Shown one piece after another: positions 1-64,000 of a stretch of DNA of 64,000 nucleotides. The notes beneath the pieces are model-generated. The model made no database searches. It saw only the letters and a list, made by a program, of their open reading frames with translations, and was not told where the DNA came from. Source of the stretch: Hyphomonadaceae bacterium (GTDB taxonomy: Bacteria; Pseudomonadota; Alphaproteobacteria; Caulobacterales; Aquidulcibacteraceae); NCBI GenBank assembly GCA_019753105.1, contig JAIELJ010000003.1:124001-188000 (forward strand), in the 5' to 3' direction. Numbering within the stretch: position 1 is the stretch's first letter; every line of letters starts with the position of its first letter. The translations under genes were made by a program, and so were the position numbers.

Positions 1-102
1 TCCGGTGCGGGCATGTTCCAGCGTCTCGATGCGAACAGTGACGGCCGTGTGACGCGGGAAGAAGCCGCCGCCGCGCATCCGCACCGCCGCGGGCGCGACT
101 AA
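1..102 (+). CDS. C-terminal end of EF-hand-like protein (partial, truncated by window start)
   Basis: Open frame from base 1 reads ...MFQRLDANSDGRVTREEAAAAHPHRRGRD*, with an EF-hand calcium loop DANSDGRVTREE. Confidence 0.65.
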   Translation, partial: SGAGMFQRLDANSDGRVTREEAAAAHPHRRGRD

Positions 103-206
103 GCGGTGAGGCGCGGGCCGGGATGTTGGCTCACCCGGCCCGCGCTGCTCGGGCGTATATGGGGAAGGGGCTTGCCGCCGCGACCGCGCCGGCCATGTGA
201 GGATGG

Positions 207-1778
207 ATGATGTTCGCCGGACTGAAGCAGAAAGCTCAGGAACTTTGGGAAAAACGCCCAGGGCTTTTGCGCGGCCGTAGCCTGTTCATTACAGGCGGCG
301 TGGCTTTGCTTGTGCTTGTCGTTGGCATGAATGTGCTGGGCGGCGATAGCGACGCGGAACCGTATCGGACGGCGGCGATCGATCGCGGCGCGATTACGCG
401 TGTGGTGAGTGCTACCGGTACGCTGCAGCCCTTGGTCTCGGCCAATGTCGGCTCGACGGTTTCTGGCCCAGTCGTTGAAGTGCTCGTGGATTTCAATTCC
501 CAGGTCCGTGCGAACCAGGTGTTGGCGCGGCTCGATCCGACGCCGTTCCAGCAGCGTATCGTGCAAGCGCAAGCTTCTCTGGCGCAGGCGCAAGCGCAGG
601 CGGCGGTCGCGAATTCTGACTATCAGCGTTATGTGCTGCTCCAGCAGCGGGGCTTTGCCTCCGAGCAATTAATGACGCAACAGCGCGCGGCGCGTGACAC
701 TGCGCGTGCGGCCGTGGCGCAAGCGTCGGCGCAAGTGGCGTCGGCGCGCACGGATTTGGAGCGCAGCGTCATCCGCTCGCCGATCGACGGTGTTGTGGTA
801 GACCGGCAAGTGAACGTCGGCCAATCGGTGGCGGCGAGCTTGCAGGCGCCGACGCTCTTTATCATCGCGCAGGATCTTTCGCGGCTGCAGGCGAATATCA
901 CGGTCGATGAAGCCGATATCGGCTTTGTCGATGAAGGCCAGCAAGTACGCTTTACCGTCGACGCTTTTCCGGATCGCGAGTTCGAAGGCCGCGTCAGCCA
1001 GGTGCGCCAGCAGGGCGCGTCGGAGCAGGGTGTGGTGAGCTACACGGTGGTTGTCGAGGCAGACAATCCGGGCCGCGCGCTGCTGCCCGGCATGACGGCG
1101 AATGCCGAGATCATTCTTGAGCAACGTGAAGACGTGTTGCGTCTGCCGAACACAGCGCTGCGCTTCCGTCCGGCTGATCCGGAGATCGCCGCACAAGGCC
1201 AAGCGCTGGCGTCTGAAGGGGCGCGGAGCGGAGGAGAGCGCCAGCAAGGCGCGCAGCGAGAACGCGCGCAAGGCCAAGGCGGTGGCGAAGGTCAGCGCGG
1301 TGGTGGACGAGGCGGGCGCGGCGTGGCGCAGCTTGCGGAATCGCTGGAGCTGAACGAACAGCAACAAGAACAAGCGCGCACAGCGTTTCAGAACGCGATG
1401 GCCGGCGCGCAATCCGGTGGCGGCGGCGATCGCCGGGCGGCGATGCGGCGCATGCGCGATCAAGTGATCCGCGAGCTTGAGCCGACGTTCAGCGCGCGCC
1501 AGCGCGAATTGTTGGCGCAACTGCGTCAAGGCGGTGGCGCGCAACGCGAGGTGCGCCAAGAGGCGGTGGTCTGGGTGCTGCGCAACAATCGTCCAGCGCC
1601 CGTGCAAGTGGAGATCGGCGTCGCCGACAATGGCTACACGCTCATCCACAGCGGCTTGAACGAAGGCGATGAAGTCATCATTGGCGGCGGTCCGCGTGAT
1701 GAGAGCCAACAAGGCGGTCCGTTCGGCGGCAGCGGCGGGCGTGGCGGCCCCGGCGGCGCGCGCATTCGGGGCGCGTGA
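207..1778 (+). CDS. macA: HlyD/MacA-family periplasmic adaptor subunit with a Q/R/G-rich insertion
   Basis: N-terminal TM, barrel-sandwich/lipoyl motifs (VSATGTLQPLVSANVGSTVSG; VIRSPIDGVVVDRQVNVGQSV); directly upstream of MacB-like ABC genes. Confidence 0.88.
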   Translation: MMFAGLKQKAQELWEKRPGLLRGRSLFITGGVALLVLVVGMNVLGGDSDAEPYRTAAIDRGAITRVVSATGTLQPLVSANVGSTVSGPVVEVLVDFNSQVRANQVLARLDPTPFQQRIVQAQASLAQAQAQAAVANSDYQRYVLLQQRGFASEQLMTQQRAARDTARAAVAQASAQVASARTDLERSVIRSPIDGVVVDRQVNVGQSVAASLQAPTLFIIAQDLSRLQANITVDEADIGFVDEGQQVRFTVDAFPDREFEGRVSQVRQQGASEQGVVSYTVVVEADNPGRALLPGMTANAEIILEQREDVLRLPNTALRFRPADPEIAAQGQALASEGARSGGERQQGAQRERAQGQGGGEGQRGGGRGGRGVAQLAESLELNEQQQEQARTAFQNAMAGAQSGGGGDRRAAMRRMRDQVIRELEPTFSARQRELLAQLRQGGGAQREVRQEAVVWVLRNNRPAPVQVEIGVADNGYTLIHSGLNEGDEVIIGGGPRDESQQGGPFGGSGGRGGPGGARIRGA

Positions 1779-2479
1779 TGATGGCAACGCTGATCGAAGC
1801 CAACAATCTCGTAAAGCTCTACCAAATGGGCGACGAGACCGTGCACGCGCTGGACGGCGTCTCGTTCAGCGTGCCGCGCGGTGATTATTGCGCCATCGTC
1901 GGCCCGTCAGGCTCCGGCAAGTCGACGATGATGAACATTCTCGGCGGCTTGGATACGCCGACGAGCGGGCGGATCGTGATTGACGGCGCCGATATCGCTG
2001 AACTGAGCGACGAACAGCTCGCTGGCTTTCGCAACAAGACGATCGGCTTCATTTTTCAGAGCTTTAATCTGCTGCCGCGTCTGAGCGCGCTAGAGAATGT
2101 CGAGCTGCCGATGATTTATGGCGGCGTGCTGCCCAAGGAGCGGCGCGAGCGGGCGGCGGAGCTGCTGCATCGCGTTGGCCTTGGCGAACGCATGGGCCAC
2201 CGGCCGACACAGCTTTCGGGCGGCCAGCAACAGCGTGTCGCGATCGCGCGTGCGCTGGCGGGGCGGCCGGCGCTTGTTTTGGCTGACGAACCGACAGGCG
2301 CGCTCGATAGCAATACCGGCAAGGAAATCCTGGCGCTGTTTAGCCAGCTGAACAGCGAAGGCGCCACGATCGTGATCGTCACGCACGATCACGAAGTCGC
2401 CGCCGCTACGAGGCGCACCATCGAAATGCGCGACGGGCACATCGTTTCAGACAGGCAAAACGGGAGCCGTGCAGCATGA
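1775..2479 (+). CDS. MacB-type ABC transporter ATP-binding protein
   Basis: Walker A GPSGSGKST, signature LSGGQQQRVAIARAL, Walker B LVLADEPTGALD; overlaps upstream stop. Confidence 0.93.
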   Translation: MMMATLIEANNLVKLYQMGDETVHALDGVSFSVPRGDYCAIVGPSGSGKSTMMNILGGLDTPTSGRIVIDGADIAELSDEQLAGFRNKTIGFIFQSFNLLPRLSALENVELPMIYGGVLPKERRERAAELLHRVGLGERMGHRPTQLSGGQQQRVAIARALAGRPALVLADEPTGALDSNTGKEILALFSQLNSEGATIVIVTHDHEVAAATRRTIEMRDGHIVSDRQNGSRAA

Positions 2480-3711
2480 TGCGCACAGCCGATCTCGTCT
2501 CCAGCGCGAGCCGCGCGCTGCGTTCTAATCCGCTACGCTCGGCGCTTACGGCGCTGGGTGTGATTATCGGCGTCGCCTCTGTGGTTGCGATGGTGGCGCT
2601 CGGCTCCGGGGCGCAGGCGATGGTCGAGCGCTCGATTGCGAGCTTGGGCTCGAACTTGCTCATCGTTGTGCCGGGCGCGCAGCAATCCGGCGGCGTGCGC
2701 ATGGCGCAGGGCGGCGGCGGGCGTGACACACTCACACTGGATGATGCCGAAGCGATTGGGCAGCTCGAGGGCGTGCTGGCAGTGGCGCCGTCGCAACGCA
2801 GCGGCGCGCAGATCGTCGCCAATGGATTGAACTGGAACACGCGCATCGAGGGCGTGACGCCATCGTATCTCCTCGCGCGTGATTGGGACGTGGCGCAGGG
2901 GCGCTTCTTCGATGAGAGCGAAGAACGTCAGGCGCGTCGCGTGGTCGTCCTCGGGGCGACCGTCGCGCGTGAACTCTTCGCCAATGTCGATCCGATTGGC
3001 CAAACGATGCGTATCAATGGCGGCAGTTACGAAGTCATCGGCGTGCTTACCTCGAAAGGCCAGTCAGGCTTCGGCATGGACCAGGACGATATCGTTCTGG
3101 CGCCCCTCACCACGGTGAAGCGCCGTATCTCCGGCCGGCAACGCCGCGCCGATACGGTCAGCCAAATCTCCGTGAAGGCCGGCAGTGAGGGCGAACTCAA
3201 CCGCCTCCAAGAGGACGTCGAAAACCTGCTGCGTGAACGTCACCGCATCCGCGCCGGCGACGATGACGATTTCACCGTCCAGAACCTCTCGTCGATCACC
3301 GAAACCGCGGCGCAGACGACACAGGTCTTCACTTATTTGCTAGGTGGCATTTCCGCCGTCTCGCTCCTGGTCGGCGGCATCGGCATCATGAACATCATGC
3401 TGGTCAGCGTAACTGAACGAACCCGCGAAATTGGGCTCCGGAAGGCCCTTGGCGCACGCCAGTCAGATATTTTGCATCAGTTCAGCCTGGAGGCTGTGAC
3501 GCTTTCCCTAGCGGGGGGAATGATCGGGCTGGCGCTCGGTGTCGCAGGGGCCTGGGCGATGACGTCATTGTTTAACTTGCCCCTAGTAATATCACCGCAG
3601 AACGCCCTTATGGCGATTGCGTTCTCTGGGCTGGTCGGTGTGTTGTTTGGGGCTTATCCCGCGTGGCGGGCCGCTAAACTCGACCCGATCGAGGCCCTAA
3701 GGCGCGAATAA
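2476..3711 (+). CDS. MacB-type ABC transporter permease (FtsX-like)
   Basis: N-terminal ALRSNPLRSALTALGVIIGVASVV and C-terminal GGIGIMNIMLVSVTERTREIGLRKALGA typical of MacB permeases. Confidence 0.92.
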   Translation: MMRTADLVSSASRALRSNPLRSALTALGVIIGVASVVAMVALGSGAQAMVERSIASLGSNLLIVVPGAQQSGGVRMAQGGGGRDTLTLDDAEAIGQLEGVLAVAPSQRSGAQIVANGLNWNTRIEGVTPSYLLARDWDVAQGRFFDESEERQARRVVVLGATVARELFANVDPIGQTMRINGGSYEVIGVLTSKGQSGFGMDQDDIVLAPLTTVKRRISGRQRRADTVSQISVKAGSEGELNRLQEDVENLLRERHRIRAGDDDDFTVQNLSSITETAAQTTQVFTYLLGGISAVSLLVGGIGIMNIMLVSVTERTREIGLRKALGARQSDILHQFSLEAVTLSLAGGMIGLALGVAGAWAMTSLFNLPLVISPQNALMAIAFSGLVGVLFGAYPAWRAAKLDPIEALRRE

Positions 3712-3738
3712 GGCGGCGGGAATGAGGAAGAAGTTCTC

Positions 3739-5043
3739 ATGCGTTTCTTGATGGTTTCCTTGCTGGCCCTGTCGGTGGCGATGCCCGCCAGCGCCGACAC
3801 GTTGGCCGATGCAATGGCCGATGCGATCCAGTCCAACCCGTCGCTCGCGGCTGCGCGCCAGCGCGTGAACGCGACGCGCGAGACGTTGCCGCAGGCTTGG
3901 GCTGAAGCGCTGCCACAACTGTCGGTCGGCGGCTCTGCAACGGCGAGTGACCGCGACGCCGATTTCGCGCTGCTCGACGGCGACCGCGAAGAGAATTGGT
4001 CCGCAAACGCCAGCGCCTCGCAGCTTCTGTTTGCCGGTGGCCGGGTTCTCGGCACCACGCGCGCCGCGCGTGCGCAGATCCGCGGCGCCATCGCTGACTA
4101 TGCGCAAGCCGAACAAACACTGCTGCTCGATGTGACGCGCGCTTATGCCGACGTCCGCCAGACGATTGCGATCGTCGAAGCACGTCAGACCACGGTCTCT
4201 AATCTCACGCGTCTCGTGGAATACGCTCAGGCGCAATTCGACGCCGGTGTAGTCACGCGCACAGACGTGGCGCAAAGCCAGGCGCGTCTGGCGCAAGCGC
4301 GTACGCTTCTGGTGCAGGCCCAAGGCGCGCTGGCCGCCGCGACACAGGCCTATCTGCGCCTGGTCGGCAATGCGCCATCGAACCTCGAGGCGCCGGCGGC
4401 CGCAACAGGCCTGCCGAGTGAGCTTGAAGTCGCGCTCCAACAAGCCGTGCTGACAAGCCCGGTCCTCGCTGGCGCTATCGCCGATACAGAACTGGCTGAC
4501 GCCAACGTCGCTGTGGCGGATTCGGCAGGCCGCCCGCGCGTGAGCTTGGAAGCGGGCTACGGCATCGGCGCCGATTTCAACGATGATCTCTCAGAGACGA
4601 GCACCGATTCAGTCGGCGTGCGCGTTTCCGTGCCGCTCTTCCAGGGCGGCTCCATCCGTTCGCGCTCGCGCCAGCAGCGCGCGCTGCGCGCAGCGTCTAA
4701 TCTCGATCTCGCGGCCGTACAGCGCAGCGTGCAAGAGGGCGTGACCAACGCCTGGACTGGCCTCGCCAGCGCCCGCGCCGCCGTCGAAAGCGCGCGCGAG
4801 CAGGTGCAAGCGGCCGAGCTTGCCTATGAAGGCGTGCGCCTGGAGCAGGAGACCGGCCTGCGCTCCACCGTCGAAGTGCTCGACCAGGAGCAGGACCTGC
4901 TCAATGCCCGCATCGCGCTGGCGCAAGCCGAGCGCGAACTCGTCGTCGCCGAGCGCCAGTTGCTCGCCGTCACCGGCACACTGCGCGTGCCCGAAGGCGC
5001 AGGCACGCTGCCCGAGCCGAACGACGATCTGCGCGGACGCTAA
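3739..5043 (+). CDS. TolC-family outer membrane efflux protein
   Basis: Signal peptide and coiled-coil repeats (ANASASQLLFAGGRV...; QTGSIRSRSRQQ-like region), operon position after MacAB. Confidence 0.9.
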   Translation: MRFLMVSLLALSVAMPASADTLADAMADAIQSNPSLAAARQRVNATRETLPQAWAEALPQLSVGGSATASDRDADFALLDGDREENWSANASASQLLFAGGRVLGTTRAARAQIRGAIADYAQAEQTLLLDVTRAYADVRQTIAIVEARQTTVSNLTRLVEYAQAQFDAGVVTRTDVAQSQARLAQARTLLVQAQGALAAATQAYLRLVGNAPSNLEAPAAATGLPSELEVALQQAVLTSPVLAGAIADTELADANVAVADSAGRPRVSLEAGYGIGADFNDDLSETSTDSVGVRVSVPLFQGGSIRSRSRQQRALRAASNLDLAAVQRSVQEGVTNAWTGLASARAAVESAREQVQAAELAYEGVRLEQETGLRSTVEVLDQEQDLLNARIALAQAERELVVAERQLLAVTGTLRVPEGAGTLPEPNDDLRGR

Positions 5044-5055
5044 GCGCGAAGCGCT

Positions 5056-5130
5056 TGGAGCGGGCGGGGGGAATCGAACCCCCGACATTCAGCTTGGGAA
5101 GCTGACGTTCTACCTCTGAACTACGCCCGC
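5056..5130 (-). tRNA. tRNA-Gly (anticodon CCC), CCA encoded
   Basis: Minus strand GCGGGCG TA GTTCAGAGGTAGAAC G TCAGC TTCCCAA GCTGA ATGTC GGGGG TTCGATT CCCCC CGCCCGC T CCA; complete cloverleaf by eye. Confidence 0.95.
5094..5130. repeat. Attachment-site direct repeat, left copy (within intact tRNA-Gly)
   Basis: ttgggaagctgacgttctacctctgaactacgcccgc, identical to 12040-12076. Confidence 0.92.
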
Positions 5131-5196
5131 GAAGCTGACGTGCTATAGGCGAGTAATCTGAGAAACTCCACACGCTTGCGGCATTCGCGACAGCGA

Positions 5197-5250
5197 GTTT
5201 TCTCACTGCTTCCGCAGACGGTTTTCCAAGAGTTTTCCCGCGTGTTTTCT
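5197..5250 (+). repeat. Four phased GTTTTC(C/T) direct repeats, candidate integrase arm-type sites
   Basis: GTTTTCT 5197, GTTTTCC 5221, GTTTTCC 5232, GTTTTCT 5244; spacing 24, 11, 12 bp. Confidence 0.4.
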
Positions 5251-5640
5251 TCGCTGCTGAGTATTGGTCCGTGCGCGGCTGCGGCGGTGACGGAAGCGCA
5301 CGAATACTTTCGCTAGTCTCGTTGAGTCCAAAAAGATTCCGAGATCGCTCTCAATCAAAATCATTTCTGATCAAGTCATCGACGCATTTTCGCCGCGTGA
5401 ACATTGCGTTTACACTTGAATGAAAGGCGCGACTGTGCTTTACTTTCGGCGTCGTTGGAACGAGCAAACAGCGAAGTGGCGATAGACGCCGCAGACGCCG
5501 ACGAAAGCTAACAGTCCGCTTTGCGAAGACGTGTGGTGATCGACACCTAATCGCTTCACGAATGGCTTGAAGCGCCTCGATTGGGCGCGGGTCGCTGACC
5601 CACGTCCATTGTTTGCAAGCTTAACAACAGAATCCAACGA

Positions 5641-5852
5641 TGAACGAAACTGAGATCAAGCGCCGTAAGCGCATCAAACCCCCGTCCCCAAAGTCTATCG
5701 AAGAAGTCTGCCGCGTGTTCGAGCGGTGTGGCGTGAAGGTGAAGTCCTTCTGGGCGGAACCCGATGGTTCATGGGGCCTGGACGCTGCGTCGAGCGACCA
5801 CCAAAGCATTGACGATGAAATCAAGGCTTGGGAGCAAGCCAATGCCCGGTAA
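5641..5852 (+). CDS. Small hypothetical protein preceding integrase
   Basis: ATG at ~5640, 70 aa; overlaps the probable integrase ATG at 5842 (translational coupling geometry). Confidence 0.55.
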
Positions 5853-6885
5853 ATACGTCGCTGGGGGCGAAATCGTCGAGAGGCGGGTTAAAGGCAAGCT
5901 CTATACCTATTTCGTCAAGGACGATGTTTGGCACCGCCTCTCATGCTCGCGTGATGATCCCGAACTCGCGTCGGAGATCAGGCGAGTGCTGGCGTCCGCG
6001 TCATCGATCACCACGATTGATGATCTCGCGGTGGCGTTCATTCAGTGCCGTGTCTGGCAAAACTATAGGACTTCCACGCGAAAGCGCTGGCGTCCGTGGA
6101 TCGACCGCATTCGTGACGGTTTGGGTTCACTCCGTCTGAAGATTTTCGAGAGCGAGGCCAGCGCAGATGTGATTGAAAAGTGGCGCGAGCGCTTTGAGTC
6201 CAGCAAGAGGAATATGGACTACGCCAAAACCGTGCTGTCTCGATTGCTCTCGTATGGTGTAGAGCGCCGGTTGATCAGCGGGCATCACTGCGGAAGGCTC
6301 GAAACGTTCTACCACGGGGATCGTTCGCATATCACCTGGACGGACAGTGAGATCGCGAAGTTTTTGGCAGAGGCACCGGCGCACGTCGGGCAAGTGGCGG
6401 CATTGGCTTTGCTCACGGGACTACGGCGTGGCGACTTGCTCGCGTTGCAATGGAGTCAAATAAGAGAGCACCACATCGAGGTTTGGACCCAAAAGAGCGG
6501 CAAGCGCACGTTGGTGGAAATCCCCCTGTATGATGAGTTGCGGACCTTTCTGTTTCGCAGCAACCGTCGCGAAGGGAATGTGCTGGTCAACAGTCGCGGC
6601 AAGCCCTGGACCGGAGATGGCTTTGGCACGGCTTGGCGGAAGGCGCGATTGGCGTCAGGCATCGAGGGTAAGACGTTTCACGATCTGCGCGGCACGGCGG
6701 CCACAAAGCTCCACGAAGCCGGTATGGCACTGGATGACATTGTTTTGCTGATGGGTTGGTCCAAGCGGCACGCGGAGAAAATCATCTCGCGCTACATCAG
6801 CCGTCGCAATCAATACGAGCATCTGAAAGCCAAGATGCAAAAGGGTATGGGCGGTCAAATTATCCCCTTCCTCGACCGTTCGTGA
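5842..6885 (+). CDS. Tyrosine-type site-specific recombinase (phage integrase family)
   Basis: Catalytic-domain motifs ALLTGLRRGDLLALQWSQ, FHDLRGTAATKLHEAG, LLMGWSKRHAEKIISRYI; start chosen at MPGKYVAGG in frame of the 5764 ORF. Confidence 0.92.
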   Translation: MPGKYVAGGEIVERRVKGKLYTYFVKDDVWHRLSCSRDDPELASEIRRVLASASSITTIDDLAVAFIQCRVWQNYRTSTRKRWRPWIDRIRDGLGSLRLKIFESEASADVIEKWRERFESSKRNMDYAKTVLSRLLSYGVERRLISGHHCGRLETFYHGDRSHITWTDSEIAKFLAEAPAHVGQVAALALLTGLRRGDLLALQWSQIREHHIEVWTQKSGKRTLVEIPLYDELRTFLFRSNRREGNVLVNSRGKPWTGDGFGTAWRKARLASGIEGKTFHDLRGTAATKLHEAGMALDDIVLLMGWSKRHAEKIISRYISRRNQYEHLKAKMQKGMGGQIIPFLDRS

Positions 6886-7022
6886 ACACTCGCGTCACCT
6901 CCTCAAGACTCGGAGCGGTCGAACGATGGCGGCGTTCGTCGATGTCTTACCCATCGCGAACGTCGCTTGCTCGCCCACCGACGTGACTAAATAGGAGAAC
7001 CCACGAACTTGCATGAGGAAGA

Positions 7023-7229
7023 ATGAAGTTCAAATCGACTGACTTGCTAACGCCAACCGCTTGCGCGGATCGCTTGATGCTAAGCCATCGCACGTTGGCG
7101 AACTGGCGAAGTGCTGGACAGGGACCGCGCTTTCGCAAAATCGGTGGGCGGGTTCGCTATGCCCTGGAAGACCTCGAACGCTGGATGCGTTCGAGAACGT
7201 ATGGCCGAGCGAGAGACTATCGACGGTGA
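7023..7229 (+). CDS. AlpA/excisionase-like helix-turn-helix DNA-binding protein
   Basis: LLTPTACADRLMLSHRTLANWRSAGQGPRFRKIGGRVRYALEDLERWM, typical HTH_17/MerR-like excisionase fold. Confidence 0.8.
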   Translation: MKFKSTDLLTPTACADRLMLSHRTLANWRSAGQGPRFRKIGGRVRYALEDLERWMRSRTYGRARDYRR

Positions 7230-7783
7230 ACATAGCCCCCGATTGGCAGCGAGATCGCACGCTGGCCGCCAAGGATCGTGAATACGCGGAGTTTAGGGAA
7301 CGCAGCCGCCGATTGCGGGAAGCCTACTCGACGTTTCTGGCGAAGATGCCAGCGGAATCAATCCCTGTGACTCTGGTGTTGCGGCAGCACATCGATACGG
7401 CGATCAGGCATTGGCGACCGGAAATCACATCCGAGCAAGCCACATCTTGCGTTGGCCGTTTCATTTATGGCGTCGAACGGCAAGTCTACAAGAAGCTTGC
7501 TCGCCCGGATGCCGGATTGAGACGCAAACGCCTCGCTCGCTTCTTCGTTAGAGAATGGGGAAACGATCTCGGTTTGCACTTGCACGGGGCCATCGAGCAT
7601 CCCGCATCCAAGTCGCGTGACGAATATCTCTCGCTGATGACGCACCATTGGACCAAACTCAACGATGCGTTCCGACTCCACTTTGGCGACGAAGCGAGTG
7701 AGCGTTGGACGGAATACACCCTGAAGGCCAAGAGCGGCCCGTTGGCCGATAACGTGGACGTAGAGAACCTCTACTTCGTTTAG
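7226..7783 (+). CDS. HUH/Rep-like replication endonuclease-like protein
   Basis: Probable GTG start at 7226 in GTGA overlap with the upstream stop; HUH-like motif LHLHGAIEHP and downstream YTLKAKSGP (YxxK-like). Confidence 0.6.
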   Translation: MNIAPDWQRDRTLAAKDREYAEFRERSRRLREAYSTFLAKMPAESIPVTLVLRQHIDTAIRHWRPEITSEQATSCVGRFIYGVERQVYKKLARPDAGLRRKRLARFFVREWGNDLGLHLHGAIEHPASKSRDEYLSLMTHHWTKLNDAFRLHFGDEASERWTEYTLKAKSGPLADNVDVENLYFV

Positions 7784-7957
7784 CTCTTCCTGTGATGCGG
7801 GACGACGGCCCGCCCTTTGTTATGCCATCAGTCATCCACCTTTCAGGGCCTCGAAGAAATCGCTTCGAGCGCTCATCCCGGATATTGAGCGTTGCTTCCC
7901 TCGTAGGTTGCCGAGTTCTATGACGCTGCTAACGTAGGCTGATTGTTGGGGGCCGCT

Positions 7958-8857
7958 ATGGATAAGGCTGGTCGCGTTCTCTTCTTGTTGGTCGCCGCCG
8001 TTGTGTTGGTTCTCATCACGATTTGGCTAATCGGCTTGGGGGACGACTACCACTACGCAAATCCCAGTGCGCGAGAAGGATTGGGGGGGCGCATCCTGTT
8101 CATTGGGCAGTTCGCTCTATCAGTCTTGCCAGCGTTGATCGCGTGGCAATGCCTTCGAGCGGCTTGGCAACTCATCACGACACCGACTCCGGTTAAGGCA
8201 CAAGCGTCTCCGTCCCAGACAGAGGATGATACGTCGGTGCCGATGTCTGACGATGAACGGTTTGCGTTGGAAGCAGCACAGGTGGGTGAGAGACGGCGAT
8301 CCGAATCGGAAGAAGTATTCCGCAAAAATCGAACACAGCTTGCCGATGCACACGCCAAGCTATCGCGTGCGAAGCAGTTAGTTGATGAGAGCGGCGTGGG
8401 ATTTGCCACTCTAAAGATTCTTCGCCTTTCATGGCGCAGCCCGGACGCTGCGGAGCTACAGGATTGGGAGCCGGATTCCACCACCGAAGGGACGGACAGT
8501 GGGTATCAAAAGTCAGGGATGGCTTGGAAGTGGGGTGGCAAGCGTTTTGGCATCAAGCTCACTCAGCATCCAAGTTACGGCCTGTCATCGAACAAAATCT
8601 ATGGTGACATCGTGGTCTGGGCCGATGATGCGGAAGTGTTGAAGCTTGATGTCAGCATGGACGCAGCCAGCCGAAGCGATCATTGGGATTATATCGGTGT
8701 CAGCGGCTTGAAGCCGGGCGACTGGATGCCCGCATTGGTGGACTTCTGTGGCGAGTTGGAGTTGATCGATTCAAACGCTCATGCCGAAAGCCAGCGTCGC
8801 TATTATGAGGGCAAGGCCGTGGGGATTGAGCTTCCTACAGATAACGATCAACCATAG
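7958..8857 (+). CDS. Uncharacterised membrane protein (two N-terminal TM segments plus soluble domain)
   Basis: MDKAGRVLFLLVAAVVLVLITIWLIGL and GQFALSVLPALIAWQCLRAAW hydrophobic segments; no recognised domain. Confidence 0.7.
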   Translation: MDKAGRVLFLLVAAVVLVLITIWLIGLGDDYHYANPSAREGLGGRILFIGQFALSVLPALIAWQCLRAAWQLITTPTPVKAQASPSQTEDDTSVPMSDDERFALEAAQVGERRRSESEEVFRKNRTQLADAHAKLSRAKQLVDESGVGFATLKILRLSWRSPDAAELQDWEPDSTTEGTDSGYQKSGMAWKWGGKRFGIKLTQHPSYGLSSNKIYGDIVVWADDAEVLKLDVSMDAASRSDHWDYIGVSGLKPGDWMPALVDFCGELELIDSNAHAESQRRYYEGKAVGIELPTDNDQP

Positions 8858-8883
8858 GCGCGACCACGGCGCAGCCAACCAGG

Positions 8884-9822
8884 GTGAGAGATTTGGAAGT
8901 GCTGGAAACGCTTGGCAGGGTTTGGGCGTGGCTAGGAGACACACTCGGTTGGTCGCCATTCTTGCCGGACTCCGTGAAGGCGGCATGGCGAGTTTATTTC
9001 GCGCTGCTTCTCGTAGGTCTTCTTGGGCTGACGGCGGTGTCTGTCTATTTTCGTTACGGCGATCCGCGCCGGTTCGGGGTTGAGCAAACACTTGCCGTTG
9101 CCACAGCCGTTGATCGACTTCGCCGTCAGAACTTTGCTGAAGAATGGCGCAGTGCCGACAATCTCTCCGTGCTGATGGCGCAGCCTATTCGGAGAGAGAC
9201 AACGAGTCTTCTACAGCAAACGAAGGTTTTTGTTCGGCCTGACGGGCAAATCCACTTCAACGTGATGATCCCTTTCGAGGATGCGTATTGGCGGGAAAGC
9301 AGCACTTCGAGATTTCAACGTGACAACGGGAGTCCAGTCGCGCTCAATACCCTGTTTCGCCAAACCGAATACCAGAGAGCGTTTCTTGCGTCGCGCAACC
9401 TGATCTGCGTCGGCCTCGCTTCCCGTTCTCCCGGTGATGCATCGCCCGCCACTGACGAAAACAACGAACAACTGTCGGAAGTCAGGTCGAGAAACTTGTG
9501 TCGGCTTGTGGCTGGTGCGCTGGGTCGCAACGCTCCGACACGCTACCACCAGCTTGCGTTAGGTTATTACGCGGGGACGCCACCGCAGGATGGGAGTCTC
9601 GCCCACAAGAGGCAGCGTTCGGCGGTCATTATTGGTGTCACTGCGGTGCCTGACCGCGATTACTCTGACGAACTGGTTCAGGTCATTATGTCCACCGCGT
9701 TGAGCAACGTCGATTTGGCCGCTTACTCCCAGTCTTCGTCTCCGCAGATTGTTGAGTTTGAGCCGGACTGGGAGTCGCGGTCGCGTATCGAAGATGACCC
9801 ACGTTTCCAGGACACGGAATAA
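8884..9822 (+). CDS. Uncharacterised membrane-anchored protein
   Basis: GTG start; TM segment VYFALLLVGLLGLTAVSVYF; C-terminal soluble domain of unknown family. Confidence 0.65.
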   Translation: MRDLEVLETLGRVWAWLGDTLGWSPFLPDSVKAAWRVYFALLLVGLLGLTAVSVYFRYGDPRRFGVEQTLAVATAVDRLRRQNFAEEWRSADNLSVLMAQPIRRETTSLLQQTKVFVRPDGQIHFNVMIPFEDAYWRESSTSRFQRDNGSPVALNTLFRQTEYQRAFLASRNLICVGLASRSPGDASPATDENNEQLSEVRSRNLCRLVAGALGRNAPTRYHQLALGYYAGTPPQDGSLAHKRQRSAVIIGVTAVPDRDYSDELVQVIMSTALSNVDLAAYSQSSSPQIVEFEPDWESRSRIEDDPRFQDTE

Positions 9823-9845
9823 GGGCAAACCCGCGCCCGTCGTGA

Positions 9846-10418
9846 CTATGGTGAAAGCGCCTGACGGCCACCCGGAAGGCTTCGATACAAAGTGGAGGGC
9901 GATATGCCCAAGGTTGCGGCAACGCTCTCCACGGTGATCCCTGGCGATCCCAGCAGGGCTTTGGCTTTAGCGATGTCGTGTTCGCTCATCTTGCGAGGGC
10001 GGCCACCAAGACGACCCTGGCTACGAGCGTGCTGAAGCGCTGCGACGACCCGCTCCCTTAAGGTGGCCCTTTCAAACTCGGCCATCGCTCCGATGACGTG
10101 AAAGAACAGCTTGCCGCTCGGACTCTGCGTGTCGATTTTTTCGGTAACGCTCTGAAAGCCGATGCCGCGTTCGGCCAGCGCTTCGACCGTCTCGATGAGT
10201 TGGCGGAGCGACCTAGCGAGGCGATCCATTTTCCAAACGACCAGCACGTCTCCTTCGCGTGCGAACTGCAATGCCTTCGCGAGTTCGGGGCGATCCCGCT
10301 GTGCGCCGGAAGCGGCTTCCTCGAAAATCTTCTCGCAGCCTGCCTTCCGCAGTGCATCCATTTGAAGGCCGGTGTCCTGGCCGGTCGATTTCGAGACGCG
10401 GGCGTATCCGATGAGCAT
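9846..10418 (-). CDS. Serine recombinase, resolvase/invertase family
   Basis: MLIGYARVSKSTGQDTGLQMDALRKAGC, VVWKMDRLARSLRQL, GAMAEFERATLRERV, C-terminal HTH VAATLGISPSTLYRSL; start corrected to 10418. Confidence 0.93.
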   Translation of the reverse strand: MLIGYARVSKSTGQDTGLQMDALRKAGCEKIFEEAASGAQRDRPELAKALQFAREGDVLVVWKMDRLARSLRQLIETVEALAERGIGFQSVTEKIDTQSPSGKLFFHVIGAMAEFERATLRERVVAALQHARSQGRLGGRPRKMSEHDIAKAKALLGSPGITVESVAATLGISPSTLYRSLPGGRQALSP

Positions 10419-10686
10419 GGGCGATCTCCGACAAAGGTCGCCTGAAGTGGTTTCGACACGTCGGAGTTTCAAGGGACGGTTTTGACATGCGATCCGGGTG
10501 GCTTCGAGCCTTAAGGCCGCGCCCCGACGCGACGTGTCAAAACCAAATGTTTTTGCGGTCCGCGCATTCCGATGTGGGCTTGGCCGTTGTTTTGCGCGAA
10601 GTGGCTCGAACGACTTGTCCGCAGCGCATATTTTGCTACCGTAACGCGAGCGCTGTCGAAGAGACGGCGTGGTTGGGGGGATCGCG

Positions 10687-11655
10687 ATGTCGAGCGAAGC
10701 GTTGAGCTTGCTAGGCAAGCTGGCACTGTATGTTGGCCTGCCAGTTGCAGCCTACTTGAGCATTTTGGTTGCTAGGAAGGCCGCCGAAGTCTCCGCAAGC
10801 GGGAAGCCACATCGATTGATTTTGACGGAACGCTTGCTGTTCGTAGCGGCGGGCATCTTTTTGATCGGTTTGGGTGTCGCGTCATTCAGAGAACAGCCGC
10901 GAGACTACTCAGCCCTCGCCATCAGTGTTGGAGCGGTGTTGCTGGTGGTGCCTTTGGTGGCGAACGTGCGCCGCCTCAAGTTAGGTTTTGGATTACAAGC
11001 GACTCTTGCTCAGGGACTCTTAGTGGGGACGGCATTTGTCGCGTTCCTGCTAATCTCGATCCAAGCCCAACGGATCACTTGGCCGACATTAGAAACACTT
11101 CGCGGCGTTTCCTCTCTGGTCACATGGCCCGTCATTGTGTTGCTCGCGGGCATAGTGTTCTTCCCCGACATAAGCCGCATTCTCGGTAGCATCGAGAGTC
11201 TTGAGGGATTCGGCGGCAAGGTGAGCTTCCGTCGCAAGGAAGAGATCGAGGAAGAAGTCGAAGAAGCGCTTTCGCAGGACATACAAATCGAAGCGGATGG
11301 GGCGGCCCAAGAAATCCATCGCTTATCCCGCACTGTTCGGACCCAAGAGAATCGATACGCCAATGTCATCACTGCGTGGGGCGTGTTAGCCAAGGTGATC
11401 ACGACCATTGCGTTGCCACACGGTGGTGCAAACGATTACAGGCGTATCCGCGAGAATGTGCGGTTGCTGTCAGATAAGGGCGTCTTGCCATCTGACATCG
11501 GCGAAGAAGCAGTTCGCCTTTTTGCCGAGCGGAACGGCTATAGAAGGCGCACGTCCAGCAAGATCACCGCCGACGAACACCGACGCTTCCTTGATGCTGC
11601 CGAAGCTCTGGCGAATAGATTGCAGCCATTCTTGCCTGCGTCACCCAAATCCTAG
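10687..11655 (+). CDS. Uncharacterised multi-TM membrane protein with cytoplasmic C-terminal domain
   Basis: Several hydrophobic segments (ALYVGLPVAAYLSILVA; LLFVAAGIFLIGLGVA; ALAISVGAVLLVVPLVA; LLVGTAFVAFLLISI; VIVLLAGIVFFP) then charged region KVSFRRKEEIEEEVEEAL. Confidence 0.7.
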   Translation: MSSEALSLLGKLALYVGLPVAAYLSILVARKAAEVSASGKPHRLILTERLLFVAAGIFLIGLGVASFREQPRDYSALAISVGAVLLVVPLVANVRRLKLGFGLQATLAQGLLVGTAFVAFLLISIQAQRITWPTLETLRGVSSLVTWPVIVLLAGIVFFPDISRILGSIESLEGFGGKVSFRRKEEIEEEVEEALSQDIQIEADGAAQEIHRLSRTVRTQENRYANVITAWGVLAKVITTIALPHGGANDYRRIRENVRLLSDKGVLPSDIGEEAVRLFAERNGYRRRTSSKITADEHRRFLDAAEALANRLQPFLPASPKS

Positions 11656-11664
11656 GTGCCAGCA

Positions 11665-11898
11665 ATGACTTTCGATGAGATCAACCGGCTTTCACGCGAT
11701 GAGCTTCTCGACACGATGCGTCGTGAAGGCGTGCCCGTGGTGATGTCCCTTTTCGCCACGGTGCACCACAAGTCCGCTGATCGACCCGAAGGATTCGATG
11801 CGTCTGACCTGGATCAGATCAGCGATGACCTGGAAGACGGCGACGTGCTTCGGTGGCGGCGCGAGTTGGCGGAGCACTTTGCAAAGAACACCAAGTGA
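11665..11898 (+). CDS. Small hypothetical protein
   Basis: ATG (11665) MTFDEINRLSRDELLDTMRREGVPVVMSLF...; immediately downstream of the membrane protein, plausible operon partner. Confidence 0.55.
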   Translation: MTFDEINRLSRDELLDTMRREGVPVVMSLFATVHHKSADRPEGFDASDLDQISDDLEDGDVLRWRRELAEHFAKNTK

Positions 11899-11908
11899 CG
11901 CTGAAGTC

Positions 11909-11940
11909 GGGCGCAGTGAAAAGAACGTCGCTCTGCGCCC
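11909..11940 (+). terminator. Hairpin downstream of the 11665-11898 gene
   Basis: GGGCGCAG-N16-CTGCGCCC; no U-tract. Confidence 0.3.
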
Positions 11941-12039
11941 GTCCATGAATCCGCAAGATAAGCGCCAATAACGACGCTTTGCGAAAACAGAGAGCCAGTT
12001 TGTTGGCTAAGCATCTGAAATCGCGGACAAGCTTCACTG

Positions 12040-12076
12040 TTGGGAAGCTGACGTTCTACCTCTGAACTACGCCCGC
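12040..12076 (-). repeat. Attachment-site direct repeat, right copy (tRNA-Gly 5'-half remnant)
   Basis: 37-bp match to 5094-5130; the tRNA is incomplete beyond the anticodon loop. Confidence 0.92.
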
Positions 12077-12194
12077 AAGGCGGGGATCAGCAAATACGGA
12101 CTTTTCGCGCCGCTGCAAGCGGCAAGGCGAGCACGATAGCGGCGCTTGACACCACCCGCGTCACGCGTTCGACAACGCTCCGTAGGGAGCATTC

Positions 12195-13463
12195 ATGGCG
12201 GCTTGGTCGAATTGGTCCGGAAGTGTGCGGGCGACGCCGCGTGAGGTGGCGCGGCCACGGACGGAGGCTGAGCTGGCGCAGATCATCGCGCGCGCGGAAA
12301 AGGTGCGCGTTGCGGGCGCTGGGCATTCCTTCATGCCGCTGGTTGCGACCGAGGGCACGCTGCTCAGTCTTTCTGAGCTTGAAGGCGGCGTGGAGTTCAG
12401 CGCCGACAAATCGCGCGTGTGGGCGCCCGCGGGCTGGAGCTTGGCGAAGCTCACCGCTGCACTTTGGGCTGAGGGCGTTTCGCTGATCAATCAGGGTGAC
12501 GTAAACCCGCAGGCGCTGGCCGGCGCGATCGCGACAGGTACGCACGGCACGGGCGCCGAACTGGGCTCGATCTCAACGTTCGCCCGCGCGTTTCGATTGA
12601 TGCTCGCCGATGGATCGATCGCTACGTGTAGCGAACAAGAGAACGTGGATATCTTTCAGGCGGCGCGTTTGTCGCTCGGACTGATCGGTGTCGCGACTCG
12701 CATCGAGATCGATGTGCTGCCGGCTTACTATCTCGAAGAAAAGGTCGAGTCGCATCCTATCGATGCGGTGGAGGAGCGCTGGGACGAACTGGTTGCCAAC
12801 AATCGCCATGCTGAGTTCTGGGTGTTTCCGTATGCGGATATGGCGATCGTCAAAACCCTGAATCCGGCGCCGGGTGAGGGGGCGCTCAACCGGCAGAATG
12901 ACATGGACGATCGCGCTTTCCGCGTGATCTGCGATCTCTGCGCTGCGCTGCCGTTCCTCACGCCGTCTCTCCAGAAGATGATCGTCGGGCCGAACGTGAG
13001 GCAGCGGCGCGTCGGGCCGGCGTATCAGATTTTCGCATCGGATCGGACGGTGAAGTTCGAGGAGATGGAATACGAGATGCCGCGAAGCGCAGGTTGGCCG
13101 GCGCTGCGCGAGGCGATGGCATGGATCAAAAAGCGCAATCTCCCGGTGACGTTTCCGTTCGAGTTTCGCACCATCGCGCAAGACGATATCTGGCTTTCGC
13201 CGATGCATGCGGGCCCTTGCCTCTCGATCTCGGCGCACCAGTACGCGAAGATGCCTTGGCGGCCGTTTTTTGAGGGGATCGAGCCGATTTTCCGCACCGC
13301 TGGCGGGCGCCCGCATTGGGCTAAGCGCCATACATTGACGGCGGCGGATGTCGATGCGCTTTATCCGAACGCGTCGCGCTTCAAAGCTGTGCGCGCCGCG
13401 CAAGATCCGGGCGCAAAGTTCGCCAACGCGCACCTGGCGTCGCTGTTTGTGGAGGGGACGTGA
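12195..13463 (+). CDS. FAD-linked oxidase, D-arabinono-1,4-lactone/gulonolactone oxidase family
   Basis: PRTEAELAQIIARAEKVRVAGAGHSFMPLVATEG; ATGTHGTGAELGSIST; C-terminal HWAKRHTL. Confidence 0.88.
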   Translation: MAAWSNWSGSVRATPREVARPRTEAELAQIIARAEKVRVAGAGHSFMPLVATEGTLLSLSELEGGVEFSADKSRVWAPAGWSLAKLTAALWAEGVSLINQGDVNPQALAGAIATGTHGTGAELGSISTFARAFRLMLADGSIATCSEQENVDIFQAARLSLGLIGVATRIEIDVLPAYYLEEKVESHPIDAVEERWDELVANNRHAEFWVFPYADMAIVKTLNPAPGEGALNRQNDMDDRAFRVICDLCAALPFLTPSLQKMIVGPNVRQRRVGPAYQIFASDRTVKFEEMEYEMPRSAGWPALREAMAWIKKRNLPVTFPFEFRTIAQDDIWLSPMHAGPCLSISAHQYAKMPWRPFFEGIEPIFRTAGGRPHWAKRHTLTAADVDALYPNASRFKAVRAAQDPGAKFANAHLASLFVEGT

Positions 13464-14596
13464 GCGATATCGATCTGCACAAGCACTTGATCGGCCAGCA
13501 AGGCTCGCGACGTGCTCTTAACACGCCAGCGTTGGTGATCGATCGCGACGCGCTTCAGCGCAATGTCGATAAGATGGCCGCGTTTGCGAAGCAGAACGGC
13601 ATGGCGCTGCGGCCGCATGCAAAGACGCACAAGAGCGTGGAGATTGCGCGGCTGCAGGTGGCTGCGGGCGCGGTTGGTGTTTGTTGTGCGAAGATCGGAG
13701 AGGCGGAAGCGCTGGCTGCAGGTGGCATCGGTGCGATCTTGATCACCTCGCCAGTCGTCACGCCGCAAGCGATCGCGCGCCTTCTGGCGCTGCATGAGCG
13801 CATCGGCGATTTGCGGGTTGTCGCGGATAATCCGGACAATGTGAGCGCGCTGGCCGCCGCGGCGAAGGAGGCCAGCCGATCGTTGCCCGTATTCGTCGAT
13901 ATTGACCCGGGCATTCGCCGCACTGGCGTCTCATCACCCGAGGCGGCAGTGGCGCTCGCGCGGCAGATCGCTCAGTCGAGTTCGCTCACGTTCGCCGGCG
14001 TGCAATTCTATTGCGGCGCGCAGCAGCACATTGAGACGTACGAGGATCGCGTCGCTGCGATCAACGAGCGCACGGCCTATCTCTCAAGCGTTATCGCCGC
14101 GTTGGATGCAGCCGGCTTGAAGCCGGCTGTGGTCACTGGCGGCGGCACCGGCACGCATCGCATTGATGCGGCGCTCGGCGTGCTTACCGAGCTTCAAACC
14201 GGCTCGTATGTATTCATGGATAAGCAATACCTCGATTGCGACTTGAACGGCGAGGGCACGCCACCGTTCGAGGCCGCGCTCTTCATCGATACGCACGTGA
14301 TAAGCGCCAATGCGCCAGGGATGGGCACGCTGGATGCTGGTTTCAAAGCGCTTTCAACCGATGGCGGCAACCCGCAGATCGTCGAAGGTGCGCCGGCGAG
14401 TGCGGCGTTCTTCTTCATGGGTGACGAGCACAGCGCCTTAATTGCGATGGGTCACGAATTTTGCGTGGGTGATTCTGTGACGCTGACGGCGCCACACTGC
14501 GATCCCACCGTGAACCTCTACGACGCCTACCATGTCGTGCGCGGCGGCGATTTGATCGATATTTGGCCGGTCAGCGCGCGCGGAAGGTCGCGCTAG
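13460..14596 (+). CDS. DSD1-family PLP-dependent enzyme (D-threonine aldolase/D-serine dehydratase-like)
   Basis: TPALVIDRDALQRNVDKMAAFAKQNGMALRPHAKTHKSVEIARLQ; C-terminal ALIAMGHEFCVGDSVTLTAPHCDPTVNLYD. Confidence 0.88.
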   Translation: MSDIDLHKHLIGQQGSRRALNTPALVIDRDALQRNVDKMAAFAKQNGMALRPHAKTHKSVEIARLQVAAGAVGVCCAKIGEAEALAAGGIGAILITSPVVTPQAIARLLALHERIGDLRVVADNPDNVSALAAAAKEASRSLPVFVDIDPGIRRTGVSSPEAAVALARQIAQSSSLTFAGVQFYCGAQQHIETYEDRVAAINERTAYLSSVIAALDAAGLKPAVVTGGGTGTHRIDAALGVLTELQTGSYVFMDKQYLDCDLNGEGTPPFEAALFIDTHVISANAPGMGTLDAGFKALSTDGGNPQIVEGAPASAAFFFMGDEHSALIAMGHEFCVGDSVTLTAPHCDPTVNLYDAYHVVRGGDLIDIWPVSARGRSR

Positions 14597-14641
14597 AAAC
14601 GCGGCGCACGAAGGACTAGGTTGCCTCGAAAGAGGAAACCC

Positions 14642-16066
14642 ATGGCCGAGATCGCCCAAGCTCAGTTGCGCAAGTTCACCGATCAGATCTGGAACGATGA
14701 GATCGTCCCGGCGCTGACGGAGTACATCCGCATTCCGAACAAGTCGCCGTCCTTCGATCCTGATTGGGAGAAGCACGGCTACATGGAAGAGGCGCTGCAG
14801 CTTCTGGTGAAATACGCCGAGACGAAGCTGGAGGCGTTGGGCGCGACGCTGAGCATCGAGCGTCTGCCGGGCCGCACGCCGCTTATCTTCATCGAGGTAC
14901 CGGGTTCGAAGAGCGGCGATACGGTGATGCTCTATGGCCACCTTGATAAGCAGCCGGAGATGACCGGCTGGGCCGAAGGCAAGGGCCCTTGGGTTCCTGT
15001 GCTTGAAGGCGACAAGCTCTACGGCCGTGGCGGCGCCGATGATGGCTATGCAATGTTCGGCGCGTTGGCGGCATTGCTGGCGCTGAAGGATCAGAACGTG
15101 CCGCATGCGCGCGCGGTGATCGTTATTGAGGCGTCGGAGGAAAGCGGCTCGCCGGATTTGCCTTTCTACATGGACGCTTTGGCCGAGCGCATTGGCGATG
15201 TGTCCCTCGTCGTTTGCCTCGATAGCGGCTGTGGCGATTATGATCGCTTGTGGCTGACGACGTCGCTGCGCGGCATGGTTGGCGGGACTCTGCGCGTTGA
15301 TGTGCTCGAAGAAGGCGTGCACTCGGGCGATGCGTCCGGCGTAGTGCCGTCGAGCTTCCGCGTGATGCGGCAATTGCTGGCGCGCGTGGAGGATATCGAA
15401 ACGGGCGCGATCAAGGGCGAAGCCTTCAACGTTGCAATCCCGGCGGAACGCCAGAAGCAAGCGAAGGTCGCGGCCCAAGCTTTGGGCGATCAGGTCTATG
15501 CCAAGTTTCCGTTCGTTGATGGCATGAAGCCGAACGGCACGGACTTGGCTGAGCTTGTGCTCAATCGCACATGGCGGCCGGCGCTTTCGATCACCGGCTT
15601 GGCCGGCGCGCCGGAGCCGCTTAACGCAGGCAATGTGTTGCGTCCGTTCACTGAGGCAAAGATTTCGCTGCGCGTGCCGCCAACGGCGGACGCCAAGAAG
15701 GCGAGCGCGGAGCTGAAGAAGATACTCGAAACCGATCCGCCTTATGGCGCGAGGGTTTCGTATGCGGGCGAGAAGGACGGCTCCGGCTGGAACGCGCCGG
15801 CGACCGCGCCGTGGCTCGAAGCAGCGCTGGAGGATGCCTCGCATCAGGCCTGGGGCCAGCCGATGGCGATGATGGGCGAGGGCGGCTCTATCCCGTTTAT
15901 GGGTATGCTCGGCGAGAAGTTTCCGAAAGCGCAGTTTGTGGTGACGGGCGTGCTTGGGCCGCACTCAAACGCGCACGGACCGAACGAGTTTCTGCACATC
16001 CCGACAGGCAAGCGCGTGACGGAAACCGTCGCGCGCGTGCTGGCCGCGCACTACGAGCGCGCTTAG
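14642..16066 (+). CDS. M20-family metallopeptidase (dipeptidase-like)
   Basis: MLYGHLDKQPEMTGW, LYGRGGADDGYAMFGALAAL, IEASEESGSPDLP. Confidence 0.9.
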   Translation: MAEIAQAQLRKFTDQIWNDEIVPALTEYIRIPNKSPSFDPDWEKHGYMEEALQLLVKYAETKLEALGATLSIERLPGRTPLIFIEVPGSKSGDTVMLYGHLDKQPEMTGWAEGKGPWVPVLEGDKLYGRGGADDGYAMFGALAALLALKDQNVPHARAVIVIEASEESGSPDLPFYMDALAERIGDVSLVVCLDSGCGDYDRLWLTTSLRGMVGGTLRVDVLEEGVHSGDASGVVPSSFRVMRQLLARVEDIETGAIKGEAFNVAIPAERQKQAKVAAQALGDQVYAKFPFVDGMKPNGTDLAELVLNRTWRPALSITGLAGAPEPLNAGNVLRPFTEAKISLRVPPTADAKKASAELKKILETDPPYGARVSYAGEKDGSGWNAPATAPWLEAALEDASHQAWGQPMAMMGEGGSIPFMGMLGEKFPKAQFVVTGVLGPHSNAHGPNEFLHIPTGKRVTETVARVLAAHYERA

Positions 16067-18366
16067 CCCGCGGCCTTTTGCTGAGCCGCCGGCGAGACGG
16101 TGGCTTCCGCTCCCGGGCGCTTGCGCGCAAAGCGCATGACGGTAGCAGCGAGCATGTCGCGCTCTGCCGGCTTCACGATGTGCTCGGCGGCGCCAAGCGA
16201 CAGCGCGTGCGCGCGATCTTCGTTCACCGAAAGCACGACCACGGGCACGTCTTGCGTGTTGGGGTCCTGCTTCAGGCTTTGCAGCACGCGCCAGCCGGAG
16301 CGATCCGGCAAGAAAATGTCGAGGAGCACGAGCGCCGGCTTCTTGGCGCGCACGAGCGCGAGGCCTGCTTCGCCGCCGCCAACGCCTTGCACGGCGAAAC
16401 CAGCGCGCGTCAGCGCCCGCGCGGCAAGCTCGCGCGCATCCGGCTCGTCCTCGATAACGATAACGAGTGGCGCGTCTTCCGAGCCTTGAACTTCGTCAAT
16501 CTTTGCGGCGGCGCCGAGCGCAGCGGAAGCGTCTCTGAAGTCCATAGGCACATGCAGCGTGAACGCAGCGCCCTGGCCGAGTTCGCTCTTCACCGTGACG
16601 TCGCCGCCAAGCAGCTGCGCGAAGCGGCGCGTGATGGTGAGGCCAAGGCCGGTGCCGCCATATTGTTGCGTGATCGACGGATCGGCCTGCACGAATGGCT
16701 GGAAGAGGCGGCCCATATGCTCTTTCGACATCCCGATGCCGTTGTCGCGCACCGTGATGAAGAGCTGATCGACGCCGTTATACACTTTACGTGACGCTTC
16801 AATCTCGATGCGGCCGTTCTTGGTGAACTTGGCGGCGTTGGAGAGCAAGTTCAGTACGCACTGACGCAGCTTCATCGCGTCCGTATTGGCCTCACCCTCG
16901 GGGACTTCCCCGATAATGGCGATGGCGTTGCCGTTCTGCTCGGCGATCGGACGGATCGTTTCGATCAACTCCTCCAGCATGGCATGCGTGTCGAACGTTG
17001 CTGCGGCGACATCCATGCGCCCGGCTTCGATCTTAGAGAGATCGAGGATCTCGTTGATCAGGCTCAAGAGGTGCTTGGCTGCTGTAAGGATGCGGTTGAG
17101 ATCCTGCACAGTGGCGCTATCGCCACTATCTTCCGCGTCTTCCTGTAGCATTTCGGCGTAGCCGATAATGGCGTTGAGTGGCGTACGCAGTTCATGGCTC
17201 ATATTGGCCAGGAATTGCGACTTTGCGAGGTTGGCGCCTTCCGCTTCTTGGCGCGCGTGCGCGAGATCGTCGACGCCGCGCCCGATGGCGCCGGCTTGAG
17301 CGGCCAAGATGGCGACGAGTTGTGCGAGGTTCGCCGAAGCGGGTGCGGTGATCTCGTCGTGGATTGTGGAGGCGAGTTCGTTTCGCAGCGTTTCGAGTGC
17401 TGCGCTCTGCGCGGCCACAGCAGATGCAGCGAGCGGCTCAATGCGAGCGCCTGAGGCGGCGTCAACCGCGAGATCGGCGCGGCTGGTGACGCAATTGATG
17501 CGAACCGGAGCGCCATCCGACGTGGTGCGCACGAAGCCTTGATGGCGAACGCGGATGCGTGCGCCGTCGGCGGCGACAACGTCGTGCTCGAGCGCGATGC
17601 GGCGCACGGCGCCGTGCTCAGGCGCGAATGCGCTATGAACCAAGCCGCGATCCGCCATCGGCGCGAAGAGATCGTGTTCGACAACATCGTTGAATGAGAC
17701 GTTGCGGCCGAGCAGCGCCGAAAGACGCGGTGCGCCGATGAGGCGCTGGCGGGTGAAATCAATCTCCCATGCCGCCGATGAGCCGTCGCCAAAGCTCATA
17801 TTGAGTTGGCGCACCCATTCGGCGTCTTGCATGCGCGCGTGCGAGGTTGCGTGTGCATGGTGCAGCGTCAAACCGAAGACGTAGCCCAGCGCGACAGCGC
17901 ATGCGATTGCCGCGGCAAATCCGGTTGCTTCGGTCAGGAAAAGCAGGCCCAGCAGCGCGTATGGTGCGCTGACGATGAGGGCGTGCATGCGCCCACGTTG
18001 GGCGGTGAAAGCGCCTTGGACCAATAACGTCGCGAGAAGTGCTGCGGCGACAGCGCCGCCCATGCCAGATTGAGCATACCAAGCCAAAGCGGGTGCTGCG
18101 GCAAGACTGGCGGCGGCCGCAACGTCAAGCGCCAGGTAACCAGCGCGCGCCTGCGGGCGGGAGTAGGCGGCCAACTTCTCGGCGAAGGCTTTGCGTGCTT
18201 CGTCGATCAACAGCGCCATGCCGAGCCAGATTGCAGCAGCGGCAGCGCCTGCGGTGGTCGCAACGCCCAGCGCGAGGATAGCGAACAGGTAGAAGCGTGC
18301 ATTCTTGCCGGTGAAGGCATCTGCTGCTGCGCGTTCGATCGCCGCATGGTTGATGAAGTCTTGCAC
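16063..18366 (-). CDS. Hybrid sensor histidine kinase with C-terminal receiver domain
   Basis: N-terminal TM region; FLANMSHELRTPLNAIIGYAEML; FQPFVQADPSITQQYGGTGLGLTITRRFA; receiver LVIVIEDEPDARELA...LVLLDIFLPDRSG. Confidence 0.93.
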   Translation of the reverse strand: MQDFINHAAIERAAADAFTGKNARFYLFAILALGVATTAGAAAAAIWLGMALLIDEARKAFAEKLAAYSRPQARAGYLALDVAAAASLAAAPALAWYAQSGMGGAVAAALLATLLVQGAFTAQRGRMHALIVSAPYALLGLLFLTEATGFAAAIACAVALGYVFGLTLHHAHATSHARMQDAEWVRQLNMSFGDGSSAAWEIDFTRQRLIGAPRLSALLGRNVSFNDVVEHDLFAPMADRGLVHSAFAPEHGAVRRIALEHDVVAADGARIRVRHQGFVRTTSDGAPVRINCVTSRADLAVDAASGARIEPLAASAVAAQSAALETLRNELASTIHDEITAPASANLAQLVAILAAQAGAIGRGVDDLAHARQEAEGANLAKSQFLANMSHELRTPLNAIIGYAEMLQEDAEDSGDSATVQDLNRILTAAKHLLSLINEILDLSKIEAGRMDVAAATFDTHAMLEELIETIRPIAEQNGNAIAIIGEVPEGEANTDAMKLRQCVLNLLSNAAKFTKNGRIEIEASRKVYNGVDQLFITVRDNGIGMSKEHMGRLFQPFVQADPSITQQYGGTGLGLTITRRFAQLLGGDVTVKSELGQGAAFTLHVPMDFRDASAALGAAAKIDEVQGSEDAPLVIVIEDEPDARELAARALTRAGFAVQGVGGGEAGLALVRAKKPALVLLDIFLPDRSGWRVLQSLKQDPNTQDVPVVVLSVNEDRAHALSLGAAEHIVKPAERDMLAATVMRFARKRPGAEATVSPAAQQKAAG

Positions 18367-18526
18367 CGCCCACCCCGATGGCTAATTTCACGGTAACGCT
18401 AGCGTGCGAGCGTAAAGCAAGCGTTCGCCAAATCGCATTGCGTGCTGTTTTGGTACGAAAACTTGTACAAAACGACGCGCGCCTGTGAGTGATGTCTTGC
18501 GCGCTGGTGACGAAGGATAACGGCAG

Positions 18527-19543
18527 ATGAATTTTCGCTCTGACAACACTGCGCCAGCCGCGCCGGAAATTCTCGCGGCGTTAAGCGCTGTCAACGAAGC
18601 GCCGGCCGCGCCTTACGGCGAAGATCCTTGGTCGCGCAGATTGGATGATGCGTTCAGTGCGTTGTTCGAGCGCGAGGTGCGCGTGTTCACTGTTGCTTCA
18701 GGAACGGCGGCGAACTCGATCGCGCTTGCGAGCGCGGTGCCGCCGTGGGGCGCGATCATTTGCAATGAAGGGGCGCACATCGCGTGCGACGAATGCGGCG
18801 CGCCGGAATTCTTCAGCGGCGGCGCAAAGCTTGTTCTGCTCGAGGGCGCAGGCGCGAAGATCACGCCGGAGAGTGTGCGAGAGGGTGTGGCGCGGAATGC
18901 ACGGGGCATTCACTCGGTAGCGCCGGCTGCGGTGTCGATCTCCCAGACAACAGAGCGAGGTGCGATCTACACACCGGCTGAAATCGCGGCGCTCGGTAAG
19001 GAGGCTAAGGCCAACAAACTTGCGCTCCATGTCGATGGCGCACGGTTCGCCAACGCGGTGGCGGCGCTTGGATGTGCGCCCGCCGATGTGACCTGGCGCG
19101 GTGGCGTCGATCTCCTGTCGTTCGGGGCGACCAAGAACGGCGCGCTGGCGGCGGAAGCCATCGTCTGCTTCGATCTCGATCGCGCCGAGGAGATCGCGCG
19201 TAGGCGCAAACGCGGTGGCCATTTGCTCTGCAAAGGGCGCTTCGCTGCGGCGCAGTTGCTGGCGTTTATCGAGAACGGATTGTGGTTGAAGCTCGCGAGC
19301 CGCGCCAACGAGATGGCGCGCGTGTTGGGTGAGGCGGCGGCGCCCTATCTCTCGCTGCCGGTTGAGAGCAACCAGCTCTTCATTAAGCCGGGCGCCGAAG
19401 CGCTGGCGAAGCTACGGGAGGGAGGCGCGGACTTTTACGATTGGGGGCCGCCCGGATCGGGCGAGGCGCGCCTTGTGGTCTCGTGGAGCCAACGCGCGGA
19501 AGAGGTGGAAGCGATGCGAGGGTTGCTCGCATCGCTTCGCTGA
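18527..19543 (+). CDS. Threonine aldolase / beta-eliminating lyase family
   Basis: MNFRSDNTAPAAPEILAAL; LHVDGARFANAVAALG; SFGATKNGALAAEAIVCF. Confidence 0.9.
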   Translation: MNFRSDNTAPAAPEILAALSAVNEAPAAPYGEDPWSRRLDDAFSALFEREVRVFTVASGTAANSIALASAVPPWGAIICNEGAHIACDECGAPEFFSGGAKLVLLEGAGAKITPESVREGVARNARGIHSVAPAAVSISQTTERGAIYTPAEIAALGKEAKANKLALHVDGARFANAVAALGCAPADVTWRGGVDLLSFGATKNGALAAEAIVCFDLDRAEEIARRRKRGGHLLCKGRFAAAQLLAFIENGLWLKLASRANEMARVLGEAAAPYLSLPVESNQLFIKPGAEALAKLREGGADFYDWGPPGSGEARLVVSWSQRAEEVEAMRGLLASLR

Positions 19544-19550
19544 GTTCGGC

Positions 19551-20255
19551 TTACTGCCAGGTCGTGAATTGAACGGTCAGGTTTCGCGGAGAACTTGCCG
19601 AGATCGCAGCCATGCGGAACTGTGCGATGCGGTTGTCGCTGGTGCGAACACACACATAGCGGCCGACTGGAACGCTTGAGAGCGGAATGCGGGCGGTTGA
19701 GAAGCTTGCAGTGGAGCAAACGGCAAAGCCGCGATCGGAGCCATCGCCCAACGCAAAGCGTGCGCCGTTCTGAGGCTCAAGATAGAGTTCGGTATTGGTG
19801 ACGGCGTGGAACCAGAGGTCCGCGCCCGCGGCGCGTTCGGCGCCGGTGTCGAGGTCGAACATGTAGGTCTGACGGATAACGCCCGCGCCTTGCGCGTGAA
19901 CTTCAGCAACCGGAATCGGGCGCGGCATCGGGATCGTACTCAGTGTTGGCGTGCATTCAAAACCGCCTGTGCGCGCGGTGCACGTATGGTTAGCTGGCGC
20001 GTTGCGTTGGACTGAACCGGATTCGCCGTAGACGCACAGCAATGCAGGTTCGCCGCCGATATCTTGCACGCGGGTGGATGTCAGGCTGCTGACGATGGGT
20101 GTTGTCCACCAGCCGGTGGGCAGGTCGTTGCTGATCGTGCGTCGCGCCTGGCTCAGCGGACAATTGATCGTTTCGGCCGAAGCCTCTGGGGCAGTGCCGA
20201 GCGTGACGAAGAAAAATGCAAAGAGCGCGGCAACGCCGCTTAGAAGTGTGCGCAT
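19551..20255 (-). CDS. Secreted hypothetical protein
   Basis: Start reset to MRTLLSGVAALFAFFFVTLGTAPEASAE (signal peptide). Confidence 0.65.
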   Translation of the reverse strand: MRTLLSGVAALFAFFFVTLGTAPEASAETINCPLSQARRTISNDLPTGWWTTPIVSSLTSTRVQDIGGEPALLCVYGESGSVQRNAPANHTCTARTGGFECTPTLSTIPMPRPIPVAEVHAQGAGVIRQTYMFDLDTGAERAAGADLWFHAVTNTELYLEPQNGARFALGDGSDRGFAVCSTASFSTARIPLSSVPVGRYVCVRTSDNRIAQFRMAAISASSPRNLTVQFTTWQ

Positions 20256-20274
20256 AGATACAGTCCCCGAACTG

Positions 20275-21351
20275 TTAGGCGCCTCGCGCCGTGAGGATGG
20301 ACGCTGAAACGTGGCGTTTCGGTGGCGCGGGCACAGAATATCGACGCCGAAGCGAAACGCCATGCTCAGTTTTGGTCCAATGATGCGGCCGAAACATCAA
20401 GGCAAACAACGCTCTATAGGCGGCGATCGAGGAGAGCGGCCAGTAGAACGGCATCGTGAGCGCGGCGCGGGCGTGGCTGAGCGAGTTCGACAGCGCACAC
20501 GCCGTCAGCGCCGCGAAGATCGAGACGCAATAGCCGCAGAGCGCCAGCACAAAGTCAGCCGTGGTGAGTAAATCGTAGGGCAAGATCGCCGCGGCGATCA
20601 GCGCGAGCGCGAGCGGGCCGTGAACGAACGCTGCGATAAGGCCGCTCGTCAGCATCAAATGCATCGCCGCGAACGCGGGCAGGCCCATCTCGCGCGCCGT
20701 GCGGATCGGATCGCGCATCAGCACCAGCCATGTCTGCATGTGGCCCTTGATCCAACGCGTGCGTTGATCGAGCCAGGCGCGCAGCGTGATCGGCGCCTCT
20801 TCCCAAGTTGGTGGCGCGATGACGCCGCTGCTGTAGCCGTCGCGTGCGAGGCGATAGCCAAGGTCGGCATCTTCAGTAACGTTGAACGCGTCCCAGCCGC
20901 CGGAGGCGCGCAGCACATCTGTGCGAAAATGATTGCTGGTGCCGCCAAGTGGAAGCGGGAGCTTGAGATTTGCCAAGAGCGGCAAGAGTTCGCGAAACTG
21001 AATGGCGTATTCAGCAGCGAATTGGCGCGAGATCCACGACGCCTCATAATTGTCGATGACAAGCGGCGCTTGCACGCAGGCCAGTTTTCCACCGCCGCTC
21101 TCAAACGCTGCTAGGGCTGCGCGCAATTGTTGTGGGTGCGGGCGATCCTCGGCGTCGAACACGGTGATGTAGGCGCCGCGCGCGCGGGCGAGGCCGACAT
21201 TGAGCGCCTTGGGTTTGGTGCGCGGCGCCGCGGCGGGGACGATGACGACTTCGATGTGCGCCGCACCGGTGACGGCGAGCGCGGCTGCGATGGTGACGGC
21301 ATCATCGCCCTCAACGAGGAGTTTTACATCGAGCTTGTCGGTTGGATAATC
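20275..21351 (-). pseudogene. Family-2 glycosyltransferase, C-terminal part, interrupted by IS element
   Basis: Frame reads YPTDKLDVKLLVEGDDA...ALNVGLARARGAYITVFDAEDRPHP...TEDADLGYRLARDGY...QRTRWIKGHMQTW; continues from 24758-25215 if the insertion is removed. Confidence 0.9.
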
Positions 21352-21370
21352 CGGACTTATGCCTCAAAGT

Positions 21371-21388
21371 GGTGTCGCAAGTGACACC
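21371..21388. promoter_or_regulatory. GGTGTC-N6-GACACC palindrome at left terminus
   Basis: GGTGTCGCAAGTGACACC adjoining the terminal inverted repeat. Confidence 0.6.
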
Positions 21389-21411
21389 TTTGCCAGGCTA
21401 CGATCCGGCGC

Positions 21412-21840
21412 ATGGAAATCTCCCGCACCGTGGTCACGCTCAAGCGCAAGCGCCGGCTGATCGAAGACACCATCGTCAACTACGAGAAGAAGATCGAAGA
21501 AGCGCGCGCAGACCTGGCGCACGTGGTCGCGGTCATCAAAGTCTTTCAGGCATCGGCGGAGCCGGGAGAGCTTCCGCGTTACGCGGACTTGCATCGTGTC
21601 TTTAAGCGCACCGAGACTGTCGATCTCTGCAAGGAAGCGCTCGCCAAGAAAGGCCCGCAGACCACCATGCAGCTAGCCGTCTATGTGATGGAAGCGCGCG
21701 GGTTAGACGCCACCGACAAGGTCATGCGCCAAGCCGTGGGCTACAAGATCGTTCAGGCGCTGAGGATGCAGCACCTTCGCGGCAAGATCGCGGACGCTGG
21801 CAAAGCCAAGGGCGGGCAGCGGATTTGGGCACTGCCATAG
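21412..21840 (+). CDS. Passenger protein, small hypothetical (coiled coil plus winged-helix-like)
   Basis: 142 aa ORF inside the IS; MEISRTVVTLKRKRRLIEDTIVNYEKKIEEARADLAHVVAVIKVF... Confidence 0.65.
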   Translation: MEISRTVVTLKRKRRLIEDTIVNYEKKIEEARADLAHVVAVIKVFQASAEPGELPRYADLHRVFKRTETVDLCKEALAKKGPQTTMQLAVYVMEARGLDATDKVMRQAVGYKIVQALRMQHLRGKIADAGKAKGGQRIWALP

Positions 21841-21850
21841 AAGCCCCCTT

Positions 21851-21873
21851 GCCACCCGCGTTCTGCGGGTGGC
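21851..21873 (+). terminator. Hairpin between passenger genes
   Basis: GCCACCCGC-GTTCT-GCGGGTGGC perfect 9-bp stem; U-tract absent. Confidence 0.4.
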
Positions 21874-21884
21874 GCGGCGTGGCT

Positions 21885-21983
21885 TTAGCAGTCGCGCGGC
21901 TTGCCGCGCTTGTGCGGCTTCACCGGAACGACCTTCGGCGCCTTGTTAGGCGTCGGACATCCGCAACCCTTCTTCTGTGACAT
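21885..21983 (-). CDS. Candidate 32-aa cysteine-containing small protein
   Basis: MSQKKGCGCPTPNKAPKVVPVKPHKRGKPRDC*; ATG to TAA, below the ORF-track size cut-off. Confidence 0.35.
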   Translation of the reverse strand: MSQKKGCGCPTPNKAPKVVPVKPHKRGKPRDC

Positions 21984-22264
21984 GGTAGATAGTCCCTAGC
22001 GGTGGCTAGCCCGCCGGTGCGTAATCAGTGCTAGACTACGCAGATTGGGAATCGTCGCGTCTAGCCACGCGACGACTGCAAACCAGGGACGGCGTGCCTC
22101 TTTTGATCGGGACGGCGCGCCGTTTCGTTTGCAGCGCGCCAATTATGACGCAACATCCGGCATCGAGTCTCACGAGATATTTGTCGAAGTTCAGTGGCTT
22201 GCGCGGCGTCGATTCACGAATGAGAAATGTTGTTGAGTCCGCGAATCGACTGTCCTGACCGCAC

Positions 22265-23245
22265 CTAGGCCTTGTGCCGTTGCGTGTAGCCAGTGAAATC
22301 CACGCTCGGCTTGCTGGAGAGTGCCAGCGCCGCGACGCGCTTCACTTGATCGCCGTTGCTGACGCGGCGGTTGTCTTCACGCCACGCCGCCTCTTGCGCG
22401 AAGCGCAGCAGGTACGGGCCGGCGACGTGGTGATGATGGCCAATCTCGCCACGGCGCATGCGGCTAAAGAAGCTCTCCGCGGCGTTCGTGCAGGCTTGGC
22501 CGTCGCTGTAGGCCTCTTGGTGATTTATGCGGTGAACTTGATAGCGCTCGTGAAGCGCGTTCCAGCTTCCGGCTTCATCGGCGTGCAGGATGGTTTCGCG
22601 CTTCACGCGCTGCTTGATGAAGCCGATCGCTTGGCCTTCTGACGAAAACACGCCCGGCAGCGTCTTGCCGCCGCGCTCACGCACGATCACAACCCATTTA
22701 CGCTTGCCGGATTGGTTCGCGGCAAGGCGCCGGTCGCGGCGGTTCTCGCGGAAGTTGGCGGGGCGCACGTGGCCACCGAACGCCGCGCCGTCCGTTTCGG
22801 CGATGATGCCGGGGCCACCGATCTCGCGGCCCTTCATTTCGGCCGCCATGCTCTCGCGCAGCTTGTGCGCCAAAACAAAGCTGGTCCGGTACGTCGAGCC
22901 TAGATCCCGCGACAGCGCGAGCATGCTCTTGCCTTTCACTTCATTGCAGAAGAGCGCGATGGCCAGCAGGTACTGCTTGAACGTCATCTTGCGCGAGGCA
23001 AACAACGTCCCGCTCGTGATTGAGAAATTCTTGTTGCAGCCCTTGCAGCGAAACATGAGCAAGCCGGTGGGGCGGCGCGTTTCGTAGGCGTCGAGGCAGC
23101 CGCAGCGCGGGCAAACCGGAGCGCCCTCCGTTTCCGGCCAACGCAGGTGGCGGAACGTCATCTCCGCTTGCGCGTCGCTCATCGCGCAGACTTGCGCGAT
23201 GCTGAGGCTCTTGGCCTGGCGCTGGAGGAGAAAGTGTTGGGCCAT
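22265..23245 (-). CDS. IS1595-family (ISXO2-like) transposase
   Basis: N-terminal zinc-ribbon CPRCGCLDAYETRRPTGLLMFRCKGCNKNFSITSGTLFASRKM; catalytic-domain AETDGAAFGGHVRPANFRENRRDRRL, HADEAGSWNALHERY, AAESFFSRMRRGEIGHHH. Confidence 0.95.
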   Translation of the reverse strand: MAQHFLLQRQAKSLSIAQVCAMSDAQAEMTFRHLRWPETEGAPVCPRCGCLDAYETRRPTGLLMFRCKGCNKNFSITSGTLFASRKMTFKQYLLAIALFCNEVKGKSMLALSRDLGSTYRTSFVLAHKLRESMAAEMKGREIGGPGIIAETDGAAFGGHVRPANFRENRRDRRLAANQSGKRKWVVIVRERGGKTLPGVFSSEGQAIGFIKQRVKRETILHADEAGSWNALHERYQVHRINHQEAYSDGQACTNAAESFFSRMRRGEIGHHHHVAGPYLLRFAQEAAWREDNRRVSNGDQVKRVAALALSSKPSVDFTGYTQRHKA

Positions 23246-23250
23246 TTGTA

Positions 23251-23268
23251 GGTGTCATATTAGACACC
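23251..23268 (-). promoter_or_regulatory. Palindrome GGTGTC-N6-GACACC overlapping candidate transposase -10 box
   Basis: Minus strand TTGACT-N16-TAATAT (-35 23284-23279, -10 23262-23257); the palindrome arms flank the -10. Confidence 0.6.
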
Positions 23269-23289
23269 CCCTGGACAAAGTCAAGAGAT

Positions 23290-23307
23290 GGTGTCATTAA
23301 AGACACC
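23290..23307 (+). promoter_or_regulatory. Palindrome GGTGTC-N6-GACACC overlapping candidate promoter of DUF6471-like gene
   Basis: GGTGTCATTAAAGACACC; candidate TGGACA (23272)-N17-CATTAA (23295). Confidence 0.55.
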
Positions 23308-23308
23308 C

Positions 23309-23551
23309 ATGGGATTCGCAAAAAATGAAGCGGAAATCGCCGAGCGCGTGCGGCTGTTCATAAAGGCCGAGCTGGAGCGGCTGGAATGGACGCATGAACG
23401 CTTGGCCAAAGAAATGAAGCGGCACGGCCACCCGAACGAGAGCGCCGAAAGCATCAAGCAGAAGTTGAAACGCGGCACGTTCTCGGCGACGTTCTTCCTA
23501 GCGGCCATAGCGGCGCTGGGGCATGAGCATGTCGCGTTGGACGAAATCTAA
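23309..23551 (+). CDS. DUF6471-like small putative DNA-binding protein
   Basis: MGFAKNEAEIAERVRLFIKAELERLEWTHERLAKEMKRHGHPNESAESIKQKLKRGTFSATFFLAAIAALG; helix-turn-helix-like; start moved from 23288 because the upstream ATG lies in the palindrome. Confidence 0.7.
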   Translation: MGFAKNEAEIAERVRLFIKAELERLEWTHERLAKEMKRHGHPNESAESIKQKLKRGTFSATFFLAAIAALGHEHVALDEI

Positions 23552-24644
23552 CTGGCGTTGGTTAGGCTTCAGCCTGATCGGGTTTCTTCTCGGCGCGCTC
23601 TTGATTGCGGGCGCCTTGGAAGCGGCCTCAAAAGAAAGTCCCGCCTGCCAGCAATACACCAAACAGGTACGCTCCGAAGCCGAGCCGCTTCCGGCGACTG
23701 AAGGCCACGAGCAACCCACCCACAACAGCGAGGCCGAAGCCAACGAGTCCGAGGGCCATTTCTGTTATCGCGGACACACAGCCGAGGAATGGATAGGAAT
23801 TCTCACGGCAGCCCTCGCCGGCTTCACTTGGCTCTTGGCGATGGCTACCGCCGCCCTGTGGCTTGACGCTCGTGCTAACGGGGAGAAGCAAGTTAAGGCT
23901 GCCGCCCTGAATTTGCGTATCGCGCACCGCCAGTTGCAAACCGCTCAAGCGAGCACCGCTGAGCAACTCGCTATAGCAAGAAAATCGGCTGAGGCCGCTG
24001 AGCGGGCATCCTTCCGAAACCGCGCTTGGGTATCGGTCGAGTTCATCAAATGGAAGCGGCTGCACCGCTATCTGCATTTCGATTATCGGTTCGCGGTCGA
24101 TGACGTGACCATCCGACTGAGAAACGTGGGGCAGACACCAGCCACAATCATCTCTGTCGACGCTGATGTTTACTGGACTCAACGCGGAGCCCCAGCGCCC
24201 GGCGCCAATCTTGATCCATCGGTAGAAGGTGCGGATGCGGCCAAGCAAGTTTGGGCATCCCCATTCATGCTCCAGAGTGTGATGCCGCCAATCGTTTTTC
24301 CAACCAGCTCCGATCAAATCACTCGCCCCGCCGATCAGCCGGCGTTCATGGGAGAGTCGGATCGCGACCCTCTCGACGGCGCCACTGCAAACCCCATCAT
24401 TCTCGAAGCTGGTCAGACGATCGAACCCTTGGTCGCGGAGACTTTCCAGTTCGACGGCGTCCAAAACGGCAAGGAGATTGGCGAAAACGCCCTCATTGCC
24501 GCAGCGACGTTCTTGCGCGTCACCGTGAGGTATAGAGACGTCTACCAGATGGACCGCGAAACCGTTTATTTCGCTCGCATCTGGGGGATATCCGCCACGC
24601 GTGTCCGCAAAGAGATTCACGACAGGGTGAACCGTCAGACTTAG
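23523..24644 (+). CDS. Passenger membrane protein of unknown function
   Basis: TM segments LGFSLIGFLLGALLIAGALE and IGILTAALAGFTWLLAMATAALWL, coiled coil, soluble C-terminal domain. Confidence 0.7.
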   Translation: MSMSRWTKSNWRWLGFSLIGFLLGALLIAGALEAASKESPACQQYTKQVRSEAEPLPATEGHEQPTHNSEAEANESEGHFCYRGHTAEEWIGILTAALAGFTWLLAMATAALWLDARANGEKQVKAAALNLRIAHRQLQTAQASTAEQLAIARKSAEAAERASFRNRAWVSVEFIKWKRLHRYLHFDYRFAVDDVTIRLRNVGQTPATIISVDADVYWTQRGAPAPGANLDPSVEGADAAKQVWASPFMLQSVMPPIVFPTSSDQITRPADQPAFMGESDRDPLDGATANPIILEAGQTIEPLVAETFQFDGVQNGKEIGENALIAAATFLRVTVRYRDVYQMDRETVYFARIWGISATRVRKEIHDRVNRQT

Positions 24645-24723
24645 CGCTAACAGCGCTCCGATAATCCCCATAACGCATGTGTTCCTTCACATGCGGACCT
24701 GTGCATCGGGTGGACAATCCACC

Positions 24724-24741
24724 AGTGTCACTTTTGACACT
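24724..24741. promoter_or_regulatory. AGTGTC-N6-GACACT palindrome at right terminus
   Basis: AGTGTCACTTTTGACACT adjoining the terminal inverted repeat. Confidence 0.6.
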
Positions 24742-24757
24742 TTGAGGCATAAGTCCG

Positions 24758-25215
24758 GGATGATCGAGCGCGCTGATTGCCGCTACGAGGTCAGGGACGA
24801 CCTTTGCTTCGCGATAGAGCGGGCAGAGAACAGTGTAGATCGGCCAATCCACCGGATCAGCGAGGCGCGTGAGGGTCGGTTGCAGTTGTGCCGCGGCAAT
24901 GAACCGAAAAATGATCACAAGAGCGAAAAGCGCCAGCGCCGAGATGTGAAGCACTGCGAACGTCAGCGCAGGCGTCTCCACGAGCGCACAGACCAACCCG
25001 CTGATCAGCGCCGCGAACGTCAGCGCCTGCGTCACGAATAGGACGCGCTCGGCGGATCGTTGTGGGAATTGCTCGCGAAAGCCGAAGCGTGCGGCGTCGA
25101 GCTCTTCCGCGCTGACGGAGGCGCTCGCCTCCACCAGCCGGTCCATTCGCGGTTGCGCCCCGTCCATCGGCATCGACGGATGAAAAGGCCGACCAAGCGC
25201 CTTACTAACAAGCAC
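24758..25215 (-). pseudogene. Family-2 glycosyltransferase, N-terminal part, interrupted by IS element
   Basis: TM region and ADPVDWPIYTVLCPLYREAKVVPDLVAAISALDHP, then element sequence; rejoins with YPTDKLDVKLL at 21351. Confidence 0.88.
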
Positions 25216-25239
25216 GCATAGATTGAGTGCGGAACTATT

Positions 25240-26460
25240 TTAGGTGGTTGCTATGGGTTCCGCTGGTTGTGACGGCGGTTTCGGCCGACCGATGTTTTCC
25301 GCAACGCGGAAGAGCACGGGATTGAGCGCGATCGAGATCAGGGCGCCGGCGAGAATAAGATTGTAGGTCTCCTGGCTCAGCAGTTCGAGACGCACGCCCA
25401 GGCCCGCGAGCACGAACGAAAACTCGCCGATCTGCGCAAGCGACGCCGCGATCAGCATGCCGGTGGGCAGGGGCAGCTTGTAGAGCGAGGTGATCGCAAG
25501 TGCCGCGGCGCCCTTGCCGATCACGATGATGGCGACGACTGCGGCCACGCCCAGCGGCTTGCGCAGAAGCGTCATCGGATCGAACAGCATGCCAACCGAG
25601 ACGAAGAACAGCACCGCGAACGTGTCGCGGAGCGGCAGTGAGTCCTCGGCGATCCGGTGAGTGAACTTCGACCCGTTAAGGACGACGCCCGCGAGGAAGG
25701 CGCCGAGCGCGAATGAGCTGTCGAACAATTCATAAGCAATCCAAGCGATGCCGAGCGCCAGTGTGAGCGTGCCGAGCGAGAGCAGTTCGCGAGACTTCAA
25801 ATGCGCGACCTGCACGATGAGCCAGGGAAAGACGCGCGCGCCTACGAAGAGCATGAGTGCGACGAAGATCGCGATCTTTCCGATTGTCATGCCGAGCGCC
25901 AGCAATGTGGCGCTTGTGGTTGCGCCGGCGTCACCCTGCGCTGCGGCCGCCAAAGACGGCAGCAGCACGATGCCGAGCACGATGGCGATATCTTCGATCA
26001 CCAGCCAGCCGACACAGATGCGTCCTTCATTGGTCTTCAGGAGTTTGCGATCCTCCATCGCGCGCAGCAGCACGACCGTACTGGCGACGGAGAGCGAAAA
26101 GCCGAGCATGAGGCTCTCGGCTGCGCCCAGCCCCATAAGCGTGCCAACGCCGTAGCCAAGCAACGTCGCGGCTGTCATCTGCACCAGCGCGCCGGGGAGG
26201 GCGACGCCCTTCACGTCCCACAAATCCTGCAGAGAAAATTTGAGGCCGACGCCGAACATCAGCAGGATGACGCCGATCTCGGCGAATTCCAGCGCGATCT
26301 CAATGTCGCCAACAAACCCTGGCGTGAACGGGCCGACTGCGACGCCGGCGAGCAGATAACCGACGAGCGGCGAGACTTTCAGCTTCTGGGCGATGAAGCC
26401 GAAGAAGAATGACAGCGCGATGGCGCCGACAAGTGTCGTGATGAGAACGTGCCCCTCCAT
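25240..26460 (-). CDS. Cation:proton antiporter (CPA2/KefB-like)
   Basis: LKVSPLVGYLLAGVAVGPFTPGFVGD; FAEIGVILLMFGVGLKFSLQDLW; multi-TM. Confidence 0.9.
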   Translation of the reverse strand: MEGHVLITTLVGAIALSFFFGFIAQKLKVSPLVGYLLAGVAVGPFTPGFVGDIEIALEFAEIGVILLMFGVGLKFSLQDLWDVKGVALPGALVQMTAATLLGYGVGTLMGLGAAESLMLGFSLSVASTVVLLRAMEDRKLLKTNEGRICVGWLVIEDIAIVLGIVLLPSLAAAAQGDAGATTSATLLALGMTIGKIAIFVALMLFVGARVFPWLIVQVAHLKSRELLSLGTLTLALGIAWIAYELFDSSFALGAFLAGVVLNGSKFTHRIAEDSLPLRDTFAVLFFVSVGMLFDPMTLLRKPLGVAAVVAIIVIGKGAAALAITSLYKLPLPTGMLIAASLAQIGEFSFVLAGLGVRLELLSQETYNLILAGALISIALNPVLFRVAENIGRPKPPSQPAEPIATT

Positions 26461-26466
26461 GTGCGC

Positions 26467-26619
26467 TCAGTCCTCGCGCCGCTGCGCTGGGGGCGCCGGG
26501 GTCTCGGACGAGGAGGAATGTTCCTCTTCGCGCGCCTCATCTTTGGCTCGTTCGGTCTCAGGTCTTGGAAGCTTGCCGCGGAAAGCGTTCATCACGGCGA
26601 AAACAAACGGGTTCGACAT
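26467..26619 (-). CDS. Small hypothetical protein with acidic C-terminus
   Basis: MSNPFVFAVMNAFRGKLPRPETERAKDEAREEEHSSSSETPAPPAQRRED; short ORF in the gap between two minus-strand genes. Confidence 0.35.
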   Translation of the reverse strand: MSNPFVFAVMNAFRGKLPRPETERAKDEAREEEHSSSSETPAPPAQRRED

Positions 26620-26667
26620 CACCTCCAATGCAAAGCATCGAGGCGATGAAGTCAAATCCGCAGATCG

Positions 26668-28254
26668 TCACGCCTTCAGAAATTCGCCCGCAAGACCGCG
26701 GCGCAAAAGTTCCGCCGTCTGACGCACGCCGAAGATTGCAGCGAAGGCGCCGAAGCGTGGGCCGCTATCGACGCCGAAGAGCACTTCGTACAGCGCCTTG
26801 AACCAATCGCGCAGCGGCTCGAAGCCATGTTCTTTGCCGACGGCGAACACGTCAGCCTGGATCGTCTCGCTATCGGTGAGCTCGGCCGGCATGGCGTCGA
26901 GACGCTTGATCAAGTCTTCGAAGGCTGCGCGCTCCTTATCGGTGGCGGCGCGGAATTGTTTTGTCGGCTTCACGAAATCGTTGAAGTAGGCGAGCGCGTA
27001 GCCGGTGAGTGTATCGAGGAAGGGATGCGTCTGCGGCGTCGCGTCCGGCGCGTACTTGCGGATGAAGCCCCAGATTTGCTCCTTGGTTTCCGCGTTCGCG
27101 GCGGAGACGAGGTTCATCAGCAGCGCGAACGAAATCGGCGATGCGTTCACCGGCGGATTGCCGGCATGGATGTGCCACGCTGGGTTTTCCAAGCGCTCGG
27201 CTTCGTTTTGCTTCTGATAGCTATCGACGAACGACAGATACTCATCGACCGCCTTCGGGATGACGTCGAAATAAAGCTTCTTGGCCGTGCGCGGCTTTTG
27301 AAAATTGTAGAGCGCCAGACTCTCGGGCGCTGCGTACTTCAGCCAATCCTCGATCGAGATGCCGTTGCCCTTGGTCTTTGAAATCTTCTCGCCTTTTTGG
27401 TCGAGGAAGAGTTCGTAGACGTAGTTCACTGGTGGCGGGACGCCGAGGGCTTGGCAGATTTTAGCATAGACCGGCTGGTTTGGCTGGTGGTCCTTGCCGA
27501 ACATTTCGAAATCGACGCCGAGGGCCGCCCAGCGCATGCCGAAGTCCGGCTTCCATTGCATCTTGGCGTGACCGCCCGTGACGGTCTGCGTGATTTCTTC
27601 GCCGTCTTCATCGTCGAATGTCACCGTGCCTTTGGCCGGATCGATCTTCTTCATCGGCACGTAGAGCACGCGGCCGCTCTTCGGTGAGATCGGCAGGAAG
27701 GGGCTGTAGGTCTGGCGGCGTTCTTCGCCGAGCGTCGGCAGCATGATCGCCATGATCGCGTCATAGCGTTCGAGTGCGCGGATCAACATCGCGTCGAAGG
27801 CGCCGGACTTGTAGAGCGCGGTTGCAGACTTGAATTCGTAGTCGAAGCCGAAGCTATCGAGGAACGCGCAGAGGCGCGCATTGTTGTGATGGGCGAAGCT
27901 CTCATGCGTGCCGAACGGATCGGGGACGCTGGTGAGCGGGCGTTGCAAGTACGGCTCGAGCGCTTCGCGGTTGGGCACGTTGTCCGGGATCTTGCGCATG
28001 CCGTCCATGTCGTCGGACACGCAAATGATCTTAGTCGGGATCGTATCGTTGGTAAGCACACGAAAAGCGTGGCGGACCATTGAGGTGCGGACGACTTCGC
28101 CGAACGTGCCGATATGCGGCAGGCCGGAGGGCCCGTAGCCGGTCTCGAAAATCACCGTCTCCTTCGGCGCACGCTTATAGTGTTCGAGCACCAAGCGGGC
28201 TTGTTCGAATGGCCAGGCCTTTGCGCCGGCGGCGAGGGTTGCGAGGTCGGTCAT
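26668..28254 (-). CDS. lysK: Lysyl-tRNA synthetase, class I
   Basis: [22 protein letters not shown] (HIGH-type) and [19 protein letters not shown] (KMSKS-type). Confidence 0.93.
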
Positions 28255-28320
28255 GTGCAGCGAATCCAGATGGGAAGCTTGCTTAGACCGCGAAAGCACG
28301 CGCCTGCAAACGATCTGGCG

Positions 28321-28578
28321 CTATTCTGTCGGCGTTTGGCGCCGGCCGAAGAAGCGATCGCGCAGCCGCGCAAGCGAAGCGCGGCGCTTTGCCAGGAAGC
28401 CCCAGCCGAAAACGCCCGCCGCGACCCAGAAAAAGCCTTCCAGGCTCAAGGCCGCCGCCGTGACGATGCCAATCCAGATCGGCATCGAGGGCCGGTTGAA
28501 ATAGGCGACGCCCAGCGCCGTCCATGCCGCAATGACGATCGCGCCCGCGACCGCCAAAATGATCCACCGCACTTTCAT
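28321..28578 (-). CDS. Small membrane hypothetical protein
   Basis: MKVRWIILAVAGAIVIAAWTALGVAYF..., start reset to 28578. Confidence 0.5.
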   Translation of the reverse strand: MKVRWIILAVAGAIVIAAWTALGVAYFNRPSMPIWIGIVTAAALSLEGFFWVAAGVFGWGFLAKRRASLARLRDRFFGRRQTPTE

Positions 28579-28674
28579 GGCGCTCTCTGCTCTCTTTGGC
28601 CCTGAGCAGCCACCGGCGCCTCTATCGGATGCGGACGGTTGCGCTTTTTTTCCAGCCGGGCACGATCCCGATTC

Positions 28675-29175
28675 ATGCGCACCCTGATCCTTCTCCGTCA
28701 CGCCAAAGCCGTCCGCGCCCATGAGGCCGATAGCGACGAAGCGCGTGGGCTGACCGGTCGCGGCCGCCGCGAAGCAGCGTTTGCGGGCGCGGCAATGGAG
28801 GATGCAGGGCTGAAGCCGACTTTGGCTTTGGTCTCAACCGCGGAACGAACGCGCCAAACTGCGGAACATGGTCTGCAGAACTTCGCGCTGGCGACGGAGT
28901 TCGATAACGCGCTTTATCACGCATCGCTCGAAAGCATCTGGGATGCGTTTAACGCCAGCGATGCTGAAAGCGTCGTCATCGTCGGCCACAACCCAGGCAT
29001 AGGCGAACTTGTCTCAGTGCTCGTGCATCAAGCGCATGACGGATCGAAACTCGCGCGCGAGTTCAGCGGGCATTTCCCAACGGCTGCGTTCGCAGCGTTC
29101 GAGATCAAGGGCGATCTCTTGCGCGCCGCTGGTCCGCGGTTGATCACGGCGTGGAAGCCCGATCGCGGCGATTGA
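28675..29175 (+). CDS. Histidine phosphatase family protein (SixA-like)
   Basis: MRTLILLRHAKAVRAHEADSDEARGLTGRGRREA and VVIVGHNPGIGEL. Confidence 0.9.
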   Translation: MRTLILLRHAKAVRAHEADSDEARGLTGRGRREAAFAGAAMEDAGLKPTLALVSTAERTRQTAEHGLQNFALATEFDNALYHASLESIWDAFNASDAESVVIVGHNPGIGELVSVLVHQAHDGSKLAREFSGHFPTAAFAAFEIKGDLLRAAGPRLITAWKPDRGD

Positions 29176-29197
29176 GGCGGGCCTTTCAACCCGCCTC
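29174..29197. terminator. Hairpin between convergent genes
   Basis: GAGGCGGG-CCTTTCAA-CCCGCCTC; weak U-tract. Confidence 0.4.
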
Positions 29198-29209
29198 CGC
29201 ACATCGCGT

Positions 29210-30772
29210 TTAGATCGGTTTTTCTTCTTCCGGCATCGGCTCCGCGCGTGAGGCGCGGCGGGCGAGCTGGAGGAATTCGCTGCGCCAGCCGTGCTCGTCG
29301 CGGCCGCGTGCCGATTGCGCCAGTGCAATGACGTCGTCCCACGCGAAGGCGCGATCGAGATAGGGATCGCCGCGCAGCAATTGGCCATAGCCCGCGACAG
29401 CCGCCGCCCAGCGTGTTGCTTCTGGCGCACGCGCGAGTGTGCTGACGGCGTCGGCATCGGTGATGGCGCGCTCGATCAGGCGCGAGTTGTCTTCGCCCGG
29501 AAGTTTGTAGCGAATGCGCACGAAGGCGAGTTCGCCATCAGTGCCCGACTGCGCTCGCGCGTCAGTTTGATAGCGCAGCGGTTCGGTGAATGTCGGGCCA
29601 CCGACGGGGGTGATCTCGTAGATCGCGGTGACGGAATGGCCCGCGCCGATTTCGCCAGCATCGACGCGGTCATTGTTGAAATCCTCGCGCCGCAAAGCGC
29701 GGGTTTCGTAGCCGATCAAGCGATACTCGGCGACGCGCTCAGGATTGAATTCGACCTGAATTTTCACATCATCAGCGATGGGAAACATCGAGCCGCTAAT
29801 GTCTTCGACCAGAACGCGCTCTGCTTCCGCTTCATTGTCGATGTAGGCGGCGATGCCGTTGCCGTTCTGCGCCAAGCGCTGCATCAGCGCGTCGTGATAA
29901 TTGCCGCCGCCGAAGCCGAGGACTGAAAGGTAGATGCCTTCATCGCGCTTACGCTCGACGAAGTCCTGCAATTGCGCGGTATCGGTGATGCCGACATTGA
30001 AATCGCCGTCCGTCGCAAGGATGACGCGGTTCACAGCTCGTGGATCGAAATTGCGTTCCGCCAGTTCGTACGCACGCGCTAAGCCTTCGCCGCCAGCGGT
30101 GGAGCCGCCAGAACGTAGGCGATCGAGTGCGCGCATAATGGTGCGCCGATCATCGCCGCGCGTTGGTTCAAGCACAGTGCCTGCGTTGCCCGCGTAGGTT
30201 ACGATGGCGATGTGATCGTCTTCCGTCAGCTGTTCCGTCAGCATACGGAAGCCTTCGACGGCGAGTTCAAGTTTATTCGGGTCGCTCATCGATCCGGACA
30301 CATCGACTAGCAAAACGAGATTGAGCGGTGGGCGCTCGGTGCGCTCGATGTCGTAGCCTTGCAGGCCGATATGAACGAGTTGCCGACCTTCCGCCCAGGG
30401 CGAGGGCGTAACAGAAATCGTTGTCGAGAATGGCGTTTCGCGTGAATCGGGCGGGGTGTAGCCGTAATCGAAGTAGTTGATCAGCTCTTCGATCCGCACC
30501 GCGTCTTGCGGCGGCAAACGGCCTTCGCTCAAGAAGCGGCGGACGTTGGAGTACGAGGCAGTGTCTACGTCGATTGAGAAGGTAGACACGGGCTCCACGG
30601 CCGCTACGCGTATCGGACTGGGCGGCGTGGCTTCGTAACGCTCGCGCTCTTCGGGTGACATCGCTTGAACCGCGGCCTCTTCGGCCGGGCTGGCATAGTA
30701 CGCAGATCCGCCTTCACCGCATGCTGCAAGAGCAAGCAGTGCGGCGGCGCAAGCCGCACGCAAGACTTTCAT
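29210..30772 (-). CDS. VWA-domain lipoprotein (YfbK-like)
   Basis: Lipobox LLALAACGEG; FSIDVDTASYSNVRRFLSEGRLPPQDAVRIEELINYFDY; MIDAS LVLLVDVSGSMSDPNKLELA. Confidence 0.92.
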   Translation of the reverse strand: MKVLRAACAAALLALAACGEGGSAYYASPAEEAAVQAMSPEERERYEATPPSPIRVAAVEPVSTFSIDVDTASYSNVRRFLSEGRLPPQDAVRIEELINYFDYGYTPPDSRETPFSTTISVTPSPWAEGRQLVHIGLQGYDIERTERPPLNLVLLVDVSGSMSDPNKLELAVEGFRMLTEQLTEDDHIAIVTYAGNAGTVLEPTRGDDRRTIMRALDRLRSGGSTAGGEGLARAYELAERNFDPRAVNRVILATDGDFNVGITDTAQLQDFVERKRDEGIYLSVLGFGGGNYHDALMQRLAQNGNGIAAYIDNEAEAERVLVEDISGSMFPIADDVKIQVEFNPERVAEYRLIGYETRALRREDFNNDRVDAGEIGAGHSVTAIYEITPVGGPTFTEPLRYQTDARAQSGTDGELAFVRIRYKLPGEDNSRLIERAITDADAVSTLARAPEATRWAAAVAGYGQLLRGDPYLDRAFAWDDVIALAQSARGRDEHGWRSEFLQLARRASRAEPMPEEEKPI

Positions 30773-30927
30773 GATGTTTCTCTCCGCGAAGTCGGGGGGG
30801 CTCATATGACTTCGACGCAGCGACGCTCTCACGAGTTTGTGAATTCGTCTCCGCAAACCTATGCAGAGCGGCGAGTCAAAATTTCATAGCGCGTTGCGGG
30901 CGCGCCACGATGTGCGTGACGGCGTTG

Positions 30928-31551
30928 CTACTGGCTCGCCCAAACGATCCGCGCGATCCAATCGATTTCCGCCGTGCTCAGCTCTCGCGGCGCATGCGCG
31001 GTGTTGAGTGAGATGAGTTCGATCGTTTGATCGTTTCTGCGTCCGAGAATTTTTGCCAGCACTTCGCCGGCGCTGGTGCGGACGACGACGCGATCGCCGC
31101 GCCGTACGGCCGCACCCGGTTGCACGATGACGACGTCGCCAGCGCGATACATCGGCTCCATAGAGTCGCCCGCGATCTCGAGCGCGTAGACGCGCTCATC
31201 GCCGAGATCAGGAAAGCGCACGGTTTCATCGGCGCCGACAGGAAAGCCTTGTTCGTCGAAGAAACCATCCGCGCCCGCGCGCGCCATGCCGACGATCGGG
31301 ATCGCGCGGCCAGCGCCGCCGGATTTGCCGGCGAGCAGCGCCGCGAATTCGTCCCAACTGGTCTCCGCCGCGGCGAGCGCGCGGGCGACGCTTTCGGTGG
31401 AGGGCCAGCGCGGTTTGCCGTCTGGTGCTTGGCGCTTGGATTTGTTGAAAGTGGTGGCATCGAGCCCGGCGGCGCGCGCGAGGCCGGAGGCGGTCATGCC
31501 CCGCCGCTCGGCGACTTGATCGATGGCGCGCCAGATTTGACTGTGCTGCAT
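30928..31551 (-). CDS. XRE/S24-family LexA-like repressor
   Basis: N-terminal HTH GMTASGLARAAGLDATTFNKSKR; S24 region ALEIAGDSMEPMYRAGDVVIVQPGAAVRRGDRVVV. Confidence 0.9.
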   Translation of the reverse strand: MQHSQIWRAIDQVAERRGMTASGLARAAGLDATTFNKSKRQAPDGKPRWPSTESVARALAAAETSWDEFAALLAGKSGGAGRAIPIVGMARAGADGFFDEQGFPVGADETVRFPDLGDERVYALEIAGDSMEPMYRAGDVVIVQPGAAVRRGDRVVVRTSAGEVLAKILGRRNDQTIELISLNTAHAPRELSTAEIDWIARIVWASQ

Positions 31552-31585
31552 GGGTGGAGATTAGCGGGCGCGCGCGGACTTTCAA

Positions 31586-31597
31586 CCTAATTATAGG
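31586..31597 (-). promoter_or_regulatory. Candidate -10 box within short imperfect palindrome upstream of S24 repressor
   Basis: Minus strand CCTATAATTAGG containing TATAAT, ~40 bp upstream of the start. Confidence 0.35.
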
Positions 31598-31705
31598 ACC
31601 AAAATCCAATTTGAGGCTCATAGCGCATCTTGGGGTTGAGCTTCGCGCGCGAGCGGAAAAGTCGTGCTATGCGCCCCCGTCCAGAATCGGCCACGGAACA
31701 GAGCT

Positions 31706-32770
31706 GTGAGTGGCTTGCACGATATTTCGACCCGCGCCCTGCGCGTCATTGATCCGGAGACGGCGCACCATGCGGCGTTGCTTGGGCTGCGTGCTGGGCT
31801 CGGGCCGCGTGCGCGCGCCGATCGCTATCCGCGTTTGAAGACGACGCTGGCGGGGCTTGAGCTTCCCAATCCACTCGGCATGGCCGCAGGCTTCGACAAG
31901 AATTGCGAAGCGCCTGATGCATTGCTCGCCGCGGGGTTCGGCTTTGTTGAATGCGGCACCGTCACGCCTCTGCCGCAGGAGGGCAATCCGCGGCCGCGCA
32001 TCTTTCGCTTGAGCGAGGACCGCGCCGTGATCAATCGCCTCGGGTTCAACAATAAGGGTCTCGACGCATTCGCCGATCGCTTGGCCGCGCGTGCGGCGCG
32101 TGGCGGCGTCGTGGGCGCGAATGTTGGCGCCAACAAAGAAAGCAAGGACCGCCCCGCGGACTATGTGCTTGGCATGGGCAAGGTGTGGAAGCGCGCCGCG
32201 TACGTCACGGCCAACATCTCATCGCCGAACACGCCTGGCCTGCGAGGGCTGCAGGAGCGCGGCGCGCTGGAGGACTTGCTCGGCCGTATGCGCGAGGCGC
32301 GGGGGGCGCTAGAGGGCGCACACGGCCGGCGGCCATTGTTTCTCAAAGTGGCGCCAGATCTGGATGAGACCGCAATTGGCGACATCGTCGATCTCGCCCT
32401 CCAATACGGGCTCGATGCGCTCATTGTATCGAACACCACGATCCAGCGCCCGGAGCATCTGACGTCGGATAATCGCGAGGAGCAGGGCGGTCTATCAGGC
32501 CAGCCGCTGTTTCAGATATCGAACCACGTTTTGCGGCTGTTCGCGCAAGCGCTGGGCGGACGTTTGCCCTTGATTGGCGTAGGCGGCGTCGAAAACGGCC
32601 TGACCGCGCTCGCCAAGCTGCGCGCCGGCGCGAGCGCCGTGCAGCTCTATTCAGCGCTTGTCTATCAGGGGCCTGGTTTGGTGGCGCGGATACTCAACGA
32701 ACTCGACGGCCTGTTGGCCGCCGAGGGTGTCGATCATGTTTCTGAAATTATCGGCGACGCTGCGCGTTAG
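31706..32770 (+). CDS. pyrD: Dihydroorotate dehydrogenase (quinone)
   Basis: GLELPNPLGMAAGFDKNCEAPDALLAAGFGFVECGTVTPLPQEGNPRPRIFRL; ANISSPNTPGLRGLQ; IGVGGVENG. Confidence 0.95.
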   Translation: MSGLHDISTRALRVIDPETAHHAALLGLRAGLGPRARADRYPRLKTTLAGLELPNPLGMAAGFDKNCEAPDALLAAGFGFVECGTVTPLPQEGNPRPRIFRLSEDRAVINRLGFNNKGLDAFADRLAARAARGGVVGANVGANKESKDRPADYVLGMGKVWKRAAYVTANISSPNTPGLRGLQERGALEDLLGRMREARGALEGAHGRRPLFLKVAPDLDETAIGDIVDLALQYGLDALIVSNTTIQRPEHLTSDNREEQGGLSGQPLFQISNHVLRLFAQALGGRLPLIGVGGVENGLTALAKLRAGASAVQLYSALVYQGPGLVARILNELDGLLAAEGVDHVSEIIGDAAR

Positions 32771-33435
32771 CTTCGCGCTGTGATGCGCTCGCGCATCGAG
32801 GCAGTGACCGTACGCAGTTCCGTCATCAAGCTGCGGATGTTGCCGTTGTTGCGATCAAGCTGCGCGAGGAAGTCGCGTTGCTGTTGTTGCGCCAACCAGA
32901 TTTGGTTGCCCTCAAGGATCAGCGACACGTCCACGACTTTCCAGGCATCGCCGGAGCGCAGCAGGCGCCATTGCACGGTCTGCGGGCGACCGCTGCGCGG
33001 CGTGAGCTGCGTGTTGACGATCACATCACGCCCCGCGACGCGCTCTGTCGAGCCGATCACGCGAATGGCGCTGCCATTGAACGTTTCGAGGCGATCTTCG
33101 TAAACCGCGATCGAATATTCCTGGAACGTGCGCGTCCATTCGGTGCGCAGCGACGCGTCTGAGCGCAGTTGCGAGCTGTAGCGACCGAGCACGAAGTTCG
33201 CGATGCGCGGCATGTCGGCGAACTCCGACATGAGGCGATTGAACGTCTGACGGCGTTGCGTCGCCGACATCGACCGATTGCCGAGCGTGCTCAGCGCCGC
33301 CGTTGCGTTCTCTTGTACGTAACGCTCAGCGTCTGTGTTGCGAGTCTGGGCGAGAGCTTCCGGCGCGCCTGCAACGAGCCCGAGCGCCACGATTCCAGCG
33401 AGGAAAGCGGAGCGGGTGATGGGGAGGGCAGGCAC
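32767..33435 (-). CDS. mlaC: MlaC/Ttg2D family phospholipid-binding protein
   Basis: RYVQENATAALSTLGN...FNRLMSEFADMPRIANFVLGRYSSQL...WKVVDVSLILEG; next to MlaA. Confidence 0.82.
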   Translation of the reverse strand: MPALPITRSAFLAGIVALGLVAGAPEALAQTRNTDAERYVQENATAALSTLGNRSMSATQRRQTFNRLMSEFADMPRIANFVLGRYSSQLRSDASLRTEWTRTFQEYSIAVYEDRLETFNGSAIRVIGSTERVAGRDVIVNTQLTPRSGRPQTVQWRLLRSGDAWKVVDVSLILEGNQIWLAQQQQRDFLAQLDRNNGNIRSLMTELRTVTASMRERITARS

Positions 33436-33448
33436 GTCGTTGTCTCCT

Positions 33449-34345
33449 TTACTTAGGCGAGGATGTGGGAACGTCCTTGGCGCTCGCCAAGGATACGGCG
33501 GGATCCAGAACCTGGATTGGCTTCGACTGTTGCGAAAATTCCCCACCGACGTTTCCCTCAGCCGTCGGTGTCTCTTCTATCTCTTCAAACTCCGGCAAAT
33601 CTTGGACATCTGCGGGACCGTTTTGGATCGCACTTTCGCGCAGCAAAAAGTATGACGTGCGGATTGTGACATAGGGATCGAGTGAATCGCGGCGAATATC
33701 GTCGATTGTCTCAATGACTTGCTCGCGCGCCGATAGCGCGGTGAGCGCCGTGCGAATTGCACGCGCTTCGTCGGCTTCATCGAATTCCGCGTAAGAGAGC
33801 GGATCGAACGCGGTGTCGATGATGCGGCCGAATGTGTCGCGCACCGTGGTCGGCCCCATCAGCGGCACAAAGATATACGGGCCCTCATCGACGCCCCAAA
33901 CCGCGAGTGTTTGGCCGAAATCTTCGTCATGGCGCTCAAGGCCCATCGACGTCGCGGGATCGAAGATGCCGGCGACGCCAACGGTCGAGTTGATGACGAA
34001 GCGCCCTGCCGTCGTGCCGGCGCGAGGGATTTCACCTTGCAAAACGTCGTTTGCGAAAATCACCGGGCCACGCAGGTTGCGCAGTACGTTGCGCACACCG
34101 GCGCGAAAGAAGCCTGGCGTCACAGCGCGATAGCCGCGCGCGATCGGTTCAACGACGGCTTCATCAACGCCCTCGTGAAATGCGAACATCGAACGGTTGA
34201 AGCCTTCCCAAGGATCGCCCGCATCGCCCTGGTCCGCCGGGGCGGCCGCTTCGACGACAGGCTGAGCCTCTTGCGCGGACGCAAGACCGGGCGCGGCCAG
34301 ACAGGCCGCAAACGACAAAACAGCAATTCCCCGCATCACAGACAC
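33449..34345 (-). CDS. mlaA: MlaA (VacJ) family lipoprotein
   Basis: DPWEGFNRSMFAFHEGVDEAVVEPIARGYRAVTP; RFVINSTVGVAGIFDPATSMGLERHDEDFGQTLAVWGV. Confidence 0.9.
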   Translation of the reverse strand: MSVMRGIAVLSFAACLAAPGLASAQEAQPVVEAAAPADQGDAGDPWEGFNRSMFAFHEGVDEAVVEPIARGYRAVTPGFFRAGVRNVLRNLRGPVIFANDVLQGEIPRAGTTAGRFVINSTVGVAGIFDPATSMGLERHDEDFGQTLAVWGVDEGPYIFVPLMGPTTVRDTFGRIIDTAFDPLSYAEFDEADEARAIRTALTALSAREQVIETIDDIRRDSLDPYVTIRTSYFLLRESAIQNGPADVQDLPEFEEIEETPTAEGNVGGEFSQQSKPIQVLDPAVSLASAKDVPTSSPK

Positions 34346-34564
34346 CCTAAGGTTCCCCCGAATAATCGTGGCCGATGGTTAACCAAGTTTGCTTTTACGA
34401 TGCCTAAGTGGTGCTCGCTTCTGCGAAATGACCCGTGAAATCGCTCCGCAGCCGGGTTTATCCACCGCAGCGGCGCCCGCGCCACAGTTTCTACCGCCAG
34501 TTGGGGGCGTGAGATGGGGACAAGCGCGGCTTGGCCGCTTGCGCGCCCTCGAGGCGCATGCTTC

Positions 34565-34584
34565 ATATAAAGATATGTTTATAT
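34565..34584. promoter_or_regulatory. 20-bp near-perfect palindrome, candidate operator of the ArsR-methyltransferase gene
   Basis: ATATAAAGATATGTTTATAT; the only asymmetric pair is G/G. Confidence 0.6.
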
Positions 34585-35552
34585 CTCCAACTCCTCCCGT
34601 CCCGGAGCGGCGGGACGCTGGCCGGGTGGTTCTGGCGCTGAAAGCGGCGGGTGAGCAGACCCGGCTGCGAGCGCTCGCTTTGCTGACCGAGGGTGAGTTG
34701 GCCGTCGGCGAACTGGCGCAGGCGCTGGATCAGAGCCAGCCGCGCGTCAGCCGGCATTTGAAGCTGCTGACCGAAGCTGGATTGGTCGAGCGCGCGCCGG
34801 AAGGCGCGTGGGTGTTCTATCGCTTGCCGCGCGCACACACGACGGAGCGCCATCTCGCGGAAGCGGCGCTGACAATGCTTGATCCGAGCGATCCGGTGAT
34901 TGCGCGTGATGCGGAGCGCTTGGGCGCGATCCGCGCGTCGCGCGATGAAGCAGCGGCGGAGTATTTCGAACGCAATGCCGCCGATTGGGAGCGCGTGCGC
35001 GCGCTGCATTTGCCGGAAGCGGATATCGATAGCGCCATCCTCGCAGCTGCGGGCGCTGGGCCGTTTGAGCTGATGGTCGATGTCGGCGTTGGGCAAGGGC
35101 GCATGATTCAGCTCTTTGCTGATCGTGTCCGTCGCGCTGAAGGTTTCGACACGTCGCGTCAGATGCTGGCGATTGCGCGTGCTTCGTTGGATGATCTGAA
35201 GACGAAAGCTGCGCTGCGCTTCGGTGATGCATACGCACCGCCGATCGAAGCGGGCAGCGCGGACTTGGTGACGATCCACCAAGTGCTGCACTTTCTTTCC
35301 GATCCGGGGCGAGCGATCAAGGAAGCGGCGCGCTTGCTGAAGAGTGGCGGGCGCTTACTGATCGTCGATTTCGCGCCGCATGGCTTGGAGTTCTTGCGAG
35401 AAGAACACGCGCATCGCCGCTTAGGCTTCGCTGATCGCGAAATCGCCGAGTGGTGCGAAGCTGCAGGCGTGCGCAAGCCGAAGATAACGACGCTTGCGCC
35501 TCAGAAGCGCGAGGCGCTGACCGTGAAAATCTGGGCCGGGGAAAAGGCATGA
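34575..35552 (+). CDS. ArsR-family regulator fused to SAM-dependent methyltransferase (SahR-like)
   Basis: ArsR HTH LAVGELAQALDQSQPRVSRHLKLLTEAGLVERAPEGAWVFYRL fused to methyltransferase LMVDVGVGQGRMIQLFADRV; upstream of metF/metH. Confidence 0.85.
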   Translation: MFISPTPPVPERRDAGRVVLALKAAGEQTRLRALALLTEGELAVGELAQALDQSQPRVSRHLKLLTEAGLVERAPEGAWVFYRLPRAHTTERHLAEAALTMLDPSDPVIARDAERLGAIRASRDEAAAEYFERNAADWERVRALHLPEADIDSAILAAAGAGPFELMVDVGVGQGRMIQLFADRVRRAEGFDTSRQMLAIARASLDDLKTKAALRFGDAYAPPIEAGSADLVTIHQVLHFLSDPGRAIKEAARLLKSGGRLLIVDFAPHGLEFLREEHAHRRLGFADREIAEWCEAAGVRKPKITTLAPQKREALTVKIWAGEKA

Positions 35553-36454
35553 GTTACGCGCATAATCTCATCGCGGAAGCGGCGGAGCGTTTGGGGAGCC
35601 CGCGCGTGTCGTTCGAGTTCTTCCCTCCGAAGACGGAAGCGTTGGAAGTGCAGCTCTGGGAAAGCATCCGCAAGCTGGAGCAATTGCAGCCGAGCTTCGT
35701 CTCGGTGACATACGGCGCTGGCGGTTCAACGCGCGACCGCACGCACCGCACGGTGTCGCGCATCGTAAACGAAACATCGATGCAGCCTGCTGCGCACTTG
35801 ACGGTGGTGGGCGCAAGCCGGGCTGAAGTGGATTCTGTTTTGCAGGATTATTGGAACGCGGGCGTGCGCCATATCGTGGCGTTGCGCGGTGATCCGCCGG
35901 CCGGTGTGAATGCGCCGTTTGAGCCGCATCCCGAAGGCTATGCGAATGCGGCAGCACTGGTTGAAGGCGCGCGCAAGGTTGGCGCGTTCGATATTTCTGT
36001 GGCGGTGCACCCCGAGAAGCACCCTGCTAGCGCGACTTGGGCGCACGACATCGAGAACTTCAAACAGAAGCTCGACGCCGGCGCCACGCGCGGCATTTCG
36101 CAATTCTTCTTCGATGGCGACGCGTTCTTGCGTTTCCGCGATCGCTTGGCGGCGGCTGGCGTCACCGCGCCGATCGTGCCGGGCATCATGCCGGTGACGA
36201 ACGTGAAGGGCTTGCGCAAAATGGCCGAAGGTTGCGGCGCCAGCATTCCGGGCTGGATGATCCGCTTGTTCGAGGGTCTCGACGATGATCCCGACACGCG
36301 CCGTCTTGTAGCGGCGGCGACGACTGCCCAGCTTTGCGCGCAGCTTGCTGCCGAAGGCGTCGAGGATTTTCACTTCTACACATTGAACCGCGCCGATCTC
36401 ACGCTCGCGATCTGCCGCATCATCGGCGTGCGCGCCAAGGAGGCGGTGCAATGA
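35549..36454 (+). CDS. metF: Methylenetetrahydrofolate reductase
   Basis: RVSFEFFPPKTEALEVQLWESIRKL; FVSVTYGAGGSTRDRT; ALRGDPPAG. Confidence 0.95.
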   Translation: MSYAHNLIAEAAERLGSPRVSFEFFPPKTEALEVQLWESIRKLEQLQPSFVSVTYGAGGSTRDRTHRTVSRIVNETSMQPAAHLTVVGASRAEVDSVLQDYWNAGVRHIVALRGDPPAGVNAPFEPHPEGYANAAALVEGARKVGAFDISVAVHPEKHPASATWAHDIENFKQKLDAGATRGISQFFFDGDAFLRFRDRLAAAGVTAPIVPGIMPVTNVKGLRKMAEGCGASIPGWMIRLFEGLDDDPDTRRLVAAATTAQLCAQLAAEGVEDFHFYTLNRADLTLAICRIIGVRAKEAVQ

Positions 36455-37512
36455 CACGCGAGCAGCGACTCAAAGCGATCAACGCCGAACTGAAAAAGCG
36501 CATTCTGATCCTGGACGGATCAATGGGCGCCTATCTGCAGGGCTTTGGCCTTAACGCCAACGATTATCACGGCACGCGCTTCACCGAGCATCCGATGTCG
36601 CTGAAAGGCAATGCGGATTTGCTGGTGCTGACGCGGCCTGACGTGATCAAAAAAATCCACGAAGGCTATCTCGCCGCCGGCGCCGATATCGTCAGCACCG
36701 ATACGTTTACGGCGAACCCGGTCAGCCAAGCCGAATACGCGCTCGATGAGATCACGCGCGAGCTCAACGTCGAAGGCGCGCGGCTGGCGCGTGAGGCGTG
36801 CGATGCGTTCGAGGCAAAGGATAAGAAGCCGCGCTTGGTCGCAGGCGCTATCGGGCCGACGACGAAATTGCTCTCAATGTCGCCGGAAGTTGGTGATCCG
36901 GGCCGCCGCGATGCGGATTTCGACGGGCTGGCGGCTGGCTACAAAGAACAAATCCTCGGCCTCATCGAAGGTGGCGCCGACATCCTGCTGATCGAGACGA
37001 TCACCGACACGTTGAACGCCAAAGCTGCGCTTTGGGCGGCGTGGGAAGCGTTCGATGAAACCGGCGTTGAGCTGCCGCTCTGGATTTCCGGCACCATCAC
37101 CGATCGCTCTGGCCGCACGCTCTCGGGGCAGACGGTGGAGGCGTTCTACAATTCGGTGCGCCACGCCAAGCCTTGGGCGGTTGGCCTGAACTGCGCGCTG
37201 GGGCCTGCTGATATGCGCGCATTCTTGGCCGATCTGTCGCGTGTCGCGGAATGCCCCGTGAGTGCTTATCCGAACGCCGGCCTGCCGAACGCGATGGGTG
37301 GCTATGATGAGACGCCGCATTCGATGGAAGAGCATTACGGCGAATGGGCGCGCGCCGGCTTGCTCAACATCGCCGGCGGCTGCTGTGGCACGACACCGGA
37401 GCACATCACGCACATGAAGCATGTGGTCGGGGGCGTGAGTCCACGGGCGATTGCGCCGCGCGATACGCGGTTGAAATTGGCTGGGCTCGAGCCGTTCACG
37501 GCTGCGGCGTAG
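36451..37512 (+). CDS. metH: Methionine synthase, homocysteine S-methyltransferase subunit (split MetH, N-terminal part)
   Basis: [52 protein letters not shown]. Confidence 0.92.
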
Positions 37513-37521
37513 GAGGCGACG

Positions 37522-37917
37522 ATGGGAGCGTGGGGAAGCGGACACTTTGATAACGACGATGCCGGGGACTTCGTCGGTGAGTTGGTCGACTCCAAGAATT
37601 GGAGTGTTGTCGAGGCGGCATTCGATGCCGTGTTATCGATCGGCGATGGCGACTATCTTGAGGCGCCAGAAGCTTCGATGGCAGTGGCTGCTGCTGCCAT
37701 CGTCGCGCATGCGCTTGGCACGCTAGCTGCGAATATCGCGCCCGAGGACGTGCCCGCGATCGGAGCGCTTGGTTCACCCGACACTGCACTTGTGACGAAG
37801 GCTCGGGCGGCGGTCGCTCGCCTAAAAAAGCAATCGGAGCTTGGCGATCTCTGGGAGGAGGCTGGCGAAAAGGACGAGTGGCTGGCCACTATCGATCAGC
37901 TTGAGCAAGCGCTTTGA
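37522..37917 (+). CDS. DUF4259-like protein between metH halves
   Basis: [27 protein letters not shown]... typical of DUF4259 proteins. Confidence 0.8.
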
Positions 37918-40580
37918 CGGATACCGCAAACCCCTTCGCAAACTTCGTCATCGTCGGCGAACGCACCAATGTTACCGGTTCGGCGAAGTTTCGTAAGCTG
38001 ATCGAGGCGGACGATTATGCCGGTGCGCTGGTCGTTGCGCGTCAGCAGGTCGAGAGCGGCGCCAATGTGCTCGATGTCAACGTCGATGCGGCGATGATCG
38101 ACGGGCCGGCGGCGATGCGGCGGTTCTTGAACCTGATCGCGTCCGAGCCGGATATCGCGCGCATTCCGCTGATGATCGACAGCTCCAAATGGGAGGTGAT
38201 CGAGGCGGGGCTGAAGTGCGCGCAGGGCAAGTCGATCGTGAACTCGATTTCGCTGAAGGAAGGCGAAGCGCAGTTTCTCGAACACGCCAAACGCGTGCGC
38301 CGCTTCGGCGCCGCGGCCGTAGTGATGGCGTTTGACGAGCAAGGCCAAGCCGATACGGCCAAGCGCAAGATCGATATCTGCACGCGCGCCTACAACACGC
38401 TCGTCGACACCGGCTTTCCGCCCGAAGACATTATCTTCGATCCGAACATTTTCGCGGTCGCAACGGGCATCGAAGAACACGCCGACTACGCCAAGGCTTT
38501 CTTCGAAGCGACGGCGTACATTCGCAGCGAACTCAAAGGCGCGCACGTCTCGGGTGGCGTCTCCAACGTCTCGTTCTCGTTCCGCGGCAACGAGACTGTG
38601 CGCGAAGCGATGCACGCGGTTTTTCTCTATCACGCCATCCGCGCCGGCATGGACATGGGCATCGTCAATGCCGGTTCGCTGACGCTGTACGACGATGTCG
38701 AGCCGGAATTGCGCGAGCGCGTCGAAGACGTGCTGCTCAATCGCCGCGAGGACGGGACGGAGCGTTTGCTCGAACATGCTGAGCGCGTGAAAGGCGGCGG
38801 CAAGAAGCGCGATACGGCCAAGGATTTGGCGTGGCGCGATAAGCCGGTGAACGAGCGGCTTTCACATGCGCTGGTTCATGGCATCAACGAATTCATCGTC
38901 GAGGATACCGAGGAGGCGCGTCTCGCGGCGGCGCGGCCGCTGCACGTGATCGAGGGGCCGTTGATGGACGGCATGTCGGTCGTCGGCGATCTCTTTGGCG
39001 CGGGCAAAATGTTCTTGCCGCAAGTGGTGAAGTCCGCGCGCGTGATGAAGCAGGCGGTGGCGCATCTCATTCCGTACATGGAAGAGGAAAAGCAGCGCAC
39101 CGGCATGGCCGGCAAGTCGAACGGCAAGATCGTCATGGCGACGGTGAAGGGCGACGTGCACGATATTGGCAAGAACATCGTCGGCGTCGTGCTGCAATGT
39201 AACGGCTACGAGATCGACGATCTTGGCGTCATGGTGCCGTGCGATAAAATCTTGGCGCGCGCCAAGGAGATCGGCGCTGACGCGATTGGCCTATCGGGTC
39301 TCATCACGCCGTCGCTCGATGAAATGGTGTTTGTCGCCAGCGAAATGCAACGCACCGGCATGACGCTGCCGCTGCTGATCGGCGGTGCGACCACGTCGCG
39401 TACGCACACTGCGGTGAAGATCGCCCCCGTTTATGCGGGGCCGACGCTTTATGTGTCGGATGCTTCGCGCGCGGTGCCTGTGGTGCAGAAGCTGCTCGGT
39501 GCTGATCGAGATGCTTTGGTGTCTGAGACAAAGGCGGATCAAGTCGCGGCGCGTGAGAGCTATCTCGCGGGGCAGGACAAGCGCCCGCGTATGCCTCTGG
39601 CGAAAGCTCGTGAACGTGCGCCGCAATTGGAGTTTGCGCCGGTTAAGCCGAGCTTTCTTGGTGTGAAGAGCTATGCGGAATATCCGCTCGAAGAGCTTGT
39701 GCCGTATATCGATTGGACGCCGTTCTTTGCGTCGTGGGATCTGATCGGGCGCTATCCTGATATTTTGCAGGACAACATCGTCGGCGAGCCGGCGCGCGCT
39801 CTCTATAAGGATGCGCGCGCGATGCTGGATCAGCTCGTCGCGGAGAAATGGGTGAGGGCATCGGGTGTCATGGGCTTTTGGTCCGCGAACCGCGATGGCG
39901 ATGACATTGTGCTCTGGGAAGACGAGAAGCGCGTCAAAGAAAAAGCGCGCTTCTTCACGTTGCGCCAGCAGATGGACAAAGGGCCGTCGAGCGGCGCCAA
40001 AGGCAATTTTGCGCTTGCCGATTTCATCGCGCCCAATGGCACGCCGGATTATGTCGGCGCTTTCGCCGTGACGGCGGGGATTGGCGAGGAGGATGTCGCC
40101 ATCCGCTTCAAGCGCGCCAATGACGATTACTCCGCCATCATGGCGCAGGCGCTCTGCGATCGTTTGGCGGAGGCGTTTGCCGAAGCGATGCACGCGAAGG
40201 TGCGGCGCGAATTGTGGGGCTATGCGGCGGAAGAGACGCTTGGGTATGACGAACTGCTCGCGGAAAAATATCGTGGCATTCGCCCCGCGCCCGGCTATCC
40301 GGCGCAGCCCGATCACACCGAGAAGCGCACGATCTTCGATCTGCTCGACGCCACGAAGAACACAGGCATTGATCTCACCGAAAGCATGGCGATGACGCCA
40401 CCATCGTCCGTCTCCGGCCTCTATTTCGCGCATCCGCGCGCGGAGTATTTCGGTGTCGGCAAAATCGATCGCGATCAGGTCGAGGATTATGCGCGCCGCA
40501 AGGGGTGGGATTTGGCGACGGCGGAGCGGTGGTTGTCACCGATTTTGGCTTATGATCCGCTGATTGCGAAGGCGGGGTAG
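37914..40580 (+). CDS. metH: Methionine synthase, pterin/cobalamin-binding and activation domains (split MetH, C-terminal part)
   Basis: [16 protein letters not shown]; cobalamin motif [29 protein letters not shown]; activation domain [21 protein letters not shown] start overlaps upstream TGA. Confidence 0.93.
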
Positions 40581-40582
40581 TT

Positions 40583-41002
40583 GTGGCGAGAGTTTCGATT
40601 TATCTATTCGACGATCGAGTGTTCGTTCAGGCGCAGGCGAAGACGGAGTCGGGATTTCATTTCTCTGCGGGCCCAATCACCGTGGTTCATGTAGATGCAG
40701 AGGCGATCAGTGTCGCAGTGGTGCAGGCGTTGCAATCTTACCGAGCTGAGCCCAGGACGCTCGGTGTAAGCCATGAAGAGCAATTGCATGTTGCTGCGGG
40801 GCTCGACGGGTGGGACGAATTTGAGCGCCGCGCCAAGTATGTGAGTGTCTCACAGCAAAATGAGCAGATTAAGGTTCGGCCTTGGAGAAACGCCGGCCCG
40901 CGGTGGGGACGTGTCGCCGTAGATGGGCGGGAACGCGTGGTCGCTGCAGACTCACGGCAGCTTGGCGTAACTATTCTCGCGGCGCTCGATGACGCTGAAT
41001 AG
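40583..41002 (+). CDS. Hypothetical protein
   Basis: 139 aa ORF immediately after metH. Confidence 0.5.
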   Translation: MARVSIYLFDDRVFVQAQAKTESGFHFSAGPITVVHVDAEAISVAVVQALQSYRAEPRTLGVSHEEQLHVAAGLDGWDEFERRAKYVSVSQQNEQIKVRPWRNAGPRWGRVAVDGRERVVAADSRQLGVTILAALDDAE

Positions 41003-41147
41003 CTGAGCGCAGGGTACAACCCGCCGATTGCGCGGGCAGGCTAGGGAACTCACGGCATTTCGTCCGGCCCGGAGCACTCTCCATCGCAATTTCCTGGCTC
41101 CCCGCGCGCGCGGGGCCTAGGAAGGCCCCCTAATCTCGGGGACCTTC

Positions 41148-43973
41148 ATGAAACGTATGATCACGATGTTCGCGGCCGCTTTCGCGCTGGTTGCGTGCGC
41201 GACCGCGTCGGCGCCGCAGGGCGGTTCGGGCGCGCTCGAAGTCGCGCCGCTGAACTATTCGGTGCGCACGCTGGCGAACGGCTTGCGCGTCTATTCGATG
41301 CCGGATTCCAACACGGCCAACGTTTCGGTGCAGGTCTGGTACGATGTGGGTTCCGTTGATGACCCGGCCGGCCGCTCGGGCTTCGCGCACCTCTTTGAAC
41401 ACATTATGTTCAAGTCGACGCGCAACATGCCGAGCGAGACCTTTGATCGGCTGACGGAAGATGTCGGCGGCTACAACAACGCGTCGACCTATGATGACTT
41501 CACCAACTATTACGAAGTCGTCCCCGCCAACCACCTCCGCCGCGTGCTCTGGGCCGAGGCGGATCGCATGGGCACGCTCGTCGTCAATGAAGCGACGTTC
41601 GATTCAGAGCGCGACGTTGTGAAGGAAGAGCTGCGCCAGCGCGTGCTCGCCTCGCCCTATGGCCGCTTGTTCTATCTCTTCCTCAATCAAGTGAACTACA
41701 CGGTCCACCCCTATGGCCGCCCCGGCATCGGCTCGATCGAAGATCTTGATGCGGCGACCGTCGATGACGTGCGCCAGTTTCACGAAATGTACTATCGTCC
41801 GGACAACGCCATTCTCGTCGTCTCCGGCAATTTCAACCAAGCCGAACTCGACGCCTGGGTGGATGAGTATTTCGGCGACATCGAGCGTCCGACGCGCGAA
41901 ATCCCACGCGATTATCCGGATGAGCCGGTCCGCACGCAGCCGCGTGAGTACACGGTCTATGCGCCGAACGTGCCGCTGCCGGCTGTGATGATTTCCTATC
42001 CGCAACCGGAATCGACCCACCCCGACATTCCGGTGCTGATGGTGATCGACGCGATTCTCTCGCGCGGCGAGTCTTCACGGCTTTATCAGTCGCTGGTTTA
42101 TGACGAACAGATCGCGACGAGCGTCTTCACCAACCTTGAAGCGACGCAAGATCCGGGCGCCTATTCGCTGTTTGCGATCCTCTCGGGCGGCCAAGATGCG
42201 AACGCCGGTCTGGCGAGCCTGACGGCGCAAGTTGCGCGCATGCGCGATGGATCGGTAACGCAAGCTGAACTCGACGAGGCGAAGAACGAGATCGTCACCG
42301 GCACGATCCAGGCGCGCGAAACCGCTGAAGGCCGCGCCAGCGAACTGGCGGATTCCGTCATCCGCTATGGCGATCCGGCTTATGCCGACCGCATGCTGGC
42401 CGCGATCCAGCGCACGACCGCCGCTGACATCCAGCGCGTGTCGCGCTCGATCTTCAACGAGAACCGCCGCGTCGTCGTGCGCTACCTGCCGGAGCAGGAA
42501 GGCGTCACGGGCGATACGATCGCGACGTCGCCGACGATCCAAGCCCGTGCGCTGAACATCCCGGCGTCCGAGATCACGATCTACACGCTGGCGTCTGAGG
42601 CGGAGCGCGAGCAGCCGCCGGCTGCAGGCACGCCGATCAACGCGCGTATTCCTTCTGCGTCGCAGCGCACGCTCTCGAACGGCTTGCGCGTCATCGTTGC
42701 GCCGAACCGGGCTTTGCCGCTGATCAGCGCAGATCTGCGCGTCGCCACCGGCAGCGCCACCGATCCGCAAGGCCGCGCGGGCCTCGCCGGCATGACGGCC
42801 GACCTGCTCACGCGCGGCACGACCACGCGCAGCGCAACGCAGATCGCAAGCGAGATTGAATCGCTCGGCGCCGATCTCGGTTCCGGTGCGGGCGTCGATT
42901 CCTCATCGGTCTCGATGCAGACGCGTTCGGATCGCCAAGCGGAGGCGTTCACCGTGTTCGCCGACGTTGTCCGCAATCCGGCCTTCGCTGGCGAAGAACT
43001 GGAGCGCGCACGCGCCGAAGCGCTTGACGGCTTGCAAGTTGCGCTCAGCACGCCGGGCTCGATCTCGGGCTTTGCGATGACGCGGGCGCTTTACGGTGAA
43101 ACGCCGTATGGCGCGATTGCATCGCCAACGACGCTCGCCGCCATCAGCACTGACGGCATGAGCGAATTCCACCGCACGTATTGGCGTCCGGATAATGCCG
43201 TGCTCGTCATCACTGGCGATGTCTCTGCGGAAGAGGGCTTTGCGATCGCGGAGCGTCACTTCGGCAATTGGGCGCGTCCTGCCGCGGCGTTGCCGGCGCG
43301 TCCGGATGCGAGCGCTTGGGCCTCGGGTGTGCGCACCATCGTCGTCGATCTGCCTGACACCGGCCAAGCCGCTGTCGCGATGGGTCTGCGCGGGGTTGCG
43401 CGCACCGATGCGGATTACTTCCCGCTTCTGGTCGCCAACAATGTGCTCGGCGGCGGTTACTCGGCGCGTCTCAATACCGAGATCCGCATCCGCCGCGGCC
43501 TCTCATACGGCGCAGGCTCCTCGCTCTCGGCGCGCGCCGCACCTGGGCCGATCATCGCTTCGGCGCAAACGCGCAACGATGCGGCGGTTCAAGTCTATGA
43601 GCTGATGTCGGCGGAAATCTCGCGCATCGCGGCGCAGACCGTGTCCGATAGCGAGCTTACTGCGCGCAAGGCGGTGCTGATCGGCGGCTTTGGCCGCACG
43701 GTTGAGACGACGGCCGGCCTCGCCGGTCAAATCTCGACGCTGGCGCTCTATGGTCTGCCGCCGGAACGTCTCGGCACGTATGTCTCCGACATTACCGCTG
43801 TGACGCCGGAACAAGCGCGCGCCGCGGCGCAGCGTTACTTTGATCCTGCCCGGGCGGACCTCGTCATCGTCGGCGATGCTCAGCACTTCTACGATGGCAT
43901 CCGCCGCGCCCGGCCCAATGCCGAGCGCATACCGGCGGATCAGCTCAACCTCGATCGCGAGTCGTTGCGCTAA
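41148..43973 (+). CDS. M16-family zinc metallopeptidase (two tandem M16 modules)
   Basis: Zinc motif GFAHLFEHIMFKSTRNMPSE in first half; second module GLAGMTADLLTRGTTTRSATQIASEIESLGADLGSGAG lacks HxxEH. Confidence 0.93.
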   Translation: MKRMITMFAAAFALVACATASAPQGGSGALEVAPLNYSVRTLANGLRVYSMPDSNTANVSVQVWYDVGSVDDPAGRSGFAHLFEHIMFKSTRNMPSETFDRLTEDVGGYNNASTYDDFTNYYEVVPANHLRRVLWAEADRMGTLVVNEATFDSERDVVKEELRQRVLASPYGRLFYLFLNQVNYTVHPYGRPGIGSIEDLDAATVDDVRQFHEMYYRPDNAILVVSGNFNQAELDAWVDEYFGDIERPTREIPRDYPDEPVRTQPREYTVYAPNVPLPAVMISYPQPESTHPDIPVLMVIDAILSRGESSRLYQSLVYDEQIATSVFTNLEATQDPGAYSLFAILSGGQDANAGLASLTAQVARMRDGSVTQAELDEAKNEIVTGTIQARETAEGRASELADSVIRYGDPAYADRMLAAIQRTTAADIQRVSRSIFNENRRVVVRYLPEQEGVTGDTIATSPTIQARALNIPASEITIYTLASEAEREQPPAAGTPINARIPSASQRTLSNGLRVIVAPNRALPLISADLRVATGSATDPQGRAGLAGMTADLLTRGTTTRSATQIASEIESLGADLGSGAGVDSSSVSMQTRSDRQAEAFTVFADVVRNPAFAGEELERARAEALDGLQVALSTPGSISGFAMTRALYGETPYGAIASPTTLAAISTDGMSEFHRTYWRPDNAVLVITGDVSAEEGFAIAERHFGNWARPAAALPARPDASAWASGVRTIVVDLPDTGQAAVAMGLRGVARTDADYFPLLVANNVLGGGYSARLNTEIRIRRGLSYGAGSSLSARAAPGPIIASAQTRNDAAVQVYELMSAEISRIAAQTVSDSELTARKAVLIGGFGRTVETTAGLAGQISTLALYGLPPERLGTYVSDITAVTPEQARAAAQRYFDPARADLVIVGDAQHFYDGIRRARPNAERIPADQLNLDRESLR

Positions 43974-43981
43974 TCGAATAT

Positions 43982-44013
43982 CGCGCCGCGGCGTCAGGTG
44001 ACGCTGCGGCGCG
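43982..44013 (+). terminator. Strong hairpin after M16 peptidase
   Basis: CGCGCCGCGGCGTCA-GG-TGACGCTGCGGCGCG; 15-bp stem, one mismatch. Confidence 0.45.
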
Positions 44014-44036
44014 ACTCGGTTACAGATTCGGACGCT

Positions 44037-44402
44037 ATGTTTGCGCGTAACGTCTTCCGAGTTGTCGCCGTTGCTGTCGGCTTGAGCACTTTGTCGTTCG
44101 CGGCGGGTGTGGCTGGCGATCTCTCGGTCTCGCAGACGCCGAACTACGGTGAGCGCGTCGTGCTTCGGCTGCCGCCGGCAATCCCAGGCGACGCGCCGCG
44201 CGCAGCGCCCTTGTTATCCACAGCCACGGCGGAAGCGATTGCGCTGCCGCAGCAGCGCGCAATTCGATTCGAACCGGTGCGGCTGCGATCGGTCGACGCC
44301 GAACTGCTCGTTAACGACTACGCGTCGCTTTCTCTCGCGCCGTTGCCGAAACTCCGCACGGTTTGGGCGGCAAAACCGGCGCTTCGCCCCACGGAAGCCT
44401 AA
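44037..44402 (+). CDS. Hypothetical protein with N-terminal hydrophobic segment
   Basis: MFARNVFRVVAVAVGLSTLSFAAGVAG... Confidence 0.5.
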   Translation: MFARNVFRVVAVAVGLSTLSFAAGVAGDLSVSQTPNYGERVVLRLPPAIPGDAPRAAPLLSTATAEAIALPQQRAIRFEPVRLRSVDAELLVNDYASLSLAPLPKLRTVWAAKPALRPTEA

Positions 44403-44489
44403 GTGAGTGCGGCTTTGCCGCAACACTGGCGCAAGACGTCTGCAACACCGTCAAAAAAGCGCCTGCTTCCGAGCGCTCTTCTTGAGCCC

Positions 44490-45242
44490 ATGAGCCATTC
44501 CTTTGCGCCGAGTCTGACCGGGTGCGCGGCGCTTCTCGCCGCGCTGGTCGTCGGCGCGCCGGCTGAGGCTCAGGCGCAGGACGGCACTGCACCGGTCCCG
44601 GTGGGCAATTTCCGCGAAACCACTTCCGGCGCCACGCGCTATGCGACGCCCGACGGGCAGATCCGTTTCATCTTCGAACGCTCCGGCCGCTCGGTTGCGC
44701 TGCTGCGGCTTGAAGGCGATCCGGAAGTGCACGTCCTGCACCCACAGCCCGCGGCTGGCGGCGGCTCGATCTATCGTAGCGAGGATGGCAGCATCATGCT
44801 GCGTGTCACTGCCGCCGGCGGCATCACGCTTTACACGCGCGCGCTGCAAACAGGCGCGCCGGCTTCGGAAGAAGGCCGCGTTGGGCGCCTGACGCCGGAA
44901 GCGATCGCCGTCGCGGATATGCAGCAGCGCTTCCGCACGCTGCAAAGCCGCGCGCGCCAGCGCATCGGCCAGACGGTGACGTTCTCTGTGCCGGCGCAAT
45001 TGCCGCCGGATGTGGCCGGTCTTGTTGTCGATGCCGCCGAGCGCGCCGCCGAAGGGCTCGCTGCCGCGCCAATGACCAGCGTGCGCCGTGTCATCATCTC
45101 GCTTGGCCGCCAGCCGGCGGTAGCGCTTCGTGGCGACACGCTCTTCATTCAGGTGGCGCCGCAATACGGCTATGCCGGGCGCCCGTCCTCCATGACGATC
45201 CGCAACATCGTCACCGGATCGGTCCAGGGACCAGAACAATAG
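44490..45242 (+). CDS. Secreted hypothetical protein
   Basis: Signal peptide MSHSFAPSLTGCAALLAALVVGAPAEAQAQ. Confidence 0.6.
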   Translation: MSHSFAPSLTGCAALLAALVVGAPAEAQAQDGTAPVPVGNFRETTSGATRYATPDGQIRFIFERSGRSVALLRLEGDPEVHVLHPQPAAGGGSIYRSEDGSIMLRVTAAGGITLYTRALQTGAPASEEGRVGRLTPEAIAVADMQQRFRTLQSRARQRIGQTVTFSVPAQLPPDVAGLVVDAAERAAEGLAAAPMTSVRRVIISLGRQPAVALRGDTLFIQVAPQYGYAGRPSSMTIRNIVTGSVQGPEQ

Positions 45243-45266
45243 GCCGCCGAAAGGCGGCGTTTTCAT
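45243..45266 (+). terminator. Rho-independent terminator-like hairpin
   Basis: GCCGCC-GAAA-GGCGGC followed by GTTTTCATTT. Confidence 0.7.
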
Positions 45267-45271
45267 TTCAT

Positions 45272-45314
45272 CGTCATTCCGGCGCATCGCGTTAGCGATG
45301 AGCCCGGAATGACG
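45272..45314. repeat. REP-like palindromic intergenic element
   Basis: CGTCATTCCGG-gcg...CATCGC-gtta-GCGATG...-CCGGAATGACG nested inverted repeats. Confidence 0.6.
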
Positions 45315-45316
45315 AC

Positions 45317-46078
45317 TTATTTGAACATATCCTTCCGCGCGCGCAGGTCCGCGAAAGCTTCGACGTCGGTTGCGTCGGGCTTCATGATCGAGTGCTTCAG
45401 AAGAGGCGCGCGCAGGAACGGGTTGGTGCGCAATTCGATGTCGAGCGTCATCGGCACGGTCGGTTTGCCCTCCGCGCGCAGCTTTTTCACTTCGGCAACG
45501 CGCGCCTGGAGGTCCCTATTGACCGGATCGTAGTAGATCGCAAAGCGGGCGTTCGCTTCGGTGTATTCGTGCGCGCAATAGAGTGTTGTCTCGCGCGGCA
45601 GTGCTGCGATCTTGGAGAGGCTCGTCCACATCTGATCTGGCGTGCCTTCAAACAAACGTCCGCAGCCCATCGCAAAGATCGCATCGCCGACAAACGCCAC
45701 GCGCTGATCGTCAAACACGAACGCGATATGCCCGAGCGTGTGGCCGCCCACGTTCAGCACCCGCGCCGTTTGGCCGCCCAGTGAAACTGTATCGCCGTCG
45801 TCAACGACGCGATCGGGCGCCACGCCGATGCGCTCCACTTCCGCCGGCCCCGTCACGACGGCGCCGGTCTTCGCCTTGATCTCGGCATTGCCGCCGGCGT
45901 GATCGGGGTGCCAATGCGTGTTCCAGATGTCGGTGATGCGCCAGCCCTTCGCATCGGCTTGGCGGATGATCTCGTCTGCGTCGGGCGTATCGATCGTGGC
46001 GGTGGCGCCGGTTGCTTCATCATGAATGAGGAAGCCGTAATTGTCCGAGAGGCAGGGGAATTGATGGATTTGAAGCAT
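45317..46078 (-). CDS. gloB: Hydroxyacylglutathione hydrolase
   Basis: IWNTHWHPDHAGGNAEI; GHTLGHIAFVF; ALPRETTLYCAHEYTEANARFA. Confidence 0.94.
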   Translation of the reverse strand: MLQIHQFPCLSDNYGFLIHDEATGATATIDTPDADEIIRQADAKGWRITDIWNTHWHPDHAGGNAEIKAKTGAVVTGPAEVERIGVAPDRVVDDGDTVSLGGQTARVLNVGGHTLGHIAFVFDDQRVAFVGDAIFAMGCGRLFEGTPDQMWTSLSKIAALPRETTLYCAHEYTEANARFAIYYDPVNRDLQARVAEVKKLRAEGKPTVPMTLDIELRTNPFLRAPLLKHSIMKPDATDVEAFADLRARKDMFK

Positions 46079-46101
46079 GTCCTAGCCTAGCTCTCTCAGA
46101 C

Positions 46102-47234
<1,133 letters not shown>

Positions 47235-47316
47235 GCGCCGTTCGTCGCAACGCTGGGCAGGGGCGTCCGGGATCGGCTAGGTTCCGTCCGATCTAAACAT
47301 CCGAAGGGACCCCTCC

Positions 47317-49158
47317 ATGCATATCACGCGTCGCCTACTCCTGGGCGCAACCGCGGCGGGCGCCGCGCTTTCCGTGACCGGCTGCGGCCAGGCGAACGGC
47401 AACGCCTCGGAACAGCTTTCGGCGTTCCTCACGCGCCTCTCGACGGAGATCCTGCGCGAAGGCCCCGAATACGCGACCATGCTCGGCGTCACCGAGGAGC
47501 AGGCCGGCGGCCGCTATATTGATCGTCTGAGTGACCGTTCGCGCGAAGGCTTCATCCGCATTCGCGGATTGACCGAGCAAGCGCTGACGGAACTGCAAGC
47601 CATCAATCGTGATGGCCTGACTGGCCAAGACGCCGTCAGCTACGACATTGCGCGCACCTCGCTGCAAAACCAGATCGATGCGTCGCGTTTCGAGTTCGGC
47701 GGCGGCGCCACGCAGCCTTATGTGGTGACCCAGCTCACGGGCTCGTATCGCGATATCCCGGATTTCCTCGACACGCGCCACCCGCTCACCACGCGTGACC
47801 AAACGGACGCTTACTTCACGCGTCTGTCGCTGTTCGCGCAGGGCCTCGATCAAGAGACGGCCGTCATCAACACCGACGCCGCCGCTGGCATGATCCCGCC
47901 GAACTTCGCCATCAATGGCGGCATTGGCGGCCTGCGCGCTTTCATGGCGTTACCGCCGGGCCAAAATCCGCTGGTCACCTCACTGGTGCGCCGTCTGCCG
48001 GAAGTGGCGGAAATTCCGGAGGCTGATCGCGCTGGTCTCGTCACCCGCGCCGAGACGATCCTGCGCGACGAAATCCTGCCGGCCTACCAGCGCCAAGTCG
48101 ACGCGCTGCAAGCGCTGCTGCCGCGCGCTTCGAGCGACGCCGGCATTGGCGGACGTCCGCAAGGCGCGGAAATGTACGAAGTCGCGCTGCGCAACTACAC
48201 GACAACGTCGATGACGGCCGATGAGATTCACAATCTCGGCGTCCAGCTGATTACGCAGCTCAACGCTGAGTCCGACACGATCTTGCAGGCGCAGGGTCTG
48301 ACGCGCGGCACTGTTGCTGAACGTGTTGCCTCGATCGGCAGCCGCCCGGGACAACGTTACCCGAACACCGATCCGGGCCGTACGCAGCTGCTCGCCGATC
48401 TCAACGTGCAAGTGCAAACGATCCAGGCGCGCATGGGCGAGCAGTTCACGCGATTGGCGCAAGCGCCGCTCGAAATCCGCCGCGTGCCGCCGACGATCGA
48501 AGCCGGCGCGCCGGGCGGCTATTACCAGCCGGCCACGCTCGATGGTTCGCAGCCGGGCGCTTATTACATCAATCTGCGCGACACGGCCGAATGGCCGCGT
48601 TTCAAGCTGCCGACGCTCACCTATCACGAGGGCCTGCCGGGCCACCATTGGCAGATTGCGATCCAACAAGAAGCAGGCGAGCTGCCATTCTTCCGCACCG
48701 CGCTCAGCTTCTTCGGCGCCTTCATCGAAGGCTGGGGGCTCTATGCCGAACAGCTCGCCGATGAAATGGACATGTACGCCAACGATCCGTGGGGCCGCTT
48801 GGGCTATCTGCAATCGATGACGTTCCGCGCTTCGCGTCTCGTCGTAGATACCGGCATTCACTCGAAAGGCTGGACGCGCGAGCAGGCGATCGACTCGATG
48901 ATGCAAGCCACGGGTGACTCGCGCACCGCGGTGACGACGGAAATCGAGCGCTATTGCGTGTGGCCGGGCCAAGCGACCAGCTACATGGTGGGCCGCCAAG
49001 CCATCAACCGCATGCGCGAGAGCGCCCGCGCCACCTTGGGCGACGCTTATGACCAACGCGGCTTCCACGACACGCTGCTGACGAACGGCGCAACGCCGCT
49101 CTCAGTGACCGAGTCGCTGGTGAATGAGTGGGTCGCGAGCGTTCAACGCCCGGCCTAA
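47317..49158 (+). CDS. DUF885-family protein
   Basis: Twin-arginine-like N-terminus HITRRLLLGATAAGAALSVTGC; YHEGLPGHHWQIA; FFGAFIEGWGLYAEQLADEM. Confidence 0.9.
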   Translation: MHITRRLLLGATAAGAALSVTGCGQANGNASEQLSAFLTRLSTEILREGPEYATMLGVTEEQAGGRYIDRLSDRSREGFIRIRGLTEQALTELQAINRDGLTGQDAVSYDIARTSLQNQIDASRFEFGGGATQPYVVTQLTGSYRDIPDFLDTRHPLTTRDQTDAYFTRLSLFAQGLDQETAVINTDAAAGMIPPNFAINGGIGGLRAFMALPPGQNPLVTSLVRRLPEVAEIPEADRAGLVTRAETILRDEILPAYQRQVDALQALLPRASSDAGIGGRPQGAEMYEVALRNYTTTSMTADEIHNLGVQLITQLNAESDTILQAQGLTRGTVAERVASIGSRPGQRYPNTDPGRTQLLADLNVQVQTIQARMGEQFTRLAQAPLEIRRVPPTIEAGAPGGYYQPATLDGSQPGAYYINLRDTAEWPRFKLPTLTYHEGLPGHHWQIAIQQEAGELPFFRTALSFFGAFIEGWGLYAEQLADEMDMYANDPWGRLGYLQSMTFRASRLVVDTGIHSKGWTREQAIDSMMQATGDSRTAVTTEIERYCVWPGQATSYMVGRQAINRMRESARATLGDAYDQRGFHDTLLTNGATPLSVTESLVNEWVASVQRPA

Positions 49159-49200
49159 CGCGCGTAAAATGTGACCACTAACGAGCGGCGGCGTGAGCGA

Positions 49201-49965
49201 TCACGCCGCCGTATTCGTGGCACCGGCCGCATGAGCGCCGCGGCGGCCAAGAAACGGCACGCCTTTCAGCAGCATCTTGAGCGCTTCCCAGTGAATGCCG
49301 GCGATGACCATGAACGTCATCAATGGATTGCCAGCCCAGACGCGGAGGATGTTGGCGTCCGTGAGCGCGCGGCGTTCGCCCGCGAATGACGCTGTCAGCG
49401 CCACATCGTCTCCGCGCCAGACCACCATCGCAACGCCTGCGCGCTCGCCTGGCGGCGTGACGCGGAAGGTGTAGCGGAGGTTCATCTCAAGGAAGGGCGA
49501 GACGAAGAAATCCTTATCGCAGGCTTGCGCGATCTCGCCGTTTTCGCTCGCGCGCGGCGGCAAGACATAGAAATGGCTTTCGCCGAAGGTGTTTGCGACT
49601 TGGTGCACGAGGGCTGTGAGCGTCCCGTCGCGCCGTGTGCAGAAGTAGACGCTGAGCGGATTGAAGACGTAGTTGAAGAGCCGCGGCATCGTTAGCAGCA
49701 CGATGCTGCCACCGTCGCAGTCAATGCCTGCGTCACGCAGCTTGGCTTCGATTTGCGGCTTCACCGGCGCATCGATGCGCAGCGCATGATCGCGGTTAAA
49801 GAACGAGAGCAGGCTGAAGCGGTTGTGCGCGAAGAGTTTGAGGCGCCGGCCGATTGCTGGAATGTCGTCCAGATCGAGCGCCAGCATGAAGACGCGATAA
49901 CGCAGCCGATGCTTGCCGGGGCGATTGTGCGCCACGAGGCCAGTATAGATGGCCGAGCGGCTCAC
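49201..49965 (-). CDS. DUF1365 family protein (COG3496-type)
   Basis: IYTGLVAHNRPGKHRLRYRVFMLALDLDDI; FNYVFNPLSVYFCTRRDGTLTALVHQVANTFGESHFYVLP. Confidence 0.92.
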   Translation of the reverse strand: MSRSAIYTGLVAHNRPGKHRLRYRVFMLALDLDDIPAIGRRLKLFAHNRFSLLSFFNRDHALRIDAPVKPQIEAKLRDAGIDCDGGSIVLLTMPRLFNYVFNPLSVYFCTRRDGTLTALVHQVANTFGESHFYVLPPRASENGEIAQACDKDFFVSPFLEMNLRYTFRVTPPGERAGVAMVVWRGDDVALTASFAGERRALTDANILRVWAGNPLMTFMVIAGIHWEALKMLLKGVPFLGRRGAHAAGATNTAA

Positions 49966-51311
49966 GCGGCGATGGCTTCGCGTGTGGGCGGATGCAGATA
50001 GATCCGGCCGGACTCATCTTCGACGGTCCAGGGGCGCCTTACGCCGCCGAGTTGCTCGGCAGCAGCCAGGCCAGATTGCAGCCCATCCTCGTGGAAGCCT
50101 GCGCCGAAGTGCGCGCCGCAGAACCACGTGTTGCGCGCGCCTTGCAGCGACCAGATCTGCTGCTGAGCGCGGATCGCAGCCGCGTCAAAAAGGGGGTGAT
50201 CGTAGTTGGTCTCGTAATGGATCGTCTCAGGCCGGGGCATTGTGCGCGGATTGAGCGTGAGGAAGAGCTGTTGCTTCGACTGGATGCCCTGCAGCTTGTT
50301 CATCCAATACGAGACGACGCAACCGCCGTCCGGATTGTCGCCGACATAATTCCAGCTCGCCCATAAACCTTCGCGGCGCGGCATCAGCGTGGGGTCGCTG
50401 TGCAGCACGGCGCGATTTTTAGCGTAGCGGAACGCGCCCAGCAGGCGCTGCTCTTCGCTGCTGGCATCGTCAAGCATGGCCAGCGCTTCGTCGCCGTGCG
50501 TGGCGATGACGATATGATCGAACCTTTCGGTGGCTCCGCTCGCATCGCGCACCCAAGCGCCGCCCGCTTCGCGACGCACAGACACCGCACCAGCGTTCAA
50601 TCGCACACGATCGGCATAAGGCGCGGTGAGCTTCTCGACATAAGCTTGGCTGCCGCCGGTCACTGTCCGCCATTTCGGACGGCCCTTCAGCTTCAGCAGG
50701 CCGTGATTCTCAAAAAACCGCACAAACGCGCAGGCAGGATACTGATGGATGTCGCCCATCGACGCCGACCAGATCGCCGCCGCTTGCGGCAGCAAGTGGT
50801 CGCGCTGAAATGCGTCGCCATAACCACTCTGGTTCAGATAATCGCCCAGCGAGATCAGCGTGTCGCGCGTCGCCAGCAATTCGAGCGGCGCGTTCTTGTA
50901 GAAGCGCAGCAGATCGTACGTCATCGACCAGAAGCGTGGGCTCAACAGATTGCGCCCGCCACACAAAAAGGCGGACGCACCGACGGAGGAGTATTCGGTG
51001 CGCCCGCCGTTCAACGAAACGCCGAAGGACATGTCCGACGCTTTCGTTGCCACGCCCAAGTGTTGGAACAGCGCGATCAGATTGGGATAAGTGGCGTCAT
51101 TGAAGACGATGAAGCCGGTGTCGACGGGGGTCGGGCCGAGGTCGATATCGACATTCACTGTATTTGAGTGCCCGCCGAGGCGGCCGTTCTTCTCGAATAC
51201 CGTGACATCGTGGCGCTGACTGAGTAGCCAAGCAGCGGACATGCCCGCGATGCCAGAACCAATCACCGCGATATTGAGCCGCTTGCCCGGCTCGTGGGTA
51301 GTAAACGCCAT
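49962..51311 (-). CDS. FAD-dependent oxidoreductase/amine-oxidase-like (COG2907-type)
   Basis: NIAVIGSGIAGMSAAWLLSQRHDVTVFEKNGRLGGHSNTV; WFCGAHFGAGFHEDGLQSGLAAAEQLG. Confidence 0.92.
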   Translation of the reverse strand: MAFTTHEPGKRLNIAVIGSGIAGMSAAWLLSQRHDVTVFEKNGRLGGHSNTVNVDIDLGPTPVDTGFIVFNDATYPNLIALFQHLGVATKASDMSFGVSLNGGRTEYSSVGASAFLCGGRNLLSPRFWSMTYDLLRFYKNAPLELLATRDTLISLGDYLNQSGYGDAFQRDHLLPQAAAIWSASMGDIHQYPACAFVRFFENHGLLKLKGRPKWRTVTGGSQAYVEKLTAPYADRVRLNAGAVSVRREAGGAWVRDASGATERFDHIVIATHGDEALAMLDDASSEEQRLLGAFRYAKNRAVLHSDPTLMPRREGLWASWNYVGDNPDGGCVVSYWMNKLQGIQSKQQLFLTLNPRTMPRPETIHYETNYDHPLFDAAAIRAQQQIWSLQGARNTWFCGAHFGAGFHEDGLQSGLAAAEQLGGVRRPWTVEDESGRIYLHPPTREAIAA

Positions 51312-51383
51312 GCTCGCCTTTCGCGCCGGCGTTGGCCGCCGAACTGGTGATATCTACGGGCAAGGCGGGGTGGCGGTTCACAC

Positions 51384-51413
51384 TGATCCAGGTTCCCAGC
51401 TGGTGCGTACACC
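51384..51413 (+). promoter_or_regulatory. Candidate ECF sigma (RpoE/ChrR-type) promoter
   Basis: TGATCC-N18-TACACC upstream of sigma gene; -35 matches the known RpoE(ChrR) TGATCC element, -10 is only approximate. Confidence 0.35.
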
Positions 51414-51490
51414 TGACAATGCGAGCGCTGGAGCTTTCGACCGGCCCTGTTCGAACGGCGCCCCAGCGCTGGGCGAAGGAGCGCGCCGAG

Positions 51491-52048
51491 GTGGATAGTA
51501 ACGCTGACGATACGGACGAGGCTTTGCTCGTGCGCATCGCGGCGGGTGATCGCAGCGCGTTCGGGACGCTTTTCGCCAAGTATGCACCCAAGGTGAAGGG
51601 CTACCTGATCCGTCTGGGTGCGGCGGGCGCGATTGCTGAGGATTTGGCGCAGGACGCGATGGTGTCGGTCTGGCGGCGCGCGGGGTCGTTCGATCGCGCC
51701 AAGGCCAAGGGCTCGACCTGGATTTTCGTCATCGCGCGCAATGCTTGGATTGACAGGTTGCGCCGCGAGAAGGTCGAACTTGCGTATCGCGCGGGCTTGG
51801 ATGATCCGGAGGAAAGCCACGACGAGGCGCCGGATGAGGCCGCCGTCCGCCTGCAGACCGAAGGACATATAGCTGCTGCGCTGGAGATGCTCTCCGAGGA
51901 ACAGCGGCAAGTTGTGCGACTCTCCTTTTTCGAGGAACGTCCGCATTCTGAAATCGCCGAGCGACTGAATCTGCCGCTCGGCACTGTGAAATCAAGGCTG
52001 CGGCTCGCGCTTACGAAGTTGCGAGCTCATTGGGAGACCGTTCAGTGA
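51491..52048 (+). CDS. rpoE: ECF-type RNA polymerase sigma factor
   Basis: FGTLFAKYAPKVKGYLIRLGAAGAIAEDLAQDAMVSVWRR; SFFEERPHSEIAERLNLPLGTVKSRLRLALTKLR. Confidence 0.92.
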   Translation: MDSNADDTDEALLVRIAAGDRSAFGTLFAKYAPKVKGYLIRLGAAGAIAEDLAQDAMVSVWRRAGSFDRAKAKGSTWIFVIARNAWIDRLRREKVELAYRAGLDDPEESHDEAPDEAAVRLQTEGHIAAALEMLSEEQRQVVRLSFFEERPHSEIAERLNLPLGTVKSRLRLALTKLRAHWETVQ

Positions 52049-52659
52049 ATCCGCGTCATCATCCATCGGCTGATGTTTTGGCGGCTTATGCCGCCGGGAC
52101 GCACGAACCAGGCTTCGGCTTGGTGGTCGCCGCGCACCTCGAGACGTGCTCTGAATGCCGTGCGCGAGTGCGGGCGTTTGAAGCGGCCTCGGGCGCGGCG
52201 CTCGAAGATATTCCACAAACCGATGTAGGCGCTGACGCCTTAGCGAAAGTCATGGCGCGCTTGGATCAGCCGTCGGCCGAAGCGCAGCCGGACACGCGCC
52301 CGCTGCTTGAGCGCTTGCCGCTCGGCCCGCGCAAGTGGGTGGCGCCGGGCGTATGGGTTGCTGCCGTGGAAACGCCGCACGCACCAGACAATCGCGTTTA
52401 CCTGCTGTCCGTCGCCCCTGGCATGCCGACGGCGCGGCACGAGCACTCCGGCGCTGAATTCTGCACCGTGCTGAAGGGCGCGTTCCGCGATGAGTCGGGG
52501 CTTTATTCGGCCGGCGATTTCGCCGCCACCGACGAAGACGTGGACCACCAGCCGGTCGTGATCGGCGACGAGGAATGCGTGTGCCTCTTCGCCACTGAAG
52601 GCCGCCTGAAAGCACGGGGCGTTCTCGGCCGCCTGGCTTTCGCCTACGCCGACGTCTGA
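52045..52659 (+). CDS. chrR: ChrR-family zinc-binding anti-sigma factor with cupin domain
   Basis: HPSADVLAAYAAGTHEPGFGLVVAAHLETCSECRARV; cupin RHEHSGAEFCTVLKGAFRDESGLYSAGDFAATDEDVDH; overlaps sigma stop. Confidence 0.9.
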   Translation: MNPRHHPSADVLAAYAAGTHEPGFGLVVAAHLETCSECRARVRAFEAASGAALEDIPQTDVGADALAKVMARLDQPSAEAQPDTRPLLERLPLGPRKWVAPGVWVAAVETPHAPDNRVYLLSVAPGMPTARHEHSGAEFCTVLKGAFRDESGLYSAGDFAATDEDVDHQPVVIGDEECVCLFATEGRLKARGVLGRLAFAYADV

Positions 52660-52737
52660 GCCCCGTCGCTTTGCGCTAACGTCCCGCCTGTGACCTGAGG
52701 CATAGTCTTGGCCTCACGTTCCGGGCGGGATGATGCG

Positions 52738-53979
52738 ATGACAGCAACGAATATACGCGCAGCCGCTCCGCTGCACGCCGGACAGCGCATTAGCGAAATC
52801 GATATTCTGCGTGGCCTCGTCATCGTGCTGATGGCGCTGGATCACGTCCGCGACTTCTTCATCATTGGCGGCTCGTTCGCGGTGAATCCGCTCGATCCGA
52901 CGCAGACCACGCCGCTGCTCTATACAACGCGCTGGATCACGCACCTCTGCGCACCGACATTCGTGTTTCTCACCGGCGTCTCGGCTTATCTGCAGTTCGT
53001 CAAAGGCAAAGCGACGCCAAACCTCTCGCTCTTCCTGCTGACGCGCGGGCTGTGGCTGGTGTTGCTTGAGCTCACCTTGATCAGTTTCGGCTGGTCGTTC
53101 GGCTTTCCGTACGCGCTTTTCATGCAAGTGATCTGGGCGATCGGCTGGTCGATGGTGGCGTTGGCTGCTCTCGTCTGGCTGCCGCGGCTCGTGGTGCTTG
53201 CGATCGGCATCGCAATCATCGCTGGGCACAATCTGCTCGATCCGATCGACGCGCGCCAGATTGGCGGCGCACTCGGGCTGTTATGGACCTTCTTGCATGA
53301 TGGCGGTGTCGTCTTTGCCGGCGAACAACCTATCGGCCTCGCGGCTTACCCTCTCTTGCCGTGGATCGGCGTTGCTGCGTTCGGTTATGGGATGGGTGCG
53401 ATTTTTCTGAGCGAAAAGCGCGATCGCATCGTGCCGCTGCTCGGTCTCGCCATGCTGACGCTGTTCATCGTGCTGCGCTGGTTCAACGCCTATGGCGATC
53501 CGCAATTTGCTGCTGGGCCAGAGGCGGTCGCGCGTATGTGGAACGATCAGCCGAACTTGATGGCGCAAGTGATGGTGTTCCTCGACGTGCAGAAATATCC
53601 GCCGTCGCTGCAATTCGTGCTCGTGACTTTGGGGCTGGTCTTTGTGCTTTGGCCGCTTCTGTCGCGACTGCCCAAACTCTTGAGATCCGTGCTCAACACG
53701 TTCGGCGCGGTGCCGTTTTTCTTCTACGTGCTGCACATCTATCTCGTACATATCTTGGCGATCGCGGCCAACGCCGCCTTCGGGCGCGACACGCGCGGGC
53801 TCTTCAACTGGCTGATCAACGGCTTCACGCATCCGGAATACGCCGTGAATAGCGGCTTTGCTTTGTGGCCGTGGACCTACGTTGCGTGGAACGTCGTTCT
53901 CGCGCTGCTCTATCCGCTTTGCCGCTACTGGCAGGCCTTGAAGGCGCGGCGGCGCGATTGGTGGCTGTCCTATCTCTGA
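52738..53979 (+). CDS. Membrane protein, DUF1624/heparan-acetyltransferase-like
   Basis: RISEIDILRGLVIVLMALDHVRDFF; multi-TM. Confidence 0.85.
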   Translation: MTATNIRAAAPLHAGQRISEIDILRGLVIVLMALDHVRDFFIIGGSFAVNPLDPTQTTPLLYTTRWITHLCAPTFVFLTGVSAYLQFVKGKATPNLSLFLLTRGLWLVLLELTLISFGWSFGFPYALFMQVIWAIGWSMVALAALVWLPRLVVLAIGIAIIAGHNLLDPIDARQIGGALGLLWTFLHDGGVVFAGEQPIGLAAYPLLPWIGVAAFGYGMGAIFLSEKRDRIVPLLGLAMLTLFIVLRWFNAYGDPQFAAGPEAVARMWNDQPNLMAQVMVFLDVQKYPPSLQFVLVTLGLVFVLWPLLSRLPKLLRSVLNTFGAVPFFFYVLHIYLVHILAIAANAAFGRDTRGLFNWLINGFTHPEYAVNSGFALWPWTYVAWNVVLALLYPLCRYWQALKARRRDWWLSYL

Positions 53980-53993
53980 GCACAAGACAACAA

Positions 53994-54025
53994 AACGCCG
54001 CCCTCGGGGTAGTGAGGGCGGCGTT
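53994..54025. terminator. Bidirectional terminator between convergent genes
   Basis: AACGCCGCCCTC-GGGGTAGT-GAGGGCGGCGTT, 12-bp perfect stem, T-rich on the minus side. Confidence 0.75.
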
Positions 54026-54047
54026 GCCTTTGGTCGGCTAGGGCGCG

Positions 54048-54623
54048 TTAGCCCGCAGCCGGCATCAGCACTGTGTCGATCACGTGGATCAAGCCGTTGG
54101 AGGCCGCGACGTCAGTCGCCGTGACGGTCGATGTTCCGCCCGCCGCGTCAGTGAGCACAACATTCGATCCCTGCAGACGCGCCGTAAGCGTGCCGCCTTG
54201 AACCGTCGTAAGCGTCGCCGTGCCGCCGCCTGATTGAATTTGCGCGACGAGATCAGCCGCAGTCACGCGACCGGCGACGACGTGGTACGTCAAAATGCCG
54301 GTTAGCGTTTCGCGCTGAGCCGGTTGGGTCAGATTTTCGACCGTGCCGGCAGGAAGCTTTGCGAAAGCCGCATTGGTCGGCGCGAAAACCGTGAACGGGC
54401 CGGCGCTGGAAAGCGTGTCGACCAAGCCTGCCGCTTGTACAGCAGCGACGAGCGTAGAGAAGTCGGGATTAGCAACCGCTGCATCGACGATTGTTCCGCT
54501 TGGTGCTGCAACTTCCGTTGTCGCGTCGGCTGGTTCAGCGGCCGGCTGTTCAGCAGCGCCGCCGCACGCGGCCAATGTGATTGAGATCGCAGCAACGGCT
54601 GCGGCCAACGTAAACTTGCGCAT
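54048..54623 (-). CDS. Fasciclin-domain lipoprotein
   Basis: Lipobox ITLAACGG; DFSTLVAAVQAAGLVDTLSSAGPFTVFAPTNAAFAKLPAGTVENL; GLIHVIDTVLMP. Confidence 0.93.
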   Translation of the reverse strand: MRKFTLAAAVAAISITLAACGGAAEQPAAEPADATTEVAAPSGTIVDAAVANPDFSTLVAAVQAAGLVDTLSSAGPFTVFAPTNAAFAKLPAGTVENLTQPAQRETLTGILTYHVVAGRVTAADLVAQIQSGGGTATLTTVQGGTLTARLQGSNVVLTDAAGGTSTVTATDVAASNGLIHVIDTVLMPAAG

Positions 54624-54703
54624 ATTTGTCTCCTCATTGTGTGTCGACCCACACTGTGAGGCTTTACGCGCGCAGCACGCGCGTGGATCATTCGCACGCT
54701 TAA

Positions 54704-55798
54704 CTAAGCTGCGCGCGCTTGCGCGATGGAACTTTCGATGTCGAGTTCGTAAGCCTGAAGCGGCGCCGGGCGGTAGCTTGGGTTTGCAGCCCATCGCAGC
54801 CGCGCGGTTTCATGTATGTCCGGAAATGCTTTGATCCCGCGCCGCCATCGCGCGCCGACAATGTTCATGAGCGAGGGCCGCGTGCTCGATGCAAGGGCTG
54901 CGTTGATCGGATCAATTTCCGCAAGGCAGTTTGAAATCACGGAACCCGGTTCCCGCGAGAGCGCGAGACCCGCTTGTTCCGCGCCTTCTAGAACCCAGAG
55001 CAGCGCGCAGTTCGAAAGCCCGCGGTTGGGGCCGCCGCCGACGCCGCCGTGATCTCCGGGAAACCAGGATTGCAGCACGCGTGGTTGCGCGAAGGGCGAG
55101 TTAAACGCTTCGACATTGCTCCAGAGGGTCGGCTTGAAAGGCGCGCGCCGCTCGTCAATGGCGACAGCATGGCGCGCATATTCTACCGAGCGCGAGAGCG
55201 CGGTATCGTGAAACTCATATTGCTTGTTGAGACCAAGCGAGATTGGCAGCAGGCGCGGGATGCCGAGCGCGCCGACCGTGTCCCATACGCCGAGATAGCG
55301 GATGCGAAGATCGACAGGCGGCGCGGTGAACGGCGTTGTAAGCCTCGGCCAAGCAATGGCGTGAGCCGTGCGGAAGCGTTCGGTTTGCGGGCTATCGGCG
55401 CCAATTTCTTTTGAGCGATAGAGTTCGATGCCTTCGTTGGCCTTATCGACATGCGCGCGGCGCAGAATGCCGATCTTGCGGAGCAACCCCGCCAAGCTGC
55501 GGACGGTGTAGGCGCCGCGCGAAAAGCCGAAGAGATAGAGTTCATCGCCCGGTTCGTAGTTGAGGTTGATGAAGAGCCAGGCGTCGAGCAGGTTGTCGTC
55601 GAGATCCGCGCCGGTCATGCCTTGCCAGAGACTGACGCCGCTCAGAGATGCGCCGACGCCGGCGGAATAGTAGACGATCTGTGCGTTGCCGTGGGCGTCA
55701 CGGTTGGCCACGGCGCGGGCTGTCAGCGCGACATTGGTGAGCGTGCCGGCATAAAGCCGCTGCCACGTGCCGTCACAGCAAATGATCAGCCGCTTCAT
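54704..55798 (-). CDS. DUF2235 domain-containing protein
   Basis: MKRLIICCDGTWQRLYAGTLTNVALTARAV; GDELYLFGFSRGAYTVRSLAGLLRKIGIL. Confidence 0.92.
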   Translation of the reverse strand: MKRLIICCDGTWQRLYAGTLTNVALTARAVANRDAHGNAQIVYYSAGVGASLSGVSLWQGMTGADLDDNLLDAWLFINLNYEPGDELYLFGFSRGAYTVRSLAGLLRKIGILRRAHVDKANEGIELYRSKEIGADSPQTERFRTAHAIAWPRLTTPFTAPPVDLRIRYLGVWDTVGALGIPRLLPISLGLNKQYEFHDTALSRSVEYARHAVAIDERRAPFKPTLWSNVEAFNSPFAQPRVLQSWFPGDHGGVGGGPNRGLSNCALLWVLEGAEQAGLALSREPGSVISNCLAEIDPINAALASSTRPSLMNIVGARWRRGIKAFPDIHETARLRWAANPSYRPAPLQAYELDIESSIAQARAA

Positions 55799-55805
55799 CG
55801 CGTCC

Positions 55806-56450
55806 TCACGGATTGAGCAGGAAGACGGCTTCTTCGGCGAAGTAGTTCGCCCGCCAGAGCGTTTTGGCGAACGGCGCGCCGGGGCGGCCCTGCGTAAGCG
55901 GCACGGCGGTTTCGATATTGAAGCGCATGCCGCGCGCAAGGTCGGCGAAGTCGCGTATGCTGGCGCGGCGTTCAAGCGCGCCATCGGCCCAAGCGGCGTT
56001 CTTGGCGGCGATGGTGCGGCCGGAGTTGGAGAGCGTGTAGCGGCGCCGCCAATAGGCGGCGTTGCTGACGGTGACGATGACGCGCTCGCCGATACGGCCC
56101 GCCTGCTTCAGCGCTTCGCGCGGGTTCGGCAGCTGCAGGAGCGTGTGCGAGAAGATGACGTACTCGAACGCGCCTGACGGAAACTCGGAGAGATCCGTTT
56201 CCGCGTCGCCCTGCACAACCGCCAAGCCGCGCGCCACACAAGCGCGCACCGCGACCCGGTCACGCTCCAACCCGCGCGCCCGCGCTTTGCATTCATGCAT
56301 GAGCAGCGAAATCAGCGCGCCATCGCCGCAGCCGATATCGAGCACGCGCGATCCATCATTGACCATGCGCGCGATCACCGCGTGATCGCCGCGCGCTGCG
56401 CCATCGAGATTAAGCGGGGCGGCGTGTACGAGTTCGAGCTGGGTCGCCAT
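55806..56450 (-). CDS. metW: Methionine biosynthesis protein MetW
   Basis: DHAVIARMVNDGSRVLDIGCGDGALISLL; YVIFSHTLLQLPNPREALKQAGRIGERVIVTVSNAAYWRRR; directly after metX. Confidence 0.92.
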   Translation of the reverse strand: MATQLELVHAAPLNLDGAARGDHAVIARMVNDGSRVLDIGCGDGALISLLMHECKARARGLERDRVAVRACVARGLAVVQGDAETDLSEFPSGAFEYVIFSHTLLQLPNPREALKQAGRIGERVIVTVSNAAYWRRRYTLSNSGRTIAAKNAAWADGALERRASIRDFADLARGMRFNIETAVPLTQGRPGAPFAKTLWRANYFAEEAVFLLNP

Positions 56451-57592
56451 CAGACGCCTCCGTTCAGCGAAAGCCCGCGCGCCGAGGCGTTGGCGTCGAT
56501 GAAGCCGGTGAGCGCCGCCTCGAACTGCGGTTCTTCGCCGAGATAGGAATCGTGACCGTTCTCGCTCTCGATCTCAACGAACCCCGCGTCGGCGCCGGCT
56601 GCAATCAGCGCACGGGCCAAAGCGCGGCTTTCGCTGGGGGGAAAGCGCCAATCGCTGGTGAAGGCGAACACGCAATGGCGTGTTGAGCCGCCCTGAAACG
56701 CGTTTGCTAACCGCCCGCCAAAATCGCCGGCGAGGTCGAAGCCATCCATGGCGCGTGAGAGGTAGAGATAGGAGTTCGCGTCGAACCGCTCGATGAAGCT
56801 CGACGTCGCGCCAGTGCTGTAGTCGGCGTTGAAGGCAAAACGTTCGCGCTGGTGCGCGGCGCCCAGCCGGGCGCGGACGTTCGCTTCGGAGAAACTCGCG
56901 ACCTGCGTCGCGACGCGCGCCACCGCCAATCCCTTTGCGGGCCGTACGCCGTGTGAGTAGTACGCGCCGCCGCGCCAATCCGGATCGGCCATGACCGCTT
57001 GGCGGCCCAACTCGGAAAGCGCGATGTTCTGGGCCGACTGGCGTGCGGCCGATGCGATCGTCACGCACGAGAACACGCGCTTCGGATAAGCGCTCGCCCA
57101 ATTCAGCGCCTGCATGCCGCCCATGCCGGCGCCGATGACGAGAAAGAGGCTTTGAATGCCGAGCGCCTCCACAAGCATGGATTGCGCACGCACCATGTCG
57201 GCGATGGTTAGCGGCGGGAAACGCAAACCGTATGGCTGGCCGTCGCGCGCCGGCGTCGCTGGGCTCGTGGTGCCCATCGAGCCGCCAAGTACGTTGGCGC
57301 AAATGACGAAGAAGCGGTTGGTGTCGATCGGACGGCCGGGACCAACGATGCGTGGCCACCAGGCGGGGCGGCCGGTGACGGGGTTGGGGCCGGCGACGAA
57401 TTGGTCGGTTGTAAGCGCATGGCACACCAGCACCGCGTTGGTGCGATCGGCGTTCAGGGCGCCATAGGTTTCGAATGCAATCGTTAATGGCGCGAGCATT
57501 TCGCCATTGGCCAATTGCAAAGGCGTTGATGCGTCGAAGGCAAGGGAACGCACGCCTCCCGCCGCTTGCACTCTCGCTGCTGCATGAATCAT
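56450..57592 (-). CDS. metX: Homoserine O-acetyl/succinyltransferase
   Basis: IAFETYGALNADRTNAVLVCHALTTDQFVAG; FFVICANVLGGSMGTTSPA; GAGMGGMQALNWASAYPKRV; ENGHDSYLGE. Confidence 0.94.
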   Translation of the reverse strand: MIHAAARVQAAGGVRSLAFDASTPLQLANGEMLAPLTIAFETYGALNADRTNAVLVCHALTTDQFVAGPNPVTGRPAWWPRIVGPGRPIDTNRFFVICANVLGGSMGTTSPATPARDGQPYGLRFPPLTIADMVRAQSMLVEALGIQSLFLVIGAGMGGMQALNWASAYPKRVFSCVTIASAARQSAQNIALSELGRQAVMADPDWRGGAYYSHGVRPAKGLAVARVATQVASFSEANVRARLGAAHQRERFAFNADYSTGATSSFIERFDANSYLYLSRAMDGFDLAGDFGGRLANAFQGGSTRHCVFAFTSDWRFPPSESRALARALIAAGADAGFVEIESENGHDSYLGEEPQFEAALTGFIDANASARGLSLNGGV

Positions 57593-57744
57593 GCGGACGA
57601 GCCTAGGCCTTTGCCCGAGTCCACGCACCCCCCGTGGATGCATGCCCGGTAACGCACCTTGGCGCGCGAAACGCTGCTGTTGCTTGCGCCGCCACGCGCG
57701 CAGGCGTTGGCGGCTGTGAGGAAAGTGCCTAAGGTCGCGCCAGC

Positions 57745-58554
57745 ATGAACGATCAGGCCCCCCCAACCGATCCCATCGACGCGATTCGCGGCGAGATTGA
57801 CGCTGTCGATAAGTCGTTGCTGACGCTGTTCGCGCAACGCTTGCAGCTCGCCGAAAAGCTCGCCAGCAATAAAGGCGAAAGCGGCCTGCCTATTCGATCC
57901 GGACGCGAAGTGGCCCTTCTGCGCCGCCTGATTGCGGAGGCCCCGGCGCCGCTCGAGAAGGAGCTGGTGGTTGAGCTTTGGCGCGCTCTGATTGGCGCGA
58001 GCCTGCGCCGCCAGAAGATCATCGACGTCGTCGTCGGCGGCGGCCGCAGTGATCCGACGCGTCTCTTCGATGTGGCGCGCCGTCATTTCGGCGCCAGAAC
58101 GCGCATTCAGCATGTCGGCGAGCCGCAGGTCGCGCTGCAGAAGGCTGCGGAGAACCCCCAGACGATGGTGGCGGTGACGCCCTGGCCGGCGGCGCCGGGT
58201 GTCGGCGCGTGGTGGCCGGCGCTTTCGGAGCGGCGCTTTCACGATCTCCACCTGATTGCGGGCTTGCCTCTGATCGGCGCCGGAACGGACGATCCCGAAG
58301 CGTGCGTCTTCGCGTCAGGCCAAACCGATCCGGCAGGCCGCGATTTCACGCTCATCCTCGCGTTCGATCCACATCACCGCGTGCAACGCGCGCTCAACGA
58401 GACGGGGCTCACCGGCAAGGAAGTGGCGCGTTCGGAGCCGCGCGTCCTGCTGCGCATCGAGGAATTTGTGGCGATCAATGATCCCCGCGCCGCGGCGTTG
58501 AACAGCCACGGCCTTGAGTCCGCGCGCGTGCTCGGCTCTTACGCGCGCGTTTGA
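57745..58554 (+). CDS. Chorismate mutase-domain protein
   Basis: DPIDAIRGEIDAVDKSLLTLFAQRLQLAEKLASNKGESGLPIRSGREVALLRRL plus C-terminal domain. Confidence 0.88.
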   Translation: MNDQAPPTDPIDAIRGEIDAVDKSLLTLFAQRLQLAEKLASNKGESGLPIRSGREVALLRRLIAEAPAPLEKELVVELWRALIGASLRRQKIIDVVVGGGRSDPTRLFDVARRHFGARTRIQHVGEPQVALQKAAENPQTMVAVTPWPAAPGVGAWWPALSERRFHDLHLIAGLPLIGAGTDDPEACVFASGQTDPAGRDFTLILAFDPHHRVQRALNETGLTGKEVARSEPRVLLRIEEFVAINDPRAAALNSHGLESARVLGSYARV

Positions 58555-59477
58555 CCATGTATGTCGTGTTCGAACGCATCGCCGTCATCGGCATTGGCCT
58601 GATCGGCTCATCGATCGCACTTGCCGCGCGCGAAAGCGGGGCTGCGCGTGCGATCGCGCTTTACGATGCTGATCCGGCGGTGCGCCAACGCGCGCGCGAG
58701 TTGTCTCTCGGCGAAGTGTTCGATGATGCCGCTGAGGCAGTGAAGCACGCTGATCTCGTCGTGCTCTGCGTGCCGGTTGGCGCGATGGCGGCAGCCGCTG
58801 AGTCGTGCAAGCCCGGCATGAAGATCGGTGCGATCGTCACAGACGTTGGCTCAGTGAAGCAGGCGGTCGTCGATGGCGTAGGCGCGTTGTTGCCGACTTA
58901 CGTCTACTTCATTCCGGGCCACCCCATCGCGGGTACGGAGCGCTCCGGGCCGGACGCTGGCTTTGCCGCGCTCTTTCACAATCGCTGGCATATTCTGACC
59001 CCGCTGCCGGGCGATGAGCGGGAAGCGTACGCCGCTGCTGTGACGCAGTTGGAAGAGTTTTGGCGCGGGCTTGGCGCGCAGGTCGAGCGCATGGCGCCGG
59101 ATCGTCACGACGTGGTGCTCGCCGTCACCAGCCACTTGCCGCACTTGATCGCGTTTAACATCGTCGCGATGGCCGAGGATCTGGAGAGCGTTACCGAGAG
59201 TGAAGTGGTGAAGTACTCTGCTTCAGGCTTTCGTGACTTCACCCGCATCGCCGCGTCTGATCCTACCATGTGGCGCGACGTGTTCTTGAACAACAAGGAA
59301 GCGGTGCTCGAAGTGCTCGGCCGTTTCTCTGAAGATCTCGCAGCACTTCAGCGCGCGATCCGTTGGGGCGAGGGCGATGCGCTTTACGCGCTCTTCGATC
59401 GCGCCCGCCGCATGCGCCGCGAGGTGATCGAGGCGGGGCAAGATACGCCCGCGCCGAACTGGGGGCGGGAGAATTAG
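58551..59477 (+). CDS. Prephenate/arogenate dehydrogenase
   Basis: IAVIGIGLIGSSIALAARESG; TDVGSVKQAVVDGV; FIPGHPIAGTERSGPDAGFAALF. Confidence 0.93.
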   Translation: MTMYVVFERIAVIGIGLIGSSIALAARESGAARAIALYDADPAVRQRARELSLGEVFDDAAEAVKHADLVVLCVPVGAMAAAAESCKPGMKIGAIVTDVGSVKQAVVDGVGALLPTYVYFIPGHPIAGTERSGPDAGFAALFHNRWHILTPLPGDEREAYAAAVTQLEEFWRGLGAQVERMAPDRHDVVLAVTSHLPHLIAFNIVAMAEDLESVTESEVVKYSASGFRDFTRIAASDPTMWRDVFLNNKEAVLEVLGRFSEDLAALQRAIRWGEGDALYALFDRARRMRREVIEAGQDTPAPNWGREN

Positions 59478-60478
59478 TAAACCGGCGGCAGCGTCCGCAC
59501 GGGCAAGCCCTCGATCCGCAACACGCCATCATGCGCGCTGATGTCGAGCGTGATTTCATCGCCGCTGACCACGTATCCCGCTGCGAGCAACCCCAAGGCG
59601 CGCCGCGCGCTATCGTCGATGTTTGGCCCCTGCGCGATGGCGTTGATCACGGGGGCAGGTCGTTCGACCGGCAACACTAAACGGCCGGCGAGCCGGCGCT
59701 GATCATCAAGCCCGCCATCGCCTGATCCTTGCGTCTCAAGCGGCCCCCAAGTTAGCGCAAGCGCCTCGAAGCGGAGCTGGCCTCCAGCTTCGCGCCAGGC
59801 GCCGAGCGGATCGCCCGGCGCTGCACGCAGAAGCGACGCGCCTTCGCTGACCACGATTGCGGCGCGCATGACGGGAACCTCAAGCCCAAAACTCTCGAAG
59901 CCGCGCACATCGCGCGGGAGTGTCAGCCCTTGAGCATCAAACGCGAGCTGATACTCGCCCGCTTGCCTTGGATCAGGTCGCGCATTGGCAACAATCTTGG
60001 TCGCGCGGAGCACGCCTTCTTCCGCCGGATCGTCAAGCACGAGGTTATCGGCCTCGATGCCGGCGACGGCGAGGCGTCCGTTGCTCATGCGGAGGCTCGC
60101 GATCAGCGCATCCGCCGTGACGTTAGTGACTTTGCCTTCACCGTGCGCGACGGCGATCGGTGCGTTGGCTTCGAAAATGATGTGCTGGGGATTGAGCACG
60201 GAGATGTGCAGATCGGCGTTGTCGGTGCTCAAGCCCCAACCGCCATTAGCGGGGCGATATGAAACGCCCTGCAATTCGAGACGCATGAGAACGGGGAAAC
60301 CGTGACGCACAATGCGTTCAACCGAGGCTGATGAGCCGGCTGCGTTTTGCGACGCGACCCACGCATTGATGCGGTTCTCAGCCGTGTTGGCGACGATGTG
60401 CCAGTACGCAATCCAGCCGAGTGCGGCGAGGATGAACAAGGTCCAGGGAACAACCAGCCAAAGCGTGCGCGACTTCAT
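59474..60478 (-). CDS. DUF2125 domain-containing protein
   Basis: N-terminal TM then AENRINAWVASQNAAGSSASVERIVRHGFPVLMRLELQGVSYR. Confidence 0.85.
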   Translation of the reverse strand: MKSRTLWLVVPWTLFILAALGWIAYWHIVANTAENRINAWVASQNAAGSSASVERIVRHGFPVLMRLELQGVSYRPANGGWGLSTDNADLHISVLNPQHIIFEANAPIAVAHGEGKVTNVTADALIASLRMSNGRLAVAGIEADNLVLDDPAEEGVLRATKIVANARPDPRQAGEYQLAFDAQGLTLPRDVRGFESFGLEVPVMRAAIVVSEGASLLRAAPGDPLGAWREAGGQLRFEALALTWGPLETQGSGDGGLDDQRRLAGRLVLPVERPAPVINAIAQGPNIDDSARRALGLLAAGYVVSGDEITLDISAHDGVLRIEGLPVRTLPPVY

Positions 60479-61203
60479 TGCGCTACGGTGCGACGCTTGT
60501 CCGGCGGCAGCAAGGCCTGACTTTCGCTTTCGAGAACGCGTTCGAGTTCCCGCATGAATTCATCGCGCGGCAGGCCTGCGGGAATCGGCGGCAGCACCTT
60601 GAACGTCACATGCCCCGGCGAACGCATGATGCCTTTGGGCTTCCAGATGAGGCCGGTGTTGAGCGCAACTGGCGTCACGGGAATGTTCAAGTCTTTGTAC
60701 ATCGCCGCGATGCCCGGCTTGTAGTCCGGCGGCGCATCGATCTCCTGGCGCGTGCCTTCCGGGAAGATCAGTACCTGACCGCCGCGCGCCACCGCTTCGC
60801 GCGCGCCACGCACCAAGCTCTTCAACGCCTTGGCGTGGCCGCTACGGTCGACACCAATCTGGTTCTTCTTCAGATACGCGCCCATGACTGGCGTGTTGCC
60901 GAGTTCTTGTTTGTAGACGTACGTCGCGCGCGGCAGGAACAAGGCCGGCACGATGGTGTCGAGCGCCGATTGATGCTTCATCGCGATCAGCGCGCCGCCT
61001 TGCGGCACGTTCTCGAGGCCTTCGAAGCTCACGGTGGCGCCGACGATCCAGCGCAAGCCCCAAAGCGTCGCGCGGCCCCATGAGCGCAGCGCCACCCAAA
61101 CGTAGCGATCGTCCATCAGCACGAACGGCCACAGGCTCAAGCCAACCACCGCCATCGAAGCGTAGAGCCAGATGACGAAGATAATCGAACGGATCAGTCT
61201 CAT
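60475..61203 (-). CDS. 1-acyl-sn-glycerol-3-phosphate acyltransferase family
   Basis: MKHQSALDTIVPALFLPRATYVYKQELGNTPVMGAYLKKNQIGVDRSG; LIFPEGTRQE. Confidence 0.93.
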   Translation of the reverse strand: MRLIRSIIFVIWLYASMAVVGLSLWPFVLMDDRYVWVALRSWGRATLWGLRWIVGATVSFEGLENVPQGGALIAMKHQSALDTIVPALFLPRATYVYKQELGNTPVMGAYLKKNQIGVDRSGHAKALKSLVRGAREAVARGGQVLIFPEGTRQEIDAPPDYKPGIAAMYKDLNIPVTPVALNTGLIWKPKGIMRSPGHVTFKVLPPIPAGLPRDEFMRELERVLESESQALLPPDKRRTVAQ

Positions 61204-61817
61204 ACGGGGGCGGCCGCCTCGTCCTCGGATTTGCCGAGGTTCAATACAGCCTCGCGCCCGCGGATGACGAGATATTTTACGTATTCGGCGCCAATGCGCG
61301 ATGCCGCGCCCAGGTCGCTGCGCCAAAGCACCGGATCAGTCCAACGCGTGCGCACCGGATAGGGCACGATCTCGACCTCCGGCAGCGCCAGCGAAAGCTC
61401 CGCGTGCGAGCGCGGCATGTGATAATCGTCGGTGACGAGGATGAGCCGGCGGTAATTGCGCTCGCGCGCCCAGGCCGCTGTTTCAGCGGCGTTGCCCAAC
61501 GTATCTTCCGCGCCGCGGCCGAGGTCGATGCAGCACTCGGCCAGTTGCGGATCAACATTGAGCGCCGCGTCCAGCAGCTCCTCGTCGGTCACGATACGAT
61601 TGACGCCAGAAATCAGCAGCCGCTCGCCTTTGCGTTCTTCCAACAAGCGCACGCCGGTCGATAAGCGCTCCAGCGAGCCGCCTGTGAGCGCGACGATGCC
61701 ATCGGCGCGCTCCGGCTCTTCAGCCAGCACCCGCACGCGCTCCGCGAAATTCCAGAAGCCAAGCACAAAAGCGATCGCGCCAATGATGATCGCCCACGTG
61801 AGCAGCCTGCCCATCAC
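61200..61817 (-). CDS. YdcF/DUF218-family protein
   Basis: DGIVALTGGSLERLSTGVRLLEERKGERLLISGVN; RLILVTDDYHMPRSHAELSLALP. Confidence 0.9.
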   Translation of the reverse strand: MMGRLLTWAIIIGAIAFVLGFWNFAERVRVLAEEPERADGIVALTGGSLERLSTGVRLLEERKGERLLISGVNRIVTDEELLDAALNVDPQLAECCIDLGRGAEDTLGNAAETAAWARERNYRRLILVTDDYHMPRSHAELSLALPEVEIVPYPVRTRWTDPVLWRSDLGAASRIGAEYVKYLVIRGREAVLNLGKSEDEAAAPV

Positions 61818-62662
61818 CCGAGCCTCGCCGCCTGCGCGTGGAAATAGCCCGCTGCTGCGCGCGCGCCTGCGCCCGCGGCAATCGCTGCAACGAGCGGTGC
61901 GGCCGCAATAGGCACGAGATCGACGGGAAGAATCATGCGCTGCAGAGCATCGAAGCTAATCCCGGGAATGACCAGCAGCAGCACGATTAAGCCTGCGACA
62001 CCTGCAAGCACGCCGCCGATCAAGCCGGCGTATAAGCCCATCACGGCCGCCTCATCGGCGACGCGTCCTGCGGCTTGGCTTCGCGTTGCGCCGAGATCGC
62101 ACATCACCGTCACCATTTCGCGCCGGCGCGCAGCAAGACCGCGCGCAGCAAGCGAGACGATGATCGCCATGATCAGCGCGAACGCGATCGAGCCCCAAAA
62201 GGCGGCGTTGCGAACGCGCCCTGCCAGTCCGGCGCCCGCGCCTTCGTTCGGCGCTTCGATGACTTCGGCGGTCACGCCGCCTTGAGCGAGAGCGGCGACC
62301 AGGTCGCCCGCAGTATCGACGTACGGGGCTGCGGGGGCCAACTCCACTTCGATGAGCCGGATTTCGGGCAGGTCTTCGGCGCGCACCTCGCCGCCAAGCA
62401 AGGCGGCGGCGCGGCCAGCCGTCATGGGCGCCGCAGAGACGACCTGTTGAGCCTGCGAAAGCGCCAGTTCAGCGGCCGCAATGCCGGAAGCGCCCTCCGG
62501 CGCGACCACCCGCACAATCGCGTAGTTTGAGCGAGCGGCCTCGTAATCCGCCGCCACCCGGTCGACGCCGCGCGCGGCCAGACCCGCAGCCACGGCGGCG
62601 AAGGCGGCGAAAACGAGCGTCCAGAAGAGAGCGCGCTCCACGCCCGCAAAGGCGTTGATCAT
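61814..62662 (-). CDS. ftsX: FtsX-like cell division permease
   Basis: Four hydrophobic segments; partner of adjacent FtsE-like ATPase. Confidence 0.85.
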   Translation of the reverse strand: MINAFAGVERALFWTLVFAAFAAVAAGLAARGVDRVAADYEAARSNYAIVRVVAPEGASGIAAAELALSQAQQVVSAAPMTAGRAAALLGGEVRAEDLPEIRLIEVELAPAAPYVDTAGDLVAALAQGGVTAEVIEAPNEGAGAGLAGRVRNAAFWGSIAFALIMAIIVSLAARGLAARRREMVTVMCDLGATRSQAAGRVADEAAVMGLYAGLIGGVLAGVAGLIVLLLVIPGISFDALQRMILPVDLVPIAAAPLVAAIAAGAGARAAAGYFHAQAARLG

Positions 62663-63396
62663 TCGTAGGCCTCCGTCTCTTCGGAGGCTGTTTGTTTCAC
62701 CAGCGAGAGCCGGCCGCGCTCCATGCGCCAGTGCGAGAGCGGGGCGCAATCGGCCAGCGACTCGTCCTGGCTCGCCACCACGACTCCAGCGCCAACCCGG
62801 CGCATCTCAGCCAACAGCCGCACGATGCGGCGGCCATCGGCCGGCGACATGCCCGCGGTCGGGTCGTCAGCAAGAATGAGCGCGGGCTTGGAGGCGAGCG
62901 CGCGCGCTATGGCAGCCCGATGCCGTTCCGCACCCGAAAGTTTTTCGATGGTGAGATCGGCAGCGTCAGTCAGGCCGACGAATTCCACAAGTTCTCGCAC
63001 ATCGTCGATGTAATCCCGAGGCTTCAGGCCCGCCAAACGGAGTGGCATCGCGATGTTGTCGAAGGCCGTCCAGTTCTCGATGAACGTTGGATTTTCAGCG
63101 ACATAGCCGATGCGCTTCTTCAAGTTCGCGCGGGTCCGCGCGGTCGCGCGCGCGATGTCATGGCCGAGAATTACACATCGTCCAGAACGGGGCTCGAGCG
63201 CTAGGCGTAGCAAGTGCGTGAACGTAGTCTTACCTGCAGCGGCGGGACCAGTAATAAGCGCGACCTCACCGGCGCGCGCTTCGAACTCGATCCCAAACAA
63301 TACAGTCGCGGTCTTATAACCCGCGTCCACGCCAGAAAGGCGGGCGAGCACACCTCGCTCTAGGAGGTCCTGTTCGGGGGTGGTCGCACGGGCCAT
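62659..63396 (-). CDS. ftsE: FtsE-like ABC ATPase
   Basis: P-loop GPAAAGKTTF, signature KLSGAERHRAAIARAL, Walker B LILADDPTAGMSP. Confidence 0.88.
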   Translation of the reverse strand: MARATTPEQDLLERGVLARLSGVDAGYKTATVLFGIEFEARAGEVALITGPAAAGKTTFTHLLRLALEPRSGRCVILGHDIARATARTRANLKKRIGYVAENPTFIENWTAFDNIAMPLRLAGLKPRDYIDDVRELVEFVGLTDAADLTIEKLSGAERHRAAIARALASKPALILADDPTAGMSPADGRRIVRLLAEMRRVGAGVVVASQDESLADCAPLSHWRMERGRLSLVKQTASEETEAYE

Positions 63397-63460
63397 GACT
63401 GGACAAGCCGAATAGAATCAATGCACCGGATGGTACTGGGCTAATGGGCGTATCGTTAAC

Positions 63461-64000
63461 ATGATCCTGACCTGCACGTCTTGTTCGACAAGATACTACG
63501 CAGATGACGCAGCGGTCGGTCCGACGGGCCGTACTGTTCGCTGCGCCGCATGCGGGTTCTCCTGGTTTGCCGAACCGCAGCTTGAGCTGCGGACCCAAGC
63601 CGTTGCCGCCCCTGCGGAAACCCGCGCTGAAGCCGCTCCGGCACAAGAACCTCTGACACGTGAACGTGTCGAAAGATTGCGCCGCGCCGCCGAACAGCCG
63701 GGACCGGCGCCGTCTGCCGCGGCTAAATTCCGCGCCCAACAGGCCGAGCGCATGCGCCGTGAGCGCGCCCGCGCCGCCCTGGTCGTCTGGGGCGCCACCG
63801 GCGCTGCCCTGGCCGCCTCGGCGACTGGCATGGTCGCCTTCCGTCAGGACGTCGCCGAATTGTGGCCGCGCTCTGCCAGCGCGTTTGCCGCGCTCGGCTT
63901 GGACGTGAACGTCTATGGCCTCGAGTTCAACGACCTCGCCGTCGAGCGCGATTTCGATGGCGCGACGCCGATCCTTTTGGTCAGCGGCGAAGTCCGCAAC
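63461..64000 (+). CDS. MJ0042-type zinc-ribbon protein (partial, runs off window end)
   Basis: MILTCTSCSTRYYADDAAVGPTGRTVRCAACGFSWFAEP, then TM VVWGATGAALAASATGMVAF; reads open to base 64000; not in ORF track. Confidence 0.88.
   Translation, partial: MILTCTSCSTRYYADDAAVGPTGRTVRCAACGFSWFAEPQLELRTQAVAAPAETRAEAAPAQEPLTRERVERLRRAAEQPGPAPSAAAKFRAQQAERMRRERARAALVVWGATGAALAASATGMVAFRQDVAELWPRSASAFAALGLDVNVYGLEFNDLAVERDFDGATPILLVSGEVRN

Follow-up and report, generated by a model that had tools for sequence, protein, structure and literature searches.

Predicted repressor operators at the divergent promoters and at both ends of a DUF6471-bearing IS1595-family transposon

The stretch of DNA analysed here (the window; 64,000 nucleotides of a Hyphomonadaceae bacterium contig, in whose coordinates all positions are given) contains a 3.4-kb mobile element at 21352-24757 bounded by matching terminal inverted repeats (TIRs), the 20-bp ends CGGACTTATGCCTCAAAGTG being identical between its left and right tips (Table 1). 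This element belongs to the IS1595 family of transposons and interrupts a glycosyltransferase gene. The reading frame of that gene is restored when the flanks are joined, and most relatives of the same genus have the resulting protein in uninterrupted form. The target site duplication (TSD) of 8 bp matches at 7/8 positions here and at 8/8 in most relatives. An earlier sequence-only reading of this DNA had described an IS1595-like element, and this is borne out by the TIRs, the TSD and the transposase, in which a DDE_Tnp_IS1595 domain and an N-terminal zinc ribbon (Zn_ribbon_IS1595) are both present. Insertion sequences of the IS1595 family are alike in this transposase architecture, in their short TIRs and in the 8-bp TSD. 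They usually carry a single transposase gene (PMC8101967), whereas the clade described here has a dedicated, predicted divergent repressor, operators and cargo. These extra genes do not exclude membership of the family, as the wording of the source is 'usually' (PMC8101967).

Table 1. Annotated and predicted features of the element, in window coordinates
Feature	Position	Strand	Basis or remark
Left TSD GGATAATC	21344..21351		7/8 pairing with 24758-24765 GGATGATC
Left TIR CGGACTTATGCCTCAAAGTG	21352..21371	+	reverse complement of 24738-24757
Left terminal operator GGTGTC-gcaagt-GACACC	21371..21388
Putative accessory protein, 142 aa	21412..21840	+	ORF; sub-threshold SBDS_N Pfam match; tblastn
IS1595-family transposase, 326 aa	22265..23245	-	PF12762 1.3e-31, PF12760 1.4e-9; NF033547 above cut-off
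Operator O1 GGTGTC-atatta-GACACC	23251..23268		spacer is the transposase -10 (TAATAT on - strand)
Transposase promoter TTGACT-N16-TAATAT	23257..23284	-	promoter scan; near-leaderless
Putative DUF6471 promoter TGGACA-N17-CATTAA	23272..23300	+	read by eye from sequence
Operator O2 GGTGTC-attaaa-GACACC	23290..23307		ends 1 bp before DUF6471 ATG
DUF6471 protein, 80 aa, predicted XRE/434-repressor-like regulator	23309..23551	+	PF20075 1.2e-15; model; Foldseek
ORF of 373 aa, cargo, membrane-protein-like	23523..24644	+	ORF; start possibly internal
Right terminal operator AGTGTC-actttt-GACACT	24724..24741
Right TIR	24738..24757	-	identical to left TIR as reverse complement
Right TSD GGATGATC	24758..24765		pairs with left TSD GGATAATC

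Homologues of the 142-aa protein encoded at the left end, roughly 27-55% identical in tblastn searches, occur in about 20 related elements, XRE-type ones among them, suggesting that this protein may have a conserved accessory role and not be cargo. The 373-aa ORF had no family match in profile searches, and searches against PHROGs were likewise empty for this cargo and for DUF6471. The DUF6471 protein, initially described as a passenger, is better regarded as a core regulator of the element than as cargo, which makes the original term a misnomer.

Four palindromes with perfect GTGTC/GACAC half-sites and 6-bp spacers, already pointed out in the sequence-only reading and confirmed at precisely its coordinates, are present at the two ends of the element and between the divergent transposase and DUF6471 genes. 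There is no fifth exact GTGTC-N6-GACAC match within the window, and 4 of the 7 exact sites in the 3.87-Mb genome are inside the 3.4-kb element (3 lie elsewhere), against about 0.003 expected per 3.4 kb. This genome-wide rarity rules out chance as the origin of the palindromes. The terminal sites had been placed just inside the TIRs, and they are indeed near the inner border, but they are not wholly inside it, overlapping the 20-bp TIR by 1 bp on the left and 4 bp on the right. Similarly, the location of the internal sites at the intergenic region was correctly described, but they do more than flank it, as each holds the -10 box of one of the divergent promoters. The transposase ATG lies 5 bp beyond the O1 palindrome. 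The DUF6471 gene has its likely -10 within O2, and its putative promoter was missed by the strict promoter scan. Comparison with L109, the closest relative (transposases 83% identical), shows the half-site bases of the four sites to be identical at 40/40 positions and the spacers at 14/24 (Fisher p = 1.3e-5), a pattern of half-site conservation with spacer drift that fits what is expected of protein-binding sites.

In searches by sequence, DUF6471 is matched by PF20075 alone and by none of the helix-turn-helix (HTH) family models, and a PDB sequence-profile search with the DUF6471 alignment returned insignificant, unrelated matches only. The AlphaFold2 model (pLDDT 94, built from 66 aligned homologues) has four helices, at residues 7-24, 29-38, 46-55 and 60-69. 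Its Foldseek match list consists mostly of XRE-type proteins, though with weak E-values, and is headed by the phage 434 repressor, HipB, C.Esp1396I and ClgR (TM 0.56-0.69, best E-value 0.41). The fold is predicted with high confidence to be of the phage-434/XRE repressor type, including the helix-turn-helix. What is claimed from the model is that DUF6471 works like an XRE repressor, not that it belongs to that family by sequence.

The element was compared with about 100 related elements, drawn from 200 genomes of the order and from 80 loci added by a genome scan, most of the latter from Alphaproteobacteria. In the 200 genomes, nearly all transposases of at least about 42% identity adjoin a DUF6471 gene and those of roughly 30% identity mostly do not; DUF6471 is also found beside most of the 80 added loci. 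At 14 loci without DUF6471 (L144-L148, L151-L153, L156, L159, L165, L167, L174 and L178) a small XRE-type regulator occupies the same divergent position, and the one member of this group that was scanned matches phage transcriptional regulators. As judged from these sequences, this is a swap of regulator, from DUF6471 to a plain XRE protein, within one transposon clade. Three compact elements (L125, L139 and L140) are devoid of any regulator, and no palindrome was found in them. The 90 non-redundant DUF6471 intergenic regions contain 72 perfect N6 palindromes with 5-bp arms, where 11.4 are expected from shuffles, with even gaps (4, 6 and 8) enriched and odd gaps much less so. The half-sites differ by lineage (GTGTC, GTCTC, CTATC, CCATC, TCATC, TCACC and AGTAC), GTGTC being shared by this element, L109 and L149. 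The XRE elements have the operator CAACG-N5-CGTTG, with 17 gap-5 palindromes against 1.6 expected. L127, from Bradyrhizobium altum, keeps CTATC-like promoter operators in the absence of a DUF6471 gene, probably reflecting either a recent loss of DUF6471 or regulation in trans by another copy.

Across these elements, in permutation tests that ignore phylogeny, operator similarity is correlated with DUF6471 identity when transposase identity is controlled (partial Mantel 0.288, p = 0.001), whereas no such correlation is seen with transposase identity once DUF6471 is controlled (partial Mantel 0.050, p = 0.194). Because the operator follows the identity of DUF6471 and not that of the transposase, the regulator is the likely binder of the palindrome. 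This agrees with the original proposal that a single DNA-binding protein recognises the promoter and both ends, which comparison of the elements makes probable, with DUF6471 as the better candidate. The alignment columns most linked to the operator include residue 47, which lies in the predicted recognition helix (46-55). Residue 50, in the same helix, is K where the sites are perfect GTGTC or GTCTC, E in 6/8 TCACC elements and T where they are perfect CTATC. These links between residues and operators are correlations and are inflated by relatedness.

The presence of operators at the ends was assessed with a strict test, defined as an N6 palindrome at both ends matching the element's own promoter operator in at least 9/10 half-site bases. 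Such sites occur at both ends in 8/99 elements, namely this element (W), L109, L074 (whose left end is a contig end), L077, L216, L217, L218 and L220, and at one end in three more. The eight form two clades, W+L109 (support 100/100) and the TCACC clade (100/99), which are separated in the tree by many elements without terminal sites. In this element and L109, the only two members of the GTGTC clade, and likewise in the TCACC clade (6-8 elements with end sites), the half-sites at both ends agree with the own promoter operator at 10/10 bases. The terminal-site label requires three changes on the tree, which could be two gains and a loss or one gain followed by losses; separate gains are favoured, since the two clades use different operator sequences. 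In the Methylobacteriaceae, the ends of the XRE-type elements L144, L165 and L167 share GCGTTGAGGTGA or a close variant with their own promoter operator. A model-free comparison of each own intergenic region with its own ends, in which phylogeny is ignored, gave 16.37 against 14.36 (sd 0.20) for permuted pairs, with 0/2000 permutations as high. An own-versus-other rank test over all elements was not significant overall (KS p = 0.60), because terminal sites occur in only two lineages, and the claim of terminal sites is carried by the per-lineage result and the model-free test. The sequence comparisons thus indicate that the operator at the ends is a lineage-specific feature, present in at least two clades. 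A universal coupling of DUF6471 with end palindromes is not borne out as a general rule, as most relatives keep DUF6471 and the promoter operator with no copy at the ends, an outcome that the sequence-only reading had itself named as counting against it. It follows that the family can move and be regulated without terminal operators. The palindrome was also considered as a general TIR feature of the family and rejected, most TIRs being without it.

The reading that we prefer, with a probability of about 0.7, is that a DUF6471 dimer represses the divergent promoters and brakes transposition at both tips. DUF6471 would be a small dimeric repressor of the XRE/lambda-434 type whose dimer binds GTGTC-N6-GACAC. 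Bound at 23251-23268 and 23290-23307, the dimer would cover both divergent -10 boxes, resulting in repression of the transposase and of its own gene. At the tips, the same dimer would overlap the inner edge of the TIR and probably hinder transposase binding or the pairing of the ends. Occupancy of the ends would in this way be a second, direct brake, and the fall in repressor level that frees the promoters, as when the element enters a new cell, would release it as well. The sites, their positions at promoters and ends, their conservation and their covariation with DUF6471 are directly observed, and from these we infer binding, repression and the role of a brake rather than a helper at the ends.

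DUF6471 might instead bind the promoter and the ends in such a way that the end copies aid transposition, as an architectural or synapsis cofactor or as a mark of the ends. At either end the sites do stand in fixed register with the tip, beginning at TIR +19 in complete members of the TCACC clade and lying at +21/+18 in this element, and the TCACC clade often has a second left-end copy at +40 to +53, the kind of asymmetry that typifies assembly sites. However, most relatives with the same regulator are without terminal sites, which argues against a general requirement, and the overlap with the inner edge of the TIR favours occlusion, so that a helper role appears unlikely. It is considerably more doubtful that the transposase itself binds all four sites, in the manner of insertion sequences whose transposase represses its own promoter. 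The transposase must bind the ends, and the terminal sites overlap the TIR, but many different promoter palindromes are found beside near-identical TIRs (elements with the common TIR CGGTATTATGGCGCAAACGCCAC have promoter operators that differ widely), the operator does not track the transposase after accounting for DUF6471, the elements without a regulator are also without a palindrome, and a change of operator accompanies the regulator swap. Of the two binders that the sequence-only reading had allowed for, the transposase is the less likely. About as improbable is that the terminal copies are ordinary operators for genes transcribed at the element ends with no role in transposition: although the left site is directly upstream of the 142-aa ORF, which starts 24 bp after it, and TCACC-clade elements commonly have extra copies at the left end, the right end has a site too, almost equally far from its tip, and the strict promoter scan found no sigma-70-like promoter inside either end.

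Control of transposition by a repressor and overlap of operators with ends have precedents in phage Mu, IS30 and IS911, and the transposase itself is an ordinary member of the IS1595 family. The arrangement proposed for DUF6471 resembles the cI-Cro (XRE) switches of phages 434 and lambda in the predicted fold, the divergent promoters and the small N6 dimer operators, the 434 operator being ACAA-N6-TTGT with the same N6 spacing. It differs from them in that operators are also found on the transposition ends, and in that DUF6471 matches no HTH sequence model. Phage Mu offers a parallel in that a single regulatory system of protein and DNA acts on transcription control as well as on the transposition machinery. 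However, the operator of Mu is an enhancer inside the element, and its repressor has a DNA-binding domain in common with the transposase, whereas in the transposon described here the ends carry the operator itself, and regulator and transposase are unrelated. The C proteins of type II restriction-modification systems, such as C.Esp1396I, are similar as a structural match and as small autoregulators of a mobile module, but they control restriction genes and are not known to have sites at the ends of a mobile element. IS30 and IS911 couple end recognition with transposase expression, their transposase or OrfA acting as repressor of a promoter within or close to the inverted repeat; there the transposase or its fragment does the coupling, in contrast to the separate repressor predicted here.

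In a literature search, which is not proof of absence, DUF6471 was named in no paper found, and no description was found of a repressor acting on both promoter and ends. As far as the literature searched shows, the assignment of DUF6471 as the regulator, its interchange with XRE proteins and the recurrent operator at the ends are new. At somewhat better than even odds, a dedicated XRE-like repressor has, inside a single transposon family, repeatedly been given a second job through operators on the tips, so that one diffusible protein would gate both transposase synthesis and the competence of the ends, with an operator code that co-evolves with the recognition helix; DUF6471 would account for at least two such events, and an XRE regulator unrelated to it by sequence probably for one more. 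DUF6471 thereby gains a concrete, testable function as the candidate repressor of a large clade of IS1595-type transposons in Alphaproteobacteria, and a design of transposon control in which a separate repressor acts on promoter and ends appears to have arisen more than once. In addition, about 100 natural operator/repressor pairs, each within one element, are useful toward a DNA-recognition code for XRE-like proteins.

Some further observations concern the ends and the insertion sites. In L087, L092, L158, L173 and relatives, operator-like words are found at the left end only, at about +30 to +60, and these may be regulated cargo promoters. The spacer of the left terminal operator in L109 is TAATAT, a -10-like hexamer that is the same as in the transposase operator of the present element, and an outward TTGACA is present in the right ends of both elements; judging from these motifs, a junction or outward promoter is conceivable. 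The two elements have also hit orthologous glycosyltransferase genes at the same LDYP codons, with orientations opposite to each other, and are therefore independent insertions. A third IS1595 element (L223, G217:C55) appears to break the same glycosyltransferase gene further on.
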